From Tolypothrix brevis GSE-NOS-MK-07-07A (GTDB lineage Bacteria; Cyanobacteriota; Cyanobacteriia; Cyanobacteriales; Nostocaceae), in assembly GCA_019358985.1 (NCBI GenBank), contig JAHHIJ010000044.1, forward strand, positions 1 to 48,420: a stretch of DNA of 48,420 nucleotides, given 5' to 3'. Within the stretch, counting starts at the first letter, position 1. Every line of letters starts with the position of its first letter. Below are positions 1 through 48,420 of the stretch, in pieces. A model generated the notes under the pieces. It saw only the letters and a program-made list of their open reading frames with translations. It was not told where the DNA came from and searched no databases. Made by a program: the position numbers and the translations under genes.

Positions 1-121
1 ACCATTTTTCAAAGCACGGGGGCATGGCTGCGGGTGTTGTCTCTTTCATCAGCGTTTAATTTGACGTGAAAGCTATGCTGAAAAAGCATTATACCCTTTT
101 TTACTCCTCTATTTTGTCTAA

Positions 122-250
122 GTCCCATTAAGCCAAGAAGAACGGCAGATCCTACAAAATTTGGTATCCACAGGCAAAGCAGCGGCTTACAAAATTAAGC
201 ACGCCAATATTCTGTTAAACATTGACAGACCACTAGTATATAAAGATTGA
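122..250 (+). pseudogene. IS630-family transposase remnant (N-terminal part)
   Basis: A 42-codon open frame ends at TGA 248-250 and has a TAA directly before it. It reads VPLSQEERQILQNLV, then GKAAAYKIKHANILL. That is the N-terminal helix-turn-helix region shared by many IS630/Tc1-mariner transposases (ER..L..L...GKAAAYK..HA.ILL). No DDE catalytic part follows, so this is a short decayed piece, not a gene. It fits the TA-flanked miniature elements elsewhere in the window, because IS630 enzymes insert at TA. The family call rests on motif memory, not a search. Confidence 0.7.
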
Positions 251-302
251 ATCAAATGCTGCGTTACAGTGAACCAGCACTGCGTCCGGGTTTCCCTCCC
301 CT

Positions 303-1829
303 TTAAATCCACGAGTTAAACCACATTCGCAATTTATAAGCATCAGCAGAAAGGGGTAAACCCAAATAAATAGGTATCCAGAAAACAAAGGCAACTAAAA
401 TTATGAAGGTAATTGTGGCACCAACGGCGCGAAGATATGAGTAATAACTGCGGATACACTGGTCTACAAACCAGGCAGTCGCTAAAAATGTAAACACCAC
501 AGCAGGCATATAATGGTATATAAAAACGCACCGCGTCACTTTTACCCAAGGGAGTAAATTGGCAAGATAATTTAAAACTAAAAATAAAGCAATCCAAGTA
601 TCAATACTCATAAATGTAGCAGAAGAAAAATTCTTTGGCTTTACCCAAAAGTTGATAAATTGCCACACTATTATCCCTACTAAAAATAACAAACTAGCCA
701 GACCAAACCACCACAAAAAGGGATTACCCATCGCATGAACATCATAAATTACTTTCGCAGTTCCGGGGGGTAAAGGTGGTCCCATTACAGGTAGCGGTTC
801 ATTTAAACTTAAAGTCGTTTGATAATAATACGCCATTGGTCGAGTCATCAAGGGCCATTTGTACCATGCAGCACAGTAGGGATGCACATCAGGAGTATTC
901 CCACCTAGTTGTAAGTGAAACTTCAAAATTTCCTGATGTACTTTGATAAAGTCAAACCTTTTATCTAGTTTAAGGTGGGGAATCCAAATGACGCTGTAGA
1001 TGAAAGCGGGGATAATTCCTAAAAAAAACAACATCTGAAAAACATTTAGGTGCGTTAATTTTTGTAGTGGTGTGTGTTCTGCATTTAATTGAAAATTACT
1101 GCTGTAAAACTCATCAGCAAATCTACCTTTATTTTCTATATTTAGTGCTATGTTATATGATTCGAGTTGCTGTTTTTTTGCGAAGTAAAACCCTTGCACC
1201 AAACGAATTAACCAAGCTGTTATCCAACAAAAATAAGCGCCCAACAAAAACCATAAACCATTCCATTTAGTAGCTATTGATGCACCAAAAACAATGCCAG
1301 AAAAAATTAAACAAAAAGTGCGTTTTCTGTTTTGTTTTTCTAATGCCAATAATAAAAACCACTGTCCTAGCAAACCAAAGATAACAATATAAATATTGTT
1401 TAGTGCATAGCGAGATTCAACAAGAAATATGCCATCACAAGCTGTAAATAAACCTGCCAAAAAAGCAAAGCTGCGACGATGACTTATTTGATAGGCAATT
1501 GCGGCAACAACTAAGGGAATAAATGAACCAGTGAGGGCATTTATCCAACGATAGCTCCAAGGAGTTAGCAGCGAACCTGCAAGCCCATTTACCTCTTCTT
1601 TCCAAAAGGGAATGTGACTGCCAATCCAAATGCCAATGCCAATGATATATTGACTCAGCGGCGGGTGAGCATTAAAAAATGGCTTGTGGATGAGATAATT
1701 ATTACCAAATGTGGCGAAGTAAACTTCATCAAATACGAGAGTATTAAATCGCCCCAGTCCCCAAAACCGCAAAGCAAGTGAGAGGAAAAATACACCCGCT
1801 ATCCCTATGGAAAAACATTTTTTAGTCAT
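303..1829 (-). CDS. Dolichyl-phosphate-mannose-type (PMT/GT39) membrane glycosyltransferase
   Basis: A membrane glycosyltransferase of about 508 residues with the GT-C fold. These enzymes move a sugar from a polyprenyl-phosphate carrier to protein on the outer face of the inner membrane. The first luminal loop carries the acidic FDEVYFATF motif followed by NAHPPL, which is typical of the PMT catalytic region. Many hydrophobic segments follow, and a large hydrophilic loop in the middle (HPYCAAWYKWPLMTRPM) resembles the conserved PMT loop. The ATG at 1829 is preferred over a TTG 15 bases upstream; neither has a clear Shine-Dalgarno sequence. The acceptor protein is unknown. The gene stands alone, facing away from the hydrolase gene at 2408. 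Confidence 0.85.
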   Translation of the reverse strand: MTKKCFSIGIAGVFFLSLALRFWGLGRFNTLVFDEVYFATFGNNYLIHKPFFNAHPPLSQYIIGIGIWIGSHIPFWKEEVNGLAGSLLTPWSYRWINALTGSFIPLVVAAIAYQISHRRSFAFLAGLFTACDGIFLVESRYALNNIYIVIFGLLGQWFLLLALEKQNRKRTFCLIFSGIVFGASIATKWNGLWFLLGAYFCWITAWLIRLVQGFYFAKKQQLESYNIALNIENKGRFADEFYSSNFQLNAEHTPLQKLTHLNVFQMLFFLGIIPAFIYSVIWIPHLKLDKRFDFIKVHQEILKFHLQLGGNTPDVHPYCAAWYKWPLMTRPMAYYYQTTLSLNEPLPVMGPPLPPGTAKVIYDVHAMGNPFLWWFGLASLLFLVGIIVWQFINFWVKPKNFSSATFMSIDTWIALFLVLNYLANLLPWVKVTRCVFIYHYMPAVVFTFLATAWFVDQCIRSYYSYLRAVGATITFIILVAFVFWIPIYLGLPLSADAYKLRMWFNSWI

Positions 1830-1844
1830 TAGATTAGTTGTCAA

Positions 1845-2407
1845 AAGTATCCAGTCCCTAGTTCTTCAGGTGCATCTAGTTAAAACAATAGGAGTTCAAC
1901 ACGGTAATACTTGTTTCATTCCCAATCGCTGCGTTGCTCGAATTGAAGTATGATGTTATGGTTTCACTACAGCATAAATTACTGGCAATTGCAGAATATT
2001 AAATCCGTAAGAAAGCATACCTCTTCTTGCCTCTGTCGCATACCCCTTGCCCCAAGAAGCTCGCCGAAAGTGCCAACCTATCTTATAATCTTCTGTGGGC
2101 TGGCGATCGCACTTTGGGTAGCTGTGCGAGAATTATAGCTCTCACAACCCTTCTGCAAGGGAATTACTTTTTAATAGATAAGAGCGGATTCACGTTTTCC
2201 GAATAAACCCTTGTATTTATAATTACTTTGATAAAATCACTCTTTAAGTCGTAAAATCACGTATTATATTACAGGAAAAGATATTTATCAACCACGCAAT
2301 CAGGTTGCAAAATCAAGCAGATTTTGCTGTTTTTATATTTCCTGCTTTAAATTTCTTTAACCCATCATTGCTGGGTTATTTTCCATGCATTAGTCTAAAG
2401 TCGAGTA
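1845..2407. other. Intergenic stretch without a convincing gene
   Basis: This divergent spacer lies between the PMT gene and the GHL10 hydrolase. The 62-codon frame at 1950-2138 has no recognisable features. A small hairpin (AACCCA at 2359-2364 pairing with TGGGTT at 2372-2377), followed by a short T-rich run, lies about 30 bases before the hydrolase start. From about 2400 to 2525 the DNA is purine-rich and then built of TTTACCT-like heptads. I see no RNA gene. Confidence 0.5.
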
Positions 2408-5140
2408 ATGAGCGTGAGGAGTCAAAGCGTGAGGAATCAAGAAAAACAAATAAGGAAGAAGGAAAAAAGCCAAAAGATAAAATTGGTAATAGCTTTTACC
2501 TTTTACTTTTTACCTTTTACCTTCTTTAACATCAAGCCTGCGATCGCGGCGACCCAAAGCCCTATATTAACGATAGTGCAGAGCCAAGAAAATACTAATC
2601 AGTGGACAGGTATAACAAACCGCTTGCAAGGATCTGGGGTCAAGTATTGTGTGATTTCCTTGACGAATGTCAAGAGTGCGGCAGATTGGGGCGATCGCCA
2701 AGTGTTATTTTTACCGAATGTAGATACATTAACACCCGCACAAGCCATCGCTCTAGAAGAATGGATGAGCAAAGGTGGGCGATTAATTGCCTCAGGACCT
2801 GTAGGTACTTTATCAGCACCAGGAGTGCGGCAGTTATTGCAAACACTCTTAGGAGGTTACTGGGGATTCAGTCTCAATGATGCACAACAATTGCAACCCG
2901 CAAAAAACAACTTACAAAATTGGGCAAACCAAAATGGACTTTTTGGTAAAGTGCGGGGCGGTGTTGTCGTTGCTGATAATGTAAACAGTGAAGCTGCTGC
3001 TGTTTGGAATTCTAAAGATAATCCCGCTGCCGTCGTCGCAACTAAACGCTCCACCTTTTTTGGTTGGCGTTGGGGAGTAGATACGGCTTCATCTCCGGAA
3101 TTAGATACAGCTTGGTTAAAAGCCGCTGTCAACCGTCATGTGAAAGAAACAGCAAATACCTCAAATAAAATAGAAGGCGGTTCGCCAAACTGTTCTACAT
3201 CTGTCGCCCTCGCTACTCCCGTAGAGACGTTCCGGCGGAACGTCTCTACCCCCCTCGCACCCCCGACTTTTTTCCCCGCCCCTCGCACTGCCACTGCACC
3301 TCAATCTAGACCGATTCCTAATGTCAACCCCCCAAAGTCAGAAGAGGCGATCGATCAACTAGAACAAGCGGTGCGTCTGGATGTTGTCCCTAACTCAAAT
3401 GCACCGATAAGTAATAGTGATGCGATCGCCTTACAACAAGAATTACAAAATCTCATCGGTCGAGTTGACAGCGCCAATTTAACCGCCAACGCCATTGACA
3501 ACAATCCCCAAATTGTCAAGCAGGCGCAATCTACCCAGGTAGCATCCACAAGACCGGGAGTGCCAATTTCTACCACCGAACAAGCCAGAAATATTGCCAA
3601 AAACTTACCTCAATTAATTGCCCAACAAAAATACGCCGAAGCGCGTCAGCAATGGATTCAAGCAAAAGGCAATTTGTGGCAGCAATTTCCTATCGATCGC
3701 CAGTTAGCTCAACCAGAAATTCGCGCCGTCTGGTTAGACAGAGGTACAATCGTCCGTGCTAAAAACGAGCAGGGACTGGCTGAGATATTTGATCGGCTGT
3801 CGAAAGCCGGTATTAACACCATATTTTTTGAAACTGTCAACGCCGGTTATACAATTTACCCCAGTCAAGTTGCGCCTCAGCAAAACCCCTTAATTCGGGG
3901 TTGGGACCCTCTAGCCGCAGCGGTGAAATTAGCCCATGAGCGCCACATGGAATTACACGCTTGGGTTTGGACATTTGCTGCTGGCAACCAACGCCACAAC
4001 GAAGTTATCAAGGCTCCTGCTAATTACCCAGGACCCGTGCTAGCAGCTCATCCTGACTGGGCAAACTACGATAACCGGGGTAACATGATTCCCCCAGGAC
4101 AAACTAAGCCATTTTTCGACCCGGCTAATCCAGAATTGCGTCAGTATTTACTTAGGCTGTATGAAGAAATTGTTACTCGCTATGATGTTGATGGACTGCA
4201 ACTAGACTACATCCGCTATCCTTTTCAAGATCCAGCCGCAGGCAGAATTTACGGTTATGGTAAAGCTGCCAGAGCGCAGTTTCAACAACTTAATGGTGTA
4301 GATCCAATTAGTATTTCTCCCTCTCAACGGGATTTGTGGCAAAAGTGGACAAGATTTCGCACCCAGCAAGTTGATGGTTTTGTTGCCCAAGCTTCCCAAC
4401 AGTTGCGACAAAAGCGACCTAATTTAATTGTCTCAGTTGCTGTATTTCCCCTGCCAGAATTAGAACGCATTCAGAAAATTCAACAGCATTGGGAAGTTTG
4501 GGCAAGACAGGGAGATATAGATTTAATTATCCCCATGACTTATGCCTTAGATACTCCTCGCTTCCAGCGACTAGCACAACCTTGGATTGCTTCCACAAAA
4601 TTAGGTTCAACTTTGTTAGTGCCAGGAATTCGCTTGCTTTCTTTGCCGATAATTGGTGCATTCGATCAAATTCAGGTAATCAGGGATTTGCCAGCTAGCG
4701 GTTACGCATTATTTGCTGCCGAAAATCTGACCAACGAGTTACAGAAAGTCTTTGGTAATACTCAAAGTAGCATTGGGCAAGGTGAAATTATTCCTCACCG
4801 TCAGCCTTTTAAAACTGCTGCGGTGCGTTACACAGCGCTGCAACGTGAATGGAAATTTGTCTTGCAAAACGAACAATTGCGCCTACCTCAAACGACACTT
4901 TCAACTTTTAACAGCCAAACAGAAATTTTGCAAAATGCTTTAGATCAGCTTTCTGCCGCACCTTCTGCAAGTAAGTTAATAGCCGCAAGAGCAACGTTTA
5001 CTCGTTTTCAGTTTCAATTCCGCATTTGGATGCGCCAAGAAAATATTGATAATCCTTATCAAGTTAGAGCCTGGGAAAATCGCCTTGCCACTATCGAAAG
5101 GTTATTGCGATACGGTGAGCGAGTGGAGTTGCGACGTTAG
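2408..5140 (+). CDS. GHL10-type (family 10-like) glycoside hydrolase, exported
   Basis: A 910-residue secreted protein. From about residue 435 it has the GHL10 domain (COG1649/PF02638): EIRAVWLDRG, then FFETVNAGYTIYPS, then DVDGLQLDYIRYPF. This TIM-barrel family acts on cell-wall or envelope polysaccharide, but the substrate is not known for this member. The N-terminal 200 residues form an uncharacterised domain, joined by a proline-rich, low-complexity linker. The hydrophobic signal segment (AFTFYFLPFTFF, ending near KPAIAA) is encoded by TTTACCT-type short tandem repeats. The TTG near 2483 is an alternative start that would leave a shorter signal peptide; the ATG at 2408 is used here without a strong ribosome site. 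A palindromic repeat is inserted in frame at 3221-3249. Confidence 0.85.
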   Translation: MSVRSQSVRNQEKQIRKKEKSQKIKLVIAFTFYFLPFTFFNIKPAIAATQSPILTIVQSQENTNQWTGITNRLQGSGVKYCVISLTNVKSAADWGDRQVLFLPNVDTLTPAQAIALEEWMSKGGRLIASGPVGTLSAPGVRQLLQTLLGGYWGFSLNDAQQLQPAKNNLQNWANQNGLFGKVRGGVVVADNVNSEAAAVWNSKDNPAAVVATKRSTFFGWRWGVDTASSPELDTAWLKAAVNRHVKETANTSNKIEGGSPNCSTSVALATPVETFRRNVSTPLAPPTFFPAPRTATAPQSRPIPNVNPPKSEEAIDQLEQAVRLDVVPNSNAPISNSDAIALQQELQNLIGRVDSANLTANAIDNNPQIVKQAQSTQVASTRPGVPISTTEQARNIAKNLPQLIAQQKYAEARQQWIQAKGNLWQQFPIDRQLAQPEIRAVWLDRGTIVRAKNEQGLAEIFDRLSKAGINTIFFETVNAGYTIYPSQVAPQQNPLIRGWDPLAAAVKLAHERHMELHAWVWTFAAGNQRHNEVIKAPANYPGPVLAAHPDWANYDNRGNMIPPGQTKPFFDPANPELRQYLLRLYEEIVTRYDVDGLQLDYIRYPFQDPAAGRIYGYGKAARAQFQQLNGVDPISISPSQRDLWQKWTRFRTQQVDGFVAQASQQLRQKRPNLIVSVAVFPLPELERIQKIQQHWEVWARQGDIDLIIPMTYALDTPRFQRLAQPWIASTKLGSTLLVPGIRLLSLPIIGAFDQIQVIRDLPASGYALFAAENLTNELQKVFGNTQSSIGQGEIIPHRQPFKTAAVRYTALQREWKFVLQNEQLRLPQTTLSTFNSQTEILQNALDQLSAAPSASKLIAARATFTRFQFQFRIWMRQENIDNPYQVRAWENRLATIERLLRYGERVELRR
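3221..3249. repeat. 29-bp palindromic repeat inserted in frame in the GHL10 gene
   Basis: The arms are GTAGAGACG and CGTCTCTAC and the core is TTCC-GGC-GGAA. It is the same element found between genes across the window, but here it is read through as VETFRRNVST inside the low-complexity linker between the N-terminal domain and the catalytic domain. No stop codon or frameshift results. Confidence 0.9.
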
Positions 5141-5279
5141 AAATGGAAGAGGGAAAAGGGAAATAGGAAAAACGCTTTCCCAATTCCCATTGCCTAATAA
5201 ATCCGCTTTTAGGTAGGCGACAGTTTTCAAGTCATGAGTCTATATTTAAAGACATTTGCATAATGTTTAAATTGCCATT

Positions 5280-6662
5280 ATGAAAGCCTCTGGGTGTTGG
5301 GTACTGCTAAGTTTATTACTGTCCGCAGCAGCCTGCAATCAAACTCGCACTGATGAAAATGCTGCCACAAAGTCAGTTTCTGCACTTCCACCTCAATTAG
5401 CGCAGAATTCTTCGCTACAGTTAAATATTGTCCGCACTGAACCACTTTCACCTACACCCATCCGCATCAACGTTAAGGATTTACCGCAACCCTTCGCTAC
5501 TAAAAGCGCTTCCAAGTCGCCTAATGTTGTGGCAATTCCGCAAAACCCGGTGTTGCGCGTACCCCCTGGCTTTCAAGTTAACGTTTTTGCGGAAAATTTA
5601 GATGCACCGCGCTGGTTGGCTTTAACTCCCAACGGTGATGTCCTGGTGACAGAAACTCGGCAAAACCGCATTCGCTTGTTGCGTGACACCAATGGTGATG
5701 GTGTGGCTGATCAGCAAAAAACTTTTGCTAGTGCAACAAATAAACTAAATAAACCTTTTGGTATGGCTTTTGCGGGTAATTCCTTCTTTCTGGGCAATAC
5801 TGATGCTGTTTTACGGTTTCCCTACGCTCAAGGACAAGAGCAAATTTCTGGTGGGGGTACGAAAATCGCCGATCTTCCCGCTCAAGGTTACAACAATCAC
5901 TGGACGCGCAATGTGGTTGTTTCACCTGATGGCAATAAATTATACGTTTCTGTTGGGTCGGGAACTAATGTAGATGAAGAACCACTACCACGCGCTTCCG
6001 TGCAGGTAATGAATTTAGATGGTTCTGGGAAACAGACTTTTGCTTCTGGCTTGCGTAATCCAGTCGGTCTGGACTTTCACCCGGTAACAAAGCAACTTTA
6101 CACCACTGTCAACGAGCGAGATGGTATCGGCGATGATTTAGTACCAGACTACTTTACACGCATCCAGCAAGGGGAATTTTATGGTTGGCCCTATGCATAT
6201 TTTTTACCAAGCAATCTCGACCCGCGTCAAACGGACAGTGGCAAAAGTAAACGTCCAGATTTGGTAGCGCGTACCCGGACACCGGATGTGTTATTTCAAG
6301 CGCATTCAGCAGCATTGGGTTTGCAGTTTTATGACGGTAAGACGTTTCCAGAAAAGTATCGCAATGGTGCTTTTGTGGCTTTTCGTGGTTCTTGGAATCG
6401 CGATCGCGCTACTGGTTATAAAGTTGTTTTTGTCCCCTTTGATAATCAAGGGCGATCGCTTGACTATTATGAAGATTTTCTCACCGGATTTCTCTTAAAC
6501 CCAACTGAACCTACTACTTGGGGGCGTCCTGTTGGCTTACTCGTCCTACCCGATGGTAGTTTATTGCTGACCGAAGAAGCAAATAATCGCATTTATCGGA
6601 TTCAATATACGGGGAATGGGGACAAGGGGATAAGGGGACAAGGGACTTTTTCTGACTCTTGA
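5280..6662 (+). CDS. Sorbosone/glucose dehydrogenase-type beta-propeller lipoprotein
   Basis: A 460-residue protein of the PQQ-dependent sugar dehydrogenase (GSDH/sorbosone dehydrogenase) family. The N-terminus has a lipobox (LSAAAC, Cys19), so it should be a lipoprotein on the periplasmic side. Propeller-blade features are visible: GFQVNVFAENLDAPRWLALTP, the acidic DTNGDGVAD turn, SPDGNKLYVSVGS, GLRNPVGLDFHP and GRPVGLLVLPDGSLLLTEE. The reaction would be quinone-dependent oxidation of a sugar or other polyol; substrate and cofactor use cannot be read from the sequence. The last 15 or so residues (GNGDKGIRGQGTF) are encoded by a GGGGACAAGG-type repeat and look like a later extension of the C-terminus. 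It follows the GHL10 gene by 139 bases on the same strand. Confidence 0.85.
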   Translation: MKASGCWVLLSLLLSAAACNQTRTDENAATKSVSALPPQLAQNSSLQLNIVRTEPLSPTPIRINVKDLPQPFATKSASKSPNVVAIPQNPVLRVPPGFQVNVFAENLDAPRWLALTPNGDVLVTETRQNRIRLLRDTNGDGVADQQKTFASATNKLNKPFGMAFAGNSFFLGNTDAVLRFPYAQGQEQISGGGTKIADLPAQGYNNHWTRNVVVSPDGNKLYVSVGSGTNVDEEPLPRASVQVMNLDGSGKQTFASGLRNPVGLDFHPVTKQLYTTVNERDGIGDDLVPDYFTRIQQGEFYGWPYAYFLPSNLDPRQTDSGKSKRPDLVARTRTPDVLFQAHSAALGLQFYDGKTFPEKYRNGAFVAFRGSWNRDRATGYKVVFVPFDNQGRSLDYYEDFLTGFLLNPTEPTTWGRPVGLLVLPDGSLLLTEEANNRIYRIQYTGNGDKGIRGQGTFSDS

Positions 6663-6673
6663 CTCTTACTCTT

Positions 6674-6702
6674 GTAGAGACGTTCCAGTGGAACGTCTCT
6701 AC
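6674..6702. repeat. Modular palindromic repeat, TTCC core
   Basis: The arms GTAGAGACG/CGTCTCTAC surround TTCC-AGT-GGAA. It lies 12 bases after the stop of the sorbosone dehydrogenase gene, where its 13-bp stem could act as a transcript-end hairpin. Confidence 0.9.
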
Positions 6703-6776
6703 GACTTTTGACTTCCTAAAAGGGAATTGGGGAATAATAAAAAATACTGATACTTATTTAGTTGAGAGGTTTAGTT

Positions 6777-7178
6777 ATGACTCAGAATGAAAATACCTCC
6801 CAGTCAAATCTTGAGGAATCTTCACACTCAGGTACACGTTACTGGGGTCATGTTGAGCTGATAGAAGAGGGAGAAACCTACAGAATTAGTCGGGTTGAAA
6901 TCAAGCCCAGGCACGGCATTAAACCACAAATTCATTATCACCGTAATGAACATTGGGTTGTCGTCTCCGGTGTTGCGAAGGTGACTTGTGGAGATGAGGA
7001 AATATTACTGAATCGGAATGAGTCCACTTATGTGCCTTCTGCAACATTGCATCAGGTAGAAAATCCCGGACATATTCCCCTAGTTATTTTGGAAATTCAA
7101 AATGGTGAGTATTTGGGTGAAGATGATACGGAACGTCCTTACGAGCTAAATTTAGTTAAGTCCGCAACTGAAAGTTAA
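6777..7178 (+). CDS. Single-domain cupin (mannose-6-phosphate isomerase-like)
   Basis: A protein of about 133 residues with one cupin barrel like the C-terminal domain of type II phosphomannose isomerase/GDP-mannose pyrophosphorylase. Motif 1 is visible as HYHRNEHWVVVSG with metal-binding His/Glu. Motif 2 is seen around VPSATLHQVENPG. The opening YWGHVELIEEGETYRISRVEI is typical of this subgroup. The nucleotidyl-transferase part is absent, so it may isomerise mannose-6-phosphate or only bind a sugar or metal. The start at ATG 6777 is chosen because GAGAGG sits 7 bases upstream; a TTG at 6762 is less likely. Confidence 0.85.
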   Translation: MTQNENTSQSNLEESSHSGTRYWGHVELIEEGETYRISRVEIKPRHGIKPQIHYHRNEHWVVVSGVAKVTCGDEEILLNRNESTYVPSATLHQVENPGHIPLVILEIQNGEYLGEDDTERPYELNLVKSATES

Positions 7179-7248
7179 AGTAGGGGTTGGGTACTAGTAC
7201 CGCCGTGAAGTCACGCATTCAAAAAGCTTATAGGGCAGACTTTTTGGC

Positions 7249-7281
7249 GATTTAGAATGGGTGGTTCATTTACGCCGTACC
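7249..7281 (+). repeat. Copy of a 32-bp dispersed repeat
   Basis: The segment GAATGGGTGG-T-T-ATTTACGCC-TACC closely matches the reverse strand at 11275-11306, with a few substitutions. The miniature element at 7286 follows directly. It is probably the end of a decayed mobile element; the family is not recognised. Confidence 0.6.
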
Positions 7282-7285
7282 GTAG

Positions 7286-7377
7286 TAGACATCTCCAGAG
7301 TCATAGGTAAAGACGTAGCAGTGCTACGTCTCTACAAGGGTTTGGGGCAACGCATAATTAATTTCTGGACATGTCTA
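7286..7377. mobile_element. 88-bp miniature inverted-repeat element with TA duplication (copy A)
   Basis: The body is 7288-7375, between TA dinucleotides at 7286-7287 and 7376-7377. The terminal repeats are GACATCTCCAGA and the slightly mutated TCTGGACATGTC. The middle holds the modular palindrome (7307-7335, core GTAGCAGTGCTAC). It has the same 88-bp length as the copy at 37442-37529 and is inverted relative to it. The TA flanks and lack of coding sequence suggest movement by an IS630/Tc1-type transposase acting in trans. Confidence 0.85.
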
Positions 7378-7442
7378 GTAGTGAGTGGGGAAAATTTTTT
7401 CTTACCTTTCCCCTTTTCCCTTTAACCTTTCCCCCTCTTCCT

Positions 7443-8201
7443 TTAGAACCATCCTTCTTGTTCCAGGGTTTCAATTAACTGTAAGCCACGGGGATCGCCG
7501 ACGCCTAAAAGGGAGGCTTTAGAGTCTTCCCGCACTCCTAAATCTGTATCTTCGGCAAAACCCTGAATTAAAGCATCAATGGCTGTGGCGTAAACGACGT
7601 TAGAAGGTAATTCACGGCACAACTGCCCGATCGCCCAAGCGCTATTACTTCGGACTGCGGCTATGGGATCTTGTACTAGAGCTTCAATTAATGGTGGTAT
7701 CGCCCCAACAACTGCCTCATAACTGACTTCTGCCATCTGCGCTAAGGCACTAGCTGCCCATAATCGGACTGCGGAAATATCGGTTCTCAAGGCGTCTGCT
7801 AAGGGCGCTAAAGAACGGCGATCGCGGCAGTTTCCTAAAGCCCAAACTACTCCTTTACGTACATAGCCATTCCAATCGCGGTTTAATTGAGCAATTAAAG
7901 GTTCAACGGCATCTCCATTAGGATTGCGTCCAATACCATAAGCAGCACTCACTCGCACTAATGGACAGGTGTCAGTTAAAAGGCGAATCAGATGCGGGGT
8001 AGCCCTGGCGTCTTCAATGTCACAAAAAGCTCTTGCCGCTAGCATCCGTTGCTGCGGTTGGGGGTTTTCCAGGAGGGCTAGCATCAAATCTGGATCAGGC
8101 TTTACCACAACTGATTCGGCAGTTAGTGGCTCTATTTGATCTAGAGGGCTTTCTAGCTCCATCTCGGCATCGAGTAGGATTAAATCGTCTTCGTCATACA
8201 T
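7443..8201 (-). CDS. HEAT-repeat protein
   Basis: A 252-residue protein made of about six HEAT repeats after an acidic N-terminus of about 30 residues. The repeats are readable as RMLAARAFCDIEDARATPHLIRLLTD, PLVRVSAAYGIGRNPNGDAVEPLIAQL, YVRKGVVWALGNCRDRRSLAPLADAL and later copies. HEAT arrays are protein-protein scaffolds. In cyanobacteria some are bilin lyase relatives, but no lyase-specific feature is seen here, so the partner is unknown. Pyrimidine-rich short tandem repeats (7390-7440) lie at its 3' end. Confidence 0.85.
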   Translation of the reverse strand: MYDEDDLILLDAEMELESPLDQIEPLTAESVVVKPDPDLMLALLENPQPQQRMLAARAFCDIEDARATPHLIRLLTDTCPLVRVSAAYGIGRNPNGDAVEPLIAQLNRDWNGYVRKGVVWALGNCRDRRSLAPLADALRTDISAVRLWAASALAQMAEVSYEAVVGAIPPLIEALVQDPIAAVRSNSAWAIGQLCRELPSNVVYATAIDALIQGFAEDTDLGVREDSKASLLGVGDPRGLQLIETLEQEGWF

Positions 8202-8309
8202 ATTTCATTTCATTTGTAGCCGCGATTGGGATCAACAAAGAACCCCCCATCCTAATAAGTTAAAGCCTGATATGTATCGGTTAAATTATACATTTTTCTA
8301 TTACCTGAG

Positions 8310-8894
8310 TTAAATTTTCTTATAATATAGAGATTTTACCATCCATAGAGACTGGGTTTGATAACCTAATTGATTGTAAAGATTTAATGCAGGTTGATTT
8401 GACTTAAAGACTTGCAAACCAATTTGGCGATCGCCTCTTGTGAGCGCCCAATTTTCGACATATTGCATCAAAGCCTTACCAATACCGCGTCGCCGATGTT
8501 CCCTCGCAACATACAGCAAAAAGATATGAGCATGGCGATCGCCTTTGACTTGATCTATGGAATTTCCTACCCAGACGCAAGCGATGGGGGATGAGGAGGG
8601 GGGGAGGAGGGGATGGGGAGAGGGGGGGAAAGAATTATTCTCATTATTCTCATTATTCTCCTTGTCCCCTTGCCCCCTTGTCCCCAGCTCTCCCACCTCC
8701 CCAACGAGTCCAACAAAATCCACCCACCAGAGAGGCGTTTCGCTAGAGAGATACTGCTCAACTGTTCGCGCTAGATGGGAAAAATCCTCATCGGGAAACA
8801 TATCCTGATAAGTTCGGTGCATAAACTTCAGCAGTAGCGATCGATCTAAAGTTGAGCCAGGGCGAATGTTGTACCCAGGTAGTAAAGAGTTCAA
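8310..8894 (-). CDS. GNAT-family N-acetyltransferase with a repeat-derived linker
   Basis: A 194-residue protein with a GNAT fold in its second half. LLYVAREHRRRGIGKALMQYVENWA holds the acetyl-CoA pyrophosphate loop (RRRGIG), followed by GLQVFKSNQPALNLYNQLGY. The family acetylates amines; the substrate is unknown. Residues of about 66-105 (GTRGQGDKENNENNENNSF and a Pro/Ser run) interrupt the domain between two beta strands. They are encoded by GGGGACAAGGGG and GAATAATGA-type short repeats. The start is a TTG at 8894; no ATG exists before the conserved LLKFMHRTYQDMFP region. Confidence 0.75.
   Translation of the reverse strand: MNSLLPGYNIRPGSTLDRSLLLKFMHRTYQDMFPDEDFSHLARTVEQYLSSETPLWWVDFVGLVGEVGELGTRGQGDKENNENNENNSFPPSPHPLLPPSSSPIACVWVGNSIDQVKGDRHAHIFLLYVAREHRRRGIGKALMQYVENWALTRGDRQIGLQVFKSNQPALNLYNQLGYQTQSLWMVKSLYYKKI
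8580..8695. repeat. Short tandem repeats inside the GNAT gene
   Basis: G-rich runs, three copies of an ATTATTCTC unit (about 8635-8662) and a CCCCTTG run are translated in frame as the linker of the acetyltransferase. The same repeat types occur between genes at 6615-6650 and 46200-46340. Unit length and copy number keep the frame open. Confidence 0.75.
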
Positions 8895-8902
8895 AATTGC
8901 TA

Positions 8903-9091
8903 TTAGCTATGAGGGAATAGGGGTGTAACTGGTAAACCAGTTACAGGTATAAAACTTACTCCTACTTCTTCAATAGGTGCGGGTGCTGCCATATCAGAAG
9001 GTAAAAAGATGCGGGCGCTGACTGCTACTAGGGCAAAGGTAAATACTAGTATTGCCAAGAAGGGAGCGATGTATTGACGAATTATAGCCAT
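8903..9091 (-). CDS. Small single-pass membrane protein, unknown function
   Basis: A 62-residue protein starting MAIIRQYIAPFLAILVF. One transmembrane helix covers about residues 8-30, followed by a proline-rich tail. The codon use and hydrophobic pattern look real, and it ends 8 bases before the start of the GNAT gene on the same strand. I do not recognise a named family. It is smaller than most annotated genes, so it might be missed. Confidence 0.6.
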   Translation of the reverse strand: MAIIRQYIAPFLAILVFTFALVAVSARIFLPSDMAAPAPIEEVGVSFIPVTGLPVTPLFPHS

Positions 9092-9189
9092 GTTTAAATT
9101 GTAATCAGCAATGGACTTTATCAGGAACTTGCTGAAGTTTTGTGAAGTTAATTTTCATTTATTTTAGCGATTTTTAGGAGATTATGAGG

Positions 9190-9597
9190 TTAACGCCGAT
9201 CGCGTTCCAAATCGGCGATCGTTCTTTCCCAATACCAATCTTCGGGCATTCCGGGATAATTCAGCTTTGCTTGCTCAATTAAGCGATCGGCGGCGGCGGT
9301 GTCTCCTGATAATAAAGAAACGAGCCTGCTTTTCATGCGGTTTTGAGAGCTACTTGTACTATCCTCAACCCAATTTGGTATTTCTTGGACAAATGACTCA
9401 GAATCCTGTCGGCGAAACTGCCAAAATAAAACGTAATAAAGTGTGCCAAAAATTAGTATTAGGCTGAGTGTTCCTAAGAAAGTTAGGAAATTAAACGGCA
9501 GAAATCCTAAAACTAACTGAGACAGAACGTAGCCAAGTAATAAACCTGTAACGAAGAGAATAAATGTGCCGACAAAAACGACTACTTGGTTCCCCAT
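9190..9597 (-). CDS. Membrane protein with two N-terminal helices, unknown function
   Basis: A 135-residue protein. Two transmembrane helices (about residues 5-30 and 38-62) are followed by a charged cytosolic tail. The tail ends in a short segment that looks like a tetratricopeptide-type helix pair (DTAAADRLIEQAKLNYPGMPEDWYWERTIADLERDRR). The start ATG lies inside the end of the upstream permease gene (16-base overlap), so the two are probably translated together. The family is not recognised, but the overlap suggests a role linked to the permease. Confidence 0.75.
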   Translation of the reverse strand: MGNQVVVFVGTFILFVTGLLLGYVLSQLVLGFLPFNFLTFLGTLSLILIFGTLYYVLFWQFRRQDSESFVQEIPNWVEDSTSSSQNRMKSRLVSLLSGDTAAADRLIEQAKLNYPGMPEDWYWERTIADLERDRR

Positions 9598-10874
9598 AAA
9601 TCCTCATTTTCTTGATCGAGTCCTGGTCTGGGCATTGCCTCTGGCTTCGAGTTCCAAGGGGCAAACACTGGCAATAGGAGTAGTCCTGGCACAGCGGCAA
9701 CAATAGTAATTAAGAAAAATGTAGACCAACCTGTAACAGCCGCGATCGCACCACCTGGAGCAGATAGAATATCACGGCTGACTGCCATTAAGCTAGAGAG
9801 TAAAGCATATTGGGTTGCAGAAAAGCGCTGATTACAAAGACTCATCAAAAAGGCAACAAAAGCCGCTGTTCCCAACCCACCACAAAACTGTTCTATGTTG
9901 ATCGCCAACACCATTGCTTGGTAATTTTTGCCAACATATGCCAGAAAGAAGTAAGCTAAATTACTTACAGCTTGCAAAATACCAAATACCCAAAGTGAGC
10001 GATTTATCCCTATTCTGCTTAATATTGAACCACCTGCCAAAGCACCAACAATAGTAGCGATTAATCCCATCCCTACTTGAATTGCCCCAATATCAGTTTT
10101 GGTAAAACCGGTTTGCAGCAAAAAGGGTGTGGTCATATTACTCAGTAAAGCATCGCCTAATTTATATAGAGTAATAAATAATAAAATGAACAAGCCCCGC
10201 ATCACACCTTTGCGCTGAAAAAATTCGCCAAAGGGTAAAATTACGGCATCGACTAAAGAGGCAGGAGGGCTAATTTGTTTTGGTTCTGGTGCAAATAAGG
10301 TCGCAAAAATACCGATTACCATCGTACCAGCCATCACTAAATAAACTGATGACCAAGGCAAGCGATCGGCAAGTATCAATGCCAAAGCACCTGCTACTAA
10401 CAAAGCAATTCTATAACCTAAAATCCAAAGCGCTGCACCAGCACCCATTTCTAATGGTGTTAAAACGTCGGTGCGGTAAGCATCACCAGCGATATCTTGG
10501 GTTGCACTAATAAAAGCGATGATAATGGCGTTGATGGCGAGAAATTGTAATGCTTGTTTAGGTTGTTGAAAACCCATAAGGGCGATCGCTATGATTAAAG
10601 CAATCTGCGTCAACAGCAACCAACCCCGTCTTCTTCCTAAAAATGGTAGGGTGAACCTATCCACAAAAGGCGCCCAGAGAAACTTCAACGAATAAGGTAA
10701 ACTCGCAAGGCTAAACCAGCCAATAGCCGACAAATTCACGTTTTCTACCGTCATCCAAGCCTTTAAGGTATTACCAATTAATAACAATGGCAACCCTGAT
10801 GAAAAACCTAGCAATAATAAAGCCGCCATTTTGCGGCTACCAAAAACTTGTCCCAGTCCTTTAATTTCTTTCAT
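9582..10874 (-). CDS. AmpG-like MFS permease
   Basis: A 430-residue major facilitator with about 12 hydrophobic segments. The N-terminal half resembles AmpG/muropeptide permeases: LLGFSSGLPLLLIGNTLKAWM, FLWAPFVDRF with RRRGWLL in the loop between helices 2 and 3, and ATQDIAGDAYRTDVL. It would bring peptidoglycan fragments or similar solutes into the cell. The exact substrate is uncertain, because AmpG-like sequences are also annotated as general MFS proteins. It overlaps the next gene by 16 bases. Confidence 0.8.
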   Translation of the reverse strand: MKEIKGLGQVFGSRKMAALLLLGFSSGLPLLLIGNTLKAWMTVENVNLSAIGWFSLASLPYSLKFLWAPFVDRFTLPFLGRRRGWLLLTQIALIIAIALMGFQQPKQALQFLAINAIIIAFISATQDIAGDAYRTDVLTPLEMGAGAALWILGYRIALLVAGALALILADRLPWSSVYLVMAGTMVIGIFATLFAPEPKQISPPASLVDAVILPFGEFFQRKGVMRGLFILLFITLYKLGDALLSNMTTPFLLQTGFTKTDIGAIQVGMGLIATIVGALAGGSILSRIGINRSLWVFGILQAVSNLAYFFLAYVGKNYQAMVLAINIEQFCGGLGTAAFVAFLMSLCNQRFSATQYALLSSLMAVSRDILSAPGGAIAAVTGWSTFFLITIVAAVPGLLLLPVFAPWNSKPEAMPRPGLDQENEDLWGTK

Positions 10875-11388
10875 TATTTTCCAGATTGATCCTCACAATA
10901 CTAAATTTTAGTCATATTGCCATAATCGTTGTATAATTTCATGCCAATATGCCAGAAACCGAAATAAAGGCGATCGCTTACACCTAACTTTTTCCACCAT
11001 CTTTTTTTGAGAGTAAAATTAGTCTGAGTATCACTTCCTAAATTGAAATGGATTTATTTCAGTGTGATTAATGCAGTTTTAGCTGTTAATTGAACAGAGC
11101 TTACCCACGGACTAGGTATTTCCGTCCCTATCGACGCTTCGGTTGCAATCTCAAAGTCTTGTTTTCCCGATCAAGAATGCATAAGTCCTAATGATGTTAT
11201 ACTTTCCAGACAAGTTGTCCTCTCATCAGGGAAGATATATTAATAAAGAATGCCCCCATAACATATTTAGTACAGGTAGGCGTAAATAAGCCACCCATTC
11301 CAAATCTTTTAAAAGCTGGCTGTACGGGTTTATTAATTTCATGCTTCATACTTTATACTTCATACTTCAGCCTTTTTGTACTAGTTCC
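10875..11388. other. Intergenic region bordering the phosphorothioation island
   Basis: No gene is supported. The stretch holds a copy of the 32-bp dispersed repeat (reverse orientation, 11275-11306), an AT-rich part near 10920-11070, and TACTTCATAC-type short repeats at 11338-11368. The part around 11095-11220 may be remains of an insertion element, but no recognisable protein is left in any frame. It marks the left edge of the Dnd island. Confidence 0.5.
11275..11306 (-). repeat. Copy of a 32-bp dispersed repeat
   Basis: Reverse-strand match to 7249-7281 (GGAATGGGTGG...TTTACGCC...ACC). Its presence at both places supports a mobile or once-mobile origin. Confidence 0.6.
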
Positions 11389-12849
11389 TTAAGTTTGGTT
11401 AACGTGGTAAATTTGATGCCCTCTAATTTCTACTTCGTGTGCGGCAAGGCATTTTTCCCAACCTTTACGGGTGCCAATCTCGCTTTTACTTTTAAGCAAT
11501 CCTAATTCCTCTTCTTGTTGAGTGAGTTTAGCAAATTCTGCGAACATAGGATAGCTAGAAGTAACAAATGTCTCTTTGCGGTGGAGAATTGGTGGATTTA
11601 CCCTACCTTCATAGTCTCGGTGGGTTATCCTTAAAGTTTTAAAGTCAATAATTATACTCGCTTGTAACGCTGGATGGGGGTCAGTGTCGAATTCTGGGTA
11701 GAACAGGTAGCAAATTTGCTGTTTATCTGTGCAAAATTTTATCAGTGTGGCTTGATCTACACGTCCAACAGTGCGACTAGCGCAGCCTTCATAAATTCTA
11801 AGTATCGGATCGAGTGCCCAAAGTGCCCAGACGTGAACGTAAAGAGCGCTGCGAGTGTGTTTACCGATTTTACTTTTTTCGCAAGCTGTTTGAATAACTT
11901 CTGGTTGACCTAAGCTGAAAAGCTTGCTGTCAGCGACTTGACATGCTTCTTCGTAGCTACCGAAAAAGGCTTTGATGTCGTGACGCATTTCCGGAGCTAG
12001 CTTGGATAAATACGGGCGTTGATCGAAATGGGTCAAAGCAAGATAAACTTGGATATCAAGAGAACGACGATAGGCGATCGCATCCCATTCCGCTTCCTCA
12101 GTTGCTTGTAATATCACCGCAAAAGCACGGCGAAAGTTACCAAATTCAATCAGTAATTCTTGTTCGTTTTCTAATTCACCTTTTATTGGCAGTCTGCCAC
12201 GACGCGTATAAAATTCCATCAGTGGTTGCAACTTTTCTTTGTAGTCCTCAAACCGCTTTGTCGGGATGCAGACTCTCGGCGTAGAATTACTAGAAAAAAA
12301 GCGGATGGCTTTGTAGCTTTCTTTTTGAGCCTCATCTCTAAAAACAAAATAGATGCCTAACGCTACGGGTACTGCATCTGTATTTAGCCCTTCATCAATG
12401 TAACTTTTGAGTTCTTGTTGTTCGTAATATTTCTGAAATGTATTGCGACGGGTGACGATGCCATCACCGTAAGCTAATTGAGCATTACTGGGAGCATCAA
12501 TTAATACTTGAGCCGCGACAATTAAAACTTGACGGGTGAGTTTCCAGGCATGTATAAGTGCTTCAAGCCGTTCTTCTGGATTTTCGATGACGTTGAGGAC
12601 GTAGCCCAAATTGACGACATCTGCTGATGTGAGTGGTACATCTGGATAATAGTAAGGGTCCCAGCCTGCACTGGTGTAGCCTAAATTTGCTACTCGCTGT
12701 ACATCACCCCCGTGTCCGCATCCGTAGTCAAAAAACGTGGTATCATTATTTAGGATTGCCCACTCCATTGCCAATCGCACAGGACGAGAGATGTCAGTGC
12801 GAAAAATCGCGGCTTTGTGACGTTCGATTTCTAAGTAGGTTTGTGACAT
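11389..12849 (-). CDS. DNA phosphorothioation-associated putative methyltransferase
   Basis: A 486-residue protein of the Dnd-associated putative methyltransferase family (dnd_rel_methyl). The N-terminal 150 residues form an SAM-binding domain with motif I FFDYGCGHGGDV (around residues 39-50) and YVLNVIENPEERLEAL. The long C-terminal part (about 300 residues) has no known fold by eye. It starts MSQTYLEIERHKAAIFRTDISRPV, typical of the family. It lies just downstream of dndE on the same strand. Whether it methylates DNA, and whether that interacts with sulfur modification, is not known; the role is inferred from linkage. Confidence 0.85.
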   Translation of the reverse strand: MSQTYLEIERHKAAIFRTDISRPVRLAMEWAILNNDTTFFDYGCGHGGDVQRVANLGYTSAGWDPYYYPDVPLTSADVVNLGYVLNVIENPEERLEALIHAWKLTRQVLIVAAQVLIDAPSNAQLAYGDGIVTRRNTFQKYYEQQELKSYIDEGLNTDAVPVALGIYFVFRDEAQKESYKAIRFFSSNSTPRVCIPTKRFEDYKEKLQPLMEFYTRRGRLPIKGELENEQELLIEFGNFRRAFAVILQATEEAEWDAIAYRRSLDIQVYLALTHFDQRPYLSKLAPEMRHDIKAFFGSYEEACQVADSKLFSLGQPEVIQTACEKSKIGKHTRSALYVHVWALWALDPILRIYEGCASRTVGRVDQATLIKFCTDKQQICYLFYPEFDTDPHPALQASIIIDFKTLRITHRDYEGRVNPPILHRKETFVTSSYPMFAEFAKLTQQEEELGLLKSKSEIGTRKGWEKCLAAHEVEIRGHQIYHVNQT

Positions 12850-12937
12850 AAAGATAGTGAACTACCCACACTCACTTGGAGTACCAAGTACTAAGAAAAA
12901 AGGATTTTAGCCCACGCAGGTAAGCTCTCGTTCGTAT

Positions 12938-12963
12938 AGCCCCAGGCTTGCAGCCTGAGGGCT
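12938..12963. terminator. Hairpin between dndE and the methyltransferase
   Basis: AGCCCCAGGC pairs with GCCTGAGGGCT across a TTGCA loop, with one mismatch. A T-run follows on the plus strand, but no plus-strand gene ends here. On the minus strand it stands in the dndE-to-methyltransferase spacer, where it could lower read-through. It may simply be a dispersed repeat. Confidence 0.45.
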
Positions 12964-13012
12964 TTTCGGAGAGCGAAAATATTTCCCCTTTCCCCTTTCC
13001 CTTTAATAATTC

Positions 13013-13402
13013 TTATATCTTTTTAATTGCCAGTTCGATCAAATCTTCAATCTTCTTGATATTTAAATCCCCTGCTAAGTAACCGATACCACGATGTAAA
13101 TGCAGGCGAAATTGCGTTACTAAGGTTTCTTTATCAGTACCTAAATTATCGTTGTAACAACGTTGCTTGAGCGCCAGTAAAAGAATATCAGACATCTCGC
13201 CGCCAAAGACGCGCCAAGTCATTTCCACGTTGCTATCTTGGGGAATTGGTACGGGGGAGGGTATAGTAGGTTCAGCCAGAGAACGACAAAACCCCCAACG
13301 ACAAAGGATGTTCCATTGGTCGATTTTGGTGTTGCGTCTTAGTTTGAGAAGTTGGTCTTTTGCGGTTTGGGAAAGTTTAATACGTTCAATTGGTGTTTCC
13401 AT
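13013..13402 (-). CDS. dndE: DNA sulfur modification protein DndE
   Basis: A 129-residue protein starting METPIERIKLSQTAKDQLLKLRRNTKIDQWN. It continues with LCRWGFCRSLAEP, MTWRVFGGE, and HRGIGYLAGD near the end, which are hallmarks of DndE. In characterised systems DndE is a small basic protein that binds nicked DNA and is required for sulfur incorporation with DndC and DndD. The internal ATG at 13402 is preferred over an upstream GTG-type start at 13480, because the extra 26 codons are encoded by pyrimidine-rich repeat DNA and overlap dndD. It is last of the dndC-D-E run. Confidence 0.9.
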   Translation of the reverse strand: METPIERIKLSQTAKDQLLKLRRNTKIDQWNILCRWGFCRSLAEPTIPSPVPIPQDSNVEMTWRVFGGEMSDILLLALKQRCYNDNLGTDKETLVTQFRLHLHRGIGYLAGDLNIKKIEDLIELAIKKI

Positions 13403-13473
13403 AATGTTGGGGAGGGGGAAAGGGGAATAAAAAGAAGTTTCAGAATTTAACTTGCACAATGCCCAATGCCCCA

Positions 13474-15456
13474 TTACCAAAAATACCCAGGTTGTATGGT
13501 AGTTTGACGGGTAGAGGAGTCGTATTTGAGGAGATATTCACGAGCGATCGCTTCATTTTCTCTGAGTGTTTCAACTTCTTGTTTGCCTATCTCAGTATCC
13601 GTAGATAATAAAATTACTTGATGGCTGGCTGAGGGAAAGTAACGTTCTACTAAGTTACCACGGTGCGAAGAATCTAGTCTCCCAAGTGGTGTATCGATTG
13701 CGACAGGTAAACGGCGTCCGGAGACTCGCGCTAAACCCCAAAGAAAAGCGATCGCTAAAAGTTGTTTTTCCCCAGCGGAAAGTCGATGTTTGGGAACGGG
13801 TTTCCCCTGTAAATCATAAAGCGAAAGGCTGAAAGTATTGGTGTGGATAGCAACACGATGCACTAAATCAGATTTGTGCAGAAGATAGCGGAAACATTCT
13901 GTCACTTCAACTTCTAACTTATTTAACTTTCGCAAAGTTAATTTTTCGCGGAAAATTTTCAGTGTATCTTGGACTTTAGCAGCCGAGTAAATAATATGCT
14001 CTTTATTTTGGCGATCGATATTTTTTTCAGTATAATTTTCTAGCTCTTTTTTCGTATTGCGAATGTTAGCATCTAATTCATCCAAACGGCGTTTTGTTAT
14101 TTCCCAACTTGCTTTAGCTTCAGCAACTTGCTGTTGTGCTTGTTGCAACTCATCAACTAATCTTTGATAATCTTCTGGTGATGCAGCAGTTTGAATTTGT
14201 CTTTCTAAAGTGATAATTTCTTCTTCTTTTTTTTGTAATATATTAAGTTTATTTCCTGCATTATTTTGTGCAGATAGCAAATGGTGATGAATAATATTAT
14301 CTAACTGATGTAATGTTTCCGTATCAGTTAATAGCCAAGGCTGTTCCGTCGTCGCTTTTTCTAAAGATTCATTTTCTTGATTGATAAAATGTTTAATTTG
14401 ATCAACTTTTTCATCACCTAGAGCCAAATTATGAATCAAATCGAGTAATCGTTTATCTCGCGCAACTAATAAATCATGTGCAAATGCAGCTTGTTGAATA
14501 TGAAGTTCTTTTTCTCCTTGGATGTAAGTCTGATTCAGCAAAGGTTCAATTAAAGCCAAAGGTAAAATATCAGCCGCTAATTCACACATTACTTGACGTG
14601 TTTTTTCAGCTGACGCAGTTATTTCTGATTTCTGCTTCTCTAACTGACTGCGTTCTCCAGCGATTTTACCACCTTCAGAAATGAATTTATCAACAACTTC
14701 TTGTTGATGAATTTCAACTTCTTTTAACTTTTCTTGTAAAGACGTTAATAAGAGCGTTTCTGCATCGTATTCTTTTTGTTGCTCTTTTAGCCTATTTTCA
14801 ATTTCCTCTAAATTTGCCAAATATTTAATATCAGCAATTTCTTTGCGTTTGCGATTGACTAATATTTCCAAATCAACTGCTAAACGTTCAGCTAATTCTA
14901 GCCCTAAAAGTCCGCTAATCGCATCAACTACAATCGGTGGTGGTATTTCTTGTTCTGCGAGTTCTTTAACTTGTTCTCCATCAAAGAGAAATAAATTAGA
15001 AATTCCTACTGGGATTAGATTTTCAATATACTCATCCCAAATATTCGCTAAAGCAATATCAAGCCATTCATTCGCATCTAAAATACCTAAATGATCTTTA
15101 CCGTCTTTAGGATTTTTTTCCCAAGTCCGTACCACACGATATTTTACTGGTTTGTCATTTTCAATATGTTCAAAAACTAATTCAATCCGGGTTTTCTCAA
15201 CTGGATCAGTGTGACTATTAACGCATTGAGTCAGAAAATCACTATAGCTAAGATTGCCACGAGTAGAACATTGAGCACGATGTCCATATAAAGCGAGACG
15301 AATCGCATCCATCAGCGTGGTTTTTCCCCCACCATTCATCCCCCCTAAAAGGATGATTGGACGAGAATTTTCATCATCAATTTCTGGATTAAGATTGATG
15401 ACTTGTTTCCCACAGTAGGGACCAAAGTTTTGTAATACGAGTTCAAGAAATTTCAT
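13474..15456 (-). CDS. dndD: DNA sulfur modification ATPase DndD
   Basis: A 660-residue SMC/Rad50-like ATPase. Walker A is GGMNGGGKTT (residues 38-47). A long coiled-coil middle region is followed by the ABC signature LSAGEKQLL (about 560-570) and Walker B LPVAIDTPLGRLD (about 582-594), then a LLSTDTEIG switch. In Dnd systems DndD supplies ATP-driven DNA nicking or remodelling during sulfur insertion, together with DndC and DndE. There is no Cys-rich hook in the coiled coil, unlike the second ATPase at 23825. Length and neighbours match canonical DndD. An 87-bp repeat separates it from dndC. Confidence 0.93.
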   Translation of the reverse strand: MKFLELVLQNFGPYCGKQVINLNPEIDDENSRPIILLGGMNGGGKTTLMDAIRLALYGHRAQCSTRGNLSYSDFLTQCVNSHTDPVEKTRIELVFEHIENDKPVKYRVVRTWEKNPKDGKDHLGILDANEWLDIALANIWDEYIENLIPVGISNLFLFDGEQVKELAEQEIPPPIVVDAISGLLGLELAERLAVDLEILVNRKRKEIADIKYLANLEEIENRLKEQQKEYDAETLLLTSLQEKLKEVEIHQQEVVDKFISEGGKIAGERSQLEKQKSEITASAEKTRQVMCELAADILPLALIEPLLNQTYIQGEKELHIQQAAFAHDLLVARDKRLLDLIHNLALGDEKVDQIKHFINQENESLEKATTEQPWLLTDTETLHQLDNIIHHHLLSAQNNAGNKLNILQKKEEEIITLERQIQTAASPEDYQRLVDELQQAQQQVAEAKASWEITKRRLDELDANIRNTKKELENYTEKNIDRQNKEHIIYSAAKVQDTLKIFREKLTLRKLNKLEVEVTECFRYLLHKSDLVHRVAIHTNTFSLSLYDLQGKPVPKHRLSAGEKQLLAIAFLWGLARVSGRRLPVAIDTPLGRLDSSHRGNLVERYFPSASHQVILLSTDTEIGKQEVETLRENEAIAREYLLKYDSSTRQTTIQPGYFW

Positions 15457-15482
15457 TTTTCAAGATGCTTTAGAAAAATATC

Positions 15483-15569
15483 TTTCGTAGTAAGCGTTTC
15501 AACGCTTATCTTATTTGAAACAATCATGAATATTTTTGATGTTCAGCACTCTTCGTGCCGACTACGAAA
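15483..15569. repeat. Small inverted-repeat element between dndD and dndC
   Basis: TTTCGTAGT (15483-15491) and ACTACGAAA (15561-15569) are perfect inverted ends. Inside is a hairpin AAGCGTT-TC-AACGCTT (15492-15507). The same pattern, TTCGTAGTA plus a stem of different sequence, recurs at 32985-33009 and 42021-42045. It sits in the dndC-dndD spacer of the likely transcript. Confidence 0.75.
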
Positions 15570-15621
15570 ACATTTTAACGATTGTAGGTTTAACCTATAC
15601 TAATTAGGCAACAATCTTATT

Positions 15622-17229
15622 TTATTCACTCTTTTTATTTTGAAATTTCATACTTACCCAAGTTTTCGGTTCTGCTTCATCTGTTAAATCTGTTAACGCA
15701 ACATCTCCTAAAGTTAACTGCTTCACCTTTTCCACATCACCGGAACCTGCTGCTGTTTTTAAATCGCGTTTGTAATGAGCATTTTTTATCGCTTCCTCTG
15801 GAGAGCGGGAACTAGTGTCAAAACATTTCTCTAATTTGTCGTATATTCCCACGCGACGCGACATTTTACGATATTGACGTTCTGTATCCAACAGCTTTGC
15901 CATTAATTCTAAATGCATCCCATCACCTTCACAAATTTCTTCTAACACAGCCCATTCATCACTACCGAGTAGACTATAATCAGCACCGGGACGAGGATCT
16001 GAGAAAACTTCACCAGTTACTTCCATATAAATGCGGGGTAAACTATCATCAAATTCGTGTCTTTCCTCTAGCCAAATGCGACGAATTTCGCTCAGTTCTT
16101 CTGGAGTAATTAGGGTGATATCGCGCATATTTTCTGGGGCTTTACTCCTCAATTGTTGCTCAATAGTTAGGAGTCTTCTTAACCAATATTCTCGCGCTTC
16201 TTTAATATAGGGACCAGGAATAGGCTCAACTGAAATGTCTCCTTCTATATTCCGCTCATATAGTTGGACATCTCCAGTTCTGCGACGAAAATCTCGCCAA
16301 TTACGGTCTTCTGTTTCTATATCTAATTCTTTCCGTAAATCTAAAAGCGGTTGTAACCATTCTTTTTCTTCGTCATTTTGAATCATCGCTTTTAGTGAGC
16401 TATCTTCACTCACTAAAGTGCAAACCCAACAACCAAAACGAGAAGCTCCACAACTAGGGGTTGATGTATCGACAACTAAAGGACATTCATTATCCGCTGT
16501 CGCACCTCTGTACATAGTAAATAAATCTTTGTTGCTGTATCCCCAAGGATTTTCCCATTGCATTAAATAAAGCCAAACTTCATCATTTCGCCAGTCTTCT
16601 ATAGGGCTATAAACTAAAGAGTTTGGTAAATTCATGTTAGGACTAAGATGATCGCGGACTCTTTTCGTTTGCCATTCTTTCATCCTTTTAGCGCGTGATG
16701 AACTTTCAGCTTTCCGAATACCTAAAACAACGATCGCTTCAGTGTTAACCCGAATCACATCTCGAATGAAACTGTTAGATGGACTAATTTTTAAACGTTG
16801 CGTACACCAACGAAATTTCCTTCTTGGTGCCGGATATCCTTTACCGATTAATCCTACCCAAAATGTTTCTTTTAGTTCCGGGTGTAGCAGATGCGGTATC
16901 ATAGGCATCTGTTGTTCTTTTGCCGCAACTTTAATTTGCTCTAAAGATTTGCGTACCCAAACAGAAACATAAGGATTTTCTACAAGGGTATCGGTTGTAA
17001 TTACATGAATCGTCTTAGTCCGCTTGGACAATGGGAGAGATGCGATCGCATTCCAGATTAACTGTAAAATTGTTGTCGAATCTTTACCACCTGAATATCC
17101 AATTACCCAAGGAATGGCATCCAGAGTGTATAATTCTTGTATCTCGACAGTCAATTCTTGGATATTATCCACTAAATCTGCGACTGTACGTACTTGCTCT
17201 CGTTTCTTTTCTGGTTGTGCTGTAGCCAT
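15622..17229 (-). CDS. dndC: DNA sulfur modification protein DndC
   Basis: A 535-residue PAPS-reductase-like enzyme. The PP-loop VIGYSGGKDSTT lies at residues 42-53. Cysteines for an iron-sulfur cluster are visible in RRKFRWCTQRLKISP, DNECPLV, and TPSCGASRFGCWVCT. DndC activates and transfers sulfur to the DNA backbone and takes sulfur from a cysteine desulfurase (DndA or IscS), which is not in this window. An AAGGAG sequence precedes ATG 17229. It is the first gene of the minus-strand dndC-dndD-dndE run and is divergent from dndB. Confidence 0.95.
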   Translation of the reverse strand: MATAQPEKKREQVRTVADLVDNIQELTVEIQELYTLDAIPWVIGYSGGKDSTTILQLIWNAIASLPLSKRTKTIHVITTDTLVENPYVSVWVRKSLEQIKVAAKEQQMPMIPHLLHPELKETFWVGLIGKGYPAPRRKFRWCTQRLKISPSNSFIRDVIRVNTEAIVVLGIRKAESSSRAKRMKEWQTKRVRDHLSPNMNLPNSLVYSPIEDWRNDEVWLYLMQWENPWGYSNKDLFTMYRGATADNECPLVVDTSTPSCGASRFGCWVCTLVSEDSSLKAMIQNDEEKEWLQPLLDLRKELDIETEDRNWRDFRRRTGDVQLYERNIEGDISVEPIPGPYIKEAREYWLRRLLTIEQQLRSKAPENMRDITLITPEELSEIRRIWLEERHEFDDSLPRIYMEVTGEVFSDPRPGADYSLLGSDEWAVLEEICEGDGMHLELMAKLLDTERQYRKMSRRVGIYDKLEKCFDTSSRSPEEAIKNAHYKRDLKTAAGSGDVEKVKQLTLGDVALTDLTDEAEPKTWVSMKFQNKKSE

Positions 17230-17311
17230 TTCTCCTTCCCTGTATAGACACGGGCATTAGTTACCCTCTTTATATGTACTGTATTTATCAGCTTTATTAT
17301 TGTAGAACGTA

Positions 17312-17379
17312 AAGTTTTTAAAAACTTGCCTATATTCAGCGAATTTTATAGAAAACTAGTTTGTATTAACTTTAAAGTT
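17312..17379. promoter_or_regulatory. Two AT-rich palindromes in the dndC/dndB divergent promoter region
   Basis: AAGTTTTTAAAAACTT (17312-17327) and AACTTTAAAGTT (17368-17379) are perfect palindromes, 54 bp apart between centres. The second ends 13 bases before the dndB start. They share AAGTTT/AAACTT-like half sites and are plausible operators. DndB-type proteins repress dnd genes in other bacteria, so autoregulation is possible. AT-rich palindromes can also arise by chance. Confidence 0.45.
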
Positions 17380-17392
17380 TTCAAGAATCAAC

Positions 17393-18979
17393 ATGAGTGA
17401 TAGTACATCTGACATCGCGAGCAAGTATCTAGCAAGGGAAAACAAGGATAAACAGGTATTGGCTTTATTGCTAGAGAAATTCCTGGGGAAAAAGGATCAG
17501 ATTCTCGTCCAAAAAACAGAGATGGGTGGAAGTATCGCTTATGTGGGTTCTGTCACTTTGGAGTGGTTTGCTAGTCGCGTTCGCTTTGCATCTAGTTTAC
17601 CGCTGCTTCAACAAAAGTATAATCCGGAAACCGATAATGTCGAAATTGACGCCGATAGTATTGACGAAATTCGTCAGCGTCCCCTTGATTGGTCACGTCA
17701 ACTTCCCCTAGCGCAGTATTTAGCAGCAAGGACTAATCATAAGTTTCCCCCTGTTTTGGTGGTAATTAACCAACCTTGGGTGGATAATCCGAAAGCTGTT
17801 GAGTGGAATAAACAAGGAAGTGCGACAAAATCGACTATTGATTTTACCCCATTAGATAAAGATGGTAAAGTCGGTTTACTGAACGTTTCCCAAGAGGATG
17901 TAACTATTTATGCACTCGATGGTCAGCATAGACTGATGGGGGTACAGGGTTTGATGGAGTTGATTAAAACTCGCAAACTCCAGCGTTACAAAAAAGATAA
18001 AACTGCTGACGATACTTTTATTACTTTATCTGACTTAATTGAACAGTATCATGTGAACCCAGCTTATCTGCAAAACTTGCCCGCAGAAAAGATTGGGATT
18101 GAATTTATTTGTGCGATCGCAGCTGGAGAAACCCGTGAAGAAGCAAGACGACGGGTGAGATCCATTTTTGTTCATGTTAACTTGATGGCTGCACCTTTAA
18201 CAAAAGGTCAGTTAGCGCAGTTAAATGAAGATGATGGTTTTTCCATAGTTGCGAGAAAAATCGCTGTGACGCATCCATTATTTGAACAAAAGAGCGATCG
18301 CAAACCTCGCGTTAATTGGGATAGTGCAACAGTGGCATCGAAATCAACAGTTTTAACCACCCTGCAAGCTCTGCAAGATATGTCTGGCAGATATTTGGGG
18401 CAAAAATTCCCTATGTGGAAACCCTTAGATAAAGGCTTAATTCCCATGCGTCCAGAAGATGACGAACTTCAAGAGGGAATTAAGGAGTTTGAAAAGCTAT
18501 TTGATTATTTAGGGAGTCTTCCCAGTTATCAGCTTTTAGAAGAAGAGGATACACCACCTCTGCGACGATTTAGCTTTGAGAAAGATGGGGGAGAAGGAAA
18601 TATGCTTTTTCGTCCTGTGGGACAAGTAGCGATCGCGCAAGCTTTGGGAATTTTGGTTTTTCGCAAAGGGTTATTACTCGAAGACATATTTAAGAAGCTT
18701 CGCAGATTTGACCAAAAGGGAGGATTTAGCGGTATGGAGTATCCGCAATCTCTGTGGTATGGGGTTTTGTACGATCCAAATAAAAAGCGGATTCAAGTTG
18801 CAGGACGAGATTTGGCAGCGAAGTTATTAATATATATTCTCGGTGGAATCACAGATCAAATGGAGCGTGCAGAACTTCGCAAAGCTTTGGCGAATGCGAG
18901 AACTGTGGAAAATAAAACTATCAGTTTTGATGGTAAGTTTGTTGAACCAAAGGAAGTAGGACTTCCACCAGTTTTGTAG
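17393..18979 (+). CDS. dndB: DNA sulfur modification regulator DndB (DGQHR domain)
   Basis: A 528-residue protein with the DGQHR motif (YALDGQHRLMGVQGLMEL, Asp at residue 176) that defines the DndB/DGQHR family. Further conserved parts are FVHVNLMAAPLTKGQLAQLNEDDGFSIVAR and WDSATVASKSTVLTTLQAL. Known DndB proteins are DNA-binding regulators that limit dnd expression and modification density. It is transcribed away from dndC, so one control region serves both. No strong Shine-Dalgarno sequence precedes the ATG. It is larger than enterobacterial DndB (about 360 residues), as some cyanobacterial relatives appear to be. Confidence 0.88.
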   Translation: MSDSTSDIASKYLARENKDKQVLALLLEKFLGKKDQILVQKTEMGGSIAYVGSVTLEWFASRVRFASSLPLLQQKYNPETDNVEIDADSIDEIRQRPLDWSRQLPLAQYLAARTNHKFPPVLVVINQPWVDNPKAVEWNKQGSATKSTIDFTPLDKDGKVGLLNVSQEDVTIYALDGQHRLMGVQGLMELIKTRKLQRYKKDKTADDTFITLSDLIEQYHVNPAYLQNLPAEKIGIEFICAIAAGETREEARRRVRSIFVHVNLMAAPLTKGQLAQLNEDDGFSIVARKIAVTHPLFEQKSDRKPRVNWDSATVASKSTVLTTLQALQDMSGRYLGQKFPMWKPLDKGLIPMRPEDDELQEGIKEFEKLFDYLGSLPSYQLLEEEDTPPLRRFSFEKDGGEGNMLFRPVGQVAIAQALGILVFRKGLLLEDIFKKLRRFDQKGGFSGMEYPQSLWYGVLYDPNKKRIQVAGRDLAAKLLIYILGGITDQMERAELRKALANARTVENKTISFDGKFVEPKEVGLPPVL

Positions 18980-19050
18980 TTGGTGTTTGCGTAGCTTTTT
19001 GAACTGTCACTTTCACTCAGATAAAATACTACCGAAAAAATGGGTTTGAG

Positions 19051-19191
19051 CTACGTGCTTCTAGCACGGCTTTTATTTAATTTCCGAATTATTTCTCTGA
19101 ATACATCATTTTGGGTGCGGTTTGTTTGGGTACAGTATTCCAGAAGTATTTTATATTCTTCATCAGAACATCGCACAGTTAATTTTTTCAT
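19051..19191 (-). CDS. Small ribbon-helix-helix-like protein beside the TnpB remnant
   Basis: A 46-residue frame: MKKLTVRCSDEEYKILLEYC, then TQTNRTQNDVFREIIRKLNK. The pattern of a short strand, two helices and a basic end resembles CopG/ribbon-helix-helix regulators, and such genes often sit divergently from tnpB in cyanobacterial insertion elements. It starts 38 bases from the tnpB start, back to back. It may repress the element promoter. Too short for a firm family call. Confidence 0.6.
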   Translation of the reverse strand: MKKLTVRCSDEEYKILLEYCTQTNRTQNDVFREIIRKLNKSRARST

Positions 19192-19229
19192 GCCGTCATA
19201 ATGCCGTCTATTTATGGTAGAATCTTAGC

Positions 19230-19798
19230 ATGAAAACACTGAAGTTCAAGTTATATCAACACAAGCGGAATAGATTCCTCAAACGCATGATTAATGCGAG
19301 TGGCATAATCTACAACCATTGTATTGCTCTCCACAAAAGATATTATCGAATGTGGGGAAAACACTTGCGGAGCGCAAAACTTCAGTCTCATATTGCAAAA
19401 CTTCGGAAGCGTAAAGAGTTTTGGCAGTCGGTTGGTTCTCAAGCGGTACAAGATATATGTCAGCGCATTGAGAAAGCCTACCAGTTGTTTTTTAAACATA
19501 ATAAGAAGGGGGTTAGAGCACCAGGGTTTAAGAAGGTCAAAAAATATAAGTCATTCACCTTAAAGCAAGCCGGATATAAGTTTCTGGGTAGTAACAGGGT
19601 AAAGATTGGGAATAAAGTTTATCAATCTGTGGATACGTTTTAGAAAGTCTTGATTTATCAGTTAGAGAGTGGCGTTGCCAGGAGTGTCAATCAGTTAATG
19701 GAAGAGACGAAAACGCCGCTAAAAACATTCAAGCAGTCGGGGCATTGACTGTTAGCTTAGGCGATGTCAGACAGGCTAGTCCTGCAATTGCTGTTTGA
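19230..19798 (+). pseudogene. tnpB: IS200/IS605-type TnpB (OrfB) remnant with internal deletion
   Basis: The first part (19230-19643) encodes the TnpB N-terminal domain: MKTLKFKLYQHKRNRFLKRM, INASGIIYNHCIALHKRYY and SQAVQDICQRIEKAYQLFF. It runs into TAG after VYQSVDTF. About 19637-19798 encodes the very end in another frame: LESLDLSVREWRCQECQSV, then GRDENAAKNIQAVG. That keeps the last Cys pair and the RuvC Asp. The RuvC I/II region and the first Cys pair are missing, so the nuclease is dead. The 3' end of such genes normally overlaps the guide RNA, which may survive here. Confidence 0.88.
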
Positions 19799-19807
19799 GG
19801 CTAGAAT

Positions 19808-19841
19808 CCCCGTGCGTTCACGCCGTGCGTTCACGCCGGGG
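19808..19841 (+). mobile_element. Right end of the IS200/IS605-type element
   Basis: A CCCCGTGCGTTCACGCCG-type hairpin end with CCCCG pairing to the final CGGGG. GTGCGTTCACGCC is duplicated in tandem inside it. Such subterminal hairpins are bound by the TnpA of IS200/IS605 elements. They also mark the 3' end of the TnpB-associated guide RNA, so the guide scaffold would lie just before this point. No tnpA is present. Confidence 0.7.
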
Positions 19842-19847
19842 AGTATG

Positions 19848-21863
19848 TCAATCTAAGAAATTTGGCTTGGGAGTAGTCACACCATTACGACCAACAGCGG
19901 GTATTTCCACTAGCTGATCTGTAGCAGTAGGAGTTCCATTAGTATTGCCACTGGAAGTCACTGAAAATTGATTGCCAGGATGTCCATTGGGGACGAACAG
20001 TTGCGGATGGTCAAAGGGTGCTTGTTCAAGGAGGACTCGCTGATCAGTGAGTCCGGTTCTCATGAAAGCGACCAAATCAGCTTTTTGCTGCGAGTTTAAG
20101 CCCAATATTTGTGGATCTCGTCTACCGTCGTCACCTCGACCACGATTGTAGAAGTCAACAACTTGCTCCAGAGTTGCCATCCCACCATTATGCATATATG
20201 GAGCTGTCAAGGCGATGTTACGGAGGGTAGGTGCTTTGAAACGTGATGTAGTAAAATCTCCAGCTCCTGGGTCTTCTGACGCAGGTCTGACACCGTAGTT
20301 AGCGAAGAAGCCGTTAGTAGCAGCATTAATCAACGGATTGCCAGAATCAGTTGAAGCGACTCCTGCGGTTCTTCTCACCGAAGCCCTGGTGAATTCTGGA
20401 ATAGTATGGCAGGTGTTACAATATCCACCACCATTCGTTCCAGGAGTTGTACCCGTGCCGTTTGAAGCAGTGACAAACACAGTCAGACCGCTTTTTTCCT
20501 GAGCGGTCAGAGCATTGGTATTTCCTGCCTGGAATTTATCAAAAGGTGTCTGGTCAGATACAAGAGTAGACATATACTTTTGCATTGCTAATCCAGCAAA
20601 CAAGCCGAAGTTATATTGTCCGAGCGTAAACTGATTATCAAGTAAAGCTACCCCCTGACCAATGTTTTTGACTGTTGTAGTGCCATTACTATTAACCTGA
20701 ATTATTTTATTATTGACACTCCACCATTCCGGCTTAAAGGCTTGCTGAATCAGAGCATCATAGCTGAGTATTTTCAGTCCGGGCTGAGGCGAACTGCTGT
20801 CAGCACCTAAAACACTGTCTTGCGGATGTACAATTTGCTTGGCTAGGGGTCTGAGGGCAGTTGACTTCTTACGTCTCCTCGCCAGGAACTTACCCCCGAT
20901 GTCATGAAGACTACGACCAGCAGCAGACAACTCAAATGGACTTAATGGTGGTCCTGTTACTAGGGAAGCGAGGGAGGAATTGTCGAGCGAAACTGTAACT
21001 TCAGCTACGGCGTTGTTTTTAACTGCTTTGTAAACTTTAGCACTAGAGTCTGCTACCCCATTTTCATTCACCCCATTAAAGGTTTCCTTGGCACGACCAT
21101 CCCAAAACTGGAGTTTATTGAAGATGGCATTAATTACCGTTGGGGTATTACGCGGCTCAACTCGGCGCACATTAATTCCATTTATTTGAAAGCCGTCTGG
21201 ATCTGGCGTAGATGTAACATTATCTGCTGCTTGACCCGGAACAGTTTCTACGAGAACGCTATTAAATACACCTTGGGATGAGGCAACATCGTTAGGATCA
21301 GAAAGAATTGTACTGTTGCGATCGCTAGGATCTGCCAGTTTGTGAAATGGAAAATCTGCCGCAGTGAGTTGATAGTTTGGACCACCACCAACCTGGAAAG
21401 TTGTATCTTTCAGTGATGCTAAAAGACCAGGACTGATTTGATTCTTTGATCTGTTATCAGCTCCCGCATGAAAGTGACAACTAGCACAGGACTGAATGCC
21501 GTCGCTACCAAGCTGCATATCCCAGAATAGGGATTTTCCTAGCTTGAGTAGGGCTGTTTGGTCTCGAACAAAGTCTCCCAGATTGCTTGGTTCAGCCACT
21601 GCTGTTAGGAGTGGTGGGTTCGCTGGGGTAGGGTCTCCAGGTGTAGGTGCTGGAAGACTAGTTATGGCATTTAAGGGAGCTGGGTTCCGTGTCACTTGCG
21701 CGGATACGACACCTCCGCTAGCGATCGCCAGAAAAATTATGAGAAAAATTGCCAGAGGGCGTGAAGCTCTTGATACTATTCTGGTTTTAAACCTTGAATA
21801 AATCCCAAAAAGCATTGCAATTACCACTAGTAATATTACTAGTGCATAATTTAAGTGTATCAT
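19848..21863 (-). CDS. Di-haem cytochrome c peroxidase/MauG-family protein
   Basis: A 671-residue exported protein. Two c-type haem sites are visible: CASCH (Cys126-His130) and CNTCH (about 482-486). The N-terminus has two hydrophobic stretches (residues 5-20 and 38-55), the second ending at VSAQ, so export with a membrane anchor or signal peptide is likely. Family features are LGKSLFWDMQLGSDGIQSCASCHFHAGAD, FWDGRAKETFNG, and FKAPTLRNIALTAPYMHNG. These proteins reduce peroxide or oxidise substrates through two haems in the periplasm. At 671 residues it is longer than CcpA (about 350). GAGG precedes ATG 21863 by 6 bases. Its place between Dnd genes may be accidental. Confidence 0.88.
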   Translation of the reverse strand: MIHLNYALVILLVVIAMLFGIYSRFKTRIVSRASRPLAIFLIIFLAIASGGVVSAQVTRNPAPLNAITSLPAPTPGDPTPANPPLLTAVAEPSNLGDFVRDQTALLKLGKSLFWDMQLGSDGIQSCASCHFHAGADNRSKNQISPGLLASLKDTTFQVGGGPNYQLTAADFPFHKLADPSDRNSTILSDPNDVASSQGVFNSVLVETVPGQAADNVTSTPDPDGFQINGINVRRVEPRNTPTVINAIFNKLQFWDGRAKETFNGVNENGVADSSAKVYKAVKNNAVAEVTVSLDNSSLASLVTGPPLSPFELSAAGRSLHDIGGKFLARRRKKSTALRPLAKQIVHPQDSVLGADSSSPQPGLKILSYDALIQQAFKPEWWSVNNKIIQVNSNGTTTVKNIGQGVALLDNQFTLGQYNFGLFAGLAMQKYMSTLVSDQTPFDKFQAGNTNALTAQEKSGLTVFVTASNGTGTTPGTNGGGYCNTCHTIPEFTRASVRRTAGVASTDSGNPLINAATNGFFANYGVRPASEDPGAGDFTTSRFKAPTLRNIALTAPYMHNGGMATLEQVVDFYNRGRGDDGRRDPQILGLNSQQKADLVAFMRTGLTDQRVLLEQAPFDHPQLFVPNGHPGNQFSVTSSGNTNGTPTATDQLVEIPAVGRNGVTTPKPNFLD
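21825..21844. promoter_or_regulatory. 20-bp perfect palindrome in the cytochrome gene start
   Basis: CACTAGTAATATTACTAGTG lies at codons 7-13 of the di-haem cytochrome gene. It shares the core AGTAATATTACT with a second perfect palindrome 222 bp upstream (22047-22066). Possible operator, since paired sites at this distance would allow looping. Confidence 0.45.
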
Positions 21864-22409
21864 TAAGACCTCGCAATACGTGTGAAAACTATGAAGTTGA
21901 GGCTGACTCAGAAAGATTGAGGCATCCTTTAGAGGATGTTTGAAATTTATAAAGGTAGACTATTCAACCTTTCCAACTGAACTCACCCCGTGCATAATGA
22001 ACTGCGTACTGAATGGCATAACTGCAAAGGTAAGCAGTGGATTTCATACAAGTAATATTACTTGTACTGTATTTTATCCTATCATAATATTTGCTGTGCA
22101 TGTAAAAAATGCCAGGTTGATTCTGACTTAGCAAGACATCTCTAAAAAATAATTAATTCGTGGGAAAAGAGAAAAATAGTTATTCTTTTTTCAAAAAATA
22201 ACCATTTCCGAAAAATGATTAATTTCTGTAAAAAGAATATTAAAGAGTGTTTACAGCACAAATATGAACCAATAATTATGAATATTTGTGGCATCATTAG
22301 ATTAGGAATTGAGACATTTATCGTAAATTAAAGAGTTTAAGACTTATTCTCCTAAAGCCAACATTTACACGTAGCTTCAGTTATTCTCAATATTCAAATA
22401 TAACCAAAA
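21864..22409. other. AT-rich intergenic stretch upstream of the cytochrome gene
   Basis: No gene is supported; the 63-codon frame at 21940-22131 looks random. It contains the 20-bp palindrome at 22047-22066 and an AT-rich part (22135-22330). It probably holds the cytochrome promoter and the 3' untranslated region of dnd-associated protein 4. Confidence 0.5.
22047..22066. promoter_or_regulatory. 20-bp perfect palindrome upstream of the cytochrome gene
   Basis: TACAAGTAATATTACTTGTA is a perfect palindrome with its centre about 193 bp before the cytochrome start. Consensus with the intragenic copy is ACWAGTAATATTACTWGT. It is a candidate binding site for a dimeric regulator. Confidence 0.5.
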
Positions 22410-22883
22410 TTAAGACAGGAATTTACTTAAATCAAATTCCTCTTCTTGTTGTTGTTTATTTGTTCGATCGCAACTTAAAAATAATAAAATGCGCTCTGAA
22501 TAATCAACAGAGCCATGCAATTCATTTTGCAATATTTCTAATCCCCCATTTGCGTATTCTTCAAATATCTGATTGCGTTGCCTTTCATATTCCTCCTCAT
22601 TCAGAGATAAAATTTTTATATCTTGAGTTTCATTAATAGCCAATAACTTTATTAAAATATCATGTCCCATAGAAGCAAAAGACTCTAACCTAATTGGTGA
22701 TGGTTCTCTTTTAGATATTTCCCCTAAAGGAACACGCTTATTATGCTTGGCACCCAAAGCAGCAGCAAAAGCGATCGCATCCGCAAAAGTCTGAAAAGGA
22801 CCCATTGCACCATCAGCCGAAATTAAAGCCTTCACCAACTCAGCCTTATCTTTAGCAACCCTGATTCTGCCAGTTTCAGCCAT
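22410..22883 (-). CDS. DNA phosphorothioation-associated protein 4 family
   Basis: A 157-residue protein. RIRVAKDKAELVKALISADG followed by GPFQTFADAIAFAAALGAKHNKRVPL matches the Dnd system-associated protein 4 family as I remember it. The C-terminal half is helical and charged (YERQRNQIFEEYANGGLEILQNEL), ending QQQEEEFDLSKFLS. Its biochemical role is unknown; it co-occurs with dnd genes. It is at the 3' end of the minus-strand series of helicase, 57-residue protein, ATPase, Uma2 and this gene. The spacer to Uma2 (22884-23028) is filled with short GC-rich repeats. Confidence 0.82.
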   Translation of the reverse strand: MAETGRIRVAKDKAELVKALISADGAMGPFQTFADAIAFAAALGAKHNKRVPLGEISKREPSPIRLESFASMGHDILIKLLAINETQDIKILSLNEEEYERQRNQIFEEYANGGLEILQNELHGSVDYSERILLFLSCDRTNKQQQEEEFDLSKFLS

Positions 22884-23028
22884 AATATTGATATATACTA
22901 CGTTGCAATTTTAACCACAAACCTAAACGCGATCGCACTCTCTAATCTTGGCGTACTTGGCGCCTCTGCGGTTCGTTTTCCTAAAAAATAAGCGCGATAC
23001 TCCTGCGGAGTCACTTCGCGATCGCACA

Positions 23029-23582
23029 TCACATCATAAACAAATTATCCACCGGCATTGACCATCCCGGTAATGCCGGTTCAGCTTGCGCTACTTCACC
23101 ACGACCATAGACTTGCGGTTGTTCAGGATTACTTGCACAATATACCCTAATAACCTCTTCTTCGAGTACATCCACATCCCACACAACTAAAGTACCCGCA
23201 GCAAAATAATCAAGACGCTTTGCAGCCATATTTTTTTTGCTGTATCACCATAATCATTTTCACTTCTCACCTCAACCGCAAAAATAGGGGCACCATTGAG
23301 GAACTTACCACCTGTAGCTTTGCCAATGTAAAATGCTGCATCAGGACTTAAAGAACGACGATTAAGAAGATTCACAACAAAACCAACATTATCAGGTAAA
23401 GCATAACCACTCCTTGCCAGACGTTCATAATCCCGCAGACTAGCATAAATTTCACCTCCTGCACGTCCTGGTAAAAATCCGGTTGGAGACATTAGCAGCA
23501 GTTTTCCATTTACAATCTCCGCCTTACAATTGTCAGGTACGAGGTACAAATCTTCAATAGTTGCCTCAGCCTTTATACTCAT
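23029..23582 (-). pseudogene. Uma2-family (DUF820) PD-(D/E)xK nuclease split by a frameshift at an A8 run
   Basis: The N-terminal part (from ATG 23582, with GAGG 7 bases upstream) reads MSIKAEATIEDLYLVPDN, SPDAAFYIGKATGG, then IFAVEVRSENDYGDTAKK. The C-terminal part continues one frame off as MAAKRLDYFAAGTLVVWDVDV, then ends LPGWSMPVDNLFMM. The break falls at A8 in the coding strand (about 23230-23237). One extra A would join the halves into a normal Uma2 protein of about 184 residues. The catalytic Asp and Glu of the nuclease core are on the N-terminal side. It could be a true pseudogene, a sequencing error, or a slippage site. Uma2 proteins are abundant in cyanobacteria and their targets are unclear. 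Confidence 0.85.
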
Positions 23583-23785
23583 AAAATACCTCAGATTAAT
23601 TTGAGATAATTTCAATTTAACAAATGCACTTATCTTACTTCGTCTACTTCGCTACGAGTGCGGTTCGTTTTCCTAAAAAAATACAGCAAGCGATCGCATA
23701 GAATAATAATCTCACGCAGAGGCGCAAAGAATAACTATAGCGGGTTGCATGGCAATACAGAACCTCACACCGACCGTTCCGGACA

Positions 23786-23810
23786 CCCCTCTCCTTTATA
23801 AGGAGAGGGG
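23786..23810. terminator. Strong hairpin downstream of the second Dnd ATPase gene
   Basis: CCCCTCTCCTT pairs perfectly with AAGGAGAGGGG across a 3-base loop. It lies 15 bases beyond the ATPase stop (minus strand), where it could end or stabilise the transcript. The core is a common cyanobacterial intergenic repeat, so a repeat origin is likely. Confidence 0.6.
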
Positions 23811-23824
23811 AAGGGGGTGAGGTT

Positions 23825-25894
23825 TTATCTACCACATTCAACCTCAACAATTTCCGTATACTCAAACTCATTCGGACTTTGCCTAATCAACGCATATCTT
23901 TCCCCATTCAACTCAATATAATCTTGTTCGCAATCAGGTTTAGAAGAATAATAAGTCAACACATATTCTCTCCCTATTCTCTTCGCAATTTCCTCCTCAA
24001 CTTCACCTCTCCATTGCGTCTGAGTCACCAACACAATCAACTGATTTGCTAATTGCGGAATAGTCTTCGCAATTTGCCGGCGATAGTTATTATCCAAACT
24101 ACCAAAAGGCGAATCCATCACTATGGGGAATGTGTTACTATCTGGCATCATTAACATTTTTCTTTCACTCCATTCCCGCACCTTGTCGATAATGCTGCCG
24201 ATAAAAGATAAACTGAGAATTTGATTTTCACCTGTAGAAGCTGCAACTAGCGCTTCCATACCTGTTGTATTTTCTACTAGCGTCAATTCATATTTTTCGC
24301 TGATTTTAGGAATGTAAGGTGTAAAAGAAATTTGACTGAATATCTCTTGTACTCGCTTTTCTAATTGCAAACGAAAGTGATTTTCTTGACGAAACTTAAC
24401 TTCCGTTAATCGATCAATTGCATCCTGGGTAGCAGCAATCCGTCGTTGTGCGAGTGTTTGCTTATCTTCATTCAGCTTCTGTTTAGCAACTTGCTTATTA
24501 AAACCTTCTATTTCCGTTTTCAGATTAGCAATTTGCTGTTGATTTGCACCTTGTTCTAACGTTAATTCTCTAATTTTATCTTCAATTTCATCTAACCGCT
24601 TTTGTAAACTGCGAATTTCTTCACTTGGATCTTTTCGCAAGCGTTCTTGAATAGTATCTAACTCACCTTCAACTTGAGATATAGTTTCCCTTAACTGATT
24701 AATTCTGACTTGTTCTTTATCAACTTCTTCCCAAAACGCGACTGCTTGCTTATCAATTTCATCTACTTGAGCGCTCATCCGAAAAGCTGTTTCTTCTATC
24801 GTTGAAGAACCAGCTTTATCGAGCAAATTTTTCACATTCTCGTGTCGATGAGTTCCGTCGTGTAATTCTGCACCACAAATACAGCGTTTAGAATTGAGTA
24901 AGTCGGTAACAAACTCCCGCGAAATTCCCGCAGTTAATTTACCACGCTGCTTCAAATCTTCAACAATAGTACGAAATTGGCTTGTAGTTGACCATAGTAA
25001 CACCGTATAACCGCGTGTGGAAATAACTTTTTTTAACGCTTCTCTGGTTTGTTTGAGATTTTCTTGGTTTGCTTTTTTCTGGCTTTCTAACTCTTGTCGT
25101 CTTTCTTGAATTTCTTTGGCAGCGCTGAGTTCTCGCAAACGGTTACTTGTCTCTTTTTTAAAAGTATGTTGATATTCTAACTCTTGTTTTATTTCCGTTT
25201 GTCGCTTGATAATGCGCTCAATTTCCCGCTCTAGCTTTTCCTGCTGCCTTAAAAGCTGTTTCGTTTCGGAATTACCGATGAGTTTTAATTCATTGTCTAA
25301 AGTTTTCTTTGCTTCCCCCAAATGCTTGATAGAACGATTTATTACTTCTACCCCTAAAAGCATCTTTGTTGCTTCCGCGATTTCCGCTTTTTTATCAGAA
25401 CGTACTATTTGCTCAATGCGTTCGCCATCAAAGAAAAAATATTGATGTAAATTACTTGGTAAAATCTGATTGATAATATCTTCTGGTTGTTGGAGTGGAA
25501 AATACCAGCGTCCATCATCTCCAGATACTTGCATTAGTAATTCTGTCTTACCAACATCAATATCAGTTGCATTTTTATAAACCCGACACTGACGTTTGAC
25601 ATTGTAGCGTTTGCTGTCATGTTCCCAAGCTACTTCTACCCAACATTCTACAGCTTGACCGATTTCAGCTTCTGCGATCGCTCGCTTATTAACTAACTGC
25701 TCAATTGATGCAAATGCTGCACTAAACTTCTCATACAATACCCATGTAAATGCATTTAGCAGACTGGTTTTTCCCGCACCATTATTACCGTGAATAATTG
25801 TTGTGTTATCAGCCTCACCAACTGCTAAGATGATTTCTGGTGTTTTGCCATAAAAAGAACGAAAGTTACATAGCTTGATTGAAGTCAGCTTCAT
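23825..25894 (-). CDS. Second Rad50/DndD-like coiled-coil ATPase of the island
   Basis: A 689-residue SMC-type ATPase. Walker A HGNNGAGKTSL lies at residues 35-45. YFFFDGERIEQIVRS, a family signature of DndD/AAA15-type ATPases, follows. Long coiled coils flank a Cys/His-rich apex (KRCICGAELHDGTHRHENV, Cys338 and Cys340). The C-terminal lobe has a degenerate signature (STGENQILSLSFIGSI) and Walker B FPIVMDSPFGSLD. It is related to DndD but separate from the dndC-D-E set. The start is ATG 25894, not the longer frame, because the extra 19 codons come from a miniature element. That element also supplies the GGAG ribosome site 7 bases upstream. Likely role: ATP-driven DNA processing with the 57-residue protein and the helicase (inference). 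Confidence 0.85.
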   Translation of the reverse strand: MKLTSIKLCNFRSFYGKTPEIILAVGEADNTTIIHGNNGAGKTSLLNAFTWVLYEKFSAAFASIEQLVNKRAIAEAEIGQAVECWVEVAWEHDSKRYNVKRQCRVYKNATDIDVGKTELLMQVSGDDGRWYFPLQQPEDIINQILPSNLHQYFFFDGERIEQIVRSDKKAEIAEATKMLLGVEVINRSIKHLGEAKKTLDNELKLIGNSETKQLLRQQEKLEREIERIIKRQTEIKQELEYQHTFKKETSNRLRELSAAKEIQERRQELESQKKANQENLKQTREALKKVISTRGYTVLLWSTTSQFRTIVEDLKQRGKLTAGISREFVTDLLNSKRCICGAELHDGTHRHENVKNLLDKAGSSTIEETAFRMSAQVDEIDKQAVAFWEEVDKEQVRINQLRETISQVEGELDTIQERLRKDPSEEIRSLQKRLDEIEDKIRELTLEQGANQQQIANLKTEIEGFNKQVAKQKLNEDKQTLAQRRIAATQDAIDRLTEVKFRQENHFRLQLEKRVQEIFSQISFTPYIPKISEKYELTLVENTTGMEALVAASTGENQILSLSFIGSIIDKVREWSERKMLMMPDSNTFPIVMDSPFGSLDNNYRRQIAKTIPQLANQLIVLVTQTQWRGEVEEEIAKRIGREYVLTYYSSKPDCEQDYIELNGERYALIRQSPNEFEYTEIVEVECGR

Positions 25895-26005
25895 TAGACA
25901 TCTCCAGAAATTAATTATGCGTTGCCCTAAACCCTTGTAGAGACGTAGCACTGCTACGTCTCTGTAGCACTGCTACGTCTCTACCTATGACTCTGGAGAT
26001 ATCTA
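25895..26005. mobile_element. TA-flanked miniature element between the 57-residue gene and the ATPase gene (copy B)
   Basis: The body is 25897-26003 (107 bp), between TA at 25895-25896 and TA at 26004-26005. Ends are GACATCTCCAGA and TCTGGAGATATC. It equals the 88-bp copies plus a 19-bp duplication of the palindrome centre (25937-25984). On the minus strand its first base completes the TAG stop of the 57-residue gene, and its end supplies GGAG before the ATPase ATG. Confidence 0.9.
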
Positions 26006-26176
26006 TTGCACAACTTCCTTGACTATTTTTAATATATCATCATTAATATGGCTGAAACTTTTCTTATCAAGTCTGCTTTTTTCTAGATACCATACCTGCT
26101 CGATTATTTGCCGCACTTCCGCTGGAGCATTGATAATTGGCTCCTGAACATCATCGATATTCGGCTCTTTTGTCAT
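26003..26176 (-). CDS. 57-residue Dnd-island protein, unknown function
   Basis: The reading frame MTKEPNIDDVQEPIINAPAE, VRQIIEQVWYLEKSRLDKKS, FSHINDDILKIVKEVVQ ends at TAG. The stop is formed by the TA duplication plus the first base of the miniature element. Without the element the sequence would read CAATAATGAAG, a TAA stop overlapping the ATPase ATG. That arrangement is typical of translationally coupled partners. The protein looks like an acidic N-terminal tail followed by two amphipathic helices. No family is recognised. It is probably a small partner of the ATPase (inference). Confidence 0.78.
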   Translation of the reverse strand: MTKEPNIDDVQEPIINAPAEVRQIIEQVWYLEKSRLDKKSFSHINDDILKIVKEVVQ

Positions 26177-26713
26177 TTCGATTTTAAAAGAAGTTTTTAT
26201 TCTCTATTTTAACCGTCTCTACTCCTGTACGCGCAGCCTGAAAGCTACTTTTATCGTTATCTTTATTTTCAGGCAAAAAAATAGAAAATTTGCAATTTTT
26301 TGTCAAAAATAGCTTTCTTTTTAGGCTGTTTCCTGATATTATTAGATATAACTAAATAGCCTTGATCATAATGGAGTGGTGGCTCTTTTAAAAATTTCGC
26401 TAGTCCTCCATTATAATAAAATCAATCTCATACTTATTATTATCTCATATTTAGTCCTATTTTTATCGATTTTTTTCTTTTTTTCTAAAAATTTATTTCC
26501 ACGAATTGGTGCAATCATATCATGCCCGTTTAATTAACATAATAAAAACCTACCTAACGTCGTAGAGACGTTCCGTCGGAACGTCTTTACTGGAACGTCA
26601 TATCAAAGGTTATACCGTTTCACAAAAACCTTGATACAAATACAGACTTGTAGAGACGCGAAATTTCGCGTCTCTACAAGATTCATATGTATCGCTATTA
26701 ACGTGAAATGGTA
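26177..26713. other. Intergenic region rich in repeats between helicase and 57-residue genes
   Basis: No gene is supported. In order: an AT-rich part; an inverted repeat ATAATGGAG (about 26369-26377) with CTCCATTAT (about 26405-26413), separated by about 27 bases; the CATGCCCGTTTAATTA-type repeat (about 26520-26553); two modular palindromes; and a second miniature element whose end abuts the helicase stop. Confidence 0.6.
26562..26590. repeat. Modular palindromic repeat, TTCC core
   Basis: GTAGAGACG-TTCC-GTC-GGAA-CGTCTTTAC. The second arm has one change (TCTTTAC). It follows the CATGCCCGTTTAATTA repeat directly, as the copy at 33070 does. Confidence 0.9.
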
Positions 26714-26714
26714 T
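26612..26714. mobile_element. Second type of miniature inverted-repeat element
   Basis: ATACCGTTTCAC (26612-26623) and GTGAAATGGTAT (26703-26714) are inverted ends with one mismatch. They enclose a modular palindrome with a different core (26650-26677: GTAGAGACGCGAAA/TTTCGCGTCTCTAC). On the minus strand its boundary overlaps the TAA stop (26714-26716) of the helicase gene. Confidence 0.75.
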
Positions 26715-28186
26715 TAGATATCCAATAAATCGTATCTCTTTTGTAAAGCAAGTAATTTCATCCTTGCTTCACCGGCATTATCAGCTAAATCAGCAAACTC
26801 AACAAAGCGACGCAATTCTTTTCTTAACAAATTGCGCTCAACTTCTAAAGTGTTTCTGTCAAGTTCTGGTGGAAGCACAATCATATCAAATATAGTAGCG
26901 CGTTCTTTACCTGGGTGAGGGCGCAAAACTCGTCCTCTTCTCTGAATAAATTGGCGGGGATTTCCTGAACTTGCCAAAATAACAGCAGTTTGAATGGCGG
27001 GAATATCAACTCCTTCATCTAAGCAGCGAATTGCTACCAAACCTTGCAAATCACCGCTTTCAAATTGATGACGCAAACTTTCTCTTTCTTGTAAAGGCGT
27101 TTTTGCGGTGTATGTGCTGACTCGATACCCTAATTCTCCTCCTAATATTTTGGCGACTGCTTTAAGTTGGTGTAACGATGAATGTCCCTCTTCTTGTGCG
27201 GCATCACTACAATAGAAAAGGGTGTGAGTAGTTTCACGACGAGTTAGCATTAATCCACGCAAAGCGTTTAATTTATTTTCTGCTGCACCAATTAATCTTG
27301 CCCGTTGCATTAACAAAGGTTTTAAATCTTCGTTGCCTTCAAAGTCACCTAAATCTAAATTTTCTCGTTCTCGATACAGTAATGCTCGTCCTATTCTTTT
27401 AGTTAATTTTAAGTAAGCAATGCTTTCTGCTTCTGTTAACTCTACTAAAATTGGATGATAGAGATAATGTACTAACGCACCTTGAGAAATTGCATCCTTT
27501 AAAGTGAATTCTGGCTGAAGAACGGCACCAAAGTAATTAAATAAAGATTGAGTGCCACCATCATCAAAATATCTTTCTGGGGTAGCAGAAAGAGCGAGTC
27601 GTAAACCCACGCGGCGTGGTAAACTTTCTTCCAACTTAGGTGCGCCTAAGTTATGTGCTTCGTCACCAATAATCAAAGTCTTTTCGGGAAAGTACTTGAG
27701 TTGAGAACCAAAGCCATCACCAATTAATGTGGAATTGGTAGTCACAATCGTGAGAAAGGATTGGGAACCAGAACGCACATTATAAAGTTGGGTAGAAAGT
27801 TGACTTTGCCACGTTCGTAAATCTTCAAAAGCTAAAATGGGCTGCAAGTTGAATTTTTCACATTCTCGCGCCCATTGGGTGACAAGATGACGAAAGGGAC
27901 ACACCACCAACAAAACTTGCAAGTTAATTTGTTTGTATAACTCGCAAGCGATCGCTAATGCTGTAATCGTCTTACCACTACCAGTAGCCATCTTCAATGT
28001 ACCTCTGCCGTTGTTGGCAAACCAAGACTCAATAGCTTGTCGTTGATATTGGCGTAATTGCAGATATTGGGGCATTTTGGGGCATCCTGGTAGTGGTTGA
28101 GTTTGATAATTGCCCTTACTTTCGCCGGCAAATGGTTTTTTCAGCTTGAAAGTGGGCAATTTCTCAACTCGTGATGTCAGGTACAT
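26714..28186 (-). CDS. DEAH-box helicase of the DNA phosphorothioation restriction type
   Basis: A 490-residue superfamily 2 helicase. Motif I is MATGSGKTITALAIA, motif II IIGDEAHN, motif III LALSATPERYFDDGG. The C-terminal lobe has AIRCLDEGVDIPAIQTAVILASSGNPRQFIQRRGRVLRPHPGK (motifs V and VI). Overall layout and linkage match the family annotated as DNA phosphorothioation system restriction enzyme (dnd_restrict_1). No nuclease domain is visible, so cutting would need a partner, perhaps the ATPase or Uma2 genes downstream (inference). Start at 28186 or at Met38 (MPQYLQLRQYQRQAIESW); the latter begins the conserved part. It follows lexA by 109 bases on the same strand. Confidence 0.85.
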   Translation of the reverse strand: MYLTSRVEKLPTFKLKKPFAGESKGNYQTQPLPGCPKMPQYLQLRQYQRQAIESWFANNGRGTLKMATGSGKTITALAIACELYKQINLQVLLVVCPFRHLVTQWARECEKFNLQPILAFEDLRTWQSQLSTQLYNVRSGSQSFLTIVTTNSTLIGDGFGSQLKYFPEKTLIIGDEAHNLGAPKLEESLPRRVGLRLALSATPERYFDDGGTQSLFNYFGAVLQPEFTLKDAISQGALVHYLYHPILVELTEAESIAYLKLTKRIGRALLYRERENLDLGDFEGNEDLKPLLMQRARLIGAAENKLNALRGLMLTRRETTHTLFYCSDAAQEEGHSSLHQLKAVAKILGGELGYRVSTYTAKTPLQERESLRHQFESGDLQGLVAIRCLDEGVDIPAIQTAVILASSGNPRQFIQRRGRVLRPHPGKERATIFDMIVLPPELDRNTLEVERNLLRKELRRFVEFADLADNAGEARMKLLALQKRYDLLDI

Positions 28187-28224
28187 ATAAACAGCGATGA
28201 CTAAAATGGTAATGAAACGAGAAT

Positions 28225-28283
28225 TAGTAGTTAGTTGTTTATAAAACCACTAACTACTATCTACTAACTACTATCCACTATCC
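28225..28283. repeat. Heptanucleotide repeats forming a hairpin between lexA and helicase
   Basis: TAGTAGTTAGT (28225-28235) pairs with ACTAACTACTA (28249-28259). CTACTAA/CTATCCA-type heptads continue to about 28283. It lies in the lexA-to-helicase spacer. It may weaken read-through or stabilise RNA ends, but it has no T-run on the minus strand. Confidence 0.7.
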
Positions 28284-28295
28284 ACTACCCATATA

Positions 28296-28901
28296 TCAGT
28301 TGTAACCTCGCCAGACGCCGACGAGAGTACCTTGCACCTCTACTTGTACTGCGGATACTTCGATGGGGTTATATTTGGGATTTGCAGGTTTGAGGGTGAC
28401 GCGATCGCCATTTCTGTAAAATCGCTTCAATGTCGTGCCGTGTCCTTCGACTCTGGCGGCGACAATGATACCATTTTTCAGATGATCTGGTTCTGGTACT
28501 GGACGCAGAAATACCACATCTCCATCGACGATTCCGACTTCAACCATACTATCGCCGGCTACCCGCAAAGCATATGTTTGCGGAGGCAACGACAAATTAG
28601 CCAAATCCAGATGTTCCACAACATCGGTGAACGGTTCGATTAAACCTCCGGCAGCGATTGTACCTAAAATTGGCACACCTGATTTTAGCGGACGCAAAAC
28701 CCGAATTGTTCGCGCTTTACCTTCATTCCATTCAATATGTCCTTTGGCGCGTAAATGCTCCAAGCGGCTTTGAATCGGTGCAGGTGATTTCAGGTTCATT
28801 GCCTGCATCATTTGCCTAATTGAGGGCGAATGCTGGTGCGATCGGATGTATTCCGCCAGCCATTCGTAAAGTTCTTGTTGAGCTTCTGTTAGTCTTTCCA
28901 T
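28296..28901 (-). CDS. lexA: LexA repressor (SOS regulator)
   Basis: A 201-residue LexA. The N-terminal winged helix (SPSIRQMMQAMNLKSPAPIQSRLEHL) binds DNA. The C-terminal S24 peptidase has the self-cleavage site Ala84-Gly85 (GTIAAGG), catalytic Ser118 (GDSMVE) and Lys159 (TTLKRF). All cleavage residues are present, so it should respond to RecA filaments, unlike LexA of some unicellular cyanobacteria that lost cleavage. A LexA box lies 34 bases upstream, so it is likely self-regulated. The Dnd restriction helicase is directly downstream on the same strand, so SOS read-through is possible. Confidence 0.95.
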   Translation of the reverse strand: MERLTEAQQELYEWLAEYIRSHQHSPSIRQMMQAMNLKSPAPIQSRLEHLRAKGHIEWNEGKARTIRVLRPLKSGVPILGTIAAGGLIEPFTDVVEHLDLANLSLPPQTYALRVAGDSMVEVGIVDGDVVFLRPVPEPDHLKNGIIVAARVEGHGTTLKRFYRNGDRVTLKPANPKYNPIEVSAVQVEVQGTLVGVWRGYN

Positions 28902-28934
28902 AAATTAGTAGGGAGACAAAGTACAAATGTCTCT

Positions 28935-28948
28935 AGAACATTAGTACT
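28935..28948 (-). promoter_or_regulatory. LexA box upstream of lexA
   Basis: On the minus strand the site reads AGTACTAATGTTCT. It fits the cyanobacterial LexA consensus RGTACNNNDGTWCB at every position. It is 34 bases before the lexA start codon, as expected for autoregulation. Confidence 0.85.
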
Positions 28949-29039
28949 ACAAAAAACCCTCCAATGGCTTATAAATTTTGAATTTTTGATTTGAGATTTT
29001 GAATAATAGCCCACTAATCCAAAATCTCAAATCTCAAAC

Positions 29040-29966
29040 CTAAAATTGTTCTGCCCCTAAGATACTTGCAAGTAGAGCTTTTTGAGCGTGCATCCGATTT
29101 TCTGCCTGATCCCAAACTCGTGAATGAGAGCCTTCAATTACAGATTCAGTAATTTCTTCACCGCGATGAGCTGGTAAACAGTGTAAAACAATTGCGTCGC
29201 CATCGGCAAGACTTAATAGCGGCTCGTTGATTTGGTAGGATTGAAAAATTGGTAGCCTTGCGTCGGCTTCTGCTTCTTGCCCCATACTTGCCCAAACATC
29301 AGTATAAAGTACAGAAGCTCCCTTTACTGCTGCTTCTGGGTCATTAGTTAAGATAACTTCAGTTTTGTTGTCGGCTATTGCCCGTGCTTTTTCGGTGATG
29401 GCTGAAGAAGGCTCATAGCCAATTGGCGTGGCAATTCTTACATTCATCCCTACCAAAGCACAGCCTAACATCAGAGAATTGGCGACATTATTACCATCAC
29501 CCACATAAGTCAAGGTTAAGCCGGCTAGGGTGCCAAAACATTCTTGAATCGTCATTAAATCTGCCAATACCTGACAAGGATGTCCTAAATCGGTAAGCGC
29601 ATTAATTACGGGAATTTTGGCATAATGGGCAAAAATTTCCAAATCTTGGTGTGCAAAGGTGCGAATTGCCAAAATATCCAAATATCGATCCAACACCCGC
29701 GCTGTATCTTCTATGGGTTCCCCGCGACTCACTTGGGTGACATTGGGGTTAAGATCAATTACATTTCCACCCAGTTGATACATCGCCACTGTCAGACTGA
29801 CTCGTGTCCGAGTTGAAGCTTTGGAAAATAACAACCCCAGCACTTTAGGACAATGCAACTTTAGCCGTTGTGATTTCAACTCAGTTGCCATTTGCAAAAG
29901 TTCTTGAACTTCGGTTGCACTGAAGTCTGCCAAACTTAATAAATCTCGTCCGATCAACGCTGCCAT
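29040..29966 (-). CDS. argF: Ornithine carbamoyltransferase
   Basis: A 308-residue enzyme that joins carbamoyl phosphate and ornithine to citrulline in arginine synthesis, cytosolic trimer. The carbamoyl-phosphate motif STRTRVS lies at residues 51-57. HPCQVLADLMTI and HCLPAHRGEEI (the Cys that contacts ornithine) are in place, and DVWASMGQE is the moving loop of the family. Length is usual. It lies just upstream of lexA on the same strand, separated by a 138-base spacer with AAATCTCAA-type repeats and the LexA box. It is probably transcribed separately. Confidence 0.97.
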   Translation of the reverse strand: MAALIGRDLLSLADFSATEVQELLQMATELKSQRLKLHCPKVLGLLFSKASTRTRVSLTVAMYQLGGNVIDLNPNVTQVSRGEPIEDTARVLDRYLDILAIRTFAHQDLEIFAHYAKIPVINALTDLGHPCQVLADLMTIQECFGTLAGLTLTYVGDGNNVANSLMLGCALVGMNVRIATPIGYEPSSAITEKARAIADNKTEVILTNDPEAAVKGASVLYTDVWASMGQEAEADARLPIFQSYQINEPLLSLADGDAIVLHCLPAHRGEEITESVIEGSHSRVWDQAENRMHAQKALLASILGAEQF

Positions 29967-30262
29967 TGTTGTGATCTGTAAAGAACAATTATGTATTTAT
30001 GTTTGTTTACCGTGCTGTATTCAAAAAATACCACTTTAAAACTTTACCAGATATTTTGGTGTTCAGCCCTGAGATTTAAGATCGCTTTTGCAGCCTTCAA
30101 TAAATCATTTACAGGCGGAAAAATCACAAATATGTGACAAAGCAAGCATTTTTTTCTTTTTTTGCACTTGACGTTGTGCAATTAACTGGCTTATGCTAAA
30201 ATGTGAAATTGGGATGATGGCTAAAACAGAAAAGTTTTGCGATCGCCCTAATTTAGCGTTCC

Positions 30263-30334
30263 GCCAGCATAGCACAGTGGTAGTGCATCCGACTTGTAAT
30301 CGGAAGGTCGTCGGTTCAAATCCGACTGCTGGCC
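30263..30334 (+). tRNA. trnT: tRNA-Thr (anticodon UGU)
   Basis: The cloverleaf is complete. Acceptor GCCAGCA pairs with TGCTGGC. The D stem is GCAC/GTGC. Anticodon stem TCCGA/TCGGA encloses loop CTTGTAA (anticodon TGT). The T stem is GTCGG/CCGAC with TTCAAAT. The CCA end is not encoded. The position after the acceptor stem is C. Confidence 0.97.
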
Positions 30335-30428
30335 TTATGCTCTGCATGGTTTAGTGCTTAATTTGAGTATATGCGGCGAGACTGCACTGCGTACAATAAT
30401 TATCAAGACAGTATGCAGGCAGAAGGTG

Positions 30429-31178
30429 ATGGAAGAAACGAAATTGGACTGGTTAAGAATTGTGTTGGTAGAACCAGCAGGTCCAATGAATGTAGGATCT
30501 ATAGCACGGGTGATGAAAAATTTCGGGCTACATCATCTAGTATTAGTTAATCCTCAATGTGACTTTTTGGGGTTGGAGGCAAAAAAAATGGCAGTTCATG
30601 CCGACGATGTTTTAGAATCTGCGGTATCGGTGCCGACTTTGCCAGAAGCATTGCAAGGATGTGTCAGAGCGATGGCTACAACTGCTCGTGTGCGTGATTG
30701 GGAAACGCCTTTAGAAAATCCCCGCGATGCATTACCCTGGTTATTGGAAGAAAAAGACAAATCAGCAGCGTTGATTTTCGGTCCAGAAGACCGGGGATTA
30801 AGTAATCAAGAGTTAAACTATGCTCAGAGATTTATTCGCATTCCCACCGATTCTATTTATCCAGTGCTAAATTTGGCTGCGGCTGTGGGAATATGCTGTT
30901 ATGAACTGGCAGAAAATCTCAAGCAAAGTGATAATCAAAGCTTAAACAAAACTGAACTCGCACCTTTTGAGGTTGTGGAAATATACTATCAACAATTAGA
31001 ATCGCTGTTATTGCAAATTGGTTATGTTTATCCACATACGGCAGCTAGTCGGATGGAAAAGTTTCGACAACTTTATAATCGCGCTGGACTGCAAACTAAG
31101 GAAGTAGCGATGTTGCAGGGAATTTTGCGGCAGGTAAAATGGGCTATGGGGGGAAAGAGCGATCGCGAAAATTTGTAA
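30429..31178 (+). CDS. trmJ: tRNA/rRNA 2'-O-methyltransferase TrmJ-like (SPOUT)
   Basis: A SPOUT methyltransferase of about 249 residues. It starts LRIVLVEPAGPMNVGSIARVMKNFGL. IFGPEDRGLSNQEL and PVLNLAAAVGICCYEL form the trefoil-knot SAM site. TrmJ methylates the ribose at position 32 of certain tRNAs. The ATG at 30429 is chosen over an upstream start at 30354, because the extra 25 residues are not part of the family and begin directly after the tRNA. AGAAGG is very close before the ATG, so the start is not certain. It is probably cotranscribed with tRNA-Thr. Confidence 0.85.
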   Translation: MEETKLDWLRIVLVEPAGPMNVGSIARVMKNFGLHHLVLVNPQCDFLGLEAKKMAVHADDVLESAVSVPTLPEALQGCVRAMATTARVRDWETPLENPRDALPWLLEEKDKSAALIFGPEDRGLSNQELNYAQRFIRIPTDSIYPVLNLAAAVGICCYELAENLKQSDNQSLNKTELAPFEVVEIYYQQLESLLLQIGYVYPHTAASRMEKFRQLYNRAGLQTKEVAMLQGILRQVKWAMGGKSDRENL

Positions 31179-31339
31179 CTCATCGCTTATTATATACTGG
31201 TCATCTCCCCAAAATCATAAACATAACTTCAACACAAAAATGCTACTTAATGACAGAAAATGATTTCAGTATTAAAGTGTTGCTATAAGTTTTGGGTCGG
31301 GATGCAATAAACAAGTAGAATGGGTCATAAGGAGTAGCA

Positions 31340-32965
31340 GTGTCAGAATCAAGTGATAAACTAATCGCTTTCTCACAGCGTCAACCCAGTAACCGACGCC
31401 AAAATAAGCGTAGAGTGCAACCAGTAGGACAAAATAAAGAGAAAAAGAGCAAACCGCGTTCGCAGAGCGTCGACCACAGGAGAAGAGAAGGACTCCCGCA
31501 ACCCCAAAAAGTCAGCACTACACTTACTCCTCCAAGTGTCCCGAAGGCACGACCAGGGTTAATTATGCCATCTGCTGTCAAAGGAAGAATACCACCCTTT
31601 AAGCCCAGCGGTGCAACCTTAAAGCCGATGCAAAAGCAAAAGCAGGTTGTATCAAAAAGAATATCGCCATCGCCGTACAGCGCTTCGCGCATGAAAACCG
31701 CAAAGCGTGTCCGACAGGACAAGGTGGGTAAACGACCATCACGCAAAACTAGGTTAAAGCCAATGGCAAGATCCTTGTTATATGCAATGCGCTTGTTAAT
31801 TGTCGGAGTTGGTATTGGTGCGATCGCTGGTACAATACTATCAGTTTTAGATCCTGCTACTCGAATTAACCCAGCTTCATTAGTGTCATCACCTAATGTA
31901 GAGCAAAAGGCACAATCTAACCAGAATTCCCAAAGTAGCGGTTTATATTTATCCCAGGAAATCACCTCCTTAAAAAGTGCTGTGCAGAATTTGGCACTAG
32001 CAAGTCCAAATTTGACTCCAGGAGTTTTCTTAGTAGATTTGAATAGTGGCGGTTATGTAGATATAAATGGTGGTGCAAGTTTCCCGGCAGCTAGTACAAT
32101 TAAAGTGCCAATTTTGGTTGCCTTTTTTCGGGATGTGGATGCTGGCAAAATTCGCCTAGATGAAATCCTAACCATGCAACAGGATATGGTTGCAGGGGGT
32201 TCGGGAAATATGCAATATAAACCTGTGGGAACTCAGTTCACGGCGCTGGAAGTTGCCACGAAAATGATTACAATCAGCGATAACACTGCTACAAATATGC
32301 TGATTGCTAAATTAGGTGGTATTGAAGCCTTAAATCAACGTTTTCGCAGTTGGGGTTTGACAACCACCGCTATTCGTAACAAACTTCCAGATTTAGAAGG
32401 TACAAACACCACCAGTCCCAAAGAATTGGGGAATTTACTAGCGATGGTGAATCAAGGTAATTTAGTAAGTATGCAATCGCGCGATCGCTTGCTCGATATC
32501 ATGCGTCATACTGAAAGAGATACATTATTACCCTCTGGTTTGGAAGCCGGCGCAACCGTTGCTCACAAAACCGGCGATATTGGTACAATGTTAGCGGATG
32601 CTGGTTTAGTTGATATGCCAAATGGCAAGCGCTACATCGCCACTGTCATGATACTACGTCCGAATAACGATCCTCGCGCCGAAAAACTCATCAGTGCAGT
32701 TTCTGGTATTGCTTACCAACAATTCAGCCAAAATGCTGCACCCAATGCCGTAGGTAACACTCCACCCCCAAGCGGTTATCAATCCCCAGTCATGACACCT
32801 CAAACCAACACTCCACCCCCAAGCGGTTATCAACCTCCAGTCATGACACCTCAAACCAACAATACAGGAAGTTACCCACCCCCATACACGAATTATTCAC
32901 CCAATAACATGGGAACCAATTATCAATACCCCACAACCAATCCTCAATATTACCCTCCAAGATAA
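31340..32965 (+). CDS. Membrane-anchored beta-lactamase-fold serine hydrolase with a basic N-terminal tail
   Basis: A 541-residue protein. About 145 residues of Arg/Lys/Pro-rich tail precede one transmembrane helix (about 148-170). Then comes a class A beta-lactamase fold (PF13354-like) with SxxK (Ser252-Lys255, ASTIK), SDN (313-315) and KTG (410-412). The omega-loop region (LPDLEGTNTTSP) is shorter than in true class A beta-lactamases, so the usual Glu166/Asn170 pair is not clearly present. Penicillin binding or an esterase role is as likely as beta-lactam hydrolysis. The C-terminus is Pro/Gln/Tyr-rich with two tandem 17-residue units. The GTG start has AAGGAG 7 bases upstream. The basic tail would be cytosolic. 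Confidence 0.85.
   Translation: MSESSDKLIAFSQRQPSNRRQNKRRVQPVGQNKEKKSKPRSQSVDHRRREGLPQPQKVSTTLTPPSVPKARPGLIMPSAVKGRIPPFKPSGATLKPMQKQKQVVSKRISPSPYSASRMKTAKRVRQDKVGKRPSRKTRLKPMARSLLYAMRLLIVGVGIGAIAGTILSVLDPATRINPASLVSSPNVEQKAQSNQNSQSSGLYLSQEITSLKSAVQNLALASPNLTPGVFLVDLNSGGYVDINGGASFPAASTIKVPILVAFFRDVDAGKIRLDEILTMQQDMVAGGSGNMQYKPVGTQFTALEVATKMITISDNTATNMLIAKLGGIEALNQRFRSWGLTTTAIRNKLPDLEGTNTTSPKELGNLLAMVNQGNLVSMQSRDRLLDIMRHTERDTLLPSGLEAGATVAHKTGDIGTMLADAGLVDMPNGKRYIATVMILRPNNDPRAEKLISAVSGIAYQQFSQNAAPNAVGNTPPPSGYQSPVMTPQTNTPPPSGYQPPVMTPQTNNTGSYPPPYTNYSPNNMGTNYQYPTTNPQYYPPR
32759..32860 (+). repeat. Two tandem 51-bp units in the serine hydrolase C-terminus
   Basis: Two nearly identical units encode TPPPSGYQ-S/P-PVMTPQTN, a 17-residue repeat in the Pro-rich tail. 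Copy number may vary between strains. Confidence 0.9.
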
Positions 32966-32984
32966 ATACAAGGGTTAATTTTCA

Positions 32985-33098
32985 TTCGTAGTAAGCACAA
33001 AGCGTGCTTCAAATACTAGTTAATTTTGAGATAATGTCCGTTTACAGTAATAAAAACTTACCTACCGTCATAGAGACGTAGCACTGCTACGTCTCTAC
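32985..33098. repeat. Group of small repeats after the serine hydrolase gene
   Basis: ATTCGTAGTAAGCAC...GTGCTT (about 32984-33009) belongs to the TTCGTAGTA-hairpin family. TGTCCGTTTACAGTAATAAA follows (about 33034-33060), related to copies near 26520 and 48381. A modular palindrome with core TAGCACTGCTA lies at 33070-33098. Confidence 0.75.
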
Positions 33099-33179
33099 AG
33101 TATATCTGATAAGCCTGTCATAATATGACTGGTTCAGGTAGGACGAGGAAGAAACTACTGAAAATTTTACGCCCTAATT

Positions 33180-34298
33180 TTAACACCGTTGATATCGCAT
33201 TCCCGGTAACTGCGAAATCAAACCCATAAGTTCCAACTGCAACAAAGCACTAGAAACCGAACCAGCATTCATCCCCGTTTGTTGGATAATAAAATCAAAA
33301 GGTAAAGACTCCGAAGAAATAGCCTCCATAACTTGTTGCAGTTCTGGTGGTAAATTTAGCAAAGGCAACTCTTGCTGTATTGGTGAAGCTTCAATATCAT
33401 TAAGTTGTGGTATTGCCCCCAACATTTTTAACAGTTCATCAAGTTCTCTGAGAATCGGCGTTGCTCCTTGATAAAGTAACTTTAAACACCCTTGGGATGG
33501 CTGGTCATCCAGTCTACCAGGTAGTGCATAAACATCTCGTCCAAATTCATTTGCGTATCGTGCTGTAATTAAAGCACCAGATGTTAACGGTGCTTCCATC
33601 ACCAAAACAGCGCGAGTCAACCCGGCAATTATTCGATTGCGACGGGGAAAATGAGTGCGATCGGGTGGTGTTTTCGTGGTATATTCACTCAGCACTAATC
33701 CACATGTTAAAATCTGCTTGTATAAATCGCGATTTTTGTGTGGATAAATGACATCTACACCAGTACCCAAAACGGCTATTGTCCTTCCACCAGCTTTCAT
33801 CGCAGCTAAATGACATTCAGTGTCAATTCCCTCTGCCATTCCAGAAACAACTGTAAAATTATTTTTCGCCAAAGCCGTGCTAATTTGACGAGTCCAACGT
33901 ATACCATATTCTGTAGGTTTACGTGTACCGACAATGGAAACCAGGGGTTTTTGTCCGAGATTTTCTGATAAGTCCACTTCACCACGATAATACAAAATTG
34001 GCGGTGGACTTGGTGTTTCTAGCAGCAAGCGCGGATAATCTACATCAGCTGGTGTCCAAAAATGAGGATTTTCTTGCTGGTGTTTAATCAGTAGTTCTTC
34101 GGGATGCAAAGCAGAACGTTGTTTTATCACCTTTTCCAGCGTCTGCAAACCAAAACCCTCTACTTGACCCAATTCAACCTGATGTGCTTTCCAAGCGGCA
34201 GACAACGTGCCAAAATGCTGTTGTAAACGTTGTAACAACACTGGACCAATCCCCGAAATTTGTGACCAAGCTAACCAATATGCACGTTCTTCTACCAC
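33180..34298 (-). CDS. dprA: DNA processing protein DprA
   Basis: A 372-residue protein that loads RecA on incoming single-stranded DNA during natural transformation. The Rossmann-like core is visible: VSIVGTRKPTEYGIRWTRQI, VVSGMAEGIDTECHLAAMKAGGRTIAVLGTGVDVIYPHKN and FPRRNRIIAGLTRAVLVMEAPLTSGALITARYANEFGRDVYALPG. An N-terminal HhH/SAM-like part (residues 1-80) and a C-terminal winged helix follow the usual DprA plan. It starts at GTG 34298, with GGGA just upstream. It is divergent from the SGNH gene. Confidence 0.95.
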   Translation of the reverse strand: MVEERAYWLAWSQISGIGPVLLQRLQQHFGTLSAAWKAHQVELGQVEGFGLQTLEKVIKQRSALHPEELLIKHQQENPHFWTPADVDYPRLLLETPSPPPILYYRGEVDLSENLGQKPLVSIVGTRKPTEYGIRWTRQISTALAKNNFTVVSGMAEGIDTECHLAAMKAGGRTIAVLGTGVDVIYPHKNRDLYKQILTCGLVLSEYTTKTPPDRTHFPRRNRIIAGLTRAVLVMEAPLTSGALITARYANEFGRDVYALPGRLDDQPSQGCLKLLYQGATPILRELDELLKMLGAIPQLNDIEASPIQQELPLLNLPPELQQVMEAISSESLPFDFIIQQTGMNAGSVSSALLQLELMGLISQLPGMRYQRC

Positions 34299-34504
34299 TT
34301 TCCCATCCTCACTCGTACTGCTTGATTATTCCCAAATTGAGTTTGTCTATTTATGTTGATGAATGGGAAAATAGTTAGTGGTTAGGGGTTATAGCGATTC
34401 CCAGATTCATGAGGTACAGAAAGAAAGAAAGAATTAACCGCTTCGGAAGATAGATAAACGCCGATGGACGCAGATAAATTTGTACCTCAGCAGACTAGGA
34501 AACG

Positions 34505-34566
34505 CTATAGCAGAAAACCCAACAACTATCAACTATCAACTATCAACCAACAACCAACAACCATCA
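34505..34566 (+). repeat. Short tandem repeats directly before the SGNH gene
   Basis: Tandem CAACTAT and CAACCAA heptads fill the last 60 bases before ATG 34567. A longer open frame running through them (start 34480) is therefore not believed. Confidence 0.8.
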
Positions 34567-35706
34567 ATGATTAAATATTTATATCGTCCTCTATTATGCA
34601 TATCTGGTTGCTTAATATTTTTAATTTTGCATAGTTTTCTCGGTTCATCTCCTAGTTTGGCAGCTGAGAAAATTGTTTTCAGATATGGAATATTCGCTCA
34701 ATCGCTTCCAATAGCAGATATACGCAAGTATGCGGAAACCAAAAAAGTTTCGTCTGATTTGCAATCTTTTCTTGGGTATTTAAAACCGAAACAACAAGAA
34801 AAGTTACAATCAGCGCTTCAGGTGAAAAAATCTCTAAATATTGTGGCTTTAAATAAGCTGGTAGATTCACCAATTGGTAAACTATTTTTATCTGGTGCTT
34901 CTCGTGCGATCGCTCGAGAAGATAAAGCAGGTATTCCAGCACTACGAGCAGCTTTACTTCTTGGTGCAAAATCATCAGAAGGTTTAAGTATTATCAGCTT
35001 TCTCGAAGCTTATCCCAGTGATAGATTAGTTATTGATGTACCAGCGACTTTAGACTTACTCAGCAAATCAAAGTTGTTTTTTGCTTCTAATGATGCAACA
35101 GCAAAAGATAATTTAAGTTCTTCACCTTTATGGAAACTGGAACTTCAATATCAGATATTTGCTGCTGAAGGTAAGCAATTTACCGGCTGTTTGTTTGGTG
35201 ATTCTATTTCCGTTCAAATTGGTGATACCCTTGGTGAGGGTAATTTTAATTTTGGAATTAATGGTTTGAGTTCAATTTCGTTAGTTCAACAACTACAACG
35301 TTTAATTCCTACCAAGGTTAAATGTGACAAAACCATCATTGCTATTGGGGGAAATGATGCTTTGTACAATCTTACTGATGAAGAGTTTACCAAAAATTTG
35401 AAACAAGCGATCGCACTTGTGAGAACATCCGGAACTAAACAGATTTTTCTCATTCCCGCTTTTTACTCAACTGTAACCGCTAGCAATGATCCAACTCTAG
35501 CCGCTCCACTCCCGAAAGTCGAACAAATCAACGCTGTAATCAATCAAGTGGCAGCTTCGGAAAATGTCCCCGTTGTGACTGAAAGTATAGCACCGTTGTA
35601 TGAAAATAATGTTTTGAAGGATAATTTTACAACAGATGGCGATCATTTAAATGCAGAAGGACTCAAGATTTATCGACAAGCATTATTGAATATTTTAGGG
35701 AAATAA
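34567..35706 (+). CDS. DUF1400-SGNH/GDSL hydrolase fusion, exported
   Basis: A 379-residue exported protein. The signal peptide ends near SPSLAAE. The next 150 residues match the cyanobacterial DUF1400 domain (KIVFRYGIFAQSLPIADIRKYAETKKV, then LRAALLLGAKSSEGLSIISFLEAYP), which normally precedes alpha/beta hydrolases. The C-terminal half is instead an SGNH hydrolase: FGDS (Ser213), GINGLSS, GGND and DGDHLN supply the Ser, Gly, Asn and Asp-His residues. It should be a periplasmic or outer-membrane esterase, perhaps a deacetylase. The domain pairing is unusual to my knowledge. The ATG after the short repeats is chosen as start. Confidence 0.85.
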   Translation: MIKYLYRPLLCISGCLIFLILHSFLGSSPSLAAEKIVFRYGIFAQSLPIADIRKYAETKKVSSDLQSFLGYLKPKQQEKLQSALQVKKSLNIVALNKLVDSPIGKLFLSGASRAIAREDKAGIPALRAALLLGAKSSEGLSIISFLEAYPSDRLVIDVPATLDLLSKSKLFFASNDATAKDNLSSSPLWKLELQYQIFAAEGKQFTGCLFGDSISVQIGDTLGEGNFNFGINGLSSISLVQQLQRLIPTKVKCDKTIIAIGGNDALYNLTDEEFTKNLKQAIALVRTSGTKQIFLIPAFYSTVTASNDPTLAAPLPKVEQINAVINQVAASENVPVVTESIAPLYENNVLKDNFTTDGDHLNAEGLKIYRQALLNILGK

Positions 35707-35715
35707 ATATCCCAT

Positions 35716-35825
35716 CGTAAAGACGTTCCGCCGTCAAGACGTTCCGCCGTCAAGACGTTCCGCCGTCAAGACGTTCCGCCGTCAAGACGTTCCGCCGTCA
35801 AGACGTTCCGCCGGAACGTCTCTAC
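35716..35825. repeat. Tandem array: six 16-bp units made from half of the palindromic repeat
   Basis: Six units of CGTCAAGACGTTCCGC (first unit CGTAAAG...) run 35716-35811, followed by CGGAACGTCTCTAC (35812-35825). Only the last unit and the final arm form a full hairpin. It lies 9 bases after the SGNH stop, between convergent genes. Confidence 0.95.
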
Positions 35826-35849
35826 AATATGTGTCCCCCAGTCCCTTAT

Positions 35850-36980
35850 TCAAACTTTGATAAACCAGCGTTGACGATACATAGAGTAAGCTACAGCTAA
35901 CCAAAATAAGACGGTGACAATGGCAAATAATAGCGAACCATTGAAAGCACCAGCCCAAGGTACGAAAAGATTATTGTAAATCCAATCGAAGGTGTTTGGA
36001 GCTTTTTCGCCGCTGCCGATGTTGGTTTTCACCAAGACTTTAATTAGTAACACAGAAGCAACGAAAATAGCGATCGCATTTAAACCCATAACTTCAAAGG
36101 CTTTACTCCAACGTCGTATCCGTCGCACTTCAATCAGTTCATAACAACCTGCTAGCAATATTAATGCCCAACCACTCGTAAAAATTACATAAGAACTCGT
36201 CCACAATTTCTTATTAATCGGGAATGTTAAACCCCATACCCAACCGATAATTAAGCAACCAATACCAAATAATACTAAACCTATACTTGTGCGTGATTTA
36301 ACTGGCTGATTGCGTATCCAATCACCTGTGAAATAGCCAGCAAAAACGCTAGCGATCGCGGGAATCGTACTAAAAAGCCCTTCAGGATCTCCCATGAATT
36401 TGAAACCATCACCTTTATATAGATGTGAAGAGGGAATAATCAATCGATCTACAAAAGCCCCAAAGTTACCTTCTCGTGTCAGCACTCCGGCACCAAAACC
36501 GGGAACTGGCACATACATCATCACCAACCAGTAACCGATAAGCAACACTCCTGCAAGTATCCATAATCCTTTACGCGGTATATTTAAGACTGCCAACGAC
36601 GCAAATAAATAAGCAAGGCTAATGCGTTGTAATACTCCCATGATGCGGATACTACCGAAATCGAAAGTCCCAATCCCCTTATTCCAAAATACATTCAGCA
36701 GCAATCCCAAAGCAAAAAGAATGGCAGCGCGGCGCAAAATACGCCAATATACACTTGATGTAGGTTTGTTCTCTTCCGTATACTTAGATAAGGAAAAAGT
36801 CATCGCTACACCAACAATGAAGAGAAAGAAGGGAAATACTAAATCAGTTGGTGTGCAACCATGCCAATCAGCATGAAGTAAAGGTGGATAAACATTCGGT
36901 TCGGCGATGCTTGCCATATTCACAAGAATCATACCAGCGATGGTAATGCCGCGAAAAACATCGAGAGAGGTGAGACGCAT
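35850..36980 (-). CDS. HGSNAT-like membrane acyltransferase (DUF5009/COG4299)
   Basis: A membrane protein of about 376 residues with roughly 10 hydrophobic segments. It opens with RLTSLDVFRGITIAGMILVNM and HADWHGCTPTDLVFPFFLFIVGVAM, the signature of the heparan-alpha-glucosaminide N-acetyltransferase/NagX family (COG4299). The His in the first outer loop (HADW) is the expected acetyl-transfer residue. It may acetylate a cell-wall or extracellular sugar. ATG 36980 is preferred; a GTG two codons upstream is possible. No ribosome site stands out. Confidence 0.85.
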   Translation of the reverse strand: MRLTSLDVFRGITIAGMILVNMASIAEPNVYPPLLHADWHGCTPTDLVFPFFLFIVGVAMTFSLSKYTEENKPTSSVYWRILRRAAILFALGLLLNVFWNKGIGTFDFGSIRIMGVLQRISLAYLFASLAVLNIPRKGLWILAGVLLIGYWLVMMYVPVPGFGAGVLTREGNFGAFVDRLIIPSSHLYKGDGFKFMGDPEGLFSTIPAIASVFAGYFTGDWIRNQPVKSRTSIGLVLFGIGCLIIGWVWGLTFPINKKLWTSSYVIFTSGWALILLAGCYELIEVRRIRRWSKAFEVMGLNAIAIFVASVLLIKVLVKTNIGSGEKAPNTFDWIYNNLFVPWAGAFNGSLLFAIVTVLFWLAVAYSMYRQRWFIKV

Positions 36981-37086
36981 AAGCACAATTATGTGGATAG
37001 AAAATTACATTACTCTCCTCAATGCAGACGAGCAAGAATAATTTTTAGACCTGCACACAAGTTAAAGTTTTGTCAAGTATACAACA

Positions 37087-37177
37087 GACATCGAGTTGAA
37101 AAACAATGTAGAGACGTAGCAGTGCTACGTCTAATCAAGGGTTGTGGACAACGCGTAGTTCATTTTCACTCCTATGT
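37087..37177. mobile_element. Miniature element, second subfamily
   Basis: It starts AGACATCGAGTTGAAAAACA and ends CTCCTATGTCTA. It contains a modular palindrome with core TAGCAGTGCTA (37108-37134) whose second arm is damaged. The ends resemble the 88-bp family (GACATC/ATGTC) but the interior differs. Confidence 0.65.
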
Positions 37178-37179
37178 CT

Positions 37180-37440
37180 AATAGACATCAGGTTGAAAAA
37201 CAATGTAGAGACGTTCCATCGGAACGTCTTTACTGATATTTTGCAGCAATCTCGATTAGCAGCATCACCCACCCAGAAATTTATTTCTGGGCTAATAGCG
37301 CGCATTCCATTGAAATGGACTGAAATTCTTTCTCAGTCGTCTTTAGACGAGTTTAGCTATCAGCCGGGGAATTTATTCCTCGGCGGGTTATTGAGAATGG
37401 TGCAAGATGTCAGTTTACGTCTTTTTTGGAGATGTCTATT
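37180..37440. mobile_element. Longer miniature element carrying a run of four hairpins
   Basis: It starts TAGACATCAGGTTGAAAAAC and ends TTTGGAGATGTCTA. It contains a modular palindrome (37205-37233). It then holds four stems in a row: CCCAGAAA/TTTCTGGG (37272-37291), CCATT/AATGG (37307-37318), TCGTCT/AGACGA (37337-37350), and GCCGGGGAAT/ATTCCTCGGC (37363-37384). Confidence 0.6.
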
Positions 37441-37531
37441 AGACATCTCCAGAAATTAATTATGCGTTACCCGAAACCCTTGTAAAGACGTTCCGCCGGA
37501 ACGTCTTTACGTATGAATCTGGAGATGTCTA
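37440..37531. mobile_element. 88-bp miniature element (copy C)
   Basis: The body is 37442-37529, flanked by TA (37440-37441 and 37530-37531). Terminal repeats are GACATCTCCAGA/TCTGGAGATGTC, a perfect match. The inner palindrome 37482-37510 has core TTCC-GCC-GGAA. It is inserted at the edge of a related element. Confidence 0.9.
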
Positions 37532-37609
37532 TTAGATGTGGGTTTGAAAAACAGACTATTCTGTGCTACGTCTCTACATTCTTTTCTGGAAAGATCCAGT
37601 ATGCTTGCT

Positions 37610-38017
37610 TTAATTTAATTCGTCTGCGCCACATGAAGGAGAAGGAATTCTTGCCAAAATTCCTTTTTTCAGTGGCACCGGTCTTTCTGCCCAAGGCAAC
37701 AATCCCTCAGCATGATTATAATACTTAGTGGCACACTCCAAAACATTTGCAATTTCTAAAGTTGATAAATCTGGGGAAATATCACCAAATAAATAAGTGC
37801 ATTTGCCGTTTGCGACAAAACAAACAGTACATGCGCGATCGCAAGCACTCATGCACTCTACAGGCTGAATCGGAAATTCTTCATGCAATTCCCAGTCTTG
37901 ATGCAGTTCTTGCAATTGCTTGAATAATTTATCACCACCACTTTCACCAACTCGCTTTCCATCTTTCCAGATACTTGAGCAAGTAGTACAAACAAACAAA
38001 GCATGTTGAGTTTTCAT
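37610..38017 (-). CDS. DUF1636 family (2Fe-2S ferredoxin-like) protein
   Basis: A 135-residue protein starting MKTQHALFVCTTCSSIWKDG. Cysteines in VCTTC, ECMSACDRACTVCF and the C-terminal PSCGADEL fit metal or Fe-S binding. The family (DUF1636, thioredoxin-like ferredoxin relatives) is often seen near cobalamin or metal-uptake genes in other bacteria. No such neighbour is seen here, so the function is open. Its last codons abut the miniature-element cluster. Confidence 0.85.
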   Translation of the reverse strand: MKTQHALFVCTTCSSIWKDGKRVGESGGDKLFKQLQELHQDWELHEEFPIQPVECMSACDRACTVCFVANGKCTYLFGDISPDLSTLEIANVLECATKYYNHAEGLLPWAERPVPLKKGILARIPSPSCGADELN

Positions 38018-38185
38018 CTATTCGTGGCAGTTCCCAGAAGAACCGTCGATACACATATACTACTGTATTGCGAGACGCAAATTTTTGTTAACACTAGCTG
38101 CCGCTTTTGGTAATTAGCGGGACTTAAAGATTCTCTCTCCTGAATGCTGAGTTTTCAAACTTCTTAAAATTGTCTATAATTATTG

Positions 38186-38203
38186 TATGTCAAATATGAC
38201 ATA
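38186..38203. promoter_or_regulatory. Inverted repeat in the toxin-antitoxin promoter
   Basis: TATGTCA (38186-38192) and TGACATA (38197-38203) form an inverted repeat just after a TATAAT-like -10 box (38175-38180). It lies about 45 bases before the toxin start. It is a likely operator for the HTH antitoxin. Confidence 0.6.
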
Positions 38204-38248
38204 TTAATACTTTAATTGATAAATTAACGACTATGTACTGTATAAAAA

Positions 38249-38605
38249 ATGAACTCTCAATACATAAGCAAACCTCTTGTTTGGTTCAGTGGTGAGGTAA
38301 AGACTCCGCCCTTTTCAACAGGTGCGCGGATTGAGGCAGGGGTGTTGTTACGTAGGTTACAAGAGGGTGAAATTCTATCGTTGCCTGTTTCTCGACCGAT
38401 GCCTAGCATTAGCGCTCACTGTCATGAGCTGCGAATTAATGATAACGAAACTGATAAACAGTGGCGAATTATTTACCGGATTGACCCGGATGCAATTGTT
38501 ATAGTAGATGTTTTTCAAAAAAGCACTCAGAAAACTCCCAAGCGCGTGATTAATAATTGTCACAAACGACTGAGATTGTATGACGAAATCTCAAAGGAAA
38601 CTTAA
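38249..38605 (+). CDS. higB: HigB/RelE-type toxin (Gp49 family)
   Basis: A 118-residue protein of the phage Gp49/HigB toxin family. PLVWFSGEVKTPPFSTGARIEAGVLLRRLQ precedes MPSISAHCHELRI and QWRIIYRIDPDAIVIVDVFQKSTQKTPKRVI, with the basic end typical of ribosome-dependent mRNA interferases. It would cut mRNA when not bound by its antitoxin. The toxin-first order and the downstream HTH gene fit the higBA arrangement. The promoter with an inverted repeat is directly upstream. Confidence 0.88.
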   Translation: MNSQYISKPLVWFSGEVKTPPFSTGARIEAGVLLRRLQEGEILSLPVSRPMPSISAHCHELRINDNETDKQWRIIYRIDPDAIVIVDVFQKSTQKTPKRVINNCHKRLRLYDEISKET

Positions 38606-38630
38606 TTTATTTCTTGATTGAGGCTTGACT

Positions 38631-38954
38631 ATGGATACAGAGAAGCGTAAACGACTAGAAGCAGCGGGTTTTTGTGTTGGAGATGCAACGGACTTTCTGG
38701 AACTTTTGCCTGAAGAAGTAGCTTTTGTGGAAATGAAGCTGTCTTTGAGTAGATATTTGAAGGAACTTCGCATCAAAAATAAGCTTTCTCAGGAACATTT
38801 GGCTAAGAAAATCAACTCCAGTCAGTCGCGGGTTGCAAAGATGGAAGCGGGGGATGCGTCGGTTTCTGTAGATTTGATACTTCGGACAATGTTCGCAGTT
38901 GGTGCCACTCGCGAAGATGTGGCAAATGCGATCGCTTCTTCAGTAGATAGATAA
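38631..38954 (+). CDS. higA: HigA-type antitoxin (Xre HTH)
   Basis: A 107-residue protein with an Xre helix-turn-helix: LSRYLKELRIKNKLSQEHLAKKINSSQSRVAKMEAGD (about residues 44-80). The N-terminal 40 residues likely bind the toxin. It would neutralise HigB and repress the operon at the upstream inverted repeat. ATG 38631 has GAGG 8 bases upstream and is chosen over a TTG at 38625. It starts 25 bases after the toxin stop. Confidence 0.88.
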   Translation: MDTEKRKRLEAAGFCVGDATDFLELLPEEVAFVEMKLSLSRYLKELRIKNKLSQEHLAKKINSSQSRVAKMEAGDASVSVDLILRTMFAVGATREDVANAIASSVDR

Positions 38955-39460
38955 TACCCACATTCCGCACCCTAACTGTCACAAAGGGGTTTTTACTGAA
39001 TATTTTCTCTACAACGGGAGTAAAAAAATACTTCACTTACTCGTATAGTTATATTATTTACCGACCCAAAATAATATTTGATTCTCAATAAGAAGCAATA
39101 ACTATTTACTTTTAATCAATAGATAAAAAATTATGGCTGTTAAACTAATAGCGGTAGAGTCATAATAGATAATCGATAATGGGAAATTCCTGTATTTGCT
39201 GGAGATGAAATACAGGAAATCTTATTAGGTTCTCGATGGCTGAAATTATTTATTTTAGTCGCTGATTATAGTCAAAATAGAGTCACTTTAGAGTACATAT
39301 AAATCAGGAGAACGGCAATAGGACTCATCCTCTATCCGGTAATCGACATTCTTGCAAGAGACGTTCCGCCGGAACGTCTCTACAAAGGCGGGTTTTAATG
39401 CTACAATCATACGTCAAAATTTAAAATTCATATTTCAAATCAGCAACGCCCTAAATTTTA
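38955..39460. other. AT-rich intergenic stretch after higBA
   Basis: No gene is supported. A hairpin with an 11-bp perfect stem (TTCCTGTATTT 39187-39197 with AAATACAGGAA 39208-39218, 10-base loop) stands alone in the middle. A modular palindrome (39357-39383, core TTCC-GCC-GGAA) follows. The hairpin has no T-run, so it is not an obvious terminator. Confidence 0.55.
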
Positions 39461-40657
39461 TTAGTCTATCGTTGATTTAGCGATCGCTCCCAACTGCAAT
39501 CCTGGTGGAAAACTTCCTTCTTCTTTCACTCGCTTAATATCAGCATCGCTAAATCGCAAGTTCAACTTGTTTGCTATTGCTCGCAAAATATCACCTCTGT
39601 CAATTACACCAGCAACAGCATCTGCCGGAGAAAGCACGGTAATATAAGATAGCTTTTCGTTTTCCAGCTTGTTGATTACTTGCGCTAAATTTGTTCTTTC
39701 AGCAACAGTTGGTATTTCTGTCAAGGGATGCACAATACTTTGCACTAGTTTAGTTTCCCATTCGCTTCTTTCACAAGAGCGCAAATCGTCAATTGAAATC
39801 ATCCCTTGATAACGTCCATCAGCCGCAGCAAAATAAATCTGTGGTGCGGTGCTTTCTAATAAGTATAAGTCGGCAAAAGAACGCAAAGTTTGATTCCCAT
39901 CAACTACGCGAAACTCGCTAGTCATTGCTTCACTCGCAAGCAATTTCAGCAAGCTTTCTTGCAATGTAGTCACGCTATCATAGTTTTTGGCATTGCGAAC
40001 CCCAAACCAACCGAGCAGTGCAATCCACAATCCTGTTGCTAATTCCCTGGTAAAGAAATCTACAGCAAATCCCAAAGCGATCGCACTATAACCCAAAATT
40101 TGCCCCGATCTTGCTGCCCAATGTACAGCTTGATAGCGGTTTCCTGTGACTTTCCACAGTGCTGCTTTTAATACCTGTCCTCCATCTAGAGGTAAGCCAG
40201 GAATTAAGTTAAATAGCCCCAGAACTAAGTTAATTCGCGCCAAATCTCCCACCATTACAGCCGCTGGGCTGGTGTTAGGCAACACATAACCGATCAAATA
40301 CAGTAGAAAAAACAGCGTTACACTCACCAATGGACCAGCGATCGCTACTTGAAATGCTTTTCCTGGAGTTTTCGATTCTTCCTCTATAGCAGCAATGCCA
40401 CCAAAAAGAAACAGAGTAATTGAGTTAACTTTAATACCTTGAGATATAGCAACCAAGCTATGACCAAGTTCGTGCAACAAGACAGAACCAAATAGCAACA
40501 GTGCCATCAAAGCTCCAGAACTCCAAGCTAGCACAGGTCCCCATTCTAGGTAAGCTACCCCAAAATTGAGAGTTGCCAGCCCGACAATCAAAAACCATAA
40601 AGGATCTAAAAATAGCGGAATTCCAAACAAAGACCCGATTTTCCAAGTTTTTTCCAT
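39461..40657 (-). CDS. Site-2 metalloprotease (M50) with CBS domains
   Basis: A 398-residue intramembrane zinc protease. HELGH (residues 62-66) and NLIPGLPLDGGQVL are the metal-binding motifs in two transmembrane helices. A C-terminal part (about 240-370) has two CBS-like units, seen around FRVVDGNQTLRSFADLYLL and the VLSPADAVAGVIDRGDIL segment. Such proteases cut membrane-bound regulators. The CBS pair may sense adenine nucleotides. Substrate is unknown. It is transcribed alone. Confidence 0.92.
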   Translation of the reverse strand: MEKTWKIGSLFGIPLFLDPLWFLIVGLATLNFGVAYLEWGPVLAWSSGALMALLLFGSVLLHELGHSLVAISQGIKVNSITLFLFGGIAAIEEESKTPGKAFQVAIAGPLVSVTLFFLLYLIGYVLPNTSPAAVMVGDLARINLVLGLFNLIPGLPLDGGQVLKAALWKVTGNRYQAVHWAARSGQILGYSAIALGFAVDFFTRELATGLWIALLGWFGVRNAKNYDSVTTLQESLLKLLASEAMTSEFRVVDGNQTLRSFADLYLLESTAPQIYFAAADGRYQGMISIDDLRSCERSEWETKLVQSIVHPLTEIPTVAERTNLAQVINKLENEKLSYITVLSPADAVAGVIDRGDILRAIANKLNLRFSDADIKRVKEEGSFPPGLQLGAIAKSTID

Positions 40658-40995
40658 GACATCACCTTAAAATTTAAATATTTCCACCAGTTGCGACATT
40701 TGAGTTTTAAGTTATTTTTTCTACAAAATAATAATTTTTGCCGCTTCAGCAAAGCCGAAGAAACCATAGGCTTCAACTTCTAGAATAGACAATAATCAGG
40801 TTTATAAAGAAAAATGAAAATCTGTCTTTGTGATGCGAGGGTGCCTTATTATCAAGTCAAAATACAAAAAGGTATTATTGCGATCGCCATTCTGTAATTA
40901 TAGAAGGTTAAAAGACCTGCCAACTTTTCACGGATAGCGTGAGAATTTTCTTTATGTAGAGACGTTACGAATAACGTCTCTACCTATGATAAAAC
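40658..40995. other. Intergenic stretch between psaK and the M50 protease gene
   Basis: No gene is supported. It contains one modular palindrome (40956-40983) with an unusual core, GTAGAGACGTTA...TAACGTCTCTAC. It lies 12 bases after the psaK stop, where it may act as the transcript-end hairpin. Confidence 0.6.
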
Positions 40996-41247
40996 TTACA
41001 AACTACCGATATTGGTCAAACCTAAAACGATGGCAATGCCGACAATATGACCGAAACACATGGCACCGATGAATGCACCAAGGCTGATAGGCAGTATAGG
41101 CAGTTTGGGACCAACCAAAGGCTTTTCAATTTTGAAAGTCAGTAAAAGTGCCACTAAGCAGCTGACGCTGATGATGATCGCTACCGTGGTATTCCACTCA
41201 GGTGTAGCGGGAACAGTCATAGCAGTAAGTAAGATTGATGAAATCAA
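40996..41247 (-). CDS. psaK: Photosystem I subunit PsaK
   Basis: An 83-residue photosystem I subunit with two transmembrane helices. ATPEWNTTVAIIISVSCLVALLLTF is helix 1, and LGAFIGAMCFGHIVGIAIVLGLTNIGSL is helix 2 with the FGHI-G motif of PsaK. PsaK sits at the rim of photosystem I and affects antenna coupling. The TTG start at 41247 has GGAG 8 bases upstream and gives the expected short N-terminal presequence; an ATG at codon 10 would remove it. The loop sequence between helices (KIEKPLVGPKLPILP) is usual for the family. It is divergent from trpF. Confidence 0.9.
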   Translation of the reverse strand: MISSILLTAMTVPATPEWNTTVAIIISVSCLVALLLTFKIEKPLVGPKLPILPISLGAFIGAMCFGHIVGIAIVLGLTNIGSL

Positions 41248-41371
41248 GGTTGTGTCTCCGTAAATTTTTCTAAATCATTATAAAGTTAGAAAGACAAAAA
41301 AAGAGGAAAACTGGAAATTGTTTCTATAAGTTAAACTTAATGTAAGTTTTAGATAAATATTTATATTTTTC

Positions 41372-42028
41372 ATGCGGGTTAAGATTTGCGGAATTACCCA
41401 ACCAGAACAGGGGAGAGCGATCGCATCTTCAGGTGCAACAGCGCTAGGATTTATTTGTGTCCCATCTTCACCACGCTACGTCAGTACAGCGCAAATTCGG
41501 GCAGTAATTACACAACTACCCGAAAATATTGACAATATTGGTGTTTTTGCTAACTCTACAGTTGACAAAATTACCCAAACTGTTACCGATTCTGGCTTAA
41601 CTGGGGTGCAACTCCACGGAGACGAATCAACAGAATTTTGCTATGAGTTGCGTCAATCTCTACCCCACGTAGAAATTATTAAGGCTTTCAGAATACGCAG
41701 TTTAGAAGATTTGGACAAAGCTGCTACTTACACAACGATAGTGAATACTTTGCTACTTGATGCCTATCATCCCCAACAGTTGGGCGGTACTGGTAAAACC
41801 TTAGATTGGAACATGCTACAGCAATTTAGCCCTACTTGCCCTTGGTTTTTAGCAGGGGGACTAACCCCAGATAATATTCTTGAGGCTCTAAATCAAGTTA
41901 AGCCCAGTGGTATAGATTTATCCAGCGGTGTAGAACGCGCTCCTGGTGATAAAGATTTAGATAAGGTAGCGCAGTTGTTTGCCCGACTGCAAGAGCAAGC
42001 ACAATCGGATGGGAACTTTATTTCGTAG
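41372..42028 (+). CDS. trpF: Phosphoribosylanthranilate isomerase
   Basis: A 218-residue TIM barrel that converts phosphoribosylanthranilate in tryptophan synthesis. RVKICGIT at the N-terminus holds the active Cys, GVFAN and GVQLHGDES follow, [18 protein letters not shown] holds the acidic residue, and [11 protein letters not shown] and GIDLSSGVE bind phosphate. The stop codon TAG (42026-42028) lies inside a TTTCGTAGTA small repeat, so the last codon region may have been set by repeat insertion. It converges on folE. Confidence 0.97.
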
Positions 42029-42061
42029 TAGGCAGTTCACTGCCTTCCTCAGCACTTCAGG

Positions 42062-42142
42062 AAGGTTAGTGGTTAGTGAATTAGTAGTTAGTGAATGATA
42101 AATCAACTAACTACCATCAACTATCCACCATCAACTAACCTT
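42062..42142. repeat. Heptanucleotide repeats forming a hairpin between trpF and folE
   Basis: AAGGTTAGT (42062-42070) pairs with ACTAACCTT (42134-42142). GTTAGTG and ATCAACT heptads lie between. It is in the convergent trpF/folE spacer and reaches the folE stop codon, so it could serve both transcripts. Confidence 0.75.
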
Positions 42143-42848
42143 AAAAGAATCCTGGTTGATGGCGAATTAAATTAAAGAATTCTTCGCGAGTTTTTTGCTC
42201 ATCTTGAAAGACACCTAACATGGCACTGGTAACAGTCCAAGAACCGGGTTTCTGCACACCCCTCATTACCATGCACATATGGCTAGCTTCCATGACAACA
42301 GCAACGCCTTGAGGTTCTAAAATAGTTTGAACGGCTTCGGCAATTTGGCGAGTAAGTCTTTCTTGTACTTGCAAGCGTCGGGAATACATCTCTACAATGC
42401 GGGCAAGCTTACTCAATCCTACTACTTTTTGGTTGGGGATATAAGCAACATGGGCTTTACCCATAAACGGTAGCATGTGGTGTTCGCACAAGCTGAAGAA
42501 ATTAATATCGCGGACTAACACCATCTCATTATGCCCTTCATCAAAGATGGCATCATTCACAAGGTCTTCTAGAGATTGGTTGTAACCGCTGGTAAGAAAC
42601 CGCATTGCTTCTGCTACGCGCTTGGGTGTTTTCAAAAGTCCCTCGCGTTCAGGATCTTCTCCCACACCCACTATAATAGAGCGCACGGCATCCTTCATTT
42701 GCTCCATGTGTTCCTCTGAGGGTTCATGCAAATTAGGTTTTCGTCCGTCGTGGGTATTGCGATCTGGTCTGGGATTGATGGCTTCTGACAAATCGGTAAT
42801 TAAAGGAGATTGAGAGGTATTGGAACCGTTGGAACGAGCAATAGTCAT
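42141..42848 (-). CDS. folE: GTP cyclohydrolase I
   Basis: A 235-residue enzyme that makes dihydroneopterin triphosphate from GTP, the first step of folate and tetrahydrobiopterin synthesis. [53 protein letters not shown] and [10 protein letters not shown] hold the zinc ligands (two Cys and a His). About 40 N-terminal residues are extra and of low complexity. It is downstream of the SDR gene on the same strand. Confidence 0.97.
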
Positions 42849-42886
42849 AGAGGTAAGTCTTTGTTAGAGTTTGAATTACTTTTGGG

Positions 42887-42946
42887 TTATGAGTTATGAG
42901 TTATAGCTTATAAGTTATCAGTTATGAGTATTTAACTAACTCATAA
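42887..42946. repeat. Heptanucleotide repeats forming a hairpin between the SDR gene and folE
   Basis: TTATGAGTTA (42887-42896, repeated at 42894-42903) pairs with TAACTCATAA (42937-42946). GTTATGA heptads continue between. Confidence 0.75.
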
Positions 42947-42987
42947 TTCCTAACTTTTAATCCTAATTCCTAACTCAAGAGATGCAT

Positions 42988-43713
42988 TTACAAAATGCCT
43001 TTGCTAGGCATAAGAATCAATTCTTCAATAACAGCCTCTTGTGGTAACAGTGCGGTGTGAAGAATCGATTGAGCAACAATTTCTGGGGTTAACATATTTG
43101 TGCGGTCAAGTTTGACGCGGACAGTTTCTGTATCCCAGAGTTCGGTGTTGACAGAACCTGGACAAATAGCAGTGACGCGAATGCCGTGAGCGCGTTCTTC
43201 TTGTGCCAAAACTTGAGAAAGGGATATCAAACCAGCTTTGCTAACGCTGTATGCTCCCCAACTGGCAAAAGCTTGCTTGCCGGCAATAGAAGCGACATTG
43301 ATGATTGTGCCGTGTCCGCGATCGCGCATTGAAGGTAAAATCCCCAGAATGCACTGAAACACGCTGGTAAGATTTAAATCCATTACCTGCTGCCAGTCAG
43401 CTAACGGGGTTTCACTCAACGTCGCTGTGTATGCCATTCCAGCATTGTTGACTAAAATATCTATGTCCCCAAAGTCACGCGCGATCGCACTCATCGACTC
43501 TTGCACTTGGGCAACATTTGCTAGATCAACAGTATAAGCTTTCGCTGTCACATCTGCGTGTCTAGCTGCTACTGCTACTGCTTCCAATTTCTCAACAGAA
43601 CGGCTCACCAAAGCGACATCTATCCCCGCTTTCGCAAATGCCAATGCTGTTGCTTTGCCAATTCCACTGCTAGCTCCAGTAATCAGAGCGCGTCGTTTTT
43701 GCGTAAAATTCAT
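42988..43713 (-). CDS. Short-chain dehydrogenase/reductase
   Basis: A 241-residue SDR. The NAD(P) motif is TGASSGIGKATA (residues 11-22). NNAGMAY follows, then the catalytic Ser/Tyr/Lys in INVASIAGKQAFASWGAYSVSKAG. PGSVNTELWD comes after. It could act on a 3-oxoacyl or other carbonyl; substrate is not fixed. GGAG lies 6 bases before ATG 43713, so this start is preferred over one 39 bases upstream. It lies near ado, aar and accA on the same strand, as in other cyanobacteria. Confidence 0.93.
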   Translation of the reverse strand: MNFTQKRRALITGASSGIGKATALAFAKAGIDVALVSRSVEKLEAVAVAARHADVTAKAYTVDLANVAQVQESMSAIARDFGDIDILVNNAGMAYTATLSETPLADWQQVMDLNLTSVFQCILGILPSMRDRGHGTIINVASIAGKQAFASWGAYSVSKAGLISLSQVLAQEERAHGIRVTAICPGSVNTELWDTETVRVKLDRTNMLTPEIVAQSILHTALLPQEAVIEELILMPSKGIL

Positions 43714-44057
43714 GCTATCTCCAAATTTTTTGGTGCTTCGCAAACTGCACAACCACCTAATTACTCAAAACTTTCGCTTGACATAGATTAAAGAATTCGG
43801 AAAAATATGAGAAATTTCCCTTGTAAACTGCTATAGTAACTTGCCAAGGATTTATGTATATTCTCATTTTTAAGTTTTCCAAAGGAATACTATACAGATT
43901 TCGGCACCGAAATTCTTTGTCCGGAGTGAAAATTGATTAGTTAGTCATTGAAACACCAAAAATGTGAATACCTATGGCTGTTGAAGATTGTTAAAAATCT
44001 TTACATACCACAGGCAATTATAGCATTGCTGCAAAACGAATTAATTAGCCTATAGTC
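43714..44057. other. Intergenic stretch between accA and the SDR gene
   Basis: No gene or clear repeat is supported. It probably carries the promoter of the SDR gene and the 3' end of the accA transcript. Confidence 0.5.
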
Positions 44058-45041
44058 TTAAGAATGGGGAACTTCCGTGAAAACACCAATTTTGCGGAAT
44101 TTTTCATAACGCAATTGACGGCGTTCGGCAGGAGTTAAGCGGTAAAGTTCTTCCAAATTTTCCAGCAGAGCTTGTTTAAGAGTATTAACGGCTTTGAGAG
44201 GGTCAGAATGGGCACCACCAATGGGTTCAGGTAATATCTGGTCGATAATTCCCAAACCCTTGAGGTCATGTGATGTCATTTTTAAGACAGCGGCAGCTTG
44301 AGGAGCTTTGCTGGCATCTTTCCATAAAATGGCGGCACAGGCTTCGGGAGTAATTACGGTATAGACAGAATGTTCAAACATCATCAGGCGATCGCCTATG
44401 CCAATACCCAAGGCACCACCGGAACCACCTTCACCGATGACTGTGCAGATAATTGGCACATCTAGACAGAACATTTCTCGTAAATTGTAGGCGATCGCTT
44501 CTCCTGCACCTTGTCGTTCGGCGATTACCGTCGGCAAAGCGCCTGGAGTATCAATAAAGCATAAAATTGGCATCCCAAACCTGTTAGCATGTTCCATTAA
44601 GCGCATCGCTTTGCGATAACCGCCAGGGGTTGCCATGCCAAAGTTACGGGCAATATTATCTTTAGTGTCGCGTCCTTTTTGATGACCTAACATGACAATG
44701 GGCATTCCACTCAAACGACCTACACCACCCACTAAAGCCGGATCGTCAGATCCACAGCGATCGCCATGTAACTCCATCCATTCATCACTGATTGCCTGAA
44801 TATAATCAAGTGTACTAGGACGCCGGGGATGACGAGCCACTTGCAGCCGCTGAGACGGTGATAAACTAGTAAATATTTCCTCACGCAGTTCCATCGAACG
44901 AGCTTCTAATTTCCGAATTTCATTAGAGACATCAACGCCATTTTCTTCAGCAAGTAGACGAATCTGCTCAATTCGGCTAGCAAGTTCTGCCAGAGGCTTT
45001 TCAAAATCCAACAACAGCGGTTTGCGCTCAATAGTAGCCAT
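44058..45041 (-). CDS. accA: Acetyl-CoA carboxylase carboxyltransferase alpha subunit
   Basis: A 327-residue subunit of acetyl-CoA carboxylase, which makes malonyl-CoA for fatty-acid synthesis. [19 protein letters not shown], then [45 protein letters not shown] and [40 protein letters not shown] form the crotonase fold with oxyanion glycines. It is downstream of aar, separated by a heptanucleotide hairpin. The neighbourhood links precursor supply to alkane formation. Confidence 0.97.
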
Positions 45042-45061
45042 AACTTAGGAAATAGAAAGTG

Positions 45062-45122
45062 GTTAGTGGTTAGTGGATAGTGGATAGTGGTTAGTGGGAG
45101 CGTTGTTCTACTAACCACTAAC
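45062..45122. repeat. Heptanucleotide repeats forming a hairpin between aar and accA
   Basis: GTTAGTGGTTAG (45062-45073) and CTAACCACTAAC (45111-45122) are perfect 12-base complements. GGATAGT heptads lie between. Confidence 0.85.
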
Positions 45123-45129
45123 AAGCTTA

Positions 45130-46149
45130 CTAAACCAGCAGTGGTCTAAATCCGTGTTTGACTGACACTTGACCGATCTGCTCCATTTTTTCTACCGTAA
45201 TCTGATTTCGCCCCCAAGAAAAGTTCGTATATAACTTCTCAAATTCGAGCAGCATTGATTCGGCGAAGCAAGCAAATAACTGCCTTGCGGGAACATCCAT
45301 ATTGACTATGTTCATAATTTTCCAGTCAATATCTAGAGAATGTTCGACAATGCCACCATTTAATACATGGACACCGGGATACTGAATTTTCATGGCGAGG
45401 TTTTTCGGATAGCCTCCATCAATCAGCAAACACGGTTGCTTCAAGACAGTGGGGTCAATTTCCATACCTTTGGGCATACTCGCAACCCAAACCACAATAT
45501 CAGCTTGTGGCAGTGCTTCATCCAAAGACATGATTTTACCCCGCCCTAGTTCATCTTGCAAATTTTGCAGGCGTTCGGAATTACGCGCTATCAGCAATAG
45601 TTCTTTAACATCACTTCTCGCATCTAGCCAGCGACAGATAGCACTACCAATATCTCCAGTAGCACCGCACACAGCAACAGTCGCGTTGTTCAGTTCAATT
45701 CCCAATTGCTTTGAGGCTTGCTCTACCTGCCGACAAATAATATAAGCTGTGTGAGTATTCCCAGTAGTGAAGCGTTCAAACTCTAGTTTAATATTGCGGA
45801 CTTGCCGAAACTGCTCCAAGTTAAAAGTTTCAAAAATAATTGAAGAAAACCCACCCAAAGCCGTGATATTTATGCCATTCTTTTGGGCATGAGACATGGC
45901 ATTAAGAATTTTACGGGTTGCTGCCTTGATGCGTCGAGTCGCTAGCATCTCCGGCAAAAAGCAAGATTCTACATAGCGTCCTTCAATTTTCTGCCCAGTA
46001 ATGCTGGTAACAGTAATAGTATCAACAATTTGCGGCGGGGCGCTGCACCAAAAATCTAAACCTTGATCGGCATATTCTGGGTAGCCCAATTCTTTAGCTA
46101 CCGCTTGTGCGTGTTCCAAACTAGTGAGATGTCCGATTAGACCAAACAT
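45130..46149 (-). CDS. aar: Long-chain acyl-ACP reductase
   Basis: A 339-residue enzyme that reduces acyl-ACP to fatty aldehyde with NADPH, the first step of cyanobacterial alkane synthesis. The start [40 protein letters not shown] is typical. [17 protein letters not shown] is the NADPH loop. Cys294 ([10 protein letters not shown]) is the expected acyl-thioester Cys. The aldehyde passes to the deformylating oxygenase encoded upstream. A 17-bp inverted repeat lies in the spacer to ado. Confidence 0.97.
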
Positions 46150-46236
46150 GTAGTGTTATTAACGTGTGCTTCAAAATAAAGCGTGGAATGAGTGTTATTA
46201 GTGGGGGGATGGGGGAAAGGGGAAGCACTTTGTGCA

Positions 46237-46322
46237 GGGTAAAGGGGAAAGGGTAAGAAAGATGTAGAATTCGTTTTTAAATAACTCTTTATTTCCATAC
46301 CTTTCCCCTTTCCCCTTTACCC
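46237..46322. repeat. 17-bp perfect inverted repeat between ado and aar
   Basis: GGGTAAAGGGGAAAGGG (46237-46253) pairs with CCCTTTCCCCTTTACCC (46306-46322). It is built from GGGGAAA/CCCCTTT short repeats. No T-run follows on the minus strand, so it may protect or uncouple the two messages instead of ending the first. Confidence 0.85.
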
Positions 46323-46366
46323 TTTTCCCCTCTGAAAATCCCCTGCTCCCCCACTCTGGGCAATAA

Positions 46367-47059
46367 TTAAGCGGCTGTAAGTCCGTAGGCTGACATACGC
46401 ATAATGTCGCGGGTGGTGAAACCGATATTACTTAAAGCTTCCCCGTATTGAATCATGAAGTCTTCTACCAAAGCTTCTTTTTCCATTGCCAAGGTGTGGG
46501 CATCTTTCTCAACTTTATTGAGCATTCTCCAGACGATGGGCAGGTTTTGACGATTTGCCTGTTCTAATTCAGCTTTGGATTCGGTAAAGTTTTCTTTCAA
46601 CCAAACTTCACCAAACTTGAGATGACTGTATTCTTCTTTTACCACACCTTCAGTGATTTTACGAGCAAAATCATCGGCAACGGGGATGTAGATATTGTAT
46701 GCAGCGATCGCAAAACATTCAATAATCAAAGATTGAATCAGCAGGCAAGTAACAACCTTACCCCCGGCTGCTGCATCTTGGAAATTTTGGTGCAAGGGAG
46801 AGAAAAACTCGCGGGCAAATTCCAGATCCGGTGTCACCTTGAGATTGCGTCCACAAGCTTCAAATCCCTTCTTGTGACGGCTTTCCATCTTAGATAGGCT
46901 AATTAGTTCATCCTTGCTTTCTGGCAGCATTTGAGCCAGTTTAATGTAATTTTCGTATGCTTCCTGTTCCCCTTCAATCACAATTGCATTAATCCGGCTG
47001 TAAGCATCTTTGTAAATTTCGCTTTGAAAATCAATTTCCGATTCGGCTGCAAGCTGCAT
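46367..47059 (-). CDS. ado: Aldehyde deformylating oxygenase
   Basis: A 230-residue ferritin-like di-iron enzyme that turns fatty aldehyde into alkane and formate. Iron ligands are visible: Glu31, Glu59, His62 ([11 protein letters not shown]), Glu114 (IIECFAI), Glu143 and His146 ([11 protein letters not shown]). AGGAG lies about 10 bases before ATG 47059. It is first of the ado, aar, accA series. Confidence 0.97.
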
Positions 47060-47239
47060 GGAATGAACACTCCTGTAAATGTGAATCTAATTGATACCAG
47101 ACTTGAGTAGACCCTATCTTTTAGGGTAATAGTTGCTGTGATTTAATTTAACTTAACAACTTACTATGTTATAGATTAGCGGTTCTGTGGTGTCATGCTC
47201 TAGTGGTAGAGAAACAAATGCTTTAAGTAAGGAAAATTT

Positions 47240-48064
47240 ATGTCAAAACAAAGTTTGAATTTGAAATATACTGATTTTTTCAGCCTGGGAGTGCTTATTT
47301 TCGGAGCGTTTATCGTCCTTTTGCCACTGTTGCTTGTGTTTTTTATCTCCTTTGCTCCTTCTGGAGCATCTGTGGAAATTTTACCGAATAAGTTATCTTT
47401 CGCCAATTACCGCGATGCTTGGCAACAAGGTAATTTTTTGCTGGCATTTGCTAATTCTACCTTGGTGGCAGTCGCTGTGACGGCGTTTCAAATTGTGACT
47501 TCGGCATTAGCGGGTTACGCTTTAGCCCGGTTAAAATTTCGGGGTAAGCAAGCATTGCTGCTAATTATTTTGGCAACTTTGGTGATACCCTTTCAGTTAT
47601 TGGTGATTCCGATTTTTTTGGTGTTGAAGTGGGGACACCTGATAAACACTTACGGAGCCTTGATTTTACCGACTGCGGTTAATGGCTTTGGCATTTTTTT
47701 ATTACGTCAATATTTCCAAACAATTCCGGTAGAATTGGAAGAAGCAGCAGCGATAGATGGGGCAAACCGATTAGAAATTTTGTGGCGGGTGATGTTACCT
47801 TTAGCGCGTCCGGCTCTGGTAACATTGTTTTTGTTCACGTTTATCGGTGAATGGAACGATTTATTTAAGCCTTTAGTGTTTACGACGCGTCCAGAATTAA
47901 GAACAGTGCAACTTGCTTTGGCAGAGTTTCAAGAGCAATTTACGAATAATTGGTCTTTGATGATGGCGGCGGTAGCGATCGCTACTATCCCTGTGATGGT
48001 ATTATTCTTGATTGGGCAGCGTCAGTTTATTCAGGGTATTGCAACAACAGGGATAAAGAATTAA
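47240..48064 (+). CDS. Carbohydrate ABC transporter permease (MalG type)
   Basis: A 274-residue inner-membrane permease with six transmembrane helices. The EAA loop is complete: ELEEAAAIDGANRLEILWRVMLPLARPAL. The N-terminus (FFISFAPSGASVEILPNKLSFANYRDAW) and FLLRQYFQTIPVELEEAA are typical of the MalG-like subunit of sugar importers. The partner permease, binding protein and ATPase are not in the window. AAGGA precedes the ATG by 6 bases. Sugar is unknown. Confidence 0.93.
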   Translation: MSKQSLNLKYTDFFSLGVLIFGAFIVLLPLLLVFFISFAPSGASVEILPNKLSFANYRDAWQQGNFLLAFANSTLVAVAVTAFQIVTSALAGYALARLKFRGKQALLLIILATLVIPFQLLVIPIFLVLKWGHLINTYGALILPTAVNGFGIFLLRQYFQTIPVELEEAAAIDGANRLEILWRVMLPLARPALVTLFLFTFIGEWNDLFKPLVFTTRPELRTVQLALAEFQEQFTNNWSLMMAAVAIATIPVMVLFLIGQRQFIQGIATTGIKN

Positions 48065-48100
48065 AAACGCTAAAATTAGAATCTCTGACAATCAGGAAAT

Positions 48101-48352
48101 ATGCAAAAACTGGGTTTCATTTTAATTGTCCTGTCGTTTTTGCCGTGGCTCGCAATTCCTTTGGTTGTCCCATTTTTACCGCTTTCAGTTGCCCAAAAAG
48201 CGGCTTCTGTTCCTGTGTTGCTGGTTGTTGCGGAAATTTTGTTTTGGTTGGGTGTTCTGCTGGTGGGTAAAGAAGTCGCACAACGCTATCGGCAATACTT
48301 CACTTTGGGTTTTTTGAAGAAGCAGGTCAGAAAATTTATGCGTAAAAGGTAA
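48101..48352 (+). CDS. Small two-helix membrane protein after the sugar permease
   Basis: An 83-residue protein. Two hydrophobic helices (about residues 5-28 and 36-58) and a basic C-terminal tail (FLKKQVRKFMRKR) are visible. AGGAAAT is just before the ATG, and it starts 36 bases after the permease gene, so cotranscription is likely. It resembles small proteins annotated as transporter suppressors in cyanobacteria, but this is a weak match. Confidence 0.75.
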   Translation: MQKLGFILIVLSFLPWLAIPLVVPFLPLSVAQKAASVPVLLVVAEILFWLGVLLVGKEVAQRYRQYFTLGFLKKQVRKFMRKR

Positions 48353-48380
48353 TTGCACATCTTGCATCAACCGATGAAAA

Positions 48381-48420
48381 TCATGTCCGTTTAATTAGTA
48401 ATAATAAAAACACCGCAACC
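48381..48420 (+). repeat. ATCATGTCCGTTTAATTA-type repeat at the window edge
   Basis: ATCATGTCCGTTTAATTA followed by AATAATAAAAAC matches the starts of the repeat groups near 26516 and 33034. The window ends inside the element. Confidence 0.75.

What the first reader, a model, noticed from the sequence alone, without database searches (positions are those of the whole stretch)
25895..26005. A miniature element separates two formerly overlapping genes and supplies their stop codon and ribosome site
The element lies between TA pairs. On the minus strand the 57-residue gene ends with TAG made of TA plus the element's first base. The ATPase ATG starts just after the other TA, with GGAG from the element end 7 bases upstream. 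Removing the body and one TA gives CAATAATGAAG, where TAA and ATG overlap. The two genes were therefore once coupled, and the insertion kept both readable. This is direct evidence that the tiny gene is real and belongs with the ATPase.
Basis: partly seen in the sequence, partly recalled or inferred. Interest (0 to 1): 0.82.

Follow-up and report, generated by a model that had tools for sequence, protein, structure and literature searches.

The report
MITE rewired two overlapping defence genes
A tiny jumping element landed exactly in the four-letter overlap between two neighbouring cyanobacterial antiviral-type genes, and by the accident of its own end sequence gave the first gene an equivalent stop signal and the second a new ribosome site, so both proteins stayed unchanged.

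Summary
The element is real but mis-read in detail. It is a 109-bp MITE (25896-26004) of a family whose 30-base end has 121 matches in this genome, flanked by a 3-bp duplication AAT (ATT on +), not by TA. In relatives the empty junction is not TAATG (0 of 88 and 0 of 80 loci). It is a 4-nt ATGA overlap, CAATGAAG in the nearest: 81 of 88 loci (window included), and 78 of 80 in a partly overlapping second set. Of the loci read, only the window and Plectonema radiosum NIES-515 carry the MITE there. Insertion turned pbeB's stop TGA into T|AG (T from the target, AG from the element) at the same codon, kept pbeC's ATG, and put the element's GGAG 7 nt upstream. The 57-codon gene is real: 88 of 99 genomes have it, and the 10 without the ATPase lack it. 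By position and size it is the PbeB-type protein of a CxC-ATPase (PbeABCD-like) system beside dnd genes. Published reporter data suggest a 108-nt gap ends termination-reinitiation. In silico the new GGAG is paired with the left end of the element, next to the pbeB stop; a ribosome terminating there would partly expose it, so coupling may survive by a different, untested mechanism.

The parts
25896..26004 (.). MITE, 109 bp, ends AGACATCTCCAGA / TCTGGAGATATCT
   Evidence: its first 30 bases have 121 matches (up to 3 mismatches, both strands) in the own genome
25893..25895 (.). target-site duplication ATT (AAT on the gene strand), pbeC side
   Evidence: empty sites
26005..26007 (.). target-site duplication ATT (AAT on the gene strand), pbeB side
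   Evidence: empty sites
26003..26176 (-). pbeB-type gene, 57 codons; stop TAG at 26005-26003 (T from target, AG from element)
23825..25894 (-). pbeC-type CxC ABC-ATPase, 689 aa, ATG at 25894-25892, CIC motif at residue 338
25902..25905 (-). GGAG supplied by the element, 7 nt before the pbeC ATG
25995..25998 (-). CUCC in the left end, 5-8 nt after the pbeB stop, predicted to pair with that GGAG
26016..26020 (-). candidate for the ancestral pbeC ribosome site, AAGGA inside pbeB, now more than 110 nt farther upstream
   Evidence: AAGGA or AAGGAG in 54 of 81 ATGA loci
25937..25984 (.). inner palindrome of the MITE (variable core; shorter in Plectonema radiosum NIES-515)
26714..28186 (-). PbeA-type SF2 helicase (TIGR04095), without the first about 240 positions of the PbeA model

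Best explanation
An IS-derived MITE of this genome inserted at AAT|G inside the 4-nt ATGA overlap of pbeB and pbeC and duplicated AAT (shown by empty sites). Its end begins with AG, so T|AG replaced TGA as pbeB's stop at the same codon; pbeC kept its ATG and received the element's outward GGAG at a 7-nt spacing (shown). The insertion itself leaves both proteins unchanged. Termination-reinitiation should no longer work over 108 nt (inferred from published E. coli and Haloferax measurements). Most likely working, about 0.45: GGAG is closed in the stem formed by the two element ends, and a ribosome terminating at the pbeB UAG covers the opposite strand of that stem and frees it, so pbeC translation still depends on pbeB translation (inferred from modelling only).
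For: ATGA overlap in 81 of 88 loci, the window and L032 being the two with the element. Window flanks joined at the site differ from G002 (Hassallia byssoidea) by 3 of 79 bases, ungapped. Exact 3-bp duplication in 26 of 29 paired copies. Co-occurrence of pbeB and pbeC. CxC motif in 80 of 80 pbeC loci. Coupling lost over short gaps: PMC10666635, passages. GGAG P(unpaired) is 0.0003 or less free, and 0.25/0.54/0.68/0.61 with a ribosome covering 9 nt past the stop. pbeC dN/dS between the two carriers is 0.105.
Against: Pairing of MITE ends is automatic, so the stem is no sign of selection. No expression data. With cover of 0 nt past the stop the GGAG stays closed, with 6 nt its first two bases do (0.03, 0.05), and in the Plectonema version it opens only partly. 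dN/dS mixes time before and after insertion, and pairs without the element give similar values, 0.093-0.126 among the six pairs from G001-G004. In pbeC as a whole the window groups with G003, which has no element, so inheritance is not a simple tree.
Confidence: 0.8

Rival explanations
1. The pair is simply decoupled: pbeC is now translated (or transcribed, from a promoter-like site in the element) independently of pbeB.
For: A promoter-like pair TCTACA-16-CATAAT lies in the element pointing at pbeC; CATAAT lies in the 30-base end searched. GGAG at 7 nt is a usable site on its own.
Against: 9 of 12 matches is weak: the 1.1-kb region gave 8 such sites, shuffles a mean of 4.1. By eye the -35-like part is not kept in the Plectonema copy. 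In a full-length transcript GGAG is predicted to be paired.
Confidence: 0.35
2. The insertion damaged the operon and the system is drifting to loss in the two carriers.
For: Published: reporter gaps of 22-38 nt cut reinitiation by 80-100%. One relative, G046, has a pbeC relic with three stops and no pbeB.
Against: Both frames intact in both carriers; pbeC dN/dS 0.105 and pbeB 3 synonymous to 1 non-synonymous change between them.
Confidence: 0.12
3. One reading: TA-target element, uninserted junction TAATG.
For: A TA does flank each end by letter.
Against: TAATG in 0 of 88 and 0 of 80 loci. Two copies flanked by AAA on both sides have no TA. The empty sites fit a 3-bp duplication.
Confidence: 0.01
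4. The element is ancestral at this site and was lost precisely in the other genomes.
For: Site pattern in pbeC groups the window with G003, which lacks it.
Against: Only 2 of 88 loci have it. The 30-base end has over 100 matches only in the two carriers among 59 genomes (121 and 129; the next is 15; G003, half complete, 14). In pbeB, -118 to -51, all five sites at which the window pairs with one other genus member pair it with the other carrier, which fits exchange of a short haplotype.
Confidence: 0.03

Closest known systems
Cyanobacterial MITEs (Nezha; MITEs of Anabaena PCC 7120)
   Same: Small, non-coding, inverted ends, many copies
   Different: Their ends and targets were not compared here: I saw only citations and mentions of them. 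This family has AGACATCTCCAGA ends and a 3-bp, mostly A/T duplication.
Rickettsia palindromic elements in frame within genes (PMC10969869, passages seen)
   Same: A small repeat tolerated in or beside coding sequence
   Different: Those add residues in frame; this one leaves both proteins unchanged
Termination-reinitiation gene pairs with ATGA overlap (PMC6728339, listing with start of abstract; PMC10666635, passages)
   Same: The uninserted pbeB/pbeC pair has the commonest overlap, -4 nt
   Different: The window's pair is 108 nt apart, beyond the reach measured in those reporters
PbeABCD / CxC ABC-ATPase systems (PMC6459918, PMC10853773, passages)
   Same: Helicase, small protein, CxC ATPase in order A-B-C, near dnd modification genes
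   Different: The helicase lacks the N-terminal part of the PbeA model; no PbeD/DndE-type gene among the downstream ORFs scanned; this small protein is well conserved, whereas PbeB is described as rapidly evolving and mostly disordered; no PADLOC model names it PbeB

Membership tests
MITE | short, no transposase, inverted ends, direct duplication, many copies | tested here: met
TA-target (IS630/mariner-type) MITE | TA duplication | tested here: not met
   3-bp duplications, AAA-flanked copies, empty sites
IS5-type (ISL2 group) derived MITE | parent IS with DDE transposase and same ends | tested here: inconclusive
   One broken 784-bp copy (L155) with a DDE_Tnp_4 match and ends AGACATCTCC / GGAGATGTCC; flanks AAT and ATT are not an exact repeat. 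The ISL2 target ANT is recalled.
PbeABCD / CxC system | PbeC is a CxC ABC-ATPase | tested here: met
   CIC at 338; CxC in 80 of 80 named loci; absent from the window's DndD
PbeABCD / CxC system | small PbeB gene between pbeA and pbeC | tested here: met
   By position and size only: 57 codons (66 aa in H. jeotgali, PMC6459918). pbeA seen within the fetched stretch upstream in 59 of 88 loci. PADLOC: one of 18 members has a weak PbeC hit, E 0.0037; ten scanned singly have none
PbeABCD / CxC system | PbeA with HKD nuclease fused to SF2 helicase | tested here: not met
   490 aa; aligns to positions 241-681 of a 682-position PbeA model; that the missing part is the HKD domain is inferred
PbeABCD / CxC system | PbeD (DndE-type) gene beside pbeC | tested here: inconclusive
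   The two larger ORFs downstream (157 and 142 aa) give no PbeD or DndE match; smaller ones were not scanned. The DndE at 13013-13480 lies with dndC and dndD
ATGA termination-reinitiation pair | stop and start overlap or lie within about 20 nt | tested here: not met
   108 nt in the window; met in 81 of 88 loci

The most novel reading that the evidence does not exclude
A transposable element can exchange one kind of translational coupling for another in a single step: its end supplies the stop of gene 1, and the two ends form a stem that hides the ribosome site of gene 2 until gene 1's ribosome reaches that stop. MITEs with T|AG and GGAG in their ends would then be ready-made coupling modules for operons.
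Probability: 0.3. Interest if true: 0.75.

Novelty: new variant of a known kind. Interest (0 to 1): 0.5.

Why it matters
It is a natural experiment: in one genus the same two defence-type genes have an ATGA overlap in three species and a MITE spacer in two, with both frames intact. Comparing them would show whether fixed PbeB:PbeC coupling matters. It also shows that a 57-codon gene that no Pfam, NCBIfam or PADLOC model named in these scans accompanies the CxC ATPase in 88 of the 89 genomes, of 99 searched in one order, that have it.

Tried and rejected
TA/TAATG model: rejected by empty sites. Family libraries for the 57-aa protein: Pfam, window protein only, none; NCBIfam and PADLOC, window protein and 18 relatives, nothing meaningful. 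Solved structures: nothing for PbeB below E 0.58, one weak Rad50 match for PbeC. Parent IS: two transposase families tried in the own genome; of the 15 loci they gave, only the broken L155 copy has both ends around the transposase match. Survey of the 29 paired copies for start or stop codons at their ends: only the window copy has an ATG frame of 50 or more codons directly behind it (two others have a TTG frame 5 and 10 nt away); three have T|AG closing a frame of 60 or more codons (window; L134, 180 codons; L019, a tandem repeat and probably no gene). These 29 are not a random sample: window, 28 of the 30 loci (the other two lie in the window) and 14 chosen stretches. Empty sites of other copies: 4 of 14 joined sites were searched in G001-G004. 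I read two: L134 fits a 3-bp duplication in G002; L021 (6-bp repeat in the window's genome) stayed unclear. The other two were not read. Papers on MITEs with translational coupling, overlapping genes, termination-reinitiation or ISL2: searches returned 0 papers in the held library, which lacks most subscription journals. Elhai et al. 2008 is not held. HEARO target preference: one search gave nothing usable.

Full report
What is there. On the minus strand the order is pbeA-type helicase (28186-26714), a 57-codon gene (26176-26003) and an ABC-ATPase (25894-23825). The element is 25896-26004, 109 bp, with ends AGACATCTCCAGA and TCTGGAGATATCT, an inner palindrome and a very stable fold. The 13-bp end, up to 1 mismatch, has 353 matches in the 6.5-Mb genome against 5 for the reversed control. 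The first 30 bases have 121 matches, up to 3 mismatches, control 0.

How it is flanked. In 26 of 29 copies that I could pair, the flanks are an exact 3-bp duplication: AAT or ATT in 21, five others. One copy showed 6 bp and two none. Two copies have AAA on both sides, so TA is not the target. The 29 came from the window, 28 of the 30 loci (the other two lie in the window) and 14 chosen stretches, so they are no random sample.

The empty site. I searched 99 genomes (the window's own plus 98 relatives) with the 57-aa protein: 88 have it. I read all 88 junctions. In 81 the stop and start overlap as ATGA. Two have the MITE (window; G004). One has 783 nt (G083) and one 81 nt (G092) of other sequence. 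In three the ATPase is not adjacent (G032, 16 kb away; G067 and G095, about 130 kb). TAATG occurs in 0 of 88. That collection may leave out the window's own genome. The genus holds five genomes in the searched set; the other four are all read here.

What the insertion did. Empty GTG CAA TGA / ATG AAG became GTG CAA T|AG ... TCT|A ATG AAG. pbeB still ends after the same glutamine; pbeC still starts at the same ATG. The window's flanks joined at the site match G002 at 76 of 79 bases, G003 at 74 and G001 at 71. The ribosome site that pbeC has in its relatives, AAGGA inside pbeB (AAGGA or AAGGAG in 54 of 81; AAGA in 22; none in 5), is now too far away, and the element's GGAG takes its place at a 7-nt spacing.

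The tiny gene. It is present in 88 of 99 genomes and the ATPase in 89 at E 1e-60 or better. The ten genomes without the ATPase lack the small gene; the one odd genome, G046, has an ATPase relic with three stop codons. Across the 65 orthologs of 57 codons, compared without gaps, third positions differ about twice as often as first and 2.5 times as often as second (56445, 27637 and 22109 differences over all pairs, start codon left out). No library scanned names it. The ATPase carries a CIC motif, conserved as CxC in 80 of 80 named loci and missing from the window's DndD, so it is the CxC type, PbeC. Its PADLOC label alone would not prove that: PbeC models also hit the true DndD. Passages of PMC10853773 and PMC6459918 describe a small protein (66 aa in Haloterrigena jeotgali) between PbeA and PbeC, needed for virus protection there. 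The former calls it rapidly evolving and mostly disordered; this one is well conserved (mean column identity 77% over 52 sequences). I call the 57-aa protein PbeB-type by place and size, not by sequence. A pbeA-type gene was seen upstream in 59 of 88 fetched stretches, 40 to 966 nt before it; the other 29 stretches show none, some being cut by contig ends.

Age and inheritance. In pbeC as a whole the window is nearest G003, which lacks the element (95.7 against 93.9% for G004; 20 against 7 two-against-three sites). In pbeB, -118 to -51, all five sites at which the window pairs with one other genus member pair it with G004. A short exchanged haplotype that carried the MITE fits best. Of 59 genomes, 17 have the 30-base end; more than 100 matches occur only in the window's genome and G004 (121 and 129; next G022 with 15; G003, 54% complete, 14; G001 2; G002 2). 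Between the carriers pbeC has dN/dS 0.105, and pbeB has 3 synonymous and 1 non-synonymous change. This includes time before the insertion, and pairs without the element give similar values.

How it may work. PMC10666635 (passages) reports reporter gaps that strongly cut or end reinitiation: in E. coli 38 nt cost 80-90% in two pairs and all in a third; in Haloferax 22 nt ended it in the pair described. So 108 nt should end the old coupling. In the model RNA (element plus 60 nt on each side) the GGAG is paired with CUCC of the other end, unpaired probability at most 0.0003 in both carriers. If a ribosome on the pbeB stop covers 9 nt downstream, the four bases rise to 0.25, 0.54, 0.68 and 0.61 in the window, and 0.34, 0.37, 0.34 and 0.70 in G004; with 0 nt nothing opens, with 6 nt only the last two bases do in the window. 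The CUCC lies 5-8 nt past the stop. So pbeC may still be opened by pbeB's ribosome. This is a model result; the ends of any MITE pair, so it is no proof of selection. Independent initiation and an internal promoter remain open.

Other breaks of the same overlap. A HEARO/IscB element sits there in Anabaena sp. UHCC 0187 (Rfam HEARO 3171-3390 of L200, and a 443-codon frame that looks like IscB, recalled), and a 16-kb element in G032. pbeB's frame stays open in both (the L200 copy gains five codons). Whether insertions are commoner at this junction than elsewhere was not tested; G051 has a break inside pbeC near residue 87.

Noticed in passing
L200 3171-4794 (Anabaena sp. UHCC 0187): A HEARO RNA plus an IscB-like frame sits exactly at the pbeB/pbeC overlap, just before ATGA; HEARO elements are recalled to prefer ATGA, so stop-start overlaps may be natural targets.
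   Followed up: partly
L168 (G032, 16.4 kb): About 16 kb with a tyrosine-recombinase-like frame, several long frames of unknown kind and an IS110-like transposase (by eye, no family search) lies between pbeB and pbeC.
   Followed up: partly
L134 764-853: A second MITE copy landed on a stop codon: a frame of about 180 codons now ends in T|AG from the element; read by eye, Hassallia byssoidea without the element has TAG at this place and one codon before.
   Followed up: partly
window 7287-7376 and 37441-37530: Two further 90-bp copies of the same MITE, with AGT and ATT duplications.
   Followed up: yes
window 13013-18979 and 22410-22883: dndC, dndD and dndE, a likely dndB (by position and look only; no PADLOC match) and a dnd-associated protein 4 gene lie near the pbe genes.
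   Followed up: partly
window 23029-23615: A Uma2-type gene seems split into two overlapping frames (142 and 66 codons); only the first was scanned.
   Followed up: no
window 26647-26680 and 26278-26306: A terminator-like hairpin after pbeA and a promoter-like site before pbeB (consensus matches only) suggest that pbeB-pbeC may be its own transcript.
   Followed up: partly
PADLOC models PDLC02731 and PDLC02740 against window 13474-15456: These two PbeC models outscore the best DndD model (985.6 and 807.4 against 804.4 bits) on a DndD without CxC, so PbeC calls by that library need the motif check.
   Followed up: partly
L155 1315-2098: Broken 784-bp IS with a DDE_Tnp_4 match and nearly the same ends, a possible parent of the MITE.
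   Followed up: partly
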